Assembly: GCA_027886175.1 (NCBI GenBank)
Contig: JAJNNQ010000075.1
Span: 35,990,501 to 36,054,500 of the forward strand
Source: Phylloscopus collybita
Taxonomy: Eukaryota; Chordata; Aves; Passeriformes; Phylloscopidae
DNA length: 64,000 nt
Reading direction: 5' to 3'
Of this stretch, positions 1 through 64,000 are shown in pieces (the first letter of the stretch is position 1; each line of letters begins with the position of its first letter). The notes under the pieces were generated by a model. It searched no databases and was not told the DNA's origin. It was given only the letters and a program-made list of their open reading frames with translations. The position numbers were made by a program, and so were the translations under genes.

Positions 1-1206
1 GAAATTAAAACTGTTATAAATCTGAATTCCTATCAGCAAGGAATAGAATATTTGAATTATGTATAATGTAGGGAAAAGAAAAACAGAGCAGTGCACACAC
101 TAAATTACAGGATGAATATCAGAGCCCAACATATTTCACCCTCTACCTCCCCTTCACTAATAAACCCTGCCAATGAAATAAGCCTCAACAAGTTTCTCTC
201 CTGCTTTGTCAGTTCCTCTTGTTCATTGCACCTTACATATCATACTGATTTACTAGTCTTTTCATAGCCCATCTCTCCTGAAGAATAATTTTTCCACAAT
301 GCCCCAAAGAGGCAAACAAATAGCACATACTAAATCTCGTGACATATTCTTCGTCAGTCTTTGTAGTACATCCTGCCTTCCTGTGTCTGCACTTAGATTT
401 TGAATACCACAGGTTACAGATTTCCTTCATCTGCTAACATATACCGTGACAATTAAGGAAAACTCAATCACCACGATAATCAGCTCCTTGAGTTGGCAGC
501 CAGAGGCTAATGCTAAGAGCACGATATACTGCCCAATATCCACAAGCTCATGCAGAAAATTCACATATAAACTCAATAGGAGACAAGACCAGTCTCAAAA
601 TTGTTTACAGAGTAAAGCAAAAGCAGGCACCCGGCTGCACAGAGCAGAAGCTGAGTCTCCACTGTGGTCAAGTAGGTGCAGGACACAGCCAGGGCGGGCA
701 GAAGGCTGGTCCTGACCCTTGCATGCAGCTGACATTACCCAACAGGCAATTGTCCCCTCCTCCACTTACAGATGTTTGTAAAAAATCATTCTCATGAAGC
801 TTGGATGTCCAAGGGGACAAAAACCTGAAATTCATCATTTTCCCTTCTGCCTTCCCCATCCAACATAGTGAGTGGATGGCGAAGTCAGAAAAATATTTTT
901 CACAGTTTAAGTAGCTGTTATGCTCTGTGTGGGCACCTCCTCATGCTCACATGGATATCCTTTCAGCCAAATGTCATCTGCAGGCAGAATAGGCCCAGAC
1001 AATGCAGCTGTGACCTCCAGGCTCTCCCAGCATGGTCCAGTCTCTGGCACCAACTGCCTCGTTCATATTCACCCATTTCTGTCTAAAATGTTTACAACAT
1101 TAAAATAAACCTGGTTTGATTTTGAACACACTCATTGACCAAATCATGGCTGGTAGGTTTCAATCGTATGGTGAAAAGAGATCTTTGTGTATAAGAAATT
1201 TCTTTT
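1..1206. other. Unique non-coding flank
   Basis: AT-rich sequence with no recognisable gene or repeat. Several short open frames overlap each other on both strands and have no recognisable domain. The sequence ends at the target site of the inverted-repeat element that follows. Confidence 0.6.
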
Positions 1207-1211
1207 ATACT
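1207..1211. repeat. Target-site duplication, left copy (ATACT)
   Basis: The five bases ATACT directly precede the TG that opens the left arm. The same five bases directly follow the last base of the right arm at 3050-3054. A 5-bp duplication is one of the sizes that retroviral integrases leave (4-6 bp depending on the lineage). Its presence at the outer edges of both inverted arms shows that the whole 1.84-kb structure went in as one unit, rather than being made by a later inversion with breakpoints outside it. Confidence 0.85.
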
Positions 1212-1468
1212 TGTCCTGGGTTGACGGAGCCTTATATCCCATATCTGGACTGGGTTGTTATGTCTAACAGCCAATGCTTTGCTGGCTGTGGCTTCTACTG
1301 CGCTTGCTGCTTTTGGCTTTGCTGCTGGCTGCTTGCTTGCTTGCTTGCTTGCTCCTGCTTGCTAATTTAGCCGCTTTTGCTGCAGGGAGGGGTGGTGGAG
1401 GTTTGTCTTAGGGGACTTCCTCTCGGAGGGTCTTCTAATTTGCCCAAACCAATACACTTTTTGGTACA
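1212..1468 (+). repeat. Left inverted arm, LTR-like (TG...CA)
   Basis: A 257-bp arm opens TGTCCTGGG and closes TTGGTACA. Against the right arm it shows one transition (T at 1287, C in the partner), one A/G difference in the closing TACA/TGCA, and a 4-base length difference beside the GCTT tract at 1331-1350. It contains a CCAAT motif at 1271-1275. I see no AATAAA or ATTAAA in either direction. The short length, TG/CA ends and 5-bp duplication suit an avian endogenous-retrovirus LTR. The inner edge continues CTTAGGTCCC, which does not look like a primer-binding site. Confidence 0.85.
1331..1350 (+). repeat. (GCTT)5 microsatellite inside left arm
   Basis: Five GCTT units are followed by GCTCCTGCTT. 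The right arm has six units (AAGC on the plus strand, 2907-2930) followed by a slightly longer spacer. This tract accounts for the only length difference between the arms. Confidence 0.85.
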
Positions 1469-2019
1469 CTTAGGTCCCAGATTATAGGATCAGAAAATTC
1501 CTTTAGAATTTGGCCTATATCTTCCCATTTCCCACTCCATTCAAGATTTCTCCTACTTGGTTTTGCCCCTGAATCAGAAGTCTCATTAGCCCCCTTGGAA
1601 ATCACAGCTTTCATCTTATGTAAGCTGCAGACAGTATAGAGGACACTCACTAAATTAAATACCAGAAAGATGGACTCTTTAACACTCAGGGGAAACTGAA
1701 CATTTTCTAACAGGGATATAAACAATTCATAGGAGAAGAGGGAAAGCAGAGGCTGAAAAAACTCCTCCCCCGCTTCTCCCCTAACAAACTGAGTGCTCAA
1801 CCATAATAACGAACCATCAAACATATTTACAGCCTTTCTGTAAATCATCACAAACAAGCCCAGCCCAATGAATATTTTGATTAGTGCCCCACGGCTACAC
1901 GAACTACGTATGAGGAGCAATACCAGAGCTATCTCCGGGTAAGGAAATAGCCCTAGGTACCACAGAAATAATAGAGTCTCAAAAGACCCTAGGGACCAAA
2001 AATATTGGCAGGCTTTCAC
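1435..2019 (-). CDS. Unrecognised hydrophobic open frame in inverted-LTR element
   Basis: The open frame encodes about 194 residues. The first usable codon next to the integrase stop is GTG (2019-2017), and the frame is open from 2031, so the true start is unknown; splicing or another route would be needed. I do not recognise the protein. It has strongly hydrophobic stretches near residues 13-37, 45-60 and 115-134, with a weaker one near 91-104, suggesting a multi-span membrane protein. A polar, charged C-terminal third follows. I see no envelope cleavage site, no CX6CC-like motif and no zinc knuckle. Its last residues and stop (TAG, 1437-1435) are encoded by the antisense strand of the left LTR-like arm, so the present C terminus exists only because the arm is inverted. 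It could be an accessory or residual 3' region of the parent retrovirus read in a chance frame. The length without stops in AT-rich surroundings is suggestive but not proof of coding. Confidence 0.4.
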   Translation of the reverse strand: MKACQYFWSLGSFETLLFLWYLGLFPYPEIALVLLLIRSSCSRGALIKIFIGLGLFVMIYRKAVNMFDGSLLWLSTQFVRGEAGEEFFQPLLSLFSYELFISLLENVQFPLSVKESIFLVFNLVSVLYTVCSLHKMKAVISKGANETSDSGAKPSRRNLEWSGKWEDIGQILKEFSDPIIWDLSVPKSVLVWAN

Positions 2020-2765
2020 CCCAACAAACTTTTAACACGGGCCACTGGGGCTTTATCTCCATCTACTACATTAAGGAGCTGAGACTGAGCAGGACCCCCT
2101 CGGTTGGTAGAACCTCGGGTGTTAACCAACCAGGTGGCCTTTGCTAAATGCTGCTCCCAATTTTTTAAGGACCCCCCACCCAATGCTTTCAGGGTGGTTT
2201 TTAACAACCCATTGTACCTCTCTATCTTACCTGCAGCTGGTGCATGGTAGGGGATATGGTACACCCACTCAATACCATGTTCCCTAGCCCAGTTTTTAAT
2301 AAGACTATTTTTAAAATGAGTCCCATTGTCTGACTCAATTCTCTCGGGCGTACCGTGTCTCCAAAGGACCTGCTTCTCAAGGCCCAGGATGGTGTTACGG
2401 GCTGTAGCATGGGATACAGGGTAGGTTTCCAACCATCCCGTGGTGGCTTCTACCATGGTCAGCACATGGCGCTTGCCTTGGCGGGTCTGAGGCAGTGTGA
2501 TGTAATCAATCTGCCAGGCCTCCCCATACTTATACTTAGACCACCGTCCACCGTACCAGAGGGGCTTCATCCGCTTGGCCTGCTTGATGGCAGCACACGT
2601 CTCACAGTCACGGATAACTTGAGAAATGCTGTCCATGGTTAGATCCACCCCTCGGTCTCGTGCCCACTTATAGGTGGCATCTCTACCTTGGTGACCTGAG
2701 GCATCATGGGCCCATCGTGCTAGGAACAACTCTCCCTTGTGCTCCCAGTCAAGATCTATTTTCAA
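2016..2765 (-). CDS. Endogenous-retrovirus integrase (partial pol)
   Basis: A 249-residue frame encodes a retroviral-type integrase. This enzyme trims the LTR ends of viral DNA and joins them to target DNA in the nucleus. Residues H20, H25, C54 and C57 form the N-terminal HHCC zinc motif. The catalytic triad is D87 (in WQIDY), D146 (in ESDNG) and E182 (in KIERYNG), with exactly 35 residues between the last two, as in DD35E integrases. The frame stops (TGA 2018-2016) soon after the core, so the usual C-terminal DNA-binding domain appears short or missing. There is no ATG at the N terminus; the frame is open back to 2891, inside the right arm. RNase H and reverse transcriptase, which normally precede integrase in pol, are absent, and the integrase region begins within about 30 bp of the arm. 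No frameshift or stop breaks the core. It resembles integrases of bird endogenous retroviruses; I cannot settle the class without a search. Confidence 0.85.
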   Translation of the reverse strand: MKIDLDWEHKGELFLARWAHDASGHQGRDATYKWARDRGVDLTMDSISQVIRDCETCAAIKQAKRMKPLWYGGRWSKYKYGEAWQIDYITLPQTRQGKRHVLTMVEATTGWLETYPVSHATARNTILGLEKQVLWRHGTPERIESDNGTHFKNSLIKNWAREHGIEWVYHIPYHAPAAGKIERYNGLLKTTLKALGGGSLKNWEQHLAKATWLVNTRGSTNRGGPAQSQLLNVVDGDKAPVARVKSLLG

Positions 2766-2788
2766 ATCCCCTATCTTTGCAGAGCCAA

Positions 2789-3049
2789 TGCACCAAAAAG
2801 TGTATTGGTTTGGGCAAATTAGAAGACCCTCCGAGAGGAAGTCCCCTAAGACAAACCTCCACCACCCCTCCCTGCAGCAAAAGCGGCTAAATTAGCAAGC
2901 AGGAGGAAGCAAGCAAGCAAGCAAGCAAGCAGCCAGCAGCAAAGCCAAAAGCAGCAAGCGCAGTAGAAGCCACGGCCAGCAAAGCATTGGCTGTTAGACA
3001 TAACAACCCAGTCCAGATATGGGATATAAGGCTCCGTCAACCCAGGACA
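2789..3049 (-). repeat. Right inverted arm, LTR-like (TG...CA read on minus strand)
   Basis: A 261-bp reverse complement of the left arm, with two substitutions and one 4-base indel between them. Read on the minus strand it lies 5' of the integrase in the sense direction, so it could serve as promoter LTR. Past its closing TGCA the sequence is TTGGCTCTGCAAAG. The TGG is reminiscent of a primer-binding site, but the integrase frame runs straight through it, so I do not call one. Confidence 0.85.
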
Positions 3050-3054
3050 ATACT
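3050..3054. repeat. Target-site duplication, right copy (ATACT)
   Basis: ATACT follows the final ACA of the right arm and matches the left copy exactly. Confidence 0.85.
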
Positions 3055-6000
3055 TCAGCTTTTTGCCTGTCCTCAGGGATTATGCCATTATTGATTAGAT
3101 GCAAAATTAGATCATAACCTGACTAAATAAAAATTCCTTTCATATGACAGTTCTTTGGTCTCTACTTCCCATGTCACTTTATTACTCATCATGCAAATTA
3201 TATTAAAATTTTAATTTTCCTTTTCATGTACAAAGAAAAATCAAGATATCAGACTGCATCCAATTTACATCTATCATTCAAAGTGACAGAACAAAAATAA
3301 ACCTGTCTTCACATAATAAACGAGCATTGCTGCACAGTTTTGATTATAAAGATAATGCAATCTCTTGCATAAAAAACCCTCTGAAACACACTTTCCCACT
3401 TCTCTAATTCTTCTCTAAGTCTACTTGTCACTATTTGGCAATTCTTGACACTTAAATGGAAGCTGTACATGGCTGCCAAGAAGAACCTTATCCTAGAATA
3501 GTACAGTGTTAGACATCTTGACTCTATTGTCTCCATAGTATCTGACTTTGCACATGGCCAGTAAAATAAAATAACAAATCCTAGCAGAAATAGATTTTCA
3601 GTCAATACAGCTCTGTTCTACATCACTTTTCATCCTTGTTTATCATGCTGACTGACACAAACATTGCATGATAAAGACCAACAACAGATTTCAGGTCAGA
3701 TATTCAATAATGTATCTGTCATATCATAACCATGTCCTATGAACAAAGCATCTTGAAGTCAGGTCTTAGCCAGACAGCAAAATTATGTTTAGCTGGAAAA
3801 GAGGGAACAGGCTAAGAGAACTTCAAAATATTTTTAACTCAAATTCTGAAGTTAAAATTTAGGTGAAAATTCCCACAATACCATTGCACACAGCCTTACA
3901 AGTTCTGCCTGTTAGCTTCCAAGAAGTGTGAAATCCTGGGCCAGTTCTGAGAGGGAGCTTTCAGAGAAACAAAACTCATACCAAATGGAAAGAAAATTTG
4001 GCCTCTGCGCTGATTAAAAGTCAGTTTTAGAGAGGAGCTGGGTTTTAGTCATGAGTATGTCTACTGACAGGCATATCTGTAAATCAGAAGCTTGTCTTTT
4101 TTGACCATAATTTTCAGCTAAGGTATGATAAACAACTAAAGACCGTGTTTGTTTCTTCACCAAACCCACCTGAAAGCTGCAACGGCAACTAAGGTACAGA
4201 GGGATGAATATTCTTATTATTTTTATGTGACAGTGAAACCTGGAGAAAGAACAAAAAATGTTAGGGCCTAAAGAAAAATCTAAAGCAAAACCTGAAGGAA
4301 GCAGAGAAATTATAAAATTGCAAACAAGAGAACCAGAAACCACTCCACAGAGTAAGCCATCCTAAGTCTATAATGCAAGTCATACTTGAAAGGAGAGAAT
4401 ATGCCTTTTGTACAGAAAAAGAACAGTCTATTCACTTTTTAAAATCCCATGATCAGAAACATGATGTCAAAACAGAAGGAGTTCGGATATTGCTGTGCTT
4501 CTGTTTCAGTTTTAATAGCTGTCATATCCCCAAGAAACAGGAGAGAAAAAAGGTCAACTGAGCTAAACTGCATGAGGGAAATAGTTACAAATGGAGGGAA
4601 AAAAAGAGAAGCAATGAGGAGAGAGATGCACTGTAAAGGCAATACCTTGGGAACAAAGAAACCTACTTTTTATTTCTCATGTTTTGTCCCTGGCTCATTG
4701 TACAAATATCAGCAAATCACTGACTCACTTTGTAAATCTGAGACAAGTTGTGCTCCTCGCAAACTGGAGAGAGGAAAGATCCAGAGGCAGAACAGAATAG
4801 TTCCCATGGCATTGCTGTAGTGAGATTTCTCATATCACCAGCAAATAGTCCCAGCAGAAGATACTTTTTACTGTTGGGGCTGAATAATTTAATTTTGCAG
4901 ATGCATGTAAAAGCCACCATTGGGGCTTGCTTAGTTCTTTGGCATAATGCAAAGCATACATATAATGGAAAGGTAAGCACTGCCCCAAGGAGGTACCAAC
5001 CCATCTGTACTGTGGGAGTAGCAGATGGAGGCTTCCCAAAACCTGGGGGGCAGCACAAGGTGAGCACAAAGCAGTTATGGTTAATGTCACTTCTTACCAC
5101 CTGCCAAATCTTCACTGAGTGTTCCTTAGTCAGAAATGCATCTATTATTACTATGTTAGCCACAAAATTGACAGAGATGTAAATCCCTCTCCTTTGCCCT
5201 GGGAGACTTCTACAATTGCCCCTCCAGGGAAATTTCAGTTCATGCAGGATTCACACCAGTAAGTATCCAGGGCTTGCCTTCAGAAACATTTCCAGGAAGA
5301 AATTTGTCCCAGAAAGAAGCCAATGTGATGAAATGAAACTCTGCAAAGATGTGAATTCCATTTTGTTGAGGTTTTTTTCCAGCTGTGTCCACAGCAGGGT
5401 TAGAGACAAATTTCCCTATACAGCTGTTATGATAAAAATTAAAATACTCCCCCCAAACATGAAAATATGTGCAACACAGGCTACAAACTGTTCAATTAGT
5501 CTTCAAGGCCCATGGGCATGTATTTACAGTTCAGTTAGTGGTCATTGTTGGTGGCGTGATCTGTTCCACCTTGTATAAATAATAAACTTCACTGAGGTGG
5601 GAATGAGTCTGATGTGTCCACATGCCTATTAATTGTGATACCCTCTATACCCTCTAGACCATGGTGCCTGTCTCAACACTGTAATAGTAAAATGAAAATG
5701 TTTCAGCTAAAGACAGTGAGAAAGTGAGGTCTCCTACTGTCTTTGGGATGCTGGAATTCCCTGTCCTGGTTTCTAGCTTTAGTCAGTGTTTAATTATTGA
5801 TGCAAAAATAGATGGCTATAAATAGTAGAAACTAAGATTTATTCACCCTTGCTCCTAGTTCAGTGGGTAAGTGGGTAGGAATTATTTGAACCCTGGATTT
5901 CCAGTGTGTGCTTTTGCAGCTACACTGCTAAGTTCCAAGGGTAAATGACGTGCCCCTTCTCCTAAGGGGTATGCAAGACAGAAGAAACACTCAAGAAAAA

Positions 6001-9000
6001 AAAAGAAAAAAATGAAAAAGAAAAAAGCTTGACAATTTCTTAGAGAATACTTAACACATTAAAAGTATCTTTTCATCCAACTCCAATTTTGGTACTAACA
6101 CGGTCTAATTTTCAGAAGTATTCACAAGTGTCATCTACCATCCGTGTCAGCAAGAAGGGAATTTGAAGTGTAGATGAGGTCATGAGGCTTTAGGTTTTCT
6201 TCCAAAGCAGAAAAGTACAATGCTTAGCTTTGCTTTGCCTGGCTGCTTGGTTTGAAGGGGAGGCAGGAGATGGTGCTTGCTTTTGCTGAGGCTTTACTAA
6301 CAACCTAAATAATATTAAGTTCTTCTAATCAGCCAGAAAGAGTCAGAGAAATGTAAAATTTTGAACTTTTACTCTTCTGAGCCCCATTGGTGACCAGGAA
6401 AGGAGGATAAATAAAAGGATAACTGAGTTTTCCCAAATGAAGAAAAGGTTAGGCTTGTAAATGCTTACACACCTTTCAGAAAAGGAGCTTCCACACTGCT
6501 CCCTGTTTTTTCTACCCTCTAGAGATCTAACTCAACACTCAGCTCATGGGTGAAGAAATAAAAGATTTTTATTAGAAGATTTTACTAAAGTAAACTATCA
6601 TTTACAATATGAAGATGGCAAAAGTTCATATGAAGAGAGGAACATAAATGTCAGTGAAAATGAAAATTTTTGTCACCAGTATTCACAAGCGAGTCTAAAA
6701 TCTGGTGGCAACCATATCACTTGAATCTTTCACTGCAACAAGAGAACAATTAGAGAATTGGGAGTATTGTAAACATGTCAGAAAGTATTAAGTAGCACCT
6801 TCTTTATGCAGCAGTTTGTTACTAGTTCAGACTTTAGTATGAACAAAATATCTTCTATAAGTGTGGGATTTTTTTAACAATATCACCCTAAAATTTTTCC
6901 TCACTATCCATTTAACTCCATACTCCTGGTAATGTTCTTTCTTTTTCTTCTTTTTTTCTCTTTTTTTTTTTTTTACCATCTTTTTCAAATTTGAGAATAG
7001 AAGGTATTAATAAAATCTATTGACAACATTCTTCTATTTTTAATTTTTTCAAAGAATAGATATACATATATACAATGTTACAAATTATTTCTAATAATTT
7101 TTTTCTAAAACAAAATAGCTTAGTGTAACATTTATGTGAAAATATTACAAATGCTTGTGTATTATTATTATTAAATTTACATCTTACTCCTCACAATCTT
7201 ATTCAGATTTCCTATTTGTGCTTTCATCTTACTCATTAAAGTAACAGTACTGCATCTCCTGACATGATGACAAATTGCAGTTCTTACAAGCTCTAGCAGG
7301 GACATGTTGCTGGACAGGAAAAACAGTATTCACATATAAATGAGTGCTTCTTCATTTATGAAACATTCCACATACTTTCATGGTAACTTTGTCAATGTTC
7401 ATTAATATTTTAATAAATTCAAATGACTCTTCATCCATTCAAAAATTTATGAACAATGACTGAGTGTGGGATCTGAAAACTCATCAAATGGATTTTGCTG
7501 TTTCTATTTATAAAAATATTCATGGATAATGTTCTGGATATAGTTACCATCCTCAGCTCTCACTGGGTAAAGGTAGCATTTGAAAAAGTGTGCTTTTTCT
7601 GCAACATCTGCAGGCACAGATGAAAGCTAGGTCCCATTTCAGTCTGCTGGAATGGTAGAAAATTAGGATACAAAGTGAGAGAAGATCCCAGCACCAAAGG
7701 TGAAAATGACAGACAAAAGGCAGGAGAAGGACAAAATCAGGAGAATCCTGGGAATGATTCTAAGCAGTTAGATGTGCTTTTCTTGTAACTAACTCTATGC
7801 AGTCGTATAATAAAGGTTGTTGTTACCCTGTATGAAGACATAAGATGAAGTTATCTAATATCAGTCTGGGCACGTTTCAAAACTCAAGGAAGGAAAGAGT
7901 ATTAGCAGTGGGATCAGTATCAAGACACTCACTGATAAGGATGACAGGCCTTATGGAACCTGGCAGTGAAGAGCGGTGTCTCACCCACGCTCTTGGCACT
8001 CCCATCCTCTCACCCCTTCAGAAGCCCGAGAAGCCCGCCAGGTCTCCATTTTAGCGTCTCCTCATTCCAATAATGCCAGAAACACTGTCTTCAAATTCTA
8101 AACAAATTTAATCAAAACCGGTGGTAACCTTTCATTGATTTGGGTAAGAACTGGTCAGGCCTTTCAGCTGGGAGAAGCGTCAGGCAAGGACTTAGCATTT
8201 CTTCATGCACTAATTGTATAATAATTAATAAAAGTAAATTAGATCAAATACAACTCAGAGAAAACCACTCTCCTGAAATATGGCTGTTGAAACATAGCCA
8301 GAGGAGCACTTTCAGGAGCCTGTTCGGCTGTGCAGTGCTGATTTAATTATGATGTTTAGACATGGTCTACTACAGAGATACCTGCCGTAGCTTGCAAGCT
8401 ACACCAGAGCTCAGACAGATGAGCTGATGTGTCACCAGTCAGCAAGACAGAAGTGCAGCACACCATTATGTGAATGAACGTGGCTTTCCTTTTGGGGGTT
8501 GTCCAAACTGTTCCTATCCTGGGCCCAAGAAAATTCAAACCAGTATTTAAGTCTGAATTCTAGGTTTTAGAGAAATTTTGTCAAAGCTCATCCTTGCACA
8601 GTTTTTCTGGATTAAAACATTACAGTACATGATTTTGCAGATCCTCAGTGATTTGGACATAAAATCCATCAGTCCATCTAACTATCTCATCAAGTACTAG
8701 AGTCTTTCCTCCCTAAAGTTTCTTCTGACAGACAACTGTGGAGATATAGCAAATAGCTGTAGAATCTAATAATAAAAGTTCAGTGTTACAATCTCATCAT
8801 TTTAACAAAAGTAAATAAATACTGTGCACTGAAAAAAATCCACTAAGTGCTAACTTTAATATACACTATATATTTTTCTGATCTCAGGAAACTGAATTTA
8901 AAAAGCAACCCAATTTTTCCTTCCTACTACTAATAAAGTGTTTTAATTTTTTTCTGGTTTTTTGGGTTGTTGGGGTTTTTTTTCAACTAATGAAAACAGG

Positions 9001-12000
9001 CAATCCTGTATTTTGTTTCACAGTGCTTCCCTGGGGCAAAGATAAACTTCACTCTTATCTGTTCTTTTGTTGTTCCTAGAATGATTCCTCTGTTCATTAT
9101 ACTGTTTGATGTTGCCATCTCAGCTTTCCAATGCCTGATTTGTTCACTTCATTCTCAAAGTTATTAGGTTCTTCATTCCAAAAATAAGCTGACATTCTCA
9201 TTTAAAAGCCAATGTCATCTTTGTGTATCATAGATTTACAGTTCACAACAACAATAGATCATGGAAACAGTGACTTAAAAGATTAAATTATGAAAATGTA
9301 TTTCACTTGCATAAAAAGGAAATGAGTGATAGTCCCATGTAAGTGAATATAGATCATTACTGCACAAAGATCATAATCAATAGGTACCAATAAAGCACCT
9401 GAGTTGCAGCCCTCACAAGTTCACAGAATGCTAAGAAAAGAAATCTGAAGTTGTGGATTATGGGATAAAATGTGTTGGCCACACTCCACTCTCTCAGTGT
9501 GCACCCACCCAACTACACACTGAATTTACCTCTGAGGTGGGAATGATGATGAATCTCACCCACTACACCTGTGCATATGGACTCTGGAGCACAATAGGAA
9601 TCAGAATGCTGTTTCTACTACTTTGAGTGATCAATCCCTTCCAAAAACAAATACAGTTAAGACACCACCATTTTGGGGATTTGTTTTATGTATCCCAAAC
9701 CAGCATTTCTCAGGAGGACTTATATGTGACAATTGAGTAAAAATATGACTCAGCTGTATTTTGACTTAAACTTTCAAAACTGTAAATTTTCTTCTTGAAA
9801 ACACTCCTCCAGACATCCTCTGCAATGGTAAAAATAAACAGAAGTCCTTAAACTCTTTTGTAAGATATTTTCTAAGTATAAAAGAGAATTGCTGATAAAA
9901 TAAATAAAGCTAACAATCCCAAAATAAAATCTCCAATCTGCTGTTATATGTTAACATAATGGTTTTCTTATGTACCTTTAAATATCCACCAGAAATAACA
10001 AGGAACATTGAGATTGTCTTTTACAACGCAATCTTTATGTTAATGGATAAGTTTCAAATTCATAAGGAAGAACATACCACACAACAGACTGACAGAATTC
10101 CACCTAGCCTTGTCTTTTTAAATGCTCCTACAAGATCATGAGTTCCCAAAGACTAAGGCATTAGTAAAGCTTAGAGGCCAAGATCCACCTTGCCTTCCCA
10201 GAGTAAAAGAGCTCCATGTGGAACTTGTTGTAACAGCTCATCCTCTGTGGTCTACGTGCACACAGCATGCCAGTAGCAGGCCAGTCTACTGCTTGGTCAT
10301 GCAGACAAAATCAATGCAGAAAGAAGGCCAGGACACAGATATGCAACATTTGAAATCCCAGAAAATTCAGTATCAAGGGGCTCTCCACTACCATTTCAAC
10401 CTTCTTGTAAAGACACCCCCATGAATCCTCCTGCCACCTGAATTAGTAAGCTGATACTTACACACCTGTTGAGAGCTGCTGATTCCCAACTAATGCCACA
10501 GTCATCCTGACCATGAATATGGGCTGAGCACACAGGACTGGCTTTAGGCTGTGGGTGTGCAGGTACCTAAGGCACACTCAGTCCTTTTCCTGTGCACTTA
10601 CTAGCTGATGCTGCTCTGACATACGGTGAGCCTGTTCCGTTCAGTGAGCTGGCATCAAACTGTGATGTTGTTCATTATGGGGAGTTAATTATATACCTTG
10701 TCAGTGAGCTGAACTTAGTTGCTGCTGCCAAATTAGGAGGACAATCCTGTGCTGCTCCTACTAGAAATGGTTATGTTCTGTTCACCTTTGTTACCTCATC
10801 CATCTTGTACAAAAGTGGAAAGAAAGGCACCTTCCAACCCAAACCATATGAGGATGTCAAGGTGGTCAGGGGTAGGAAAATAAAGACAGCAACTGCAAAT
10901 TGAATTGGAGGTTAATTCAAGAGCATGAAACTTGAAAGTGTCTTTAGAACAATGTCATAAACACTTCTTAAAGGAAAACTTGCAAGCAACAACCATCCTG
11001 CTTATCTGTGTCTCATTAAGCATCTTAAAGGACAGGAACAGGTAAATCATCTATAGCTGACATTTATTCAAATCCAGAAATATCCATTCTGTAATTTCAG
11101 CAACTAGAATAATGAACTTTTACAGAAATGAAAGCAATTTTGTCCTGGTTTGCAACACTCATGCTGCATACTTGCATTTCCCTTAAGGGTGCTACTCCCA
11201 GCCATGAACTCTGCTCTCCAGAAGGGATGAGAGACAGCAGGAAAAGTATGAAGTCTGAAACTATTATGACAAGGTAACAAGTATCATGTTAATATGCAGT
11301 GTCTGTCACAGATTAATTTTAATGCACAAGCCCTTGGGTCACATCAACATCACAGAGTTTTCTGGGTCACCAAATTAAAAGGCATGGCATCATCTCCTTT
11401 TGACACAGAAGCAGTTCATTAAAAATATTTGCAGAGATATAGGAAAGTAATCTTGGTCAGGCATATGCTTTGAAAATTCTTCTTCAAGTTACGCTGGCTT
11501 GAGTAGAGACTCGAACAGAGACAAGGTCTTCTGGGAAGAAAAGTCAAACTTGAAAATTAAACTAGATTAAAGTTCTCAGCTGGACTTTGTTCTGAGACAT
11601 GAAGTACACTCTGAGAATGTATAAATTCCTGGCATATCCTGTACCAAACATAAATGCTGATTTTTCAATGAGTTTCTGAACCTACTGTACCTGTGATTTA
11701 TCATGGAACAGTGTTGGTGGTTGTTCAAGAATGGTTACGTTTTCTCTCCAAATAGTGCTCTATTCCAAGTGCCAATTTGGATGAATAGTCTATCAAGTCA
11801 TGACACAGTCAAAGAGTTGAAATAACTCTATCATCACATGGTGCTTGTCATTAGAAAATAATGTGTATGTTCTTGAACATCACATTCATTTGCTTCCATT
11901 TGTGAGTAGAGCTACACAAAAGTATTGGAGCATCTTGTGTTAGCCAAGCAAATTACTTGTCAACTATAATCAGAAAGGTTGTATGTTGCAGAAAACATTA

Positions 12001-12173
12001 ATTCACTCCTTTTTATAAAAATTGTTTCAAATATTTTTGAATGTCTAAAGTAAGATAATTAGAGCTCAAGGCACTGATACTGTCAATCTTCACAATAATC
12101 ACCAACTACATTAGCAGAAAATAAATGAGATTCTAGTGTCAAGTTACCTGAATACAAAAAAAATGTTGTAGCC

Positions 12174-12177
<4 letters not shown>
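3055..12177. other. Long AT-rich non-coding stretch
   Basis: I see no gene with recognisable homology and no clear full-length repeat. The stretch holds a purine-rich A/G tract at about 5992-6027 and a pyrimidine tract at about 6938-6975. The longest open frames, a pair on opposite strands near 4717-5182, have no recognisable domain and occupy the same DNA. The 10592-10903 frame is likewise unrecognised. Confidence 0.55.

Positions 12178-12204
<27 letters not shown>
12178..12204. repeat. Poly-A tract
   Basis: A run of 27 A residues is followed by a short GA-rich tail. It could be a relic retroposon tail, but I recognise no element body next to it. Confidence 0.85.
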
Positions 12205-12206
<2 letters not shown>

Positions 12207-13836
12207 GAGAGAAAAAACAATCAATCTAACACAAGTAAATAGTGATTTCAAGTACAAGATCATGGAGAGGATGATCACAGACATCTATTAGATAACTTCC
12301 AAAATCTTTACTGTATCTGAATGGAGATTGCACATTCAGCTGTTGCACTCTTGCCTTTTACATGTCAGCTAAGGCAAACTCAAGGATTCAGTACAAAGCT
12401 CTGAAGTTGACCAGAGTCTGCAGAGAAACTTGCCTTGTATGCATCTGTCACATCAAAAAAGATGACAGAAAATGTTATTGAAATGTTTATTTAACTATAA
12501 TGATTGAGAACATTAGTCAGTTTATACCAATCTCATGTGGTTTTGCCATACTTTTCAACACCCTTCCTTTTATGACAGTGTCCTTAAAATTGAAAACTGA
12601 CCAATTATTTATACCAGTCCATAAGTGCATTCATAGAATTTTAACTTTGGGCACCTTTAAATGTGGAAAAACAAACAAACAAGGTGTGGGTGTGTAGGTA
12701 CATCTGAAATTATAACTGCATATTTAAAATTAAAACCAAAAATGTCTTTTATTATCCATTCTTTGAGAGAGAGGTTGATACGGCATCTGAAGTCCCAGCT
12801 ACTCTGCACGAAGTCATTATCAGTGTGCATCGTGTTCTCAGTATCTTCAGACTGAGAGATATGTGGCAAGAGAGACATTGTCCATTCTTCTTGCACCCAT
12901 TTCTATCGTGTTCTGTTTTTCAGAAAAGTCCTGATAGCATTAAAGTTTGCTCATGCACTTCATTTTGTGAAAACACTAAGTAACCTCAAAGTCCTTGTCT
13001 GTCCTTTGACAAATATTACTTTCTTATGATCAAGCCCCAGACACCTGTGGTGGTTTTGTTTGACTAGTTTCATTGTTCTTCCCATAGCTGACACCTATGA
13101 GTAGATGGAATAGTCTAGCAGTCACCTAGATAGGATTCATTAATTTTGCTGATGATAAACTACAGTTATCCACACCATGTATTTGTAATACATCACCTAA
13201 TTAGTGATATGTAGGAGATCCCAAGGGATAAAGCATTTTCCTACATTCTTCACTGCTCTTCTCTGGCTACTGTTTGTCCTTCTCTCTCCCAAAAAAGAAA
13301 TCTGTTCTACCAGATGCAGAAACAGCCCACACACCTTCAGAGACCACTAATACTCAATATTTCTGAGCTTGTATGGCACGGCAGTTTACTAGCACAATTA
13401 GAGCAGGATACTATTCCAGCATATTGCATTCTCCATGCAATAGAGAGTCAATCCAATCATCTTTTTATTTATAAAAATAAAAACTAAATAATAAAAATAC
13501 CTTATCAACTATTTATTGACAAATTATGGTGTCAGATCTGAAAGAGAATTTTAAAAAGTTTTCTTTTTACAAAGATACAAAAAAGTTGTGTTTAAAGCCA
13601 TCTCTTTTTCAGTTTGTCCCCCAGAGCTCTGCTTTCTGTTCCAACTAGCTAAAAAGCTGTTGGAATGCTTGGATAGTTGGATACAATTCTCAGCTATGAC
13701 CTTCTTCTCATTATTCCCTTTCACTGAGTGAAGACCATCTCCAAATGGATTTATAGATATATACCTATTTTCCCTTAGGAATTCCTTTTTGTAGTCACAA
13801 AAGACTGAAGTCACTTCTTCCCTGAAGACTAATCAT

Positions 13837-13862
13837 GTGATGATTAATTGTGATGATTAATT
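13837..13862. repeat. 13-bp unit in two tandem copies
   Basis: GTGATGATTAATT occurs at 13837-13849 and again at 13850-13862. Each unit carries a TAATT homeodomain-type core; function unknown. Confidence 0.8.
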
Positions 13863-15643
13863 ACAATATCACATTCTTCTCCCAAGGCCACCAGCTGACC
13901 CCTAGCTCACTCTAGAAACACAAATAGGACTGTCTAGGCAGAGATATATCCTAGCTGGACCGCAAACAGAACATGGAGATTTCAAACAGAACAGACTTCA
14001 CCTGTGAGTAACTCAACTAATAAACACAAGGCTTGCAAGGCAGTGTTCAGGCCTCAGCCTGTAACTCTGACAGACTGAGAATGATCCCACATCAGCACAT
14101 GAGTAAGAGAGAGAAACATTCAAGTTGCTCAATATGAGCTGTGGAGAGAGAATCTTAGCTAGAGTAAGACCCAAAGTTTCAGGTAATAATGATCCTAGGA
14201 TTAGTGGTGCAGTGAGGTAAGACCTCTGCCACAACAGTGGATTGGAGTGAACAGATATCTGTATAGAAAAAAAATTAGAAAAATAATCAACCTTCTGCAA
14301 AATTGTCGATGAAAATATGCAAGTATGAGCTTAGAAATGGTTAGAAAAGAATTGTGCTAGTTACTTATGCCATGGTATATCTCTGCATCCATATAAATTC
14401 CTGCCAAGAACCTCTTCCAAACACAGGTGCAGGGATAATAACTGAAGTTTTGAAAACTGCATTTGTAATAGTTTTTGCCTGAAGTATTTGAGGTCAGTAC
14501 CTAGAAACCTGGTCTTCCTAATCCAAACAATATTTCCAGCTAGGTTAGAGCAATAAAAATAAAATTATTTTGCAGCAAGAACGATTTGTCTTTGCTATTA
14601 ATATGACAAGCAGTGACACTGTCACAGGCAGAAAGACTGAGATACAATGAGTGCTATGTTCTTTTTACTAAGAGCCAGCTTAAGGCTTTGAGACAGAAAA
14701 CATAAGCCTGCCAGGAAGGAAGAAGCCTTAGCACCTGGGTGAGGACTGGGCTATTCCTTTTAGGTAAATGGTTGTTGGGAAAGGAGAAGAGGGAGAAGCA
14801 GCAAGCATTTGCTGGAATATAAAGGGTAAGTGAAGTAATCTCTGAAGATCTCTGTCCCTCCTTTAGGAGACCTAACACCTCATTCACCCATTAATTGAAG
14901 GTAATGGTAACCCTATCTCACAATCTGACTTTTCAGGTTCCTGATTAGATAAAGTGGTCTGTCTACTTTGCTCCGAGAAGCACTGTGCCTAATTTGCCTC
15001 TATTTAGAGGCAGGCCTGTCCTTTATTATCTGATAAAGGAAATCATTCTGATTTCCAGGATTGTGCTGTTGTCATATAGCGGAGGCTATGAATACATCAA
15101 CCAGAAAGGAGGCTCTACTCAAACCTAATTTGTGCAAATGTGTGGGAACAGGATGAAGTTGTGTCATTAAACAGTCCTACCAGCATCACATGGTACCATC
15201 CAGTCATGCACTTTGCAATGAAATAATAACCTCAGAATTACTTTGCATTGGAAATGCCACCTCTTAAGTCATAGGCAATTCACTACTGACAAGAGTCCAA
15301 AACTGTGCACACAGGTTTTTCACTTCATTTACTTGCTTCTAGCAAAACACTGCAAAGGCACAAAGTATTCTGTATTCAGTTACAACTCGAATAATTTCAA
15401 ATATTTAGCATGCTTCTGGATGGATTTAAGTAGTTATTTTCAGGTTCCCTGCTTTGTAAGCTGTGAGACTGACATCTCTCACTTTTCCACAAATGTATGA
15501 TTATAACCTAAAGAGGAAACCTTCTCTCCAAATTAGAAATTGTTTCAAGACTTTTAACAGATTATCTGTTAAAATTCAGTAGTGAATTGTGCTTTATAAG
15601 TACATTTAATAGTCTGCCAGACAGGGTCTTGATAAAGAAATGT

Positions 15644-15690
15644 GGAGGAGGAGGAGGGAATGTAAGAAAGAAAAGAAAAAAAGAAGAAAG
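15644..15690 (+). repeat. Polypurine tract
   Basis: A GGA-repeat run (15644-15660) and an A/G run (15664-15690) are separated by TGT. Such purine-only DNA can form triplex structures; here it is simply low-complexity sequence. Confidence 0.75.
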
Positions 15691-18600
15691 TATACCAATG
15701 CACTGCATTCTTAGTTCAAGGGCAAACAGAGGTTCAAAACTCATCCAACTGTCAGACAGAAAGTCCTTTCTTTTAAAGGCAACAAAAAGCATTATTTTCT
15801 CTTTTACATAACTGATCTGTTGTTAGCTTTTCTGTCACCATGGAGACTACCATTGCTGCTCTCCTGCTGATTTTGTCTAAGTGGTCAGTACATGTTTGTA
15901 TCATCACCTAATATCACGCTGACTCTCCGTTAGAGAAATTTATATTTATTACTAACTAATGTCAGTCTAGTAAAAGAAATTAATTTGATTTTCTTGTGTT
16001 GATTTTTTCCTATTGTTGCTTCCTTTATATCACAAATTTATATAAATTTCTATGAACTTACTTTCCTTAATCTCTTTCAAACACAAATTCCAGGGCTGAC
16101 ACAATTGCAATAAAGGCACTGCTGCTTTCACTGCAGGTGACCCCACCTGTTTTTATTCATATCTCCCATTTATCAAGTCCTATCAAAAAAATTACAGTGA
16201 TTAAGTGTGGTGAGCTGAGAATATGATGTCTGAATCCCTTCCTCAAAGTAGTACAGAGAAGACACTAAATCTCACTGAACCTGCATTCAGTTTCTTCCTG
16301 GTAAGAGCAGCGGATGATACAATATCTGATGTTCTCTAACCAACACTGTCCAATGTACTTACAGCCTTATTTAAAACCAGAAATAGATATTTATTTTCAG
16401 GCAGCAGTATTTACACAGTTATTTACAAAATACTAGCAGAGTCTTAGATGTACCTTTTCAACACCAGCAACATGGAAACTTCTGTTTTTCTTTTGTAACA
16501 ACCTCAAAATAGACAATAGTGACTTTATTCAAAATTTTTGGACATTCAAAAATGTAAAATTACTTGTGGGGCATTGCTTTTCATAAAGCAATAGTATTGT
16601 TTTTTTCCATAGTACTGGTTTCTTCACAAGAGGAAAAAAGTACAGATTTTCTCTGAAAAGTTATAATGAGAGCCTAAATTATTTGCAAGCAGAGAAAGAA
16701 AAGTTTTAAAATTTCCTTGCTGAAATGAAACTGGAAGAGCAGACACTACATAGTCTCCTTTGGTTACCTTTTGGGATACCCAATCCTGGTTTCATTCCTG
16801 AAACTAACTTCCCCTACAGTAGCAAATAATGTTTTTCACCTTTCCTAGAAACAGAGGATTGGCCACTGTTAACATGGATGGCTCCTGAGGTGACTCACGT
16901 TGCTCACATTTTTATCCAATCTTGTCTGGACCACAGCAGTGAGACACGGATGGACATGCCACCCTCAGTGCTTAGCAATTGCCAGCTAGTAAAGATCACT
17001 ACAACACATCTCCTCTGCAGAATATGTTACTATGAGCTAATCAAGCTCTTGTTGTCTGTTACTGATTTCCACGAAATTGCGAATCAGGTGCAAGGTCTTG
17101 TCTTATCTCTTCAAGTTTAAGAACTTGTAACACTGTAAGATGAGACCTGGTCACACTTTTCAGTCTTTCAGCTCAGCTTCCTTTTATGCAAGCATTTAAT
17201 AAAAAGAATTGCAGGGGTTTTGACCTATGCCAAACATGATTTTCAACTTGCATACTGGATAAAGCCTTTTTTTCTACTCTCTTAGTGCCATAACTATTTG
17301 AACTTCCTCCACAACATTTAAACTATATTAAAGATTGATAACACATTCTCCTCAACATCCCAAATCAAGTAAATAACCTGCAAGAGATAGCTTATAATCA
17401 TATTTAAAAGTCTTCTTCCCTGCACTAATCTCATTCTAAAACATTAAACCTGATTTTTTTTAATCTGATTTACTTCTCATGGCATACTACGTGTTTGTTT
17501 TTTACACTTTGCTGGCTGAATCAAGATTTGTGCAGTACTAGTATATACTTAAGGTATTTATGTGACTGACAATTATTATTTTTATTTCTGCTGTGCATCA
17601 CTCCTGGCTCTTTTCCTAATTCAGAAAGATTGAAATATCAACATTCTAATGAGAAATTATTGCCATAATCAGCATGCACATTTGAGACTATTCAGTTATA
17701 TGTGCATAACTAAGCAATACGTATGAAGCTGGAGGAGACTCCTGGAACTGATTTCATTTATCCACAGATATTTCTGAATGTAGTAGGACAAGTCATTGAA
17801 TACAGGCAGACATTTGCAACTCAAAGCTCAGGAATAAAAGTCCTGTCCAACAGATCTTTACAGATCATGCTGCTAGCAAAGTTAAATACTTCTGTCAAAG
17901 CTGATCGCTGAAAAGACAATAAAGGCTTTATTTTAAAATGCAACAGAGAAATGTTAAAATAAAGGCAGGAATGAGAGTATCAGAGGGTTTTCCTAACAAT
18001 TGCATGAAAAGTTTAAAGACCAGCTGGTTCCTTTCTGAAACTCAAATCTAACTGGCTAAGTGCAGAGCTTATCCTGACCCTCTTTCAACCCATTTAATTT
18101 CCAGCCACTATTAGTGCTGTCTGGAGTCCTGTGACAGCTCCCAGAATGAGCAGGAAACCTTTATGCCAGCACTGGTGCCTCCTTCATCCCTTAAAAAGCT
18201 GGCACAGAAATCTGAGGTGTGTCTTCTCTCAGGATCACACCTGCAGGCTAAACAGAACTCAGTACTACTGTCACCTGGGCAGTAGAAGCCTGATGCCACT
18301 CACACACAGTGCATCGGTAATTATTTGTGTCTTGCTCCTCTCAGGAACCAGTGCCATGACATGTACTTGGAGCAAGGAGATTTTATAAAACCTGGGTTTG
18401 TGGCACAGCAGCACATCAGCTCCATTATCTTGAGGACTGGATCCCAGAAGTACAGTACCACCGTAATGGGGTTTTGGAGAGTGAAGCCAAAGTTTCCTGC
18501 ACATTGTTGTTAAAGGTCTGATCACAGACCCACAGAGAGACTTCCATCAACCTCAGTGCATTTTCCATCACACTTTTCATAGTCCCACCAACTGTGCAAT

Positions 18601-19330
18601 ACAGTTTTCAGCAATATATGAAGTAAATATGTATTTCATGTAATACCCTTGAAAATTCAAAACCTCTTTCTTGTTCAAAATACTTCAGATGGCTGCTAGA
18701 ACAGTCTTCCCCAGATCTCAAGGTGAGAACTTTGGGGATGTACCTGCAGTCCACAGTTGGCCTACTGTAGTATTTGACATTTCCATTTTCTTGGACACAG
18801 AGTGAATTAAAACACTTACCCAGGCAATGGTGACAGTTCAGTGCAGCTACATGTGAGAGTTAGACTGAGAAAATCTAAACACAAAATCTGAACATAAAAA
18901 AAAAAACCCCAAACTTGTACACAGATGCATAATTTCAATAGGTTAATTCTACATTTTGATTCACATTCCTGATATCTTATACATGCAGTGTGTCACTCAG
19001 ACGAAGGGAACTCAGGGAACTAATAACTCATTCAGACAAAAAACACAGAGGGGGCTGGGAGGTGTACAAGAAAGAAGCCTGTCATGTCTTTCATTCACGG
19101 GTCTCCAGTATTTCATCTTCTCTGCACAGAAAACCTTTGTATTATTCTTCTGCTTTTCTCTTTGCATAATGTGTTGCATTACATCAAAGGAAAATTGAAA
19201 AAAAAAAAAACAAACCAGCCCAAATATAATATTCAGGCCAAACATATCTTTACAAGACCAGCAAGACTGAATAGGAATTGACCTGTCCTTATTAATTTTG
19301 ATGTATTTCATTTAAACAGCAACACTGTAA

Positions 19331-20090
19331 AATTCATTTGAAATATTACTTTATTAATTGTTGGCTTTGCATATTCCAAAGTGGATTCAGCACATTTTAT
19401 ATTTTAATTGTAGTTGAGATGAAGAGTGATTGGATTAGATACAATTTATGTGTAATTGAAATTAATGAATTTGTTAATTAAATATTTATAGGTGACCTTT
19501 CCCTGAATTAATAAAAAAAACCCATTCCCGTTTTGTTTAAAATATCTTTGATATTTACAGTCTGAGATTAGATTTAAATTATGTCTTTACATAAAAAAGG
19601 CTAAATAGACATCTGTTATTCCTGTAGATTGGCAAAAAAATCAGCCATATTGCAGTTTTCTCCTGCCAGACCTATTTAGTATTTCTTGTCAGGTATACAA
19701 GTGCCATTCCCAAAAGTTAAAAGTCTTACACAAAATCATTAATGAATTTGTTTGGATGTGAATAATTTATTGTCATCTTGGTCCACCCACCAATTCTAGT
19801 GACATTTAAATGTGATCTAGTCTCAGGCATGTCGCCATTAATATTAAAGCAATGTGAAACTAGGACACAGGCCTGTGCAGCATTAATGATATTCTTGTCA
19901 GACTGAAGTATGTTACCATTGTCAGAATTAGCAATGCAGAAATGCTAATGTGATTCTCCATAGGTTACAGCTGCATATTCCACTTTGTTAGAACTCTGGT
20001 GTTATGATGACTACTATGAAACCCTGGCTGCAAAATACTGACCTAGCAACTTCGTAAACTTTGAAATAACCAATGCACTTATCTCTACCT
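19331..20090. other. AT-rich, TAAT-rich block, possible conserved non-coding element
   Basis: This block has many TAAT/ATTA cores (for example around 19356-19365, 19440-19495 and 19886-19950), few low-complexity runs and no open frame of note. That pattern is often seen in conserved developmental enhancers of amniotes. Without alignment this is only a suggestion, and AT-rich neutral DNA also yields such motifs. Confidence 0.2.
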
Positions 20091-23000
20091 AGCCAGATGT
20101 GAAACTATATTAAATTGAAATCAGATAGGAAAATGCATTAAAACTCCCTCAATGTATTTTAAAGTGTTGAGATGACATAAAATGATAGCATTTATTGAAG
20201 TCAGAAACCTGCATGTCTTACTCATGCGATTAGCCTGATGCTGTTTGATGGGCTGTTCGTTTGAGAAAGGTGAAAGACTTTTGGCCTTTAAGAGCTCCTC
20301 TTTCCCTTCTCCTGCTGCCAACAGTTTCACCTTACCTGGAATGTATAAATGAGGACTAACATCTGTGAGATGCACAAAATTATTCAATCTCCTGCTTACC
20401 TGTGCATGGGTAAAATCTGTTCTGGAGTGCTGCACAGTTTTGAGCATGGTATTTCGGGAAAGATGTGGACATACCAAAAGGTACTAAGAAGCAACAGTAA
20501 GAATGACTAAATCTAGAAAACTTGATCAGAAGAATGAAGAACATCAGGACTCAGACTGAGGGGAGGCAGAATAACATTCCTCAAATATACCAAGGGTTGT
20601 CATAAAAAGAAAGGTGATGTTTTAATTGCTTTAGTTGTTGTGAATATGGAAAGAGAAGTGATGTCTTCATCAGGGACCAAGCAGAAAAGACTTGAGGGGA
20701 AAATACAACTTCCCAGTGACAGTCACAGTCAAACAATGATGCAGATTTTATGAAAGCTTTGTAGAATTACCACCTCTGGGTGCTTCCAGAGCGCACTAAG
20801 CAAACACCTATCAGGAAGAGAGTAAGCATACTTGGTCTTGTATCATACGCAACAGACAGAGTGGATGGAGACTTTCAATCCCTTCTTGCCTTATTTATGA
20901 TTCCATAGACTCACATGACATTCTTTCTAAAATCCAAGTCTCTATAGCAGTCATTTCAAAGGCCAACAATTTGCTTTCCTACAAAGCAGATGAAACGAGC
21001 AGTGACATTATCTCCAACACATGCATATCCCAAATCACACTGGGGTACACATTATACTCAGGATTAGAGCATTAGGGCATATTTGATACTCCCAAGGTTT
21101 TATTGAAGCAAAAATGCCTCTATCATTAGTTTTATAACAGCTGAATTTCAGAGAACACATGACAAACAGAAAGGCAAATAAAGAAGTGACAGCTTTGTGT
21201 ACAGAAGTAAAAACAAACAATAAAGTTTGTGCCCTGCCAAATATGCTTTCTAGAGGACTTAATGTTTACTGGTTTAGGAGGATTCATCAGAGGGTTAGAT
21301 GGATTTAACTCTTGGCAAAACATTCTATGACAACCATTTTGCCAGCTGTAAGTTATAAAAGTGCTAAGACATATGAATATGAAAGCAAGAAGGGCCATTT
21401 TAGAGCCTTTAAGGATCCATTTATATACCTCCTGCAGTGTTTATCTCTTCATTTTCTTCTTTTATGCCTTTAATGTGTAGATAATCACTGGTCCAAATAT
21501 CTCTAAATACAGTGCACTTTAAAACAGCACATTATCTTTATAATAGGGGATCTCAGATAAACAATTCTTGGCTGGTCTCTAGAGATAGAGAGCTCACTAC
21601 AAAGTGAAATCTAAAGCAGCAGTAGCAAAACAACAAAGAAAACATTACAGTCACCATTTAGATATACAGTAACAAAAGTTATGCATTGCAGATTGACAAG
21701 TGTGGCCTTGTGTGAATAAAGAAAATAAGGAAGACGTCAGCACATGTCCAGTAATAAGTTTTTCCTTACATTTTGTGGCTGGGTCTTGCATTTTTACTTC
21801 AGCACGAGGAAACTCCAAATCCAAAGCTAAATAAATGGGAGCTTCTACCTTACTTGCCCACTTCCTTGTTTCATTTGAGAGATTCCTTTCACTGTGACAT
21901 GGGAATTCCCACTTACAGATGAAGCTATAGCTCTGCTCTTGTCCTCCCCCCTCTGCCTTTTCCTCAGAGCAGATAGCGCAGAAGGCAGAACAAAGAAACC
22001 TGGCTTAGGGGAAAATGGAGATCTGCATACAGAACCATGACAAAATGTATTCTGACACATAACAGAAACCAGACCTTTTTGAAACTCCACAGAGGAGAAA
22101 AATAAATGCGTTCTACTCAAACACAGCCATTAACTGAGAGGGAAGACTGCCAGATTTTGCAACACCCTGGACCAACAGTGTAGGAATATGGCAGGTCTGT
22201 GACCCCAGGCAGGATTACTGATACCTCTCAAGTCCTCTAGCTCCAGAGTTGCACCATCAGTAAGCTGGTAGCCCTGAGACACCTGTTACAGGATTTGGAG
22301 CCTCCTGCTCCAAAGCCAGAGTTGAATCTACAAAAGCCCTCTTTGGAGCTTGGGCTCCCCCAGATTCCCACCTTCCTAGCTCAGGAAGCTGACCAGAGGC
22401 TTAAAATTAGAGGCAATGCATCTAGGACAGCTTCCTGGAAATTAGAAAGCTTAGAAGGTTCATACTTGGATTTTACTGAAAGTTTATAAATGCATGTAAA
22501 TATTTAGGCTTCAATAAACTGGTGCCTTTGAGGACAAGACTTTGTCAAGGAGTTCCTGCTCATCTCTAAACATGGTTAACCATTCCAGTAGGAAATAAGT
22601 CATCACTTGAAGGCCTGGCCACTTGTTCAGTCTCAAAATACAAATGAAACCACAAACACAGAACTTTTCCTGTTTACTTTCTCTAGCTGCACAGACACAC
22701 TGCAGCAATCACAGGACAGATAGAATAGCAACTGCTAAGAAAATTAGGATATGGCAGAGTGTTTATTTGTAGATTTCAGCTGCTAATCAATAGTTTTTAC
22801 TGCATCATTATTATGCTGAGACAATACAATAATAACTGTATTAAGAATACATTCTGTCTGTATTCCCTGTGTTTGAACAGGTATTGACAGCCAGAATAAT
22901 GCACAATCCTCTTTTCCCTCTCCTTTGTAAATCCATTGCTTGGAAATTCTGCATCCATCAGTGTTGCCATGGTGACAGCCCCATGAGTCCATCCATGACC

Positions 23001-23988
23001 TCCCAAGACATTTGGCACCTACCCATAATTCTGCAAAATCCACATCAAAGAGAACTAAAACTAATTACCATATGGATTTGTAATTATTATTTTAGTAATT
23101 TAATATATATTGGAACATACATGTGGCCTAAGGGAGTGAGCATAGACAAGAGAGTGAAGAGACTGAATTCAGCTGGTTGGCTGACTAGTTGGGCAAATTT
23201 GAGTTTCACAGGCACTGAGCACTTAGAACTCAGCATGACTTCATGTAGAACTCTAAATGCTCCATACTCCTAAAATCTTCCACACTCCTCTGTCCTCTCT
23301 GGTCTTTCAAGACAGTCACTTTCACAAATAATTTTGTAGTTCTATTAAAAATGAATTACACAATTACACAGTATTATTTTTACCCTTAATAAAGCACAGA
23401 TTGTATAGCAATATAATCCACATTTTTATTATTTGTCAGAGATGCATGAAGTTCCCAGTCAGAAATTATTTTATTTCTTTACCAATACCAAACATTTAAA
23501 AAGAAAATGAGAAAACTTGGAAACTTCTTTTGCAAGGCACAGATAATTCCCTTCCTAATTACCGTACCTCTGCCTAATGAATCCTTACTTCATTAAGTCT
23601 GTTCCGGGACTAATGCATCTCTGAAAGGATAAACTGTTGGATTTTTGTGCCTATGCATAGAATCCTGGATTTCAGCTCAGCTAAACTGATAAAGTGATAA
23701 TATTGTACCTGCCTAGGTGATTTTTAAAGACAGGATTTATAAGGGTGGGGAATAAAACACATATTGGAGATAAGTGAAAACATGCCTGAAAATAAGAGGC
23801 ACACACAGCCAGCCAGGTTGTGGGTAACTTACCTACAACCCTTTGTTGTGCAGAACAAACAAAAATTATCCCTTTGTTGTGCAGAAACCTATCACAGTAT
23901 GGGGAAGAGACCTGCTATCACAATGGGGAGCTTTCCAGAGCTCCTTAAGAGGTTTTAAGGAACATTTGTATAAGCATCCTTAACATCT
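20091..23988. other. Unique non-coding stretch
   Basis: No recognisable gene or repeat family. A 17-bp sequence (CCCTTTGTTGTGCAGAA) occurs twice, at 23839-23855 and 23870-23886, as a local duplication. The open frame at 22869-23273 has no recognisable domain and overlaps minus-strand frames. Confidence 0.5.
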
Positions 23989-24057
23989 TTCATGCACGCA
24001 TATATACACGTATGTGTGTATATATGTGTGTATATATATATATGCACATGCATGAAG
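23989..24057. repeat. TA/TG microsatellite inside an imperfect palindrome
   Basis: Alternating TA and TG dinucleotides fill the centre. The edges read TTCATGCACGCATATA on the left and TATATGCACATGCATGAA on the right, which are near reverse complements. The tract could extrude as a cruciform and is prone to length change. Confidence 0.75.
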
Positions 24058-27000
24058 CATCTGGATAATGAAGATTAAACATTCATGAAGGGCCACATTC
24101 TTCATTACTCAGGTCCATGCCACGTGTTTATTGCTATATCTATAAATTCATGCTGTCAAGATTACCTGAGCTAAGGCAGCTCCACAGGTACACTTAGGTC
24201 CTCCTGCCTCCTCAAAAGTAAAATACTCCAACCAATGAAAATGGTGAATTTCCTGAAACAAATTCAATCTTCTGTCTCCTGCATGGCTGCAGGGATTTGC
24301 AATGGTCCCTCACCTAGAGGGCACATCACACTGTGCAAAAGGTAAGGCCAGGTGCAATTCTGTACAGCTCTGCACCTCAAAACGTCACAGCCTCCCACTT
24401 GTATGCCAGAAACCCAGTTCTGCAGTTACAAAAATCTCTCTAGGTCAATGGGAAGATTTCAGGATTTGTGCCTCAAGAGATTCCCACCCACCTCCTACCA
24501 GCAGTACAGTGCAGCACCTCAGGTTACGGAATGACCGAATCACAGACCGCAGAAGGGCCACAGTGGGTCCTAGGATGAATCTGAATGGGAAGATGAACCC
24601 TTTTAAAGGATCTGAATCAAATTACTTTCTTTAATAAAGACAGACTTGTGAGCTATTTCTACCACTGACTGTTGTTTAATCATCATGGAGTTAATTAGGT
24701 CAAACCAATAATCAATCCACCACCACCCTCCCGATTAACACCAACAGTCTGTGGTTTCCTGTGGAATGATTTGAAACAAAGGAAGTTCACTGCATTAGGA
24801 AGGAATATTGTGGTCAGAAGGAGTTAAGGTGTAGTGCAGGTGCACTGAGAGAAGGTTTCAACATGAGTTAAGTTAGTACTAACCACATTTCTAAACATCC
24901 TTGCCTAATTTTCTGATAGTATGCCTCCTGTCACTCTGAAGGATCATGCACTTAGCATGAGCTGTCCATACTTAAGAAGCAGTATAGCAAAAGGCTCAGG
25001 TAAATTACTTTTAAATTTAAGTGAGAGGTGAAAGGATTTAAATTCGAAATCCATATTCAGTTCTCCATTACGCTGGTGTAAATCCACAATAACACTGTCA
25101 GAAAAGTTATTTCAGACTCATACTTGTTTAACTGTGATAAGAATCCAGTCTCGTCATTTGAATTCAGTTAAAGCCAGATATGGAGCTGTGTGCTTTTTTC
25201 TGTTACTAATGGATTTAACTCTGTCAGGCCTTTTACAATGCATTGCTGTTTCAGATTGCCGACTTAGAACATGATATGAAAACATTCAGTGTCTCTCCAG
25301 TGCTCTTTCATTTTAATTCAAAATATATGTATTACTCACACCAAAAGTTAATTGAAGTCCCTGGAATGCAAAGGAGTTACTGATATCACGTATGTAAGGC
25401 TTAGCCACAATAAGATGTAATAGAAATAGGAAAGCTGTAATAAATGAGAAAGGTAAGGGAGCTAGGACCCCAAAACACTCACCAGCTAGGATCAGAACCT
25501 GCAGCAAAGGATAATCACTTCACTGGGGGCTCAGCCCGCTCCCTTCTGTGCTGCAGGTGTTCCATCAGGGAACAGCAGAACCCAGTGGCACAATGTGGTG
25601 CAATCCAGCAGACATATCTGCCATTTATTCTGAAGCAAATGGGTTAAAAACTCCTCATACCCAGGAACTCCGCTACTCTTCTCAGAAACAAAACATGTAA
25701 ATGGGGAAAGCAGCAATCCACCACATCCTCCTGCCCGATGTTACGTATTTCTCATTTGCCAAAGCATCAGTCTATTCAGATAGAATTGGGAACTGTGATC
25801 ACACTATTCCATTTTGTTCATTTCTACTGAGTGCAGCACACATTCAGCTGTTTCGTTTTCTTCTTCTGTATGTCTCCTTTGTCTCTACAACCTCTTCTAC
25901 AGCTTTCAAGCTGGCAAACGTCTGTGTAGGTCTTTAACTCAAACATAACTTACCTATTATGCCTTACCTGTTACTCCATGAAAATATCATCAATGAATAA
26001 GAAAACAATTTTTTTGGCAGCTAACTAGAAAATATTTCATGTTGTATCATTACAAAGGATTGATACATATTTCCCATTTATTTCTAATATAACACTTTAA
26101 AGATTACATGCACACATGAATCATGATAAAACCCAAATAGGAAGACTATTATTAAAAAAACTGGGCTACACCATTCACCCTAGCGAACAGATGCAGCATT
26201 TAGACAAGTCACCACCCTGGGCTTTTTCCTCAACTTTCCACCCAAGTTTCATGCTGACCTATAAATTTTAATCACTTTCTGGACTTCATTTAATGGTTCA
26301 ATGAATATTACAAACTGATGCTTTTCTTTGCATAAGCAAGAGGTTCAATAAGCAGCTTTTATAATAACTTTTTAAACTTAATATACTAAAATGTTTCTGT
26401 AACTGTTATAAATGTTTCAACACTTTCTTTATTAATAAAATTTTATCTAAATTGTTTTTAAGCTAAGCTTCATGCCTTTCAACAGACTTCTGAGTATATG
26501 ACCTGCTCCCAACCATGCCAGATCTCAATTCACTTTCACTGTTCAAGATGCATATCCTTAATAAGAATAAAGAGCCTAATCCTGTGAGATACTGAGAGAC
26601 TAAGCTCTTCTTTTTCAACCTCTTACCAGCATACTCAAATTGCACTCTCTTTGGAGCCATTCATTCTTTTCAGGGATCAGGTTCTATTTCCTGAAAGTCT
26701 GATGGGTTTAGGACTATAATTAATCCTACAGTACACTGAGTGCTAAAATCTACACTGCTTTATAACTCCCACTGCAAAGGAAAAAATAATTTACTTCAGC
26801 CAACCAATTTCATAGGTTTCTAGAAAAAAGTGTATTTATAATGCATATTCTTAATTAATACTTTTTGATTCAGAGAGATCATACATATATTTCTTCCACC
26901 TGAACAACTATAATTCCTCTGCACATTCATTCTTAGCTGGAAGTCAGAGAGAAATTGCAAAACTCATAGTAGAAAGATACAGAACCAAAACTATTACTGC

Positions 27001-28552
27001 ACTTCCAAGAGCCAAAAAAGAACAAAATTAAGTGAACTGAACTTTAACATCAAAATCATGGTAAAAAAGGCCATTTCTTGGCCACTTTAAGTTAAGGTGA
27101 TGAACAGGTAATTGCAGTAAAGCTGCTCAGAACGAGATCTTCTGGTTCTCATCATGAAAACTACAAACCCAGAAATTTTAACTTATTTACTTGATCTTTG
27201 TTAAGATGGCCAAGCCTCTTTGAAAGCTCCATAGTTTTTCATGCTCCTAAATTCATGGTAGGTAATCTGGAAATCATAAAATTGTCAATTTAAGTGGAGT
27301 GTCTTTGTGCCTCCAGCCTCCCTGTTGTGAAGCTTTGATTCAACTGGAATTTTGCTAAGAGCTAGGAGCCAAGATCCATCCAATGCACAAATACCAAGCT
27401 TTGCCAGCCTCAGGTCTCTGATCTCATAGTAGCAGTCCCCAAGTGAGGGACTGAACGCTGAACACTCCACGAGGCAGCCCTGAGGATCCTAAACAATTAA
27501 AGAAACCTTCGTATCAGTGGGACCATAGTGAGATTTAAGTGAGTTATCATTCCTGACTATTAAAAGGTAAAAGTTAGGTATTTCCTGGCATGCAAAGGAT
27601 TGCAATTAGGTAAGATTCACCCTGTAGAAGTTCCTTGACTGGTAGTCTTGAAGACCAAGGAGCTCCTCACAGGTTCTGGGACAGTAGACACAGGACAGAA
27701 AGAGATACAGGATTTGAAGCACGCAGCATCACTGACCTGTTTCCACATATAAGAACCAGACTCTGAATTTCATAGAAACTGGATGAAGACTGCTTTTAGC
27801 CAAGGTGATGTGGGCATTCCAAACACCAGCAGAGGACTTGGACTGTCTCAGCCATTGGGCAGCCATGTGATGATAACATGTTTTAATCACTTTTACAGCA
27901 GCTGGACAAGAGCCAGCAATCTACAGATAAAGGGCTACAAGTGACTTCATGTACACATTAAATATGTCTTATTGTTAGCAGTACTGAAGATCAATGAGTA
28001 GAATGAAAGTGAAAAGATAACAGTGGTAGGTGACAGTTTTACTTAATCAAAGAGCCTCTGGGGCCTGCAGAGCTATGTCAGGGTCACAGGGATTTATTTT
28101 CTTCCTCCTTTATTTAGACAGATCTATTTTGCAATGTTCGTATGGAGACTCCTTGTATTTACACTTAACAAAAGCTGTACTAAAAGACAAGGGCAAAGGT
28201 CTCATACTAATAGCTCTAGCCCATGGCTGGTTGTCAGTCTGCTCCTCACAAGCTTGATGGTTTTGGATTACCTGCTGATGCAATTCAGATATTAGGCATA
28301 GTTAAATCTAAAGGAAAACAAGTCTCCCTCTGCAATCAATGGCAATAAGGGAGTACATAATACTAAGTTTAATTTGCATTTAGGCACCTCACACATTAAA
28401 TGTAGTAAGTTGTACTGTATCTAGAACAACTAGATCTCTAACTGCAGTGTAACAGATTTAGATCTCTAATTACCCCTTGACTGAAGAGTAAGATTAGGCT
28501 TCTCTTGCTGAAGCACTTCAGCTAGGTGTTAAAAGTAAGACTGGATGAAATG
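24058..28552. other. Unique non-coding stretch
   Basis: No gene or repeat family recognised. Open frames are short and lack known motifs. Confidence 0.5.
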
Positions 28553-28720
28553 CAGGGTATAGCACAGTGGATATAGAAGTGGACTACCAAGCAGAGATGC
28601 CAGCTCAGATCCCAGAGCAATGTAAATCCATTAGCTAAGAGTCTGATACTTAACAGTCTGTGAAATGGGAATAACTGCACATCCTTATTTCACAGTGCTA
28701 TTAAACTATACATATGAAAA
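28553..28720 (+). repeat. MIR-type SINE relic
   Basis: The order of features matches the tRNA-derived MIR/CORE-SINE family: an A-box-like segment TAGCACAGTGG near 28560, a B-box-like segment GCTCAGATCCCA near 28602, then TACTTAAC and TCTGTGAAATGGGAATAA near 28657-28674, and a T/A-rich segment ending in CTATTAAACTATAC. It is heavily diverged, as expected of an old amniote repeat. The family assignment is from memory of the consensus. Confidence 0.7.
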
Positions 28721-31470
28721 ATTATTCAAATTTTCAGTCTGTGAACAGAAGAAGCTTCAAATCACTGTATATTGCAAAGATTGTTAAAGACAATATTCAG
28801 AACTTTAAAAGCACTTGAATTAAAGGATATTCTTGGAAGCAACTTAATGTAAATTTTTCAAGGTTGTGACTTACACTTTCTATGTTTGGAATTCAGATTG
28901 AAAACTCACAGGTTGTATTTTATTCAAATAACAAGAAATTTCCAACAGAAGGAAATATCTATGGTGCAGAAAAAAAAATTGGAAAATAACTCCTAGTAAA
29001 AGTTTGTCAGAAGAAATCAGTTAGTATTTGTAAGACACTGAAAAGGCACTGTAAGTGCTCTTGAGAATTTCCACGAGGAAATTAATAATCATATGTTCAA
29101 AAGAACTGAGTACTACTTGTAAAAGGGCTTTATTAGCATGCTGCCCTCCATTACACAGTTGTTGACTATCTGCACATCTACTGGATCCTTTGTCTCTTAG
29201 CTAAATTTAATCAGACATGAAGGACAGAGCCCATACTACGGGTCACTGCCTGAAATTCACCAAGCAACAAAGCAAAGCAAACTATTGAAAGTCAATGGAA
29301 TTAGATGCTACTTCCTGCTATAGGAAGGATGAGGCTTTACAGAAACAGAGATCAGGTTCTGTGTCTTAGCAGAAACATCCACAAGGAATCAAAAATCCCT
29401 TATAAAGGAAACTGAAAAATCTGTTAGAAAAGAAACTTTTTTTTCAGCATTCAAGGATCTGCAATTTGGTTTAACTAACAAGCCAGAATGGTTTCTTTGG
29501 CAGGATTATTCTAACTACTACGCAAGATTAAGACCCTTAATGGTGATTCCAGAAACAATAAGTAGATTGCTCAAATTGTTATAACAAAAATTACAATGAT
29601 TATTCAAATTTACAAGTAAGCATTTAGCAAGTGCCCCTTTTTCCCTTTCTCTTAATAAGATGGCATACAAAAAAAAAGCTTTATTCAAGTGTTTTCCACT
29701 AAGAACTTAGTATTTGAAGTATCTCCTTTTTGTGGAAGGATAAATCATTCACAGCAAATTATGATTATGCACTTACTAATTTGGAAAACTTGCACTCATT
29801 CATGCCCTAGCTCTATATTCTGAAGGCATTTTTAAGTCATTCTAGGAACTAGTACTTGAATAGCTTAAAATGAAACTTTTTAACTAGAGCATGTTACACC
29901 TGGGAAAAGTTCCTTGATGAGCAAGCTAGATGTTAAATTGGGGGGAAAAAATCACATTGATTATGGTCATGAGTCCAAGACAAGCTCAATTAAAATCAAT
30001 GGAGACTTTTCAAGCGAAAGAAAAAAATAAGAGAGCAGCAAAGTGTTATCTCTTAATTATGTTATGGAAATTTTCTCTAATTGATACCTGTCCCATGTTA
30101 CTAGACCTAAAGCAACCTACAGATCTCAGCCTATAAATATTATTTCACAGTATCAGCCCTCGAGCTTAAGTAAGAGATGGTCCTTTATCCTTTCTCTACT
30201 CTCTCCACTGACTTCTGCCAGGACTGACATCCCTGCTCAGCTTTTCTTTGGTGGCTTTTCTTCTTTTCCTGGAAACTACAGGTGGTGTTTCAAGAGAGAA
30301 GGGAAAGCAAGGGGCAGCAATTCTATCTGTGACTTTTTCATTGAGTTACATTATCTGCATGGGCATGGCACTCCTATTTTTATTTCTCAGTATTGAAGTG
30401 TGTCTTCAAATGTTCAAGACATTGCTCAGCAGTGTGCCAAACAATGGATATTTTTACTCACATACTATCATGCTATCTAAATAGCTTCAACTAGATTAAA
30501 GAAGAAATTCGAGTCTTACATTTTGTATTTAATCTCTGTTTTTCCTGACTAGCTGCAAGGGCTCTCCAATGCTGAGCAAGCCAGTGTGACTAAAAGCTAT
30601 CCAGCAGCTCTTGAGGAATGGCAAAGTACCAGAAGCAAATGCCAAAGCCATAGAAAAGAACAGGACTATCACAGGGAGGCTAACTGCTACCTAATGCTCA
30701 TGTAACATTAATCTCCTGAGTTTTTAATACAAGCGTTCTTTGGCATTGATACACATGTTGCACGTACTGCTGCCATCCTCCCCAGAAAGGTCCTACAGTC
30801 ACAACTGCTGCTACTGAAATCCATCCACCACTTCTTTGAGACATCTCTGCTTATTTTGTTCTGCTCTGGACTTCCTCCTTTTCCCCAGTTTGTTTTTTTT
30901 TTATCTCAATCCAGTTCAAAACCCACAGGTAGAAATTAAATCTGTTGTCTCAGGTCAGGGTAAAAATGCACCTGCATTAAAAATAAGTGACTATGACTCA
31001 AAGCCTGTTGCTATCCCTTATTCAGGGTCTAGCACAATCTGGATGATTAAGAAAGACATAGTCTAAACTTTTACTGGGACTTTTAATATGGTAGCACAGC
31101 TAAAATAAATCTTGAAACAAAAAATGCTCTTGCATTGGTCATGCTATTCTTAAAGGAAGAACTAGTTATTAGGTCCCAATGAAACAATCCCTGTGATTTT
31201 AAGGGTCAACAAACTAAACCCTGCTATTCTCATGACAGCTTCCTTGTTTTTACTTCCAAGGCAAATTCCTACTCGCACAGACCAGCAGTGATGCTGTGGT
31301 CAGGCTGGTGCTAATAATTTGGCAATCATGCCTGATACTGCACAGTTGATCAGAGAGTGGTCTTTAACAGATTGACATTGATGTTATAAAAAGCTCTAAA
31401 TGGAAATAAAGATGGTGCTTCACCCCCTTAAAAATACTTCATGCCACTTTAATTGACCACTGCCTCAAGT
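28721..31470. other. Unique non-coding stretch
   Basis: No recognisable gene or repeat beyond short A and T runs. The open frames at 30248-30484 and 30836-31066 have no family resemblance. Confidence 0.5.
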
Positions 31471-31471
31471 A

Positions 31472-31532
31472 GGGGTGTTTTTTGGGTTTGTTTTGTTTTG
31501 TTTTGTTTTGTTTGTTTTTGTTTTGGTTTTTT
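31472..31532 (+). repeat. (GTTTT)n low-complexity tract
   Basis: Irregular GTTTT/GTTT units with G-rich beginnings. This may be a decayed poly-T, that is a minus-strand poly-A tail, but no element body is recognised. Confidence 0.8.
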
Positions 31533-32708
31533 AACTCAAATGGCCCAAATCTTAAACTGACTTCAGAAAAATGTTCAGCCCAATATACATGAAAGCAGCA
31601 AGGTTAGAATTCTTTCCATCTACACTCATCACATGCATGCCAACAGGACACTAATTAAAACAGCAACTCATGCACAGCTACATTAATTACTCTGTCATAT
31701 TCACAAAAGAGGGGGGAAATTCCCACAGTCTTTTTTTTTCTTTTTCCCCTGTCAGGATCTCTAAACTTGAATACCCCAAAAATGGAATGGAATAAAGTGT
31801 TAGATGTTTTGGTAATCTTAAAGGAAGTATTAGAGGTAGCAATTATTTTAACAGCAGAGCTATCTGAGAGCCTTTCTGCCTCAGCAAGAACATTGCCAAA
31901 AGCTACCCATTTGTATTCCAGGTGATATTGAAGATCCCATATCTTAGAGGCAGTTCCAAGTATCTCAGTGGACTCTTATCCAGTGTTCTTATTTCTCCAA
32001 GTAAATAGCTGTAAGGTGAAATCAAAACTCATGGTAAACTATAGCAGATGGAACAAAAATGTTGAACTCTGCAGAATTCCTCCAACACAAGAACTTAGAA
32101 TGAGGTAAAACTCAAATGTTTTACTGCTGACTGATTCAACTTAGATTATATTTTCCAATGGTGCAAGGAAACAAAGAAGATTAATAGCACAAAAATACTG
32201 CACATTGCAAAGGAAAGCAAGAGTCCTTAACACAAAGAAACCAGACAACAAAAAGAGAAGTGCAGGAATCCTTGTAACAGAGAATTCTGGTCTGCATTTG
32301 TAGCAAACCTTTGAATGGAGAGCAAGAAAGATAGAGAGTGAGTGCCAATACATCCCCCCAAAGGCCTTGAAAGAAAAACAATACCAGACTCTATAAATGA
32401 TTATATTTTTATGTTACGGGATGAAAAAGAAATTTAATTAGTTAGCAAAATGCAATTTTAATCCATTTGGAGTAATTTTCCAATACATTAACTTTTTCAT
32501 TAGAATTCAGTTTTGTTTTGCTAAACAAAAGGAACCACTTCAACACCTGTGGCATGAAGAGTCATCTAGAAGATGTGCTGTGCCCCAAATTACTACAAAT
32601 AATTGAATGTAACTTCTGCACAGCAACACCAAACAGTGGCACTTGGGGAGAGACAAGCCCAGCCTGACTGAATAGGCCACCAAGATAATTAGCAGTGCCA
32701 TTCACATG
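31533..32708. other. Unique non-coding stretch
   Basis: Nothing recognisable apart from a pyrimidine tract near 31730-31750. Confidence 0.5.
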
Positions 32709-32790
32709 TCAACAAAAACAAAATAAAACAAAACAAAACAAAACAATCCAAAAAAACCACCCAAACAGAGCAAAACAAAAAACAAAACCC
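32709..32790 (+). repeat. (CAAAA)n low-complexity tract
   Basis: CAAAA units with interruptions; complementary in sequence to the (GTTTT)n tract about 1.2 kb upstream. Confidence 0.8.
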
Positions 32791-34696
32791 AAGCACGCCC
32801 CTATTTGGAAGTAGTGACTAAATAGTAGGAACCAAGTCCAAATTGCCACTACATTTTTTCTCCTGTCCCTCTTTTTCACTCTTGTTCCATATTCTCCCAT
32901 GTGGTTGCTCACGCTCAGCAATCTTACATGGTGAAATTAAATGCAACACTCTGTTCTTGTAATTAATTTTGCAATTAAAAATACTTTGCTCCATCAGTGC
33001 AAATCTATCTACACAGCTTTTGCATATAAAATGGCTGCACTAGCAAAAAAAATTGTTCTATAGATGGTTTTGCACAACTTGTTTACAAGTCAGTTTATGT
33101 GACATTAGTACAATCACAAGAGTTTGATGCCATTTCTGTTTAAATCATCAGAATGTCAGGTCAGGGACTGTCTCAGTACAGCTCTGCTCAGTTTCTAACA
33201 CAGCATTACTATGATTTTCTGAAGCATTGTGGTACTTCTGGAGCAGAAACACATCTGAAAGACAGTTGATTATGAAAAACAGGGATGACCAGGCAAATCT
33301 AAATCTGTGTCAATAGGAGAAGCAAAAAGGGGCGGGTTGTTTACCAATGTCACTGTTCACAAATTCCTGCTGTTTGTGCTTCCTCATCTAGGCAGCCAGT
33401 TCAGCCAGGGGAAGTAGTAATTTTATTCAACCACAGACTTTTTAAAAAACCTGTTCCCCATGTTCTCTGGCAATAAAGAAATACAAAAACACGCTCACAA
33501 AAATGTTTGCTATTTCTAAAGATAGCAGCACTTGCTTGTATTGGCTGAGTTGCTATACTGCTGATCAGTTATCAGAAACTTAACAATCTCATCAATAACT
33601 CCATGCACTACTCAGAGAAAAAGATAAGTAAGTCACTGCCTGTGATCTTGAGTTTTCACATGCCCATGAAATGAGTTACAGTGATCTAAAACTGTAATCT
33701 ATAAAGAAAACAAGAAATCAAAGGAAAACAACCGATATAATTATACCTAAACTAAAAAAGAAGACAAAGGGAAGTTTGGAAATACCAGCTCCACTTCACT
33801 TCCAAGCCAAAACAAACCTCAAGCTAAATACAATTTGGGAACAATTTCACTGAGTTTAACTTAATTATGTTAATCATTTAGATAACTGATTGCAAGAAGA
33901 GTATGTCTAGCATCTGTGAAGCAGAGCAAGGAGACAGATGAAAAGCTTGTTTGTCCCTGTGGGACAGGGAGAAAAGAGAGAGGCAATTACCAGCTGCAAC
34001 ACAGGACACTGCAGCTGGGAGAAAGGCACTAGGAAATTGTATGTATCCAAATCAATGTTTGTACTAGATCCATGAATTTAGACTTGTCTTTTGAAGACAC
34101 TTTACATATTTCCTGGCAAATGGAGTTTAAGGTGCCTCCCAGTAAGGTGGGTCTGTATTATTTAACAAACTCTGAAAGCAACAAAGTGATTATTTATCTG
34201 TTGACACGACTGCGAATTCCCTGCTCCAGAAAAACCTGGGAAGGCCCACTGAATGTAGAGTGGCATAATCTTTTCTGTTTTATCAGCCTGGCCTTTATTA
34301 TGACAAGATGTTTTAAAAAAGGGGGAAAAAAATCTTAACAGGTTGCTAGATTTTATTCAAAATTAAGTCCCACTGGAACAAATTTTCAGAAGTGCTATCA
34401 ATTTTAGTTTGTCATTAACTCTTCTTTTTGACTAAAAAAATAATAAATAAAGTGCTCAGTTTCTCTCCAACTGGTCCAGAAATTCCAGTTCTATTCAAGT
34501 AAAGAGGAAGGAAAATCTTAGTAAGCTCTTCTGATGCATGGCTGTGATTCATAGCTGTGTATTTTGATTATTATTGTTCTTCGGTATTGAGGTGCTGTGA
34601 GGGAGCTTTTCAATTGAGCACCCCAGCACTATGACCTTTCTCCTATGTCTCTCTGTTCCTTCAGTGTCCCTGATGAAAGCAACAACTGGTGTTCAC
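32791..34696. other. Unique non-coding stretch
   Basis: No gene or repeat family recognised. Confidence 0.5.
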
Positions 34697-35075
34697 AGAA
34701 CATGAGAACCACAAAATGACTTTGGATGGAAGGGACCTTTAAGATCATTTATTCGAACCCACCCGCCATGGACAAGGACATCTTTTACTAGAGCAGGTTG
34801 CTCAAAGCCCCTTCCAATCTGGCCTTCATCCAGGGATGAAGAAGCCACTTGGGCAGATTGTTCCATTGTCTGTCCACCCTTATTGTGACAAATTTCTTCC
34901 TGTTTCTAATCTAAATCCTCTTTAGTCACTGCCCTCTTTCAGTGTAAAATCACTGCCACCACAAGCCTTCGTAAAACTCTCTCTCCATCTGCCCCACAGA
35001 AACTGTTCAGGCCAAAGCAAATGTCCCTGTATCATCTTTGTGGTTTTACTCCTCTGTTCATGATCCATCCTCTAC
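34697..35075 (-). mobile_element. CR1 LINE fragment, 5'-truncated
   Basis: Read on the minus strand this is the 3' end of a CR1 retrotransposon. The plus strand shows the usual reverse-complement landmarks: degenerate tail repeats near 34697-34718, then GGAAGGGACCTTTAAGATCAT, a CCCACCCGCCATGGACA-like segment, GGTTGCTCAAAGCCCCTTCC, and AATTTCTTCCTGTTTCTAAT. The right limit is approximate because similarity fades after about 35015. It retains no open reading frame and is an old, inactive copy. Confidence 0.85.
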
Positions 35076-38000
35076 TTGACAGTGCAGCTCTCTTCGCTGC
35101 TTGGCTCTTGTACTTTATGAAGCAATTTAAAATATTTAGGATATTAGACTCTTCTAGAGATATTCTGTTCTCCTTTACTAAAAAAAAAAAAGTTCACATA
35201 AGTCTCAGATGTATTTTTTTCACCACTGAAAAACATTGAGCCATGTGGTCGCTGACAAAATAGTTTCCCTCAGAACGACATACAAATGAGACTGGTACGT
35301 AATTCTATTCTGGGGTTGTTTGGGTTTTGTTTTTTTTTTTGGTTTTTTTTCCCTTCTGGATTGTAACCACACAAGAAGTTCAGAAAATTAAAAATACCTA
35401 TAAAATTATTTCTCTTCCATATCTGAGTATAGAAGCAAATGTCAAAGAAAAATTGTATTTGTCCTTGTAGGACTTGCGTGATTGCTAAAATCAACCACAG
35501 CACACAAACTATGAATGTATTAGGATTCAGGTATTTGTCTATATACACATGCACAGCACAGTGAGAAGAAATATGTACATATCTCTCAAAAGTTCACTAT
35601 GAGCAATTCCTCAATTTCTAATTTTGCATCATTCTCTTGTTCCTTCTTGCTGAAACTGCATGGCTGTTTGCACCTTAAGTGACTTACATCTCACAACCTT
35701 TTCTTTTCACAGGTCACTAATATTTGTGCTGGCTGAGAAGGCATTTTAACCTGCAATTTGATACTGGCAGGTGCACCAACTGCATGTGTAGTATTTGCAG
35801 CTGAAATTTTTTCCCATCCAGTCAGTGCTAGGCCATCTCTGAAGGTAGCTAGCACCAATCAAACAGCAGAGGGTAGGCAGGGGCTAATCATTTCATCTGA
35901 TAGAAACTTACCAAGATGCTGGCCCAAATGGTGTCCTGATTCCCACAACTTTGCTTATTAGCTGCATAAGAGTAGTAACAATATTAAATCTGCAGCATGA
36001 TATATCCAAGTCTGTAATCCTTTATAACTTGCCAATAATCCTCATTTTATGGGTCAAAGTGCAAAATGATACCAGGAACTTTAAAAAGCAGAAGGTTCTG
36101 CCCGTTTTTTCCTTTGACAGCAGAGAGATTCTTTGGTTTTGACTGTAGAGGTGCAGAATACAGAGGTGCAGAATAATGTAAGAGCACTGTGAAGTCTGAC
36201 ATGCCTTTCAGTTCAGTTCTCAGTTCAGTGAGGCAGGAGCAGTACTACATAGCTAGAGCTAATTCATTTGATTCAGTCTTTTGGAAGGCTCTCACCTTGC
36301 ATATAAAACTGTATTGGAGGTGAATTTCAAGGATCCTATTTACCTTAATATGGTTAATTTTGTAGCATGACATCTTCAAAACCTGATGACAAATACACTG
36401 CTAAATAAAGGCTGCATTTTCAGAATTTAAAAGGCTTCAGCATTCAGGGCTATATTAACAATACATATCTTAACACCGCACTGAAAATATACTTAGTAAG
36501 CAAATCCTTCATGACACTGAGGATGAGAGCACACTGGCTGATCTGAGTACAGATTAGAATTCCACCCTGCATATGATGGGGGGATCTGTATGTTCTGAAG
36601 GACTGCTGTCATTGCCTTGTAGAGGACATCACTGTTTGGTTTTGTTATAAAACATGCTGTTTGATCTAAATAAATGTTGTGCGTGCTTAGTCTATTAATG
36701 ATGCAGAAGAAATGGAGTCAGTTGGATTTTCTCCCATGTCAGTGGTTTGTGGATTGTTTGAGAAGAGGTTATATGTAAAAATCTGGAGGGTAGGCTGGAC
36801 AAACCATTTCTAGAATGTGGTTTGTTTTCTTAGAAAATCACACATTATAGTTGTGCCACACAATTGATCAGCTAAACTGCATGGACTGGAGAGAAAGTGT
36901 TATTTAAAGGATCAATAAGGGGGATAAAAAACATCTCCTCTGAACATCTTCTAGAAGCAGAGAGGACAAACTCAATCTACTCCCAGTATTTCAGAGCAGA
37001 GAGCAATGGGACATAAAATGAAAGGCCATCTATAATGGAAACAAAACTTCAGAGGCGACATCAACAACAAGAGAAACAATCTTCAATATGTAAACAGCAT
37101 AAAAGTCTCTTTTAAACAAGCCAAGTAACTGGGCAGACTAAGAAAGAGTATGCTCCAGTTCAAAAAGGCTAAAAGCAAGTAAAACACTTTTTTTCAAACC
37201 CTAAGAACCAGGAACAAATATTTCAACTACAAAGGTTTCTGAACAACTTCTAGGGGAGATGCAGAAGTAATAAAAGTGTCTAGACCTGCTATTATGTGCT
37301 CTAGATGACAGAACAACTTCAGGCCTAAGTCAGGATTTCCCAAGCCAAAACTGCCATATGCAACTATCTGCCTCTTGCAACAATAAGAAATATCTGTTTT
37401 TCTAAATGCTCTCTGTTTTCAAACAAATAACTCCTGAGAGTAAAAAGAAAGGAAAGTAAGAATGAAAAAGCATTCATTCTAATTCTGCAAAGAGAAAAAA
37501 AAGTTAAAAGAGAGAATATTAAGTGTAAAAGGGCAATGTAAAAAGGGCAAATAACTCCATTTATTTTTTCTAAAATTCTTTCCTGGTCACAGAGCTCCAT
37601 TAAAGGCTATCCTGAATGTGGAGGGAGAGGAGAAGGAAGTAGAAATTCAGCAAAATACTGAAGAAATTGAGAAGAGTGACAAAAGATAGATTAGAAAAGT
37701 CATAAGGAGACCCAGCTAAATGAAAGAAGTAAGTACAAATAAGTACAGGAGAACAGCACATTCATGCCAAAATCCATTTAGGGTAATGGAATGGTCACCA
37801 ACACAGCACTTTTCGGTACTTCAGTGAGTACCTGACAGAACCTGACAGCACCACCTATTTATCCACAGCAGAAATCAGAAATATATCATAAAAAAGAGAG
37901 AAGGGGAACAGTAAAGATTTACACTAGGCTCAGGGGCTGGAGGAGTGCAATATACTGTGTTTCTATAGGTGAAGGTTGCCAGTGAAAACCAATGGTGTAA

Positions 38001-38320
38001 GAAGTTACATTTTCCTCTGATCTCCTCCAGATGCTGTGCTACCAGAAGAATTGAAAATGAGGTATTAGCTGTACTCAGGCACCTGCCTTAAGCTTAATTA
38101 GAAAGCAAATCCACAGGAAAAACTTAATCAAAAGCTCCACTGCCCATCCAACTTAGGCACAACTCAGATTCACTGGGGAGGCACCAGTGACTTTGTTGTT
38201 CCAGGCATACTCCCCAACCTCATTGCATTCCTATCTCTCCAACAACCATTCAATCACAAAAATATTTTTTGAAACTTTTCTCTTCTTGGGGAGAATCCTT
38301 TGGGAAGCTTCCCTCTTTGT
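35076..38320. other. Unique non-coding stretch
   Basis: No recognisable gene. Contains an A-run near 35181, a T/G-rich run at about 35315-35352, and a 14-bp sequence (AGAGGTGCAGAATA) duplicated at 36147-36160 and 36162-36175. Confidence 0.5.
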
Positions 38321-38610
38321 TTTGGGTGCCTAGGTAGCCAGGCCAAGGGACCAGGGCATTAGGGACCAGGGCATTCCCCCTGGCTGGCATGGCCCTGCCA
38401 GCCTCACCACCCATGGAGCACAGACAGGCTCGCCCCTGTCACACAGCACAGCACCCCTGGGCTGCAGGGACAAAGCTGTCCCACTGAAGCTGTACAAAGA
38501 GCAGCTGGCTGTGGGACACCACCTGGCCAACAGTGATGAGCTCTAAGTGTGGCCCATGACTTCATTCACCTGAGCTGAAAAGCAAAGGGAAGATGCTGAA
38601 TGGCTTTACA
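38321..38610 (+). other. GC-rich block upstream of poly-A, possible retroposed transcript
   Basis: This block is clearly richer in G and C than its surroundings. It begins with a perfect 15-bp tandem duplication (AGGGACCAGGGCATT at 38346-38360 and 38361-38375). It runs into a long A-tract at about 38611-38655 on the same strand, as a retroposed RNA would. One plus-strand frame lacks stops from about 38333 to a TAA at about 38546, but has no good start and no homology I recognise. I see no flanking duplication. It could equally be an isolated GC-rich patch beside a microsatellite. Confidence 0.3.
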
Positions 38611-38623
38611 GAAAAAGAAAAAA

Positions 38624-38654
<31 letters not shown>

Positions 38655-38670
38655 TTTAAAAAGAAAATTT
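38611..38670. repeat. Poly-A tract
   Basis: A-rich tract with a long uninterrupted A core and a few G interruptions, ending in AAATTTAAAAAGAAAATTT. Confidence 0.85.
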
Positions 38671-41600
38671 GCTTTTGGCTCACTTGAGTGCAGTGACAAA
38701 AGACAGTAAAAGCCCAGAGCATACCTTCTGCACGGTAGCTGTCTGATGCTCAGTTACTGATGTAACAATGCTTGCTTTATTCTTGATAATGAAAGAAAAT
38801 CTAATTCACACCTGGCAGGCCTGCTGGAAATCTCACTGGAGAGGGCAGAAATGAGATGGGTGTACAAGGTCAAAATGGTATTTTACCTTGCAAAATTGAT
38901 CTTTCTGCACTGGAAAGCAGGGAGTGCACCAAAAGTATATAACCACTGAGAAAACCCTTGCAGGTCCTTACACAGCATCAAATATTCAGGCTTGGCTATT
39001 TCACATTCTTCTATGACAATAAGAAATGTATAAACAGAAAAAAATTATGTTACACCGGAAATTCTGCTGGCATAAATTGGTTAAGGTCTATTTAAAAGAA
39101 AAGGATTTTTCCCACTTACAGTAGCTAGCTGTTTGCATTTTATCAACAGCCTCTGAGAATACTGTTTTTCTTTCATTCATATATGATACTTTTAACATGC
39201 TTAAGACATGTCTAACTTTCTTACTTAAGAAAACAGCATTCTTCTGAAAGCCACTCAGAAATAAAAACAGGAGGAAAGCCTGCCTGATGAGCTAAAATCT
39301 ATCAGCATCATTTCTAATTAAATGAACAGCTTTTTTGGTGGCGTATGGTCACTGTATAAAGGATTAAGAACAATGGTAAGAACATGGTTCTAAATATAGT
39401 AATATTAGTTCTAAAACGCAGTAGGGCATGACACATGTGTGTGGGAAACTGGTGAAAAGATGGAGTCAAATGCAAAGCCCTAGCCCATGAAAATCTGAAC
39501 AAAATTGCATCTATTTAAGGCAAGGAAAAAGACTTCTGAAAAATATACATGAAGTTGTGAGGGAGAGGGAAGATTTATTCTACCAAACAACTTTTTCATC
39601 CTTCTATAAGAAAGGGCACTTGCCCAAGATGGAGAAGACCACAGCACAACCTTCCATTCTGATTAATTCTGGACAAGGTTTTGACAGCATCTCCCATATC
39701 CCAAGAGACCACCTCATCACCCAATTAATTCCACGTGTACAGTCAAATTAGCTTCTCTCGAGGGAAACTGCAGCTTGTATTTGCTGGAAGAAAACAGTTT
39801 CAGCAATGCAGTCTTCTCATTCCAAAGTATCCATATTGTGAAATAATCAGATTTAATTATTTACCTAAAATTATAAAAATTAAAGAAAAGCTGCATGTCA
39901 ACTGTATTGAAGTCTTTTGGATTAGGCCCAAGAGAGGGTGAATTCTTCCAGGCAGAGAGGTACCCTGACCTAAACAATTACTGAGGCAACAGACTTCATA
40001 CATCATGACTAGAATTTCTCCTAATAATATCTAATAATTTTAGACTTAAGGTCATAAAGTGATTAATAGCTGAAACCAGAAATATATTCTTCCATTCTAG
40101 TACTCGTTGATCTTAAAAACCCATCATCAAAATCACCTGTATTATGTGAAATGCTGAATAACCTGAAGCATTTATGTGCTGTACTTCATTACTGAAGCAA
40201 TTTCATTCACTGAGGAATGCAAAAAGTTAGTTCTGGGTTACCAAGACCTATATCCCCTTTGCAAAACTTCATTTCAGGTGCCGATGTCAAAGAACAAGTA
40301 AGGATCACAAGGGCAGACACAAAAAAGCTCCTCAGATGATCTGTAAATTGTTTCTCCTCCCAGTTCTGGGCCAAGACTCACAGGCCAGCAAGCCTTAAAC
40401 AACAATTACTCAGAACACACATTAACCATTAGATTCTGATTCAGATGCAATGAAGGAATTACATAACTTCCAGTAGTGTTCTTCATTCTAGTCCCTCACA
40501 GTATGTACTGATGACGCAACAACATATAAAGTCCATTTTAAAACATCCTTACCAGATTTGATTTGATCTTTTTCATGTAAGCTAACATGGTACAGCTACC
40601 TGCTGCTTTTACTAATAGTTCAGATATTGTGGTGTTCACAGCAGGAAGGACTGAAATTGCCAAGTCAAGAATTAAGTATATTTCAATAGGCACTGCTGTT
40701 GCTATTCACAGTTTTGTACAGGTGACATTTTAATTATTCCTACTGTTTGTGAAGCAGTTTTCTTCAGGTTTCAGCCATGTGCACTCTGCACAGAGAGACA
40801 AGACTAAAGGTTGCTTAATGGATAACTGTTAAGTAAATCCCTCTTTGTCTCTTTCCATTTCCTCATACTTCAAGTAATGAGGGTTGTGACAGGATTCTGT
40901 ATAATTCTGCCTTCATAGTCTAGCTAAAGTAAGAGTGGAAGGAAATTCAAGATACAGCACTTAACTGATCACAATTCAATCTGATTTATCAGAGAGGACT
41001 ATTGAAACACCTCTTGGAAGACAGCAGCTCTTGGCTCAGTCCTCATGTATTTTACAGGAATATCAGTATAACAAATTGACTCGCTGAGTTTCCTGATATG
41101 ACAACTCACTCAATCAAGTCCTTCAGACAAAGACATCTGCAAAGACAAGCACACAATATCAAATTGTGCATTCCACAAACCACAGACAGTAACGCCTGCA
41201 AATAGGCTTACAAGCGAGCAACTCTACAACCTCATGTTGCCACAGTGAGGGACATGTTAAAAAATACCAAATATTAAATAAACAAATATGCACAGCTAGT
41301 GTCTTGCAATGAAAATCTTTCTCTTTGTCAGGCAGATTTCTTGTACAGGTCAAAGAGGTATAGTAACCATACATTATTGGCTTCAAGTCTTGCAATCAGG
41401 AAGCACTTTGCTTGTCAAGTGAGGTAACACTTTTTTAATTTGCAACCTCATTTGCAGAGGAAAAGCAACATAATATATATTCTACAAATTATTGTCGTAT
41501 CAAAACAAATCTGTCAGTTTTGTAACAGACTCTTTACACTTGTCCCTTTAAACACACACATTTGCTACTACAATAACTGATTTTTCTCTTGTCACTGGAG

Positions 41601-44600
41601 CTTGGATAGAAATAGTGCCAGTAAGTGCCTCTAAATTGTGTCCAGTAAGATACAAATCAAAGTTTACTGTTGATTTGCTTTCAATTTTTTGAGCTCTATG
41701 TTTCATCATTTCTACATGAATCCTTTAGGTTTTAAGGTTCCTCAAGCAGAGACTGTTTCTTTATCTTTCTGTACAACTTCCACCATAAACTGGAGCTGTG
41801 GTTGAAATAAACATTAATGCAGAATGGACAAGACATTAGCAAAAGTTTTGACTTCTTAATTTTTCTGTGCATCCATTACACAGTAAATATTTGTTAAAAT
41901 TATTCTGTACAATGGAAAGAAGCTGCTGGTTTTATTTAAGTGCATTCTTAATCTGACAGGCTGCCTTTAGGACTTGAATTTATACAGAGAACAAACTTTT
42001 CACTGAACACAAAAAGCCTGCATTAGAACAGCACTAATATTGAAGTTTGAATAAAAAACTTGCATGCACTCTGGTATGAGGAACATGTACAAGGAACAAA
42101 GGTCTTTGTACACATACATGAACAAAGCACCACAGAATAAATCCCTTTTCTTTACAGATCCTAAAATGCATTTTAAGAAATGTGCTTTGATTTAGAAAAA
42201 CATACTGGACTTAAAAACGCAATTGAATCATAGAAATCCCCTGTCTTCTCTATGCAGGATATTTTGTGGCTAGGACATCACAACATTTAAAATTCTGAGT
42301 ATTTGAGAAAGTAAGACTACAACTCAGATTGAAAAATGCACTGCTGACTCAGGTACAGTTTCACCTGAGATCGTATTCAACACCACAAGAGTCAAGATAC
42401 AATTAAAGTAATGAATCCTCTGTCTAGTCTTTTTCCTAGGTGGATTTTTGGTAAATACTGTCATAAGTCAGACACAGTCTCAGATGTACAGCTGTGGTGA
42501 GGGATGACCCCACACCACGCTCAGGGCCTGAGCCTGTCCCTTGGACCATCTTTGAAAATGTCCCCAAGCAATACATTGTCTCTCTCTTTCAGAGGAAACA
42601 GCGCTCACACAAAGAGTTAAGGATATAAGATGGTAAATTTTAAGGTCACATTCTAGAAGGCATTAGGCCACCCTGATATTTTTGAAAACAGATTTTATAA
42701 ACATCCAAAAGATAGTTAAAATAATAGTGTGGTTCACATGTAAGCTCAGTATGTTATATACGTTTTAGACAAAACCTGCCAGATTGCTCAGAAAACATTT
42801 CATTCAAGCTCCCAGGCAGCAATTTTCTTTGGAACTGTGGTATGAGTTGTATTTAATACGAAAATGCCAACACACCAATAAGGAAGGCACTGCTCATGGC
42901 ATGACTTCAGTCTTGCTAGATGAATTGCCAGACCTTTGTCACCTTACAGACACCCAGCAGTAAGTGACAGTAAGCATCCTCACCTCCCTCACAAACACTG
43001 AAGGGAAGAGGCTGGCTGTCATGGTTCCTGGGAGAACTGCCATCTTGCAACCTGTGCTGCCTGCATCTCTGAATTCAGAGCCCTCAGTCTCATTCTAGAG
43101 CTACAAATGTCTTTGTCCTTAGCACAAGGTAAGAAAAAGGAGGCACCCAAAAGCAAGAGGTAAATTTTGCACCTAGTGATGGGGTACTCCTCTGGGTCTA
43201 CTCATCTGGAATCACCTTCCCTGCATAAACTTTATCAGCTTTAATGAGGATGGATACTCAATTAAGCCTTTAGAAAGCAGAAATTAAGGAAGAGATCTTT
43301 AAGGCACATATAATAGAATGTACTTGCCATGATTGTTTGCCTGGATACTTTGATAATGATTTGAGGACCAGGAAGGATTTTTTTTTTTTCATATTTTCTT
43401 TTTTATTAAAATCTCTCACATTTCACCTTTAAGGCATTATTGCGAATTTTATCTTGTTAACTGACTGCTCATATGGCAATAATTTTACACCACATTAAAC
43501 AATATTCTAGTTTGTTTTAATGCCCTCACTTGACGGGAGAAAATGTAGCACATATAGAAATAAACTCCTTTACATATCCAGTATATATACTTGTCATCTG
43601 GTTTTAGCTAAGAAGTGCACATATACAGGAGAGAGAAATACAGGAGGAATATGTGTGCAGGAGAGAATGCGAAAGGCAACATAATAAACTGTCACATTGA
43701 GAAGAATGGTGAGAGACCAATCCATCAGGCACCAATTCCACGTTTTTATGTACATGATGAATGCTTTCTGCTGCTTCAGTTGGGCTGAAAAACAGCAAGA
43801 CAGAAGTAAGAACCTGATTAAACACATGACTGAATATACCAGCAATGACACGTTCAATGAATGTGTTTCTTTCTATTTAGACAGGGGAAGCATCTTTGGT
43901 TTGTGTGTATGACTTGTAAAAAGTCAGAAACAGTGGAAAGGAAACTGTTAGAGCTGCATCCCCATGCAGCACAGGGACTCCCTCCATGGCCCCAGCTCAT
44001 CCACAAAATCCATGAGGCACCAAAGCAGAGGGCATTCTTTCTCTGACACATTCCTTCTGCTTCCATAGGGATCTGTCTCCATTATAGTTCAGTGAACTAA
44101 GTTAAGAGTAAAAAAGCAGTAAAGAACCCATTTCACAAATACTCCATGTTCTCTGTGAAATCTTAGGTTTGGAAGTTTTTTGTATCCATTAAAAAAATCA
44201 GTTCAGGCCTTTATATATAATATCCCCCCTTTAAAAACCACAAGAATAAGAATATTTGTCCTACTTTTGTACACTAAACTATATTAATGACTGGAAATTG
44301 AATGGCATAAATTGAACTCCCAGCTGTTTGTATTCTTCTTGGTGGCTCTCAATAATCCCAGAGGTATTATTTGGAAACTTTTCTGTCACTTACTACTCTC
44401 CTCCAGAAGGTCCAATGAACTGCATAGGTCAGCTTTTCTGTTCTTGAATTAGAAACAAGATCCAACATCTCCTCATGCCCTGATCTGATTTTTATTGCTG
44501 TACCAACACAGTTACACATTTCATCATACTAGACTTGGAGAGAATTGTGTACATCACTGAGGACAGAAAATACTGTGGAAGGAGTGAGATAAACTATAGC

Positions 44601-44861
44601 GATAAAAAATTATTGTTTTTTTCTAGATCTGCTGACTGTTTCCAGTATCAAATTGTACAATATTTAGAAGCAGGTTTTTAATTTAAATTGCTGCATGGGA
44701 GCATTTCCTATGCACAGAAAATGAGGGCAACAACTTGTTTCTTTCTGGAAGTTCTCAAGGATTAAAAAAAAGGGGTTGTACTCACAGTTAAACAAAATAG
44801 TTAATCTTCTCAGTATCTTTCAAATGTGATGTCAACTACGACACAACTGTCACAAGATAAA
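38671..44861. other. Unique non-coding stretch
   Basis: No gene or repeat family recognised. A short T-run lies at about 43379-43389. Confidence 0.5.
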
Positions 44862-45529
44862 AGCAGCAGCTCTGCAGAGAAGGACCTGGGGCTGCTGGTG
44901 AACAACATCTGTCCACGAGCCTGCAGTGTGCCCTCATGGTCAAGAAGACCAGTGGTGTCCTGAGCTGCCAGGAAGGGCACTGCCAGCAGACTGAGGGAGA
45001 TGATCCTGCCCCTCTCCTCAGTCCCAGTGAGCCTTCATCCAGAGTTCTGTGTGCAGTTCTGGGCTCCTCCTGGAGCAGGTCCAGCAGAGAGCTACTGAGT
45101 TGGTCAAGGGTGTGGAGAATCTCTCTTGCAAGGAAAGGCTGAGGGGGCTGGGCCTGTGCAGCCTAAAAAGAGGTGACTGAAGGGGACCTCTTAATGTGTA
45201 TAAATATCTGAGTGGGTAGATCAGTGGCTCCAAGAGGTTGGAGCCAAGCTCTTTTTGGTGGTGCCAACCAATAGAAGAAGAGACAATGGGCAGAAAGAGA
45301 TTCACTGGAAGCTCCTCCTGAACATGAGGAAGAATTTCCTTACCTTGCAGATGACAAAGCACTGGAGCAGATTGCCCAGAGAGGTTGTGGAGTCTCCCTC
45401 ACTGGAGATATTCAAGAACTGCTTTGATGCAATCCTGTGCTATGTGCTCCTGGATGTCCCTGCTTGAGCAGGGAGGCTGGATCAGAGGCCCCACTCTGGT
45501 CCTTCCAACCTGATCCATTCAATGATAGC
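44862..45529 (+). mobile_element. CR1 LINE fragment, 5'-truncated
   Basis: Plus-strand CR1 copy of about 670 bp containing the 3' end. Landmarks in order are GAGAAGGACCTGGGGCTGCTGG, a GCCAAGAAG-like segment, TTCTGTGTGCAGTTCTGGGC, GGAAAGGCTGAGGGGGCTGG, AACATGAGGAAGAATTTC, GCCCAGAGAGGTTGTGGAGTC, and the end TGGTCCTTCCAACCTGATCC followed by a decayed tail. Open frames inside are remnants and interrupted; no reverse transcriptase domain remains. Confidence 0.9.
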
Positions 45530-48500
45530 ACAATCCATAAACTTGACCCTGAACATACAAATCACACAAGTCTTTTACTCTAGGTTCAAATAACACATAA
45601 CTTCTCTGTTAAGTGCCCTCTACAAGTGTAAAAGATACTTGAATCAGGACTAGAACTCTTTCATTCCCTTTGTCTCATACTTGTCACTAGCTAGTAAGAG
45701 CTTCTCCTCATAACATGCACCAAAAAGGTCCTAGGAGGAATGTGTTCTGCTCAAGCACAGTCTATACATGATCTATTTCCCTTGTGAAGAAAGGCTCCCA
45801 TGCAGCAATTTAAATTAAAAATCTACCCAAAGGGCACCTGCTTCTAAATATTGTACAACTTGATACTGAAAACAATTTTTCTTTTCTTCTCTATCATGAT
45901 ATCCCAAGGGCTGGAGGTGTCCCTTTCCTCAGCAGCCTACTGTTTTCAGAACAGGTCAGCATCAGCTTTCATGTCTCCTCAAAAATGCCAAAAATACCAC
46001 TTGCCACAACAAATGAGAATTTGTTATCCTTTCTCCTTCCTATAGTGACTTGCAACATAGCCCTTTCAGAAAAATATGTATGTTCTAGGTACTGGAGACA
46101 AGGAAATTCTAAGGAAAATTTGCTAGAAACAGTTGTGAGGTGAAGTAGCTGGAGATGCTGGCAGAAAGATCCTTTCTCAACATTCTCCAAAATAGCAGGT
46201 TATCCTTACTGTTTTCATTTGTAAAGGCTTTTTTACTTGACATACTGAGTGTTTCATTTGCAGGGCATGAGTGTCCAAAATTTCAAAAACTTGTCTGGAA
46301 AAGACAGCACACAAATTGTTTCAAAATTTTGATTGCAACATTTTAAAATTTCTGTAACTTTGTTGCTACTGTTACTGCAGATCATGTTCTGCATAGCCTA
46401 TATTTGACATCAGGCTGTATTAAAGCACTTCTTGACAATCCTCAGGCAGAGCCAATACCTTTTGGCAACAGAGGAAGATGGAACAGAAATAAGCAGCAGA
46501 ACATAAAAGCAGTTCAATTTAAACTCATAAAAATTAAGAAACTGGGATTTCTGGAAAGCAATTCGACATGGTGTAGCATTGTTTAAAACTGCCTTTCCTT
46601 TTCACCCCAGCACAAAGCACAAAATGACAGCTCCTTCCTGAAAAGCCTAATACACCTCTTCACGAGGAGATGCTGCTGTCAGCAGTGGTTGATTACTTGT
46701 TGTAGCAACCTATGGAGAGTTTCAGTCTCTTTTAACTGGAGTAGAAAAATGTAACTCTATTTATGTCTACAGATTTAATGTATAATGGAAAAGAACCTCT
46801 CTGTCCAGCTTACTTTGCACTTCATTAGCTACCACTAAAATGCTTTAAATAGCTCAAATAATGGTGCCCACTTAACCTGTATAGTATCTCAGCCTTTCTA
46901 ATTATCTGCAATTTGTATCTAAATAAGAAACACAGACTAATTATCAAACTACTAACTTGAGGCCTTTGGAATATTAAAAAAAAAAAAAAAAAAAAAAACC
47001 AAAAAAACCAAAAAAACACAACCCAGCATATTAATTAGTTCCAGCGATACACTTTATGAACTTCAGAAAGTTCAGCATGATATTAACATCAGAGTATGTG
47101 CTGCAGTTTATCTAAGTTGGAAAGTTATTTTGCACTGCAATCTTCCACTTAGACTAATTGAAAGGACTACACCACACATTGTGCATCCACAGTTTTGCTA
47201 CAGCTGTCTCATGCACTCCTCTTCTGTTGCACCCACACAAATCTCTAATTTTTCCTAGTAAATATAATCTGTTTCGGGGGAGGTGCTAACAGCAAACCTC
47301 TGCACAGCCACCGCAAATTATGGAGCTTCTATTATTATTGAGGTAGTTTTTAGTGTATTTTCTCTCAGCCTTTGAAATTTTGATCAGATTCACACAACCT
47401 TTACCCATGTTATGCCTTTACCCAGAAGTCAGTGTCACCATCATTTTTTTAACTCCTTTTGAGCAGAATAGTCCGTGCACTGAACACTTTATCCCTGATG
47501 GCCTTTAATACAAGTGTACACAGCAGTGACAGAGCCTGGTAGCTGTTGGTTCTTCACAAGGGTCTCAGTTAGGGGACACAGAGGGGACACTGTAGCCCAT
47601 GAGGAAGGTTCCACTTCTGTTCCCAGCATTTTCACAACTCTCATCCAATTCCTTCACTTTCTTGTAGAGTAGAGCTATGCCAAAATGATGGCTGTTCACC
47701 TGTTTCAGCATCCCATTGACTTAACAGCTGGAACAAAAGATAGCAAGAAAGTCCTGGACTTCAGCATAAGACAAGTTCAAACAATGGCTATTTGGCAACT
47801 GATATGACATGATGTCATGCACATGGGTCTTGCAAAGCTAGAATTGCAAAAGATAGTTACCATAGGGAAGAGGTAAGTTGGAACACAATGCCTTTTCTAA
47901 CAAATCAACCAGAGAAGCTTACATGAAGACATTTCTGATTATTTTAGAACACATTCCAGGTTATCCTTGGCTCTGGGAAAGTAGCACTGCAGAATAGAGA
48001 TGAAAAAAAGGGTCATATGACTTTTCTTATATTTGTAATTCAAGTAAATTGTGTCTATCCTAAACTGACTGGCCTATCTATGTTTGAAAGTGATAGGGAT
48101 AAAAAGCTAGAAAGACTTGACAAAACCACTAACTTTCTCAAATATAACATCTAAATATAATTTCAGCATGAGGGCAGAAATGAAAACAACGTAAACTGCA
48201 GAAAAGGATACATTTATAGTAGAAAGAGCCTCTTTTGGGCGTGTGAATTACATTTGCTTTTTCTCAAATGCAATGGAGTGGTTTGTGATTGAGGTGAGTG
48301 AGTAAGGGTGGCAGTTTAGTAAATTTAGTAAACTTCATAGATAGACACAAATGTCACCTTATCGAACACTCAGCACTTCTCTCATCCACACTCAGAGCTT
48401 TGAGGGAGACACAGATAAGCAAATGGGACAAATAAAATTAAGTGATTGCACAGATAGCACCATACAGTTTAATTACTGTATTTATCAGATATGCCAATCC

Positions 48501-51500
48501 AGGAACATACAAGAGTTACTAAAAAGTCCTCGGAATAGCCCTGGTGCTCAGGCAATTAATCAAATAACAACGGGAAATTACCATACACATCACTGATAAG
48601 AGGCACTCTATGTAAACACAAACATAAATATTTTGTGCCCATGTGAGAGAGGAATGCTGACTCCAGTATCTACCCAACAGATGGGAGGTGTTGTATGTCT
48701 TTCTCTTCCTCAGACCAGGGAGGCCTTTTAAATCTAGGGTTATGGGAATAGCTCAGTCCCCAAATGTATCAAGCACATCCTCATGCTAAGCATCTTAACC
48801 ACCAAAAATCAATGACTGTTGATAACAAAGTTGGTGAAAGTTTTTCTTAAAAGCTGGGAAGGGAAATCACACCAGGTGCACTACAGCAAGTGGAAGAAAC
48901 TGTCATCAAAGGCAGAAGTCTGTAGTTTTACAGTTACATAAATTTACTGCTGGAGAATCGTTCATTAAAAAGAAAAACTCTACACAAAACCTTCCATAAC
49001 AAATAATTCAGTCCTCTCCTGGATAATTTTTTTTTTTTTTTTTGATTTCCATCACCAAGGTTGCACTGAAATAATTTGGGTCAAACACCTGCCAAGTTCC
49101 TGGTACTGAAATCTATTCTATAATTCATCTAACAGAGGTTTATCATGATTCCTAGACAGTCTGTAACCCCTTTTTAAAAAAGTAATCTTAAATGTCACAG
49201 AAAAGTAATTTTGATTTTCTTGACTCACCAATAGCTCCCAGTGGCACTAACAGCATAGAAATTTAGGTTGGAAAAAATACCAGAGACCCAGATTTGCAAC
49301 AATTCACAGTGGAAAACAACAATAATAACAAAAACCACTAAGAGGATCCTCCTTTTTAAACGTGTTCTACCATTTTAGTGGGCTGAGATAGCTATTTAAT
49401 GTCTCCACTCACTCTGTCTTCTGATTTTGGATTACCTCCATTATTGGACTGCACTGAAATTTTGTGTAAATTCCAGCAGGATTTTCTTACTTAGGAAAAA
49501 AATCCGACTTAATCAGAGAACAACATCTTAATATTACTAAAATTAAGCAAGACTACTCATGACAGACCACAGGAACACAATAATTCTGCAACATATCTCT
49601 TGCAACATAATTTTTTGATATTTCAATTAGAAGTAATAGCAAATGAATTTGGAGTGCAAACCTAAGACATATCCACGTAGATGATAGTTAGGTCTCCTTT
49701 AGGGGAGAAAAAGTAGGCTTAACACCTAAATTAGTATAGGTGATTGTGGGAAAGGTAATTACATTGCTAATATCCACCAAACTCACAATAATGATAATTT
49801 GAGACAGCTTGGCCAAAGACTGGCTTTCTCTATGCTTGCAAACAATGACTGTAAATCTCCTTTGGTCATTTCTGTGTCCCATAGGAGTAAATTCCTTAAA
49901 AGGTCAAGGACAATTCATACTAGGACCTCGGATATTAAAGAGCTTGTGAAATGCCTTCAGGAGAGTTATTACTGGGAAGGTGGCTGTGTCATTTCAGTAA
50001 AAATTATGTGATGGGAAAGGAAACAATTCCAAAAGTAAAGCCTACAGAGATTATTGAAAAGATTAAATACTCTTGGACAGGTGTATCCTATTTCACAACA
50101 GCACATGATCCACAGGGTAAGTTTATTTGATTTTCAGAAAGGTGCAAGTCAAGCTCTGCTGTCTCACTCAGCTCATTGATGAATCCTAAGTGACTTCTCC
50201 AGTCTGTTTTCTAATACGGCTTGTGGTTTCCCTTGACACCTCTGCAGAATGTTCCTTGTGAATAAAACCCAGGGGACAGGGGGAATGTGGCTCTCCAGCC
50301 TCACTCTCTCCAAACAGGCTGCTGAAGGACTCACAGGCAGTACAAGACAACTGTTGACTCTGGTAATAGATTCTCTTCAGGCTCTGTGACAAAGGATGTG
50401 AGCAGACAGTGCCACGTAGGCTGCGGCTGATGAGATAACCCCTCTTTCGTGCACAAACCCAGTTCATCAAGAAAAGAGGAGCTGAATTACTGTGCCACTG
50501 GATCATGGAAATGAAAAGCTCTTGGAATTCCTTTGTTCAGCAGCCTCCCCACTCCAGCATCAGTGAGGAGCCAAGAGCCTGCTGCTATGCAAGGGAGGGG
50601 GATTCAAACCCCTTCCATGAATGCAGAGTGCAAAAGAATGAAAAGCCCTGTCACAAAAGAAAAGGATGAGGATTGCATGGATAGCTCAGCTCTCAGGGGA
50701 GGTCTTGTCACCTCTGCAATGGATTTTATTAACTGCATAGTATGTTGGGCCTCAGCAGCAAAGCTCAAATGTATTGACTGCTTCCCTTAACAGCAAGTAG
50801 GAAGCTAATATTGCTAATACTACATTTACTATGTTTACAGGTAAAACTGCCTTATTCACAGAGAGATTTGTCTTCTTGTTAATGAGAAGATTAAGGTACA
50901 AAGATTAAGGTGAGTCATCTTCTCTTCCTATAACTAAAAAGCCAAACATAACTGTTTCATTGCTCGTTTGCCCAGCAAACATGAGAAATTTTACTCAACT
51001 GCAGAGAAACTGGTTTTCCTAATTTTCTGCTGACTGACATCTTCTGCTTGCTTATTAACTGGACAGAACAAGGTTGGTCATCCTGTGTTTGTTTATCTAC
51101 AAGGGAACGATGACAAGGTATGAATTGCACCTTGCACCCTCCAGGAGGCACAGTGTTCTCCAATGAGACTGCCAGATGAATTTCGTAAGAAGAAGAATTC
51201 CCTGAATTGAAAAAGATTTGGTGGACTGAGGTTTGTTTAAGCACCTTTAAACTTATGTGAAATCCTAGTCAAAAGTGATCATCAGTAATTGCAGTCAGGA
51301 GCATCAGAGACTCAGTTATTTCTATTTAATAATTACATTCAGGCATTTGCTGCTTCTCAGCAAAGACAGAGCAGATCCCTCTGGCATGAGGTTTTCCCTA
51401 ATTCTCAAAAATTGTGTAAATTTCAATCCACAGACAGAATTCAGTTTTTAATTGCATAATTCCACAGAAATTAGGTGAGCTCTCCTTATTTATATTAATA

Positions 51501-52440
51501 TTGGTTTATGTTTCCAGAAAGATTTTTCCAAATAATTTTATTCTGATTTTTTGTCAGAAGCTGGGGCAGTGCACTGCTGCTTCCTAAAATTTCTGAAAGG
51601 AAAACTGCCTCCATGGTCCAGAACAATTTCGCTGCTTGCTTGTTTTGCTTATGACTGTTTTAAACATTTAAGCTTTTTCAGAAATAAAGGAAAACAATGC
51701 CTGAAACCATGGGTTCATTAAGCAAACAGACCAAAACTGTACACAGCTCAGAAGATATTAAACTATCCCACCTGTCACTGGGTTTGAGAATAACACCGAA
51801 GATAACACTGAGCTTAGCAAAATGTAATTCAAAAAACTCCATTAGTATAATAATTGGTTTGTCTACTGGATCTGTTTCCCAGCTACAGTGCATTAAATGT
51901 CATTTAACAGTTCCAATAAATTGAGGTTCATGGATGCAATTGGTAAGCAGGAGGATGGGGTAAACTGATATAAAAGATAGATCAATAGACAACATGAAGA
52001 TGTAATGAGCAGTTTATGTATTGAGGATGGAACCAATATAAAAAACATTATTAAGTTAATTCTTCTGAAATTTCAGCATTCAAAAAATGATCATCTGAAT
52101 TAATAGTTAATTTATAGTATGCTGCCACAAGACTCTTGTTCAGTTTCAAATGAGTTACAGCTACAACTTATTTAGCAAGAGGAATGAAACATTTGCAAAC
52201 ACAAAGTTGTTCCTGTCAGTTATAAACTTGTAACAAGATCACTAGTGCTGTGCTTCAAAGAGAAACAGAGTATTTCCTGGGATTTTCTGGTTGCCCTGAA
52301 AGAAAAGAGCACAGCAAGAAACTGCCTTGTGTACCATCAATGTTGATACAGGAGGGAGAGTTTTATAAATCAAGAGATTTATATTTTCACAGCTCACTTG
52401 CCTACAAATAAATATTTACAAATTAAATGTTTTTCATTGT
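45530..52440. other. Unique non-coding stretch
   Basis: No gene recognised. Contains an A-rich tract at about 46976-47018 and a T-run at about 49027-49043, either of which could be an old retroposon tail without a recognisable body. Confidence 0.5.
46976..47018. repeat. A-rich tract
   Basis: A long A-run followed by CCAAAAAAACC-type interruptions. No element body recognised beside it. Confidence 0.75.
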
Positions 52441-53624
52441 GTAGTCCAATTTGTTTTCAGAGCAGCTAAGGCCATTAAAAGAAGAATTCCCCTCAGCCAC
52501 GGTGCATGTCGGTGCCTCAGCACACAAACCCTGCCCAACACTCTTAGAGCCACAGGTGCCAGAGCTCCTGTGCTGGATCCTGTGCAGCCTCCTCCAGCAG
52601 GGCACTGCCACACCCCACACTGTTCACCTGCATGGCCCCTGCTGCTGGGGGAACAGACACTGCACCACGGTTTTAAACCTGCTCGGCTACACTGCTGCCC
52701 AGTCTATGATTTTACAGGCTTCCCTGACCAAGTTAGAATTACCTGCTGTTCTTTAGATGAGGGGAAAAAACAAACCTCAGAGATATTTATTAAAAGTCAC
52801 AAAAGATCCAGCAGCCTTAATCAGAACATGGCACAGAGTTCCCCACTGCAGAGACACTGCTCTATCAGACACATGCTCTTTCTCAGAAATCAAATCATAC
52901 ACCCCACAAGGCAGGTAACCAGGCACATGAGCATACTGAGAAGCCTGTCCATTTATTTCTATTTTATTTCTGACAGATAGTACAGCAAGAAGAGACATGT
53001 CTCTCTTCCAAGAGACGTATGAAAGTTACTTACTTCCATAAGCAACTGGAAGTGAACAATGGTTCCCAAGTACCAAGTCCTTAGGCTTGGGTTGGAAGGG
53101 AATACTGGATAGGGCAGCAGTGCCTTCTTTCTGCAGCTGATGCAAGACGTTGATGCTATGCCTCCCAGAGTGGGACAATAATTATTTATTCTGAAAATCA
53201 TTGTGCAAGGGATTTCTTACGTCCTCCAGTGACAATCACAAAGCCAACAATCCGCCTGTTTCCCACTTCTTTGCAGATCTTGTTCACTGGCGCAGACTGG
53301 GAATGCATCCATGCTGCCAAGACTGCTCTGCTTCCCTCCTTGCAGATGGACAGGCTTGGCCATCATCTGGACCACAACTTGCCCAGCTACAATAGAAATG
53401 TTACTATTTCTGCTGTCTCCATTGTCAGTGAAGGAATCACTAAGGCCACAAATAATCCTCTCCACATACATTTAGCCCTTCACAAATCACACAGTTCTGC
53501 TGTAAATCTGCAAGACAGAACTATGCTTAAATAAAAAATAAAAAAAAAAAAAACAAACCCACAACTATGGAAAATGTGTATATTTCAAAATTAGGGAAAA
53601 CAAGCATCACATTAGCACCACATG
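52441..53624. other. Non-coding stretch with a GC-richer patch
   Basis: A moderately GC-rich patch at about 52490-52700 carries overlapping open frames on both strands (for example 52451-52756 and 52570-52980), none with a recognisable domain. An A-rich run lies at about 53533-53556. Confidence 0.45.
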
Positions 53625-54320
53625 CACAGATATAGGCTGGGCAGAGAAGGGATTGAGAACAGCCTTGAGGAGAAGGACTTGGAGTGTCAGTAGATGAGAA
53701 GCTAAACATGATCTGTACTTGTGGTCCCGAAGGCCAGCTGAACCCTGGGCTGCATCACAGGAAGCACGGCCAGCAGGTCAGGGCAGCAGATTCTCCCTCT
53801 CTACTCCACTCTCATGAGACCTCACCTGGAATGTTGCATCCAGCTCTGGGGCCCCTAAAATAAAAACCTGGCAATGATGGAGCAAGTCCAGAGGGGAGCC
53901 ACAAATTTGCTCAAAGGGCTGGAAGTCTGCTCTGAAGCCAGGCTGAGACAGCTGGAGGTTGTTCAGCCTGGAGGAGAGAGAGTTCCCAGGACACCTTACT
54001 GCAGTCTTTAAGTACACAAATGGTGGGAGAGGGACATTTTACAAGAGCATGTAGTGATGGACAAGGGGGAATGGCCTCAGACTGAAAGAGGGTGAGTTTA
54101 CATTAGATACCAGGAAGAAATTCTTTGCCCAGCAGGTGGTGGAGCACTGGAACAAGCTGCCAGATATTGTAACTGCCCCATCCCTAGAAGTATCCAAGGC
54201 CAGAATGGATGGGGATTTGAGCAATATGGTCTTGTGGAAGGTGGCCCTACCCATGGCAGGAGGATCTGAACTAGATGATCTTTAAGGTCCCTTCCAACCC
54301 AGGCCATTCAATGATTCTAT
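53625..54320 (+). mobile_element. CR1 LINE fragment, 5'-truncated
   Basis: Plus-strand CR1 copy of about 690 bp with the 3' end. Landmarks are GCCTTGAGGAGAAGGACTTG, TGTTGCATCCAGCTCTGGGG, GGTTGTTCAGCCTGGAGGAG, ATACCAGGAAGAAATTCTTT, GTGGTGGAGCACTGGAACA, AGATGATCTTTAAGGTCCC and the terminal ATGATTCTATAAC, which is the short-repeat tail typical of CR1. No intact protein frame remains. Confidence 0.92.
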
Positions 54321-57300
54321 AACTTTCAACTTTTTTAAAATTTTTGTTTGTTTGTTTTCAAAATAGAACTCAGCTGCTCATTAATTTGCTGGACTTATGA
54401 TGTATGCCCTGTAAGAAAGAGTCAATCTCTTCATTACTTTGCATTAGCAAAGTGGAATCCCGATTTTCAAACCTAAATATCACTACAAAACTAAAATAAT
54501 ACCAGTAGTAATAATAGAGCTTCTCCTCGACATCAGCTTTTGAGATTAACTCTTCACTTTGGAAAAATCTACATGAGGAAAATGGTAACAAAAATGGTCT
54601 GGCATCTCCATTATGGCTAAGTACTTCTCTCAGTCAGAATTATAATCTCTGAACTTGGTAATTATTTCAGGAAGGTCTTTTTTCCCACACATTTGTTCAG
54701 TGAGTGAACAATGTTGAAATAAGTAAGCTTGAGATTAATTATTTTTCTCAGGAGCCCCAGCAGGATACAGTGGGAGGTCTGTTGCAGTGATTTTATTAAC
54801 TGCTTTGATGATTTTTGATCTGAATTTAGTATTCAGGGTTGTCAAAATTGTGCAACATAGGCAAACTTCCACTGCTTTTTAAACCAATGAAAGGGAATAT
54901 GTGGAAATTTGGAATAAAATAAGGGGAGAACATGCAACTAAGAAGTTGTGTTTCCCTGGATTTTTCTTTTGTTGAGGCAGAGGCAAATGAAGTGCCTCCT
55001 CTCTGACATTCACACAGCCACTATTTGCACTGAGGGGTTTTTATGGGTGTTCCTCTATACTTTCCAACACAGGAAGAGAAAGTGGAAACAGCATGGAAAC
55101 AGCAGGCACATATGGATGGATGGCTTCACTCCTCTGCTCCAATGTACTCACATCAGCAGGTGCAGCTTCTCATGTCCCCTGGCAGGCACGTACAATGCCT
55201 GTCTTGGCCTTCTTGTAAAAATTAGCATATGAAACACTAATGATTTTGAAAACATAAACAGATGCACTGAGTGGCCCAGACAAAAAGCCAAGCTTGATTC
55301 CCATTTCTTCCATGTATGGTCTGGCTAGTTCTGTGATACCAGGTCTGGATCCTAATTCTGCTACACTTCTTCCAGGAGCCTTGCCGAAATTTATCTTCTG
55401 TCTTAAGAAGAATTACAGAAAGCAGCACAGCAGCAGCTATCAGTATTCATCTAAATTAATTCAGTTTTGTGATTGCAATTTTCTCAATCTCTCCTATCTG
55501 ATTGGAATATTCTCTTCTTTATCCACAGAATTAACCCTCTCTTGATGCATCACCCCCACAACTTAACACGTTGCTCCACTTCTCCTTTCTTTTAATAGAA
55601 GGGTGAAAATTTACATCAGAAAAATCAATCACCAACTGATAAAGCAAGTCCCTGCTTGGAAGTACCAGCTAAAGCACAGGATGCTACATGAATGTCATGC
55701 TAGAAATGCATGTGAGAACATGTGCAAAGAGACAACAAGGAATGACAATAAAACAAGGTGGAATTACATCAGAAAGAGGCTAATTTAGCATGAAGGGAAT
55801 ATTTCCAAAGTATCACAGCTCATCTTTATTATTGAATTCTGCCAGGCTTTTACATTTGTCTTAGGAAATGCACACTTCTGTGCCACTGAGGTCCAAAAAT
55901 GCCTCACAAGTCTTTTTACATAAATCACACAAAACAGACATGGCTTATTTTTTCATTCAGATACAGAATATAAAATTCAGGTTCCAGGTGCACTTCTTTA
56001 TGCTACCTTAAAAAACTAAGACCTAGAAACCTAGGTTTTTAACAGGTATGAATCTATTGATTTTGTACTTTCTCAAAATCGTCAAATATGTCCATAGTGG
56101 CCAAAGCTTTTGACAGAGAATGCCGGACAGAAAATTGGAGTTCACACATCCCTGTAGAAAGTCTACCAGCAGCTGTTGTATTTCAGTTTTTTATTTGAAG
56201 GAATGTAAGCAGAAAACATCTCCTCTTTTAGTGAATATGGCTTTTTCTATCTATGAAATTCCCACCAGTGAGATCTAATTTTTCGCCCTTAAGCTGTTAA
56301 TAATTAATAATCATTCTCATTAAATTTCTGACATACAAGTCCTTGGGCACTCACTTTCCTAAGCATATAGAAACTCTTGTCTCACAACACAATTATGAAT
56401 AAACCAGCCACAATGTTAGGTAAATGTCATTTGTTTTTCAATAACAAATTAGCCGAACAACAGATTTTTTTTCTTAACTTTTTACAAGGCAAGTAAAGCT
56501 CCATGTTAAATAAGGATTATTCATTTATAAATCTCCAATTTGACTTCAGTGAAGTGACTTGTCAGAGTGATTTACTATATCACTCACACAATGTAAAAAT
56601 TTTTCTTCAGAAAGCAAAAGTTGACTAATGACTCATTTTACTAAGAAAATTTCTCATCAGCAATCTATACAGACTCAGAGGATACTCTGAGTAGACCTCA
56701 GGATACTTCTTTATGCTTCTGCTCTAGGTTTCAAAATAAATACATGAAATAGATATTTTGCCATCAGTTGCAGCCTTTAGTCACACAAAAAGTTCCTCAA
56801 TATTTTCGGACACAACAGGCAATGCTTTCAAACATAGTGAAGTTAATTCAAGAGATGTTCTTACAACAGTAAAAGTTGTTTAAGCTTCTCTGAATAGTGA
56901 AGCAGAACTTGTATTGTTATTCAGCGTGATGGACTAAGGTCAGAATTCCTTGATGTACAGTTTATCTTCTGCATTTGCTTAATTGCTATTTAAAGTCCAT
57001 CAAATGTATGTTTCCTGGGCAAGTTACAAATTATACCACAGGACAGCAGAAAGAATATGTTGATGTGCTATGTGTTTCATGCCAAAAGTGTGTGAAGAAA
57101 AGCTATTATGAAGATAGAAGATTCTACTTTATTAAATACTAGTTTCAAAGGTGTTGCAAACTGCTTAAAACTGTCAATACAAAGATGACCATTGCATAAA
57201 TAATTTCACAGATACTACGGAACATGCTGCTCGCTTTTTAAAGTGATGTACAACTGCATCATTTAAAGTGCATAATGATAAAATAACCCTTTGAAAATTA

Positions 57301-57729
57301 CAAAAATACCTCATTTTCAAAGCATTGAATACAATATACTGAAAAGAAAACTTGTCAAAAGTATCACGTATGCTTTACTATATTACATTTTAAAAATACT
57401 GTTTTGTAGCTGCTTAAGAAAAAAGGTTTATCCCGTGCACATTAAAGACAAAATTATACTACTCACCAAGTTTTTAAAAAGGACCTTCCTGCAAATTGTC
57501 CATGAAAGAGAAAATGCATCTCTATCTACAGATATCTGTATGTGAGTTATTCCCAGGTGCACACAAAATTCAAAAAAAAGTACAAGCAGCCCAGAGCTGC
57601 AATGCCTTTGGGACTGTGTGGGGGTGTTTATTCATCCTCACTATGTGCCTGATACAAGAAGGCTCCCAAACTGTGTCTCACCTGAATCTGCAGTAAATCC
57701 ACTTTCAGTAGAAATTCTTAGGGTAATGC
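54321..57729. other. Unique non-coding stretch
   Basis: AT-rich sequence with no gene or repeat family recognised. Confidence 0.5.
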
Positions 57730-58560
57730 AGGCATTCCATCACAGCCAAGCAAAGAGAAGATGAGAAACTCAGTAGATGACACAAGAAATTGCTGGACAG
57801 CAACAACTAACAGAGTGAGAAGATGGTGCCAAGAAGGATGGCTGCATTGCATGGTTAGCTAAGGGGAAGATATGTGAGAAATGGCCAAACTTTGATGAGA
57901 AGCATCAAGTTTAGGAGAAGTAATAGCACCTCTGAAATGAAGAGTCTTGCAAGGCCAAGAGCACTCAGGTGGCCATAGTTGTGATACCATTTAAGTCCTA
58001 AGTAACACTGTTAGTAACATCAAATTTAGTTATGGATGTGGTGAAACTGAGATTAGAAGGGGGAAATAATTAGGGATAGGGTAGGTTTTTTGGTGTGGGG
58101 TTTTTCTGTTTTGTTTGTTTGGTTGGGGTTTTCTTTATTTAAGGGGTTTTGTTTGGTTGGTTTGTTTTTGTTGTTTTGGGGGTTTTTGTGTGTGCGTGGC
58201 ATTGTTTTTTTGTGGGGTTTTTTGTTTGTTTTTTAAGTGGGGGTTTGTTTGTTTGTTTGGTGGTGGTGGTGGGTTTGGGGTTTTTTTTGTTTTGTTTTGT
58301 TTTGGGGTTTTTTTTGGAAAGGAGACAAGTGTGTGGGATGAAAGAATAGGCAGGGAAATATGAAGAGAAGGGGAGATAAATGGGCCCAGCCAAGTGTAAC
58401 CAAGGGGCCAAGTCCAGCACCCCATCACTCCTTTTCCTTGTTTTATTAAACTCTACACCTGTTTTCCTTGTAACTATGCTTAAGTGTGCCTTTGTTCTGT
58501 TTGTGAGACATTAGCAAACTTCATGTTGGACTAGCCAACAATTAGGGTAGAAAAGAAAAC
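57730..58560 (+). other. Possible decayed LTR-like sequence around the G/T tract
   Basis: After the G/T tract the sequence is purine-rich, then runs into a C/T-rich segment with ATTAAA at about 58445-58450 and pyrimidine-rich sequence, a layout often seen at the 3' end of bird LTRs. I cannot define TG/CA ends or a target duplication, so this is a weak suggestion. Confidence 0.15.
58081..58317 (+). repeat. Nearly pure G/T tract, 237 bp
   Basis: By direct count the plus strand has only four C and about seven A residues in 237 bases. It holds many G-runs of three to five (GGGG followed by T-runs) and GTTT repeats. It is strongly strand-asymmetric, with the complement being C/A. Long open frames across it on both strands are a consequence of its composition and are not genes. 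Confidence 0.9.
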
Positions 58561-59879
58561 TACATATAATAGCCAAAGATAAGCTATATCTTCTTCAACA
58601 CATCCCAGCTTGCCATCACTTCTTTCCTCATTTTCTTCCCACCTCTCAGCCCCCAGTTCTAAAAACACCAGAAATGTCTTAGCAAAATACACACCTTACT
58701 CTGTGAGACAAAATGATGTATCCCCCAGTTTTAGCCTACCTCTGAATCTAAAGGGAAAAGGTTATATTATTTTCAAGACCATATTCCTGTAATAGAGCTT
58801 CTTGCTGACTTTCTCCTTGGACCACTTTGACCTCACACGCAGCCACTCCCCCTTCTCATGGTGCTACACTCACCCCTTTTGGTGTCCCTCATACTTCCCC
58901 AAATGGGAAGGTCATGCCTTTGTTTTCTCTTCCTCCTTTGTCTGTAATTCAATCCTCTCCTCCCTTCTCAGACATAAAAGCAATTTATCTCCTTAAACCA
59001 CACCTTTAAAGCCTTGTTTTATCCCTGTTGTTTAATAATAACTTCCTTCTGAACCATTTTGTGATACTTTGTAAGAATACCATTATATAATATAATTTAT
59101 CTTGTTTTTATCTGCTGGAGCTCCATAATAAGTTAAGAGATGCAAATAATCATGCAAACATGTGCATCATTAAACATTTCCCTTAAAATATAATTTAATT
59201 AGAATATTCTCTCCCTCAAAATTGCAGCACTGAATGCACAGTTGTGAATGAGACAGAATGGAAAATTAAAGCATTTTGATCAATACAGAAACATAAACAC
59301 TAAGCTCCAGGCAATAGGGTGAACTATCATATTCCATCTATTATTACAAAGTCAGAAGGAGGTTTTTTCCTGTTTTGTATAACTTTCCCTGAAGCTTAGT
59401 GTCTCTCAATTACAAGCTGCAGTCATCTCCAAGTCAGCTATAAAGCTGTATGCACAATTTGTAGCACACAAGTACATGAAGGAGAAAAAAATTACTCATT
59501 TAAATGTCATCAGCTGATAACTCTTTATTCAGAAACACTGAATTAAGCAAGAAGAAATAAAGAATGAACTGTAAGTGCCAATATTCCATCAAGCACTACA
59601 TGCTGGTTTATTCAAAAGACTGCTTGTAAAAGTGTATATACAATGCAGAGACATCAGTTATTGAACAAATGTTGCTGTATTCAGTTTTTCTTTGCAAGCA
59701 GTAATGCACTTCTGTCAAGCCAGCAATTGATACAGGAACAATGAAAAGAACTTTATGGGTCATCGTGTCCAGCCTGTTGCTAGTGCACTTTTCCCTTATA
59801 GACATATTTTAGCAATGATAAAATAATGACTCTCTCTTCCTCAGCTATTTGCAACGAAGTGGCTCTATGTTAAGAGCCC
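58561..59879. other. Unique non-coding stretch
   Basis: No gene or repeat family recognised; short open frames only. Confidence 0.5.
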
Positions 59880-60115
59880 AGTAATCCCAATACCAATCCC
59901 TAAATACAAGGTCTTGCACTTTGCAGTGTTGACTTTGAGCCTGTTTCTCCCCCTTCAGTCACCCTGCCTTTGATTTGACAATGCCTCCAGGCTTCATCAA
60001 TCACCACATTTCACAAGTGCTACTTCTTATGCAAGGTCATCAACATGGATGCTAAAATTGGCTCCAAAACCACTCTTCAAGGCACTAGACCAGTATCCTT
60101 GCTCTAAGTCAACAA
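59880..60115 (-). mobile_element. Possible eroded internal CR1 fragment
   Basis: The plus strand has GGTCTTGCACTTTGCAGTGTT near 59909, and about 140 bp later GGATGCTAAAATTGGCTCC and a GGCACTAGACCAGTA-like segment. The order recalls the reverse complement of an internal CR1 region, but it is strongly diverged with gaps. The call is tentative. Confidence 0.4.
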
Positions 60116-63100
60116 CCCCACGCTCAAAAAAAGCTGCCACCTCCTCTATCACACAGTACTTAGACCCTTAAAAAAAAAAAAAAAAACAAACACCTGAACA
60201 TTTCCTATGCCAAATCTTTGGGGCTTTAACCGTAGGATGATTTCCAAACTTTTAAAAGAGTAACACCCTACCTAATCTCACAGCCTATTATATGCTTGGG
60301 TGTTAATTTATGTTTGTTCTGTCTAGTGAATATCCAAGCCTGAAGCAGCATAATGTACACAGGTAGATTATATCCACATAACCTCAAGCAGAATTCAGGC
60401 TTGAAAACTGGACATAAAGTTTATGGGGTTTTTTTCACTCTACCATATTATTCCAATCAGAACACAAATAAAATGACACCATCAACACACTTTTCAGTAT
60501 TTTTTTCTTTATTTTAAACTGTTGTTATATTTTTATGACATAAAATTATTTATTTTAATGAAGAGGCACCTAAAACAACGGGGGGCTCCCACACTGAAGG
60601 TAAACAATCAGCAGTGACGTAATACTTGCTACTACAAGTTTACTAAGATAATGTACAGTATCTATATATACACCTGTATAAGTAACTGATGAGAAAAGGA
60701 AGGTGTGAAAAGAAATACTAAGGTCCTGAACACAGCTACAAGTCAGTGAAAACAACATAGGTTTCAAATCACCTGCTCTTACAGTGTACATGGGATATGT
60801 GAAACAGGGTTGCATTAATTTAGTTCCCAAGCAGAGCAGAGAATTAGTAACACATGAAAGCAAAAGCCATCCATTTGGTTTTACTCAGTTAGGGACCCAT
60901 CCCCGCTGAACACATTAAACTGCAAATCCTGAAAGAGAGAGACAGTTTTGCAGCAATGTTCTCTGCAATTTAATTGCAAGATCCCTGCAAAAAGCTCACT
61001 TGGGTATTTTGAAATATAGTGACTTCCTTCCAAATACCTAATTTATTTTTTTTTGTACAAACCATATTAAAAGAACATGATGTAGGGGTTGAGTAAGCTG
61101 GAAATTAGACCTGCACAAATAGGCTATATTTCAAGAGTCTTGTGATAACCTTAGCAAATTAGAAGGGAAAATATCTACTCACATTGGTAAGCATGATATG
61201 GCCAGTTTTATTGTGCTGAGATAGAGATAATTCAACACTTCTACACATTTCATTTTAATCGTCACAGAATTAGTCATCAAAGATTACAGTTGCTTTCAAA
61301 GGAAATGTTAAATCAACAACTGGAAAAATGTATTTGAATACATTTTCCCAACAAATGCTAATTCACTTTTATTATCAAGTTTTAGCCTGTGGCATCCTTA
61401 ATATGCACCAAAACTATGACCACATAGAAATTAATCTACTTCAGGTCCTGATTTCTAATTTTTAACTTTGCTGGGAGGCTTTTCTCTATGTTACTTTCTG
61501 TGTCCTTCCCTTCATTTGTCTCTGAAAGACCCATCAGCAACTGATTGAGCCTGTCCTTGTACCGAGCACAAGGGTGGCAGCACAACCAAGACCACCAGCC
61601 CTGGGCTATTGATTGCTTTTCTAGTGAAAAGCTACAGAACAGCAGGCTCTGACTTTGGAGACCATGAGGTGGGTAGGGGAGCACGGTCTGCTGAGGACAC
61701 TGACAGCCCCAAACATGCTGTCAGGAAGCCAAATGAGGAAGATTTTGTGGTAGACAGCTATGATTTTTTAGTGTCTCTTGTGCTGTACGCATGATAGAGT
61801 GCACATGGCTTAGACTGTCATAAGACCCTTCAAGGTGAAGTAGCAATGCAGCACACCCACAAGGACAGAGCTCTGGAGGGGTATTCATACCCTCCACAAA
61901 AGGAAACTCACTCCTCACCACTGATCTGATCATGCAGCAACCAGTCAGAGGTCCACACCACAGGGAATTGCAGTATTCCACAAACATAGGACAGGTTGTG
62001 AATATTCCTCAGATTCAGTCATCTTGAGATACAGCCCTAGACACATCCACATATATATTTGTGGATGCCTGGTGAGCATCCACAAGTAGAAAACAAGCAG
62101 AGAGATGACTGTAACAAAGATTTTATAGCAGTCTTATGTAAATGACATGATTTCAAATTCAAATAGTTCTCTGAGAAAGTAAAATGTAGTGTAAGATTGA
62201 CAGGTTGCAATGTACTCCTAAAAACTGAAGTACTACATGGCACCAGAGCGGAAACTAAAGTAAGAGCCTATTACAAGTAAGACACATAATAAACACATGG
62301 GAAGAACAAAAGCAGCTTGACATATCTATCACCCTCTTTTGCTTTATAGGTTTCTGTTCTAACAGACACTGTGTATGACATCCCTAACAATCAAGTCCAT
62401 AAACACAGCCATAATCCATGACTTTGTCCAGACACACATGAAAAGCTCCATTAACTTGAGAAAACCCCAATAAGCAAAGTCAACTCCTCTGTGCTTCCTT
62501 GTTGAATTGAACCACTCCAGGACCAGAAAATCATAGAAGACTCATGTCAAGGAGCAAATTACTAAATTATTTTCCTCTGTTTCTGCTGGTATATGTACAT
62601 AAATACATACTGGGAGCTTTCCAGCCCTTGAAGGTAGCTGTCTTCTGTACAGCAGTGAAATGCTACGGTCATGCCACGAGTGCTCTTGTGTCGTTCTCCT
62701 GACACATGCTGTGGGCCACATGACTGGAACTGAAACTGTGACACAGAAAGCAAAGGTACAATCGAAAACTCCTCAGAGACAGACAGCCAAATGGACAATG
62801 ATGAGTCCTGAAACATCAGACTTAGGAAGCAAAGGAAATAAATATAGAATGACCCAAGCATAAACTGTAAAAGAATGATACTACAGTTTGTCAGTTGACA
62901 CCTGTATCTTCATTAAAATTATGTTTTTATTTTTCCAATTTTTTACAAGCTCCTATTCTTTGTGAAAAGACTGCAAGTGAAAACTTGAAATAAATTTTTA
63001 AAAATTGTCTCAGTTACTTTGCATCATTTTTTCTCTCTTTTAGAAGCAAAGTTTCTATCAGAAAATGTGACTGCTGTCTTAACTATGTGCTAATAGGTAC

Positions 63101-64000
63101 ATTTGTAGGGGTAGAAAAAGAATTTCAACTGAAAGTAAAAGAATTCCAGCAGATTTTATGTAATCTTGGAGGAAAAGAACAGACTTTTTCATTTAACTCA
63201 CAATGGTACATACATTTCAGAGAAATACCAGTGCTGGAGTAACAAATTACTATTACTGTCAATTTAAAAAGCAATATGCAACAGTGATAGTGTAACTACC
63301 AGTCACAGTGTAAGCAGCAAACTGCAAAAAGAACCGTAGGGCTGTACAGCCAGCACACTTGTTAAACTTTTAAACAATCTTTCCTCTGATTCCCCCACCC
63401 AACAAAATCCTGCCTTTCCTGCCCTTGCAGACTCTCTCACATCTTCTTCACAGACTACACAGACTTTACCTGACAAGAATATAAATACAGCAATACCCTA
63501 ATGTGGAGCCATTGCAAAATGAAGCAATGTTGTGTTTTTACAGAATGACTGACTGTACTTCAGAAAATACCATTTCCTTCTGGTTTTTCAAACAATCTTT
63601 GCCAACACTGGAATCAAGAGCAGATTTGCAGTAGTTATGCCTGCTGTGAGTGACGTTTGAGCCTTTTTGACATGCAAGAGAGACAGAAAACTTCCTAATG
63701 TTCTTCAGTGCTTGGTAGGTAGAGAACTTAGGCAAAGAATGGCTTACTACAAGGTTGACTAGCTGACTTCTCAGATCTAATTAACTGAATGGATGAATGG
63801 ACAGAAAGGAACCATTTAGGACTTTCTCCCAAGGGAAAACTGGATTCAAAGAGTTTAAGACAACATTGGCAGACTAAATCATTAATAAAAAGCTTTAAAT
63901 TGGAGACCTTATGTAAGAAAATGTAAAAGGTATTCTGTATTCCCACATACACCTTTGTTGTCTACTCTCATTACTAAATGAAAGCCCAGAAGGGATAGTT
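60116..64000. other. Unique non-coding stretch to window end
   Basis: No gene or repeat family recognised. Holds an A-run at about 60171-60186 and a perfect 10-bp-stem hairpin at 62059-62085. Confidence 0.5.
62059..62085. repeat. Short perfect inverted repeat
   Basis: TTGTGGATGC at 62059-62068 pairs with GCATCCACAA at 62076-62085 across the 7-base loop CTGGTGA. Confidence 0.8.

Follow-up and report, generated by a model that had tools for sequence, protein, structure and literature searches.

In the window, i.e., the whole 64-kb stretch of DNA analysed, which is probably part of a songbird chromosome, an 1838-bp unit at positions 1212-3049 carries an interior enclosed by two LTR-like arms in inverted orientation, with ATACT lying directly outside both ends. 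The order of its parts is LTR> IN> gag-region> <LTR, where IN is an integrase fragment and the gag region is a second ORF whose identity is predicted. The features are as follows:

1207..1211, no strand: left target-site duplication ATACT, read from the sequence
1212..1468, plus strand: left arm, LTR-like, TG...CA, with the putative U3-type edge outermost, 98% identical to the inverted right arm
1469..1477, no strand: junction 3, 0-9 bp between the gag-region ORF and the LTR edge, placed by the tblastn edges of relatives
1475..2024, minus strand: N-terminal fragment of an ERV gag-region ORF (predicted gag), open, placed by matches to relatives
2019..2024, no strand: junction 2, the seam of IN and gag region with the overlap TTGGGG, placed by homology edges from both sides
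2019..2783, minus strand: integrase fragment that has the H2C2 domain and the catalytic D,D-35-E domain but no C-terminal domain, placed by domain and relative matches
2784..2788, minus strand: junction 1, TTGGC between the LTR CA edge and the IN homology, read from the sequence
2789..3049, minus strand: right arm, LTR-like, TG...CA, inverted with respect to the left arm, placed by sequence comparison
3050..3054, no strand: right target-site duplication ATACT, read from the sequence

The first-pass annotation had described a unit of this length with inverted arms of 257 and 261 bp, TG...CA ends and ATACT at both outer flanks, and its coordinates and sequence were confirmed throughout. TG is outermost in both arms, both outer edges of the unit read TGTCCTGGG inward, and on the inner side both arms stop at the same CA, with the interior neighbours following within ~9 bp. 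The left arm (257 bp) and the right arm (261 bp) differ by 2 substitutions per 257 aligned columns and by one 4-bp indel, which sits in a CTTG run; one of these substitutions is located 3 bp away from the inner edge, and the common inner CA edge could therefore be due to chance. The inverted match of the arms scores 448 bits, against a best score of 38.1 when the 2.7-kb region was resampled 100 times under a first-order Markov model, while the chance of a 5-bp match at fixed outer edges is ~0.0013. Since the outer 5-mers are identical and the outer edges alike, the unit was most simply inserted whole. Two independent solo LTRs were also considered and were rejected, as the inner 5-mers CTTAG and GCCAA differ from ATACT. 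A CTTG-type microsatellite is present in both arms (1319-1363 and 2894-2942) and is one 4-bp unit longer in one arm than in the other. At assumed rates of 1.9e-9 to 4.5e-9 per site per year, the 2 substitutions in 257 columns would correspond to an age of ~0.9-2.0 million years, which is an upper bound if the arms already differed at insertion; the open state of both interior frames is in line with a young unit.

The LTR ends, the primer-binding site (PBS), the U3/U5 polarity and the junctions were read from the window together with the proteins of relatives. Promoter motifs are equivocal, with TATAT at 22, CCAAT at 60 and AATACA at 240 on the LTR sense strand and TATAA on the other strand. 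The outer TG edge is taken as U3 because the PBS-like TTGG follows the other edge and because the right arm is oriented like the integrase; the TGG of junction 1 would match the first bases of a primer-binding site. The distance from the arm to IN sequence is 5 bp, which leaves no space for a complete 18-nt primer site, while no purine run in the interior exceeds 10 bp, and those of that length do not adjoin an arm. Given both the 5-bp gap and the lack of an arm-adjacent purine run, canonical reverse transcription of the unit RNA should fail.

The minus-strand integrase frame previously reported inside the unit was borne out by matches to the rve (E 6e-17) and H2C2 (E 8e-6) domains. The catalytic D, D and E stand at residues 93, 152 and 188 of the 255-aa fragment, with 35 residues separating the last two, and the best solved-structure match is the integrase of PFV (foamy virus). 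Of the 638 integrase relatives that passed the cut-off, the best 120 were compared; the top match among them is Hirundo rustica P0001 (~90% identity), and Zosterops P0010 and P0042 are 89-91% identical. A tree was built from 47 sequences, comprising the window integrase and 46 relatives that span at least residues 8-190. In it the window integrase joins Zosterops borbonicus P0010 and P0042 (0.996), while its smallest distances are to Hirundo P0001-P0003, not to Zosterops. The fragment terminates in ...SLLG, a stretch present in 36 of 127 fetched proteins, and all 36 extend beyond it. Similarly, 55 of the best 120 of 638 relatives reach the integrase C edge and 54 of these extend further, by 4 to 240 residues; the sole relative stopping there, P0036, has terminal residues that differ from those of the window. 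The C-terminal domain has therefore been lost from the window integrase. As an observation on one relative, Zosterops borbonicus P0010 has a tandem repeat of ~50 residues at its RNase H/integrase border, behind a gag p24 C-terminal domain, which might stem from an error in the gene model or from a further template switch.

The second frame, open over 1435-2031 on the minus strand, corresponds to another ORF of related bird ERVs. Seven matches were obtained, among which P0121 of Poecile atricapillus has the best E-value (57.7% over residues 10-194, E 7e-62) and P0127 of Zosterops the highest identity (87% over 47 aa). No Pfam family was matched by this ORF, and in a PDB search with its alignment the E-values of the three matches were between 0.7 and 1. 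It is predicted to be a gag region, gag being the name that we presume for its family. In the Zosterops gene model P0097, a P0123-like segment occupies residues 45-107 and IN follows from ~224, which places this ORF before IN; the resemblance, which is to the C-terminal portion of P0123, is weak (32% in 68 columns of a charged/proline-rich stretch, E 8e-6 to 8e-4) and comes from one gene model. The locus tags of Zosterops P0116 (integrase) and P0126 (second ORF) are two numbers apart, a spacing in line with a single provirus. If the second ORF is gag, the IN-before-gag order of the unit is apparently the reverse of the native order, and if it natively lies downstream of pol, just a deletion and an inverted LTR would be left to explain. 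Env was considered for this ORF and is not favoured, on the weak evidence of the P0097 gene model. The grouping of the integrase with Zosterops P0010 and P0042, together with a top-identity gag-region match in Zosterops P0127, fits one source virus; against a single Zosterops-like source stand the shortest IN distances, which point to Hirundo, and the best gag-region E-value, which is that of Poecile.

At junction 1, the IN homology begins at 2783 in 56 of the 65 matches that start above 2740, and one starts at 2810. Among the best 120 of 638 relatives, 58 reach the N-edge of IN, and the residues upstream of it were examined in 57; a pol-type tail is found there in 55, other sequence in P0014 and P0097, and the LTR-derived peptide of the window in none of these 57 annotated proteins. 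Junction 1 is thus secondary. A protein search for junction 1 was uninformative, as it returned 0 candidates and missed even those relatives, P0004 among them, that share IN words there. At junction 2, the IN homology stops at 2019 in 41 of the 63 matches ending below 2060, four of the 63 having tails to 1959, 1992, 1998 and 2007, while the gag-region homology begins at 2022 (P0121). The overlap TTGGGG agrees with both parents, giving a microhomology of ~4-7 bp, and junction 2 was absent from all 36 proteins with the IN C-edge motif among the 127 fetched. At junction 3, the homology of six of the seven gag-region relatives stops between 1465 and 1477 (at 1474 in three), with P0125 ending earlier; the LTR CA edge is at 1468, and 0-9 bp can be assigned to neither side. 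Beyond this point, all six gag-region relatives continue into sequence of their own for 32 to 178 residues, and the inverted-LTR tail of the window is present in none of these six annotated proteins.

Elsewhere in the window, 53959-54231 (with stops) and 45240-45449 each resemble the non-integrase tail of P0112 at ~46%, and 54196-54308 matches 34715-34826 in inverted orientation at 77%. The degenerate repeats at 53959-54308, 45240-45449 and 34715-34826 are presumably remnants of CR1-type LINEs. No match was obtained when the window was scanned for Rfam families and tRNAs.

The related bird viruses, which we take to be of the ERVL/foamy-like type, resemble the unit in their integrase (~90% identity for Hirundo rustica P0001), in the second ORF, in TG...CA ends and in a 5-bp duplication, but the unit differs from them in that its LTRs are inverted, IN comes before the predicted gag and most of the genome is absent. 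As in a class III-like ERV, TG...CA LTRs stand at both ends and the target-site duplication (ATACT, 5 bp) falls within 4-6 bp, which is also the retroviral range given in a passage of PMC3790719, with 4 bp for the foamy virus PFV. The arms, however, are inverted where an ERV has direct LTRs. As to the gag-pol order, the IN fragment precedes the second ORF, whose gag label is predicted from one gene model with no profile match. The unit shares inverted ends and a target duplication with terminal-inverted-repeat (TIR) transposons, in which either an intact transposase or a non-autonomous family of many copies is expected; the C-terminal domain is missing from its integrase. DIRS-1, as described in excerpts of PMC5633606, has inverted LTRs around retroelement genes as in the unit, but it relies on a tyrosine recombinase together with an internal complementary region, where the unit has a DDE integrase fragment and is flanked by a 5-bp duplication. 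DIRS elements are defined by a tyrosine recombinase and the unit contains rve and H2C2 integrase domains; DIRS membership was rejected on recombinase type (PMC5633606). In the literature consulted on integrated inverted-LTR proviruses, no unit like that of the window was found. Excerpts of a locust Gypsy study, with an inverted LTR in an intron, and of a yeast re-replication study, with inverted LTR pairs adjoining Ty elements, describe structures not comparable to the unit.

Generally, a U3 edge arises where the plus strand is primed at the polypurine tract, strong-stop DNA stops at the U5/PBS border, and a normal provirus uses one U3 end and one U5 end. On balance, and with little better than even confidence, the unit is ascribed to a single insertion of an aberrant product of reverse transcription, which a helper integrase would have joined to the chromosome via two U3 ends. 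The end pieces would be two plus-strand strong-stop DNAs (U3-R-U5) primed at the polypurine tract, which would supply both U3 edges. Such DNAs begin at a fixed place, the U3 edge, and stop at another, the U5/PBS border, and edges of these two kinds are present in both arms. The first strong-stop DNA might mis-prime in the gag region in place of the normal transfer, after which reverse transcriptase would switch by microhomology from gag to IN and then from IN to the U5/PBS border, while the second strong-stop DNA would close the opposite end of the unit; an intact integrase from another element would then join both U3 ends to the chromosome, 5 bp apart. All the steps that lead from cDNA to insertion are inferred. 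Two strong-stop DNAs are favoured because both arms end at the same inner point, which is what defined termini would produce. The earlier proposal of integration via two identical outer LTR edges stands as the simplest reading of the identical 5-bp flanks and of a TG edge that occurs twice, while the U3 identity of those edges is what we infer.

Joining through two U3 ends has a parallel in the concerted-integration assays of Rous sarcoma virus (RSV), an established in vitro system for an avian integrase, in which, according to passages of PMC3579926, donors with a single, modified and more active U3 end were used and U3 ends were joined in concert without a U5 end, as proposed for the unit; those are test-tube reactions with a modified end, whereas the unit is a natural chromosomal structure consistent with such joining. 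When host enzymes join the second end, large duplications or deletions usually replace the short 5-bp repeat, as stated in an excerpt of PMC5041404, and the clean 5-mer therefore favours integrase at both ends. Template switching is described in part of PMC3187697 as a source of deletions and insertions, with nonhomologous events at least 1000-fold below homologous ones. The favoured model requires several rare nonhomologous recombination events, which counts against it. Transfer of strong-stop DNA between genomes has been proposed, in a passage of PMC9278108, for asymmetric HIV LTRs.

Two viral cDNAs might instead each have given one U3 end to one integrase complex, their broken other ends being joined by the host together with the IN and gag-region fragments. 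The separate single-U3-end donors of the RSV assays (excerpts of PMC3579926) speak for such an origin, and the overlap at junction 2 is also compatible with end joining; both cDNAs, however, would have to break by chance near the same point at the LTR inner edge, which strong-stop ends explain freely, and this origin is regarded as rather unlikely. An assembly error or a post-insertion rearrangement of an ordinary provirus is quite unlikely: inverted repeats are prone to misassembly, but such an event must hit the LTR edges exactly, bring IN beside the gag region and leave matching ATACT outside. Autointegration of retroviruses and Ty1 (Shoemaker 1980, as cited in passages of PMC3148978 and PMC4751563) would have the U5 end attack its own gag region, yielding an inverted-LTR form of which a derivative was integrated later. 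Its products resemble the unit in having two inverted LTRs and an LTR edge joined to internal sequence (part of PMC4751563), internally rearranged circles are also formed (part of PMC3148978), and the LTR CA edge meets gag-region sequence almost directly at junction 3. The products are nevertheless extrachromosomal circles (PMC4751563), whereas the unit is linear and chromosomal, and a linear form with both like U3 edges outermost and ATACT flanking them is not expected; moreover, TTGGC follows CA at junction 1 and the overlap at junction 2 is unlike an integrase join. Autointegration is thus considered very unlikely.

The first-pass annotation had further suggested that the unit behaves like a TIR transposon, and this was not supported. 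As a mobile family, DNA units with two U3 ends would move in a TIR-like manner in trans by the integrase of a related ERV, and many copies with different 5-bp duplications would be expected. The inverted ends, the integrase fragment, the clean 5-bp duplication and the two open frames are in its favour. To our knowledge, however, retroviral integrases do not excise proviruses; a full PBS does not fit into the 5 bp between arm and IN, and no second copy of the unit is found inside the 64-kb window. Among annotated proteins of relatives with usable flanks, junctions 1, 2 and 3 are absent (0/57, 0/36 and 0/6, respectively). No DNA relatives were found in virus and prokaryote contig collections, a result uninformative on copy number in birds. 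The integrase of the unit lacks the C-terminal domain, and RSV integrase 1-214, which likewise lacks it, was inactive and gave no product in the assays excerpted from PMC3579926. A mobile family is accordingly held to be the most improbable of these origins.

The unit is likely a rearranged ERV rather than a novel kind of transposon, and its present copy is probably inert. LTR finders that require direct repeats would miss inverted-LTR insertions of this kind, the frequency of which would be easy to measure.
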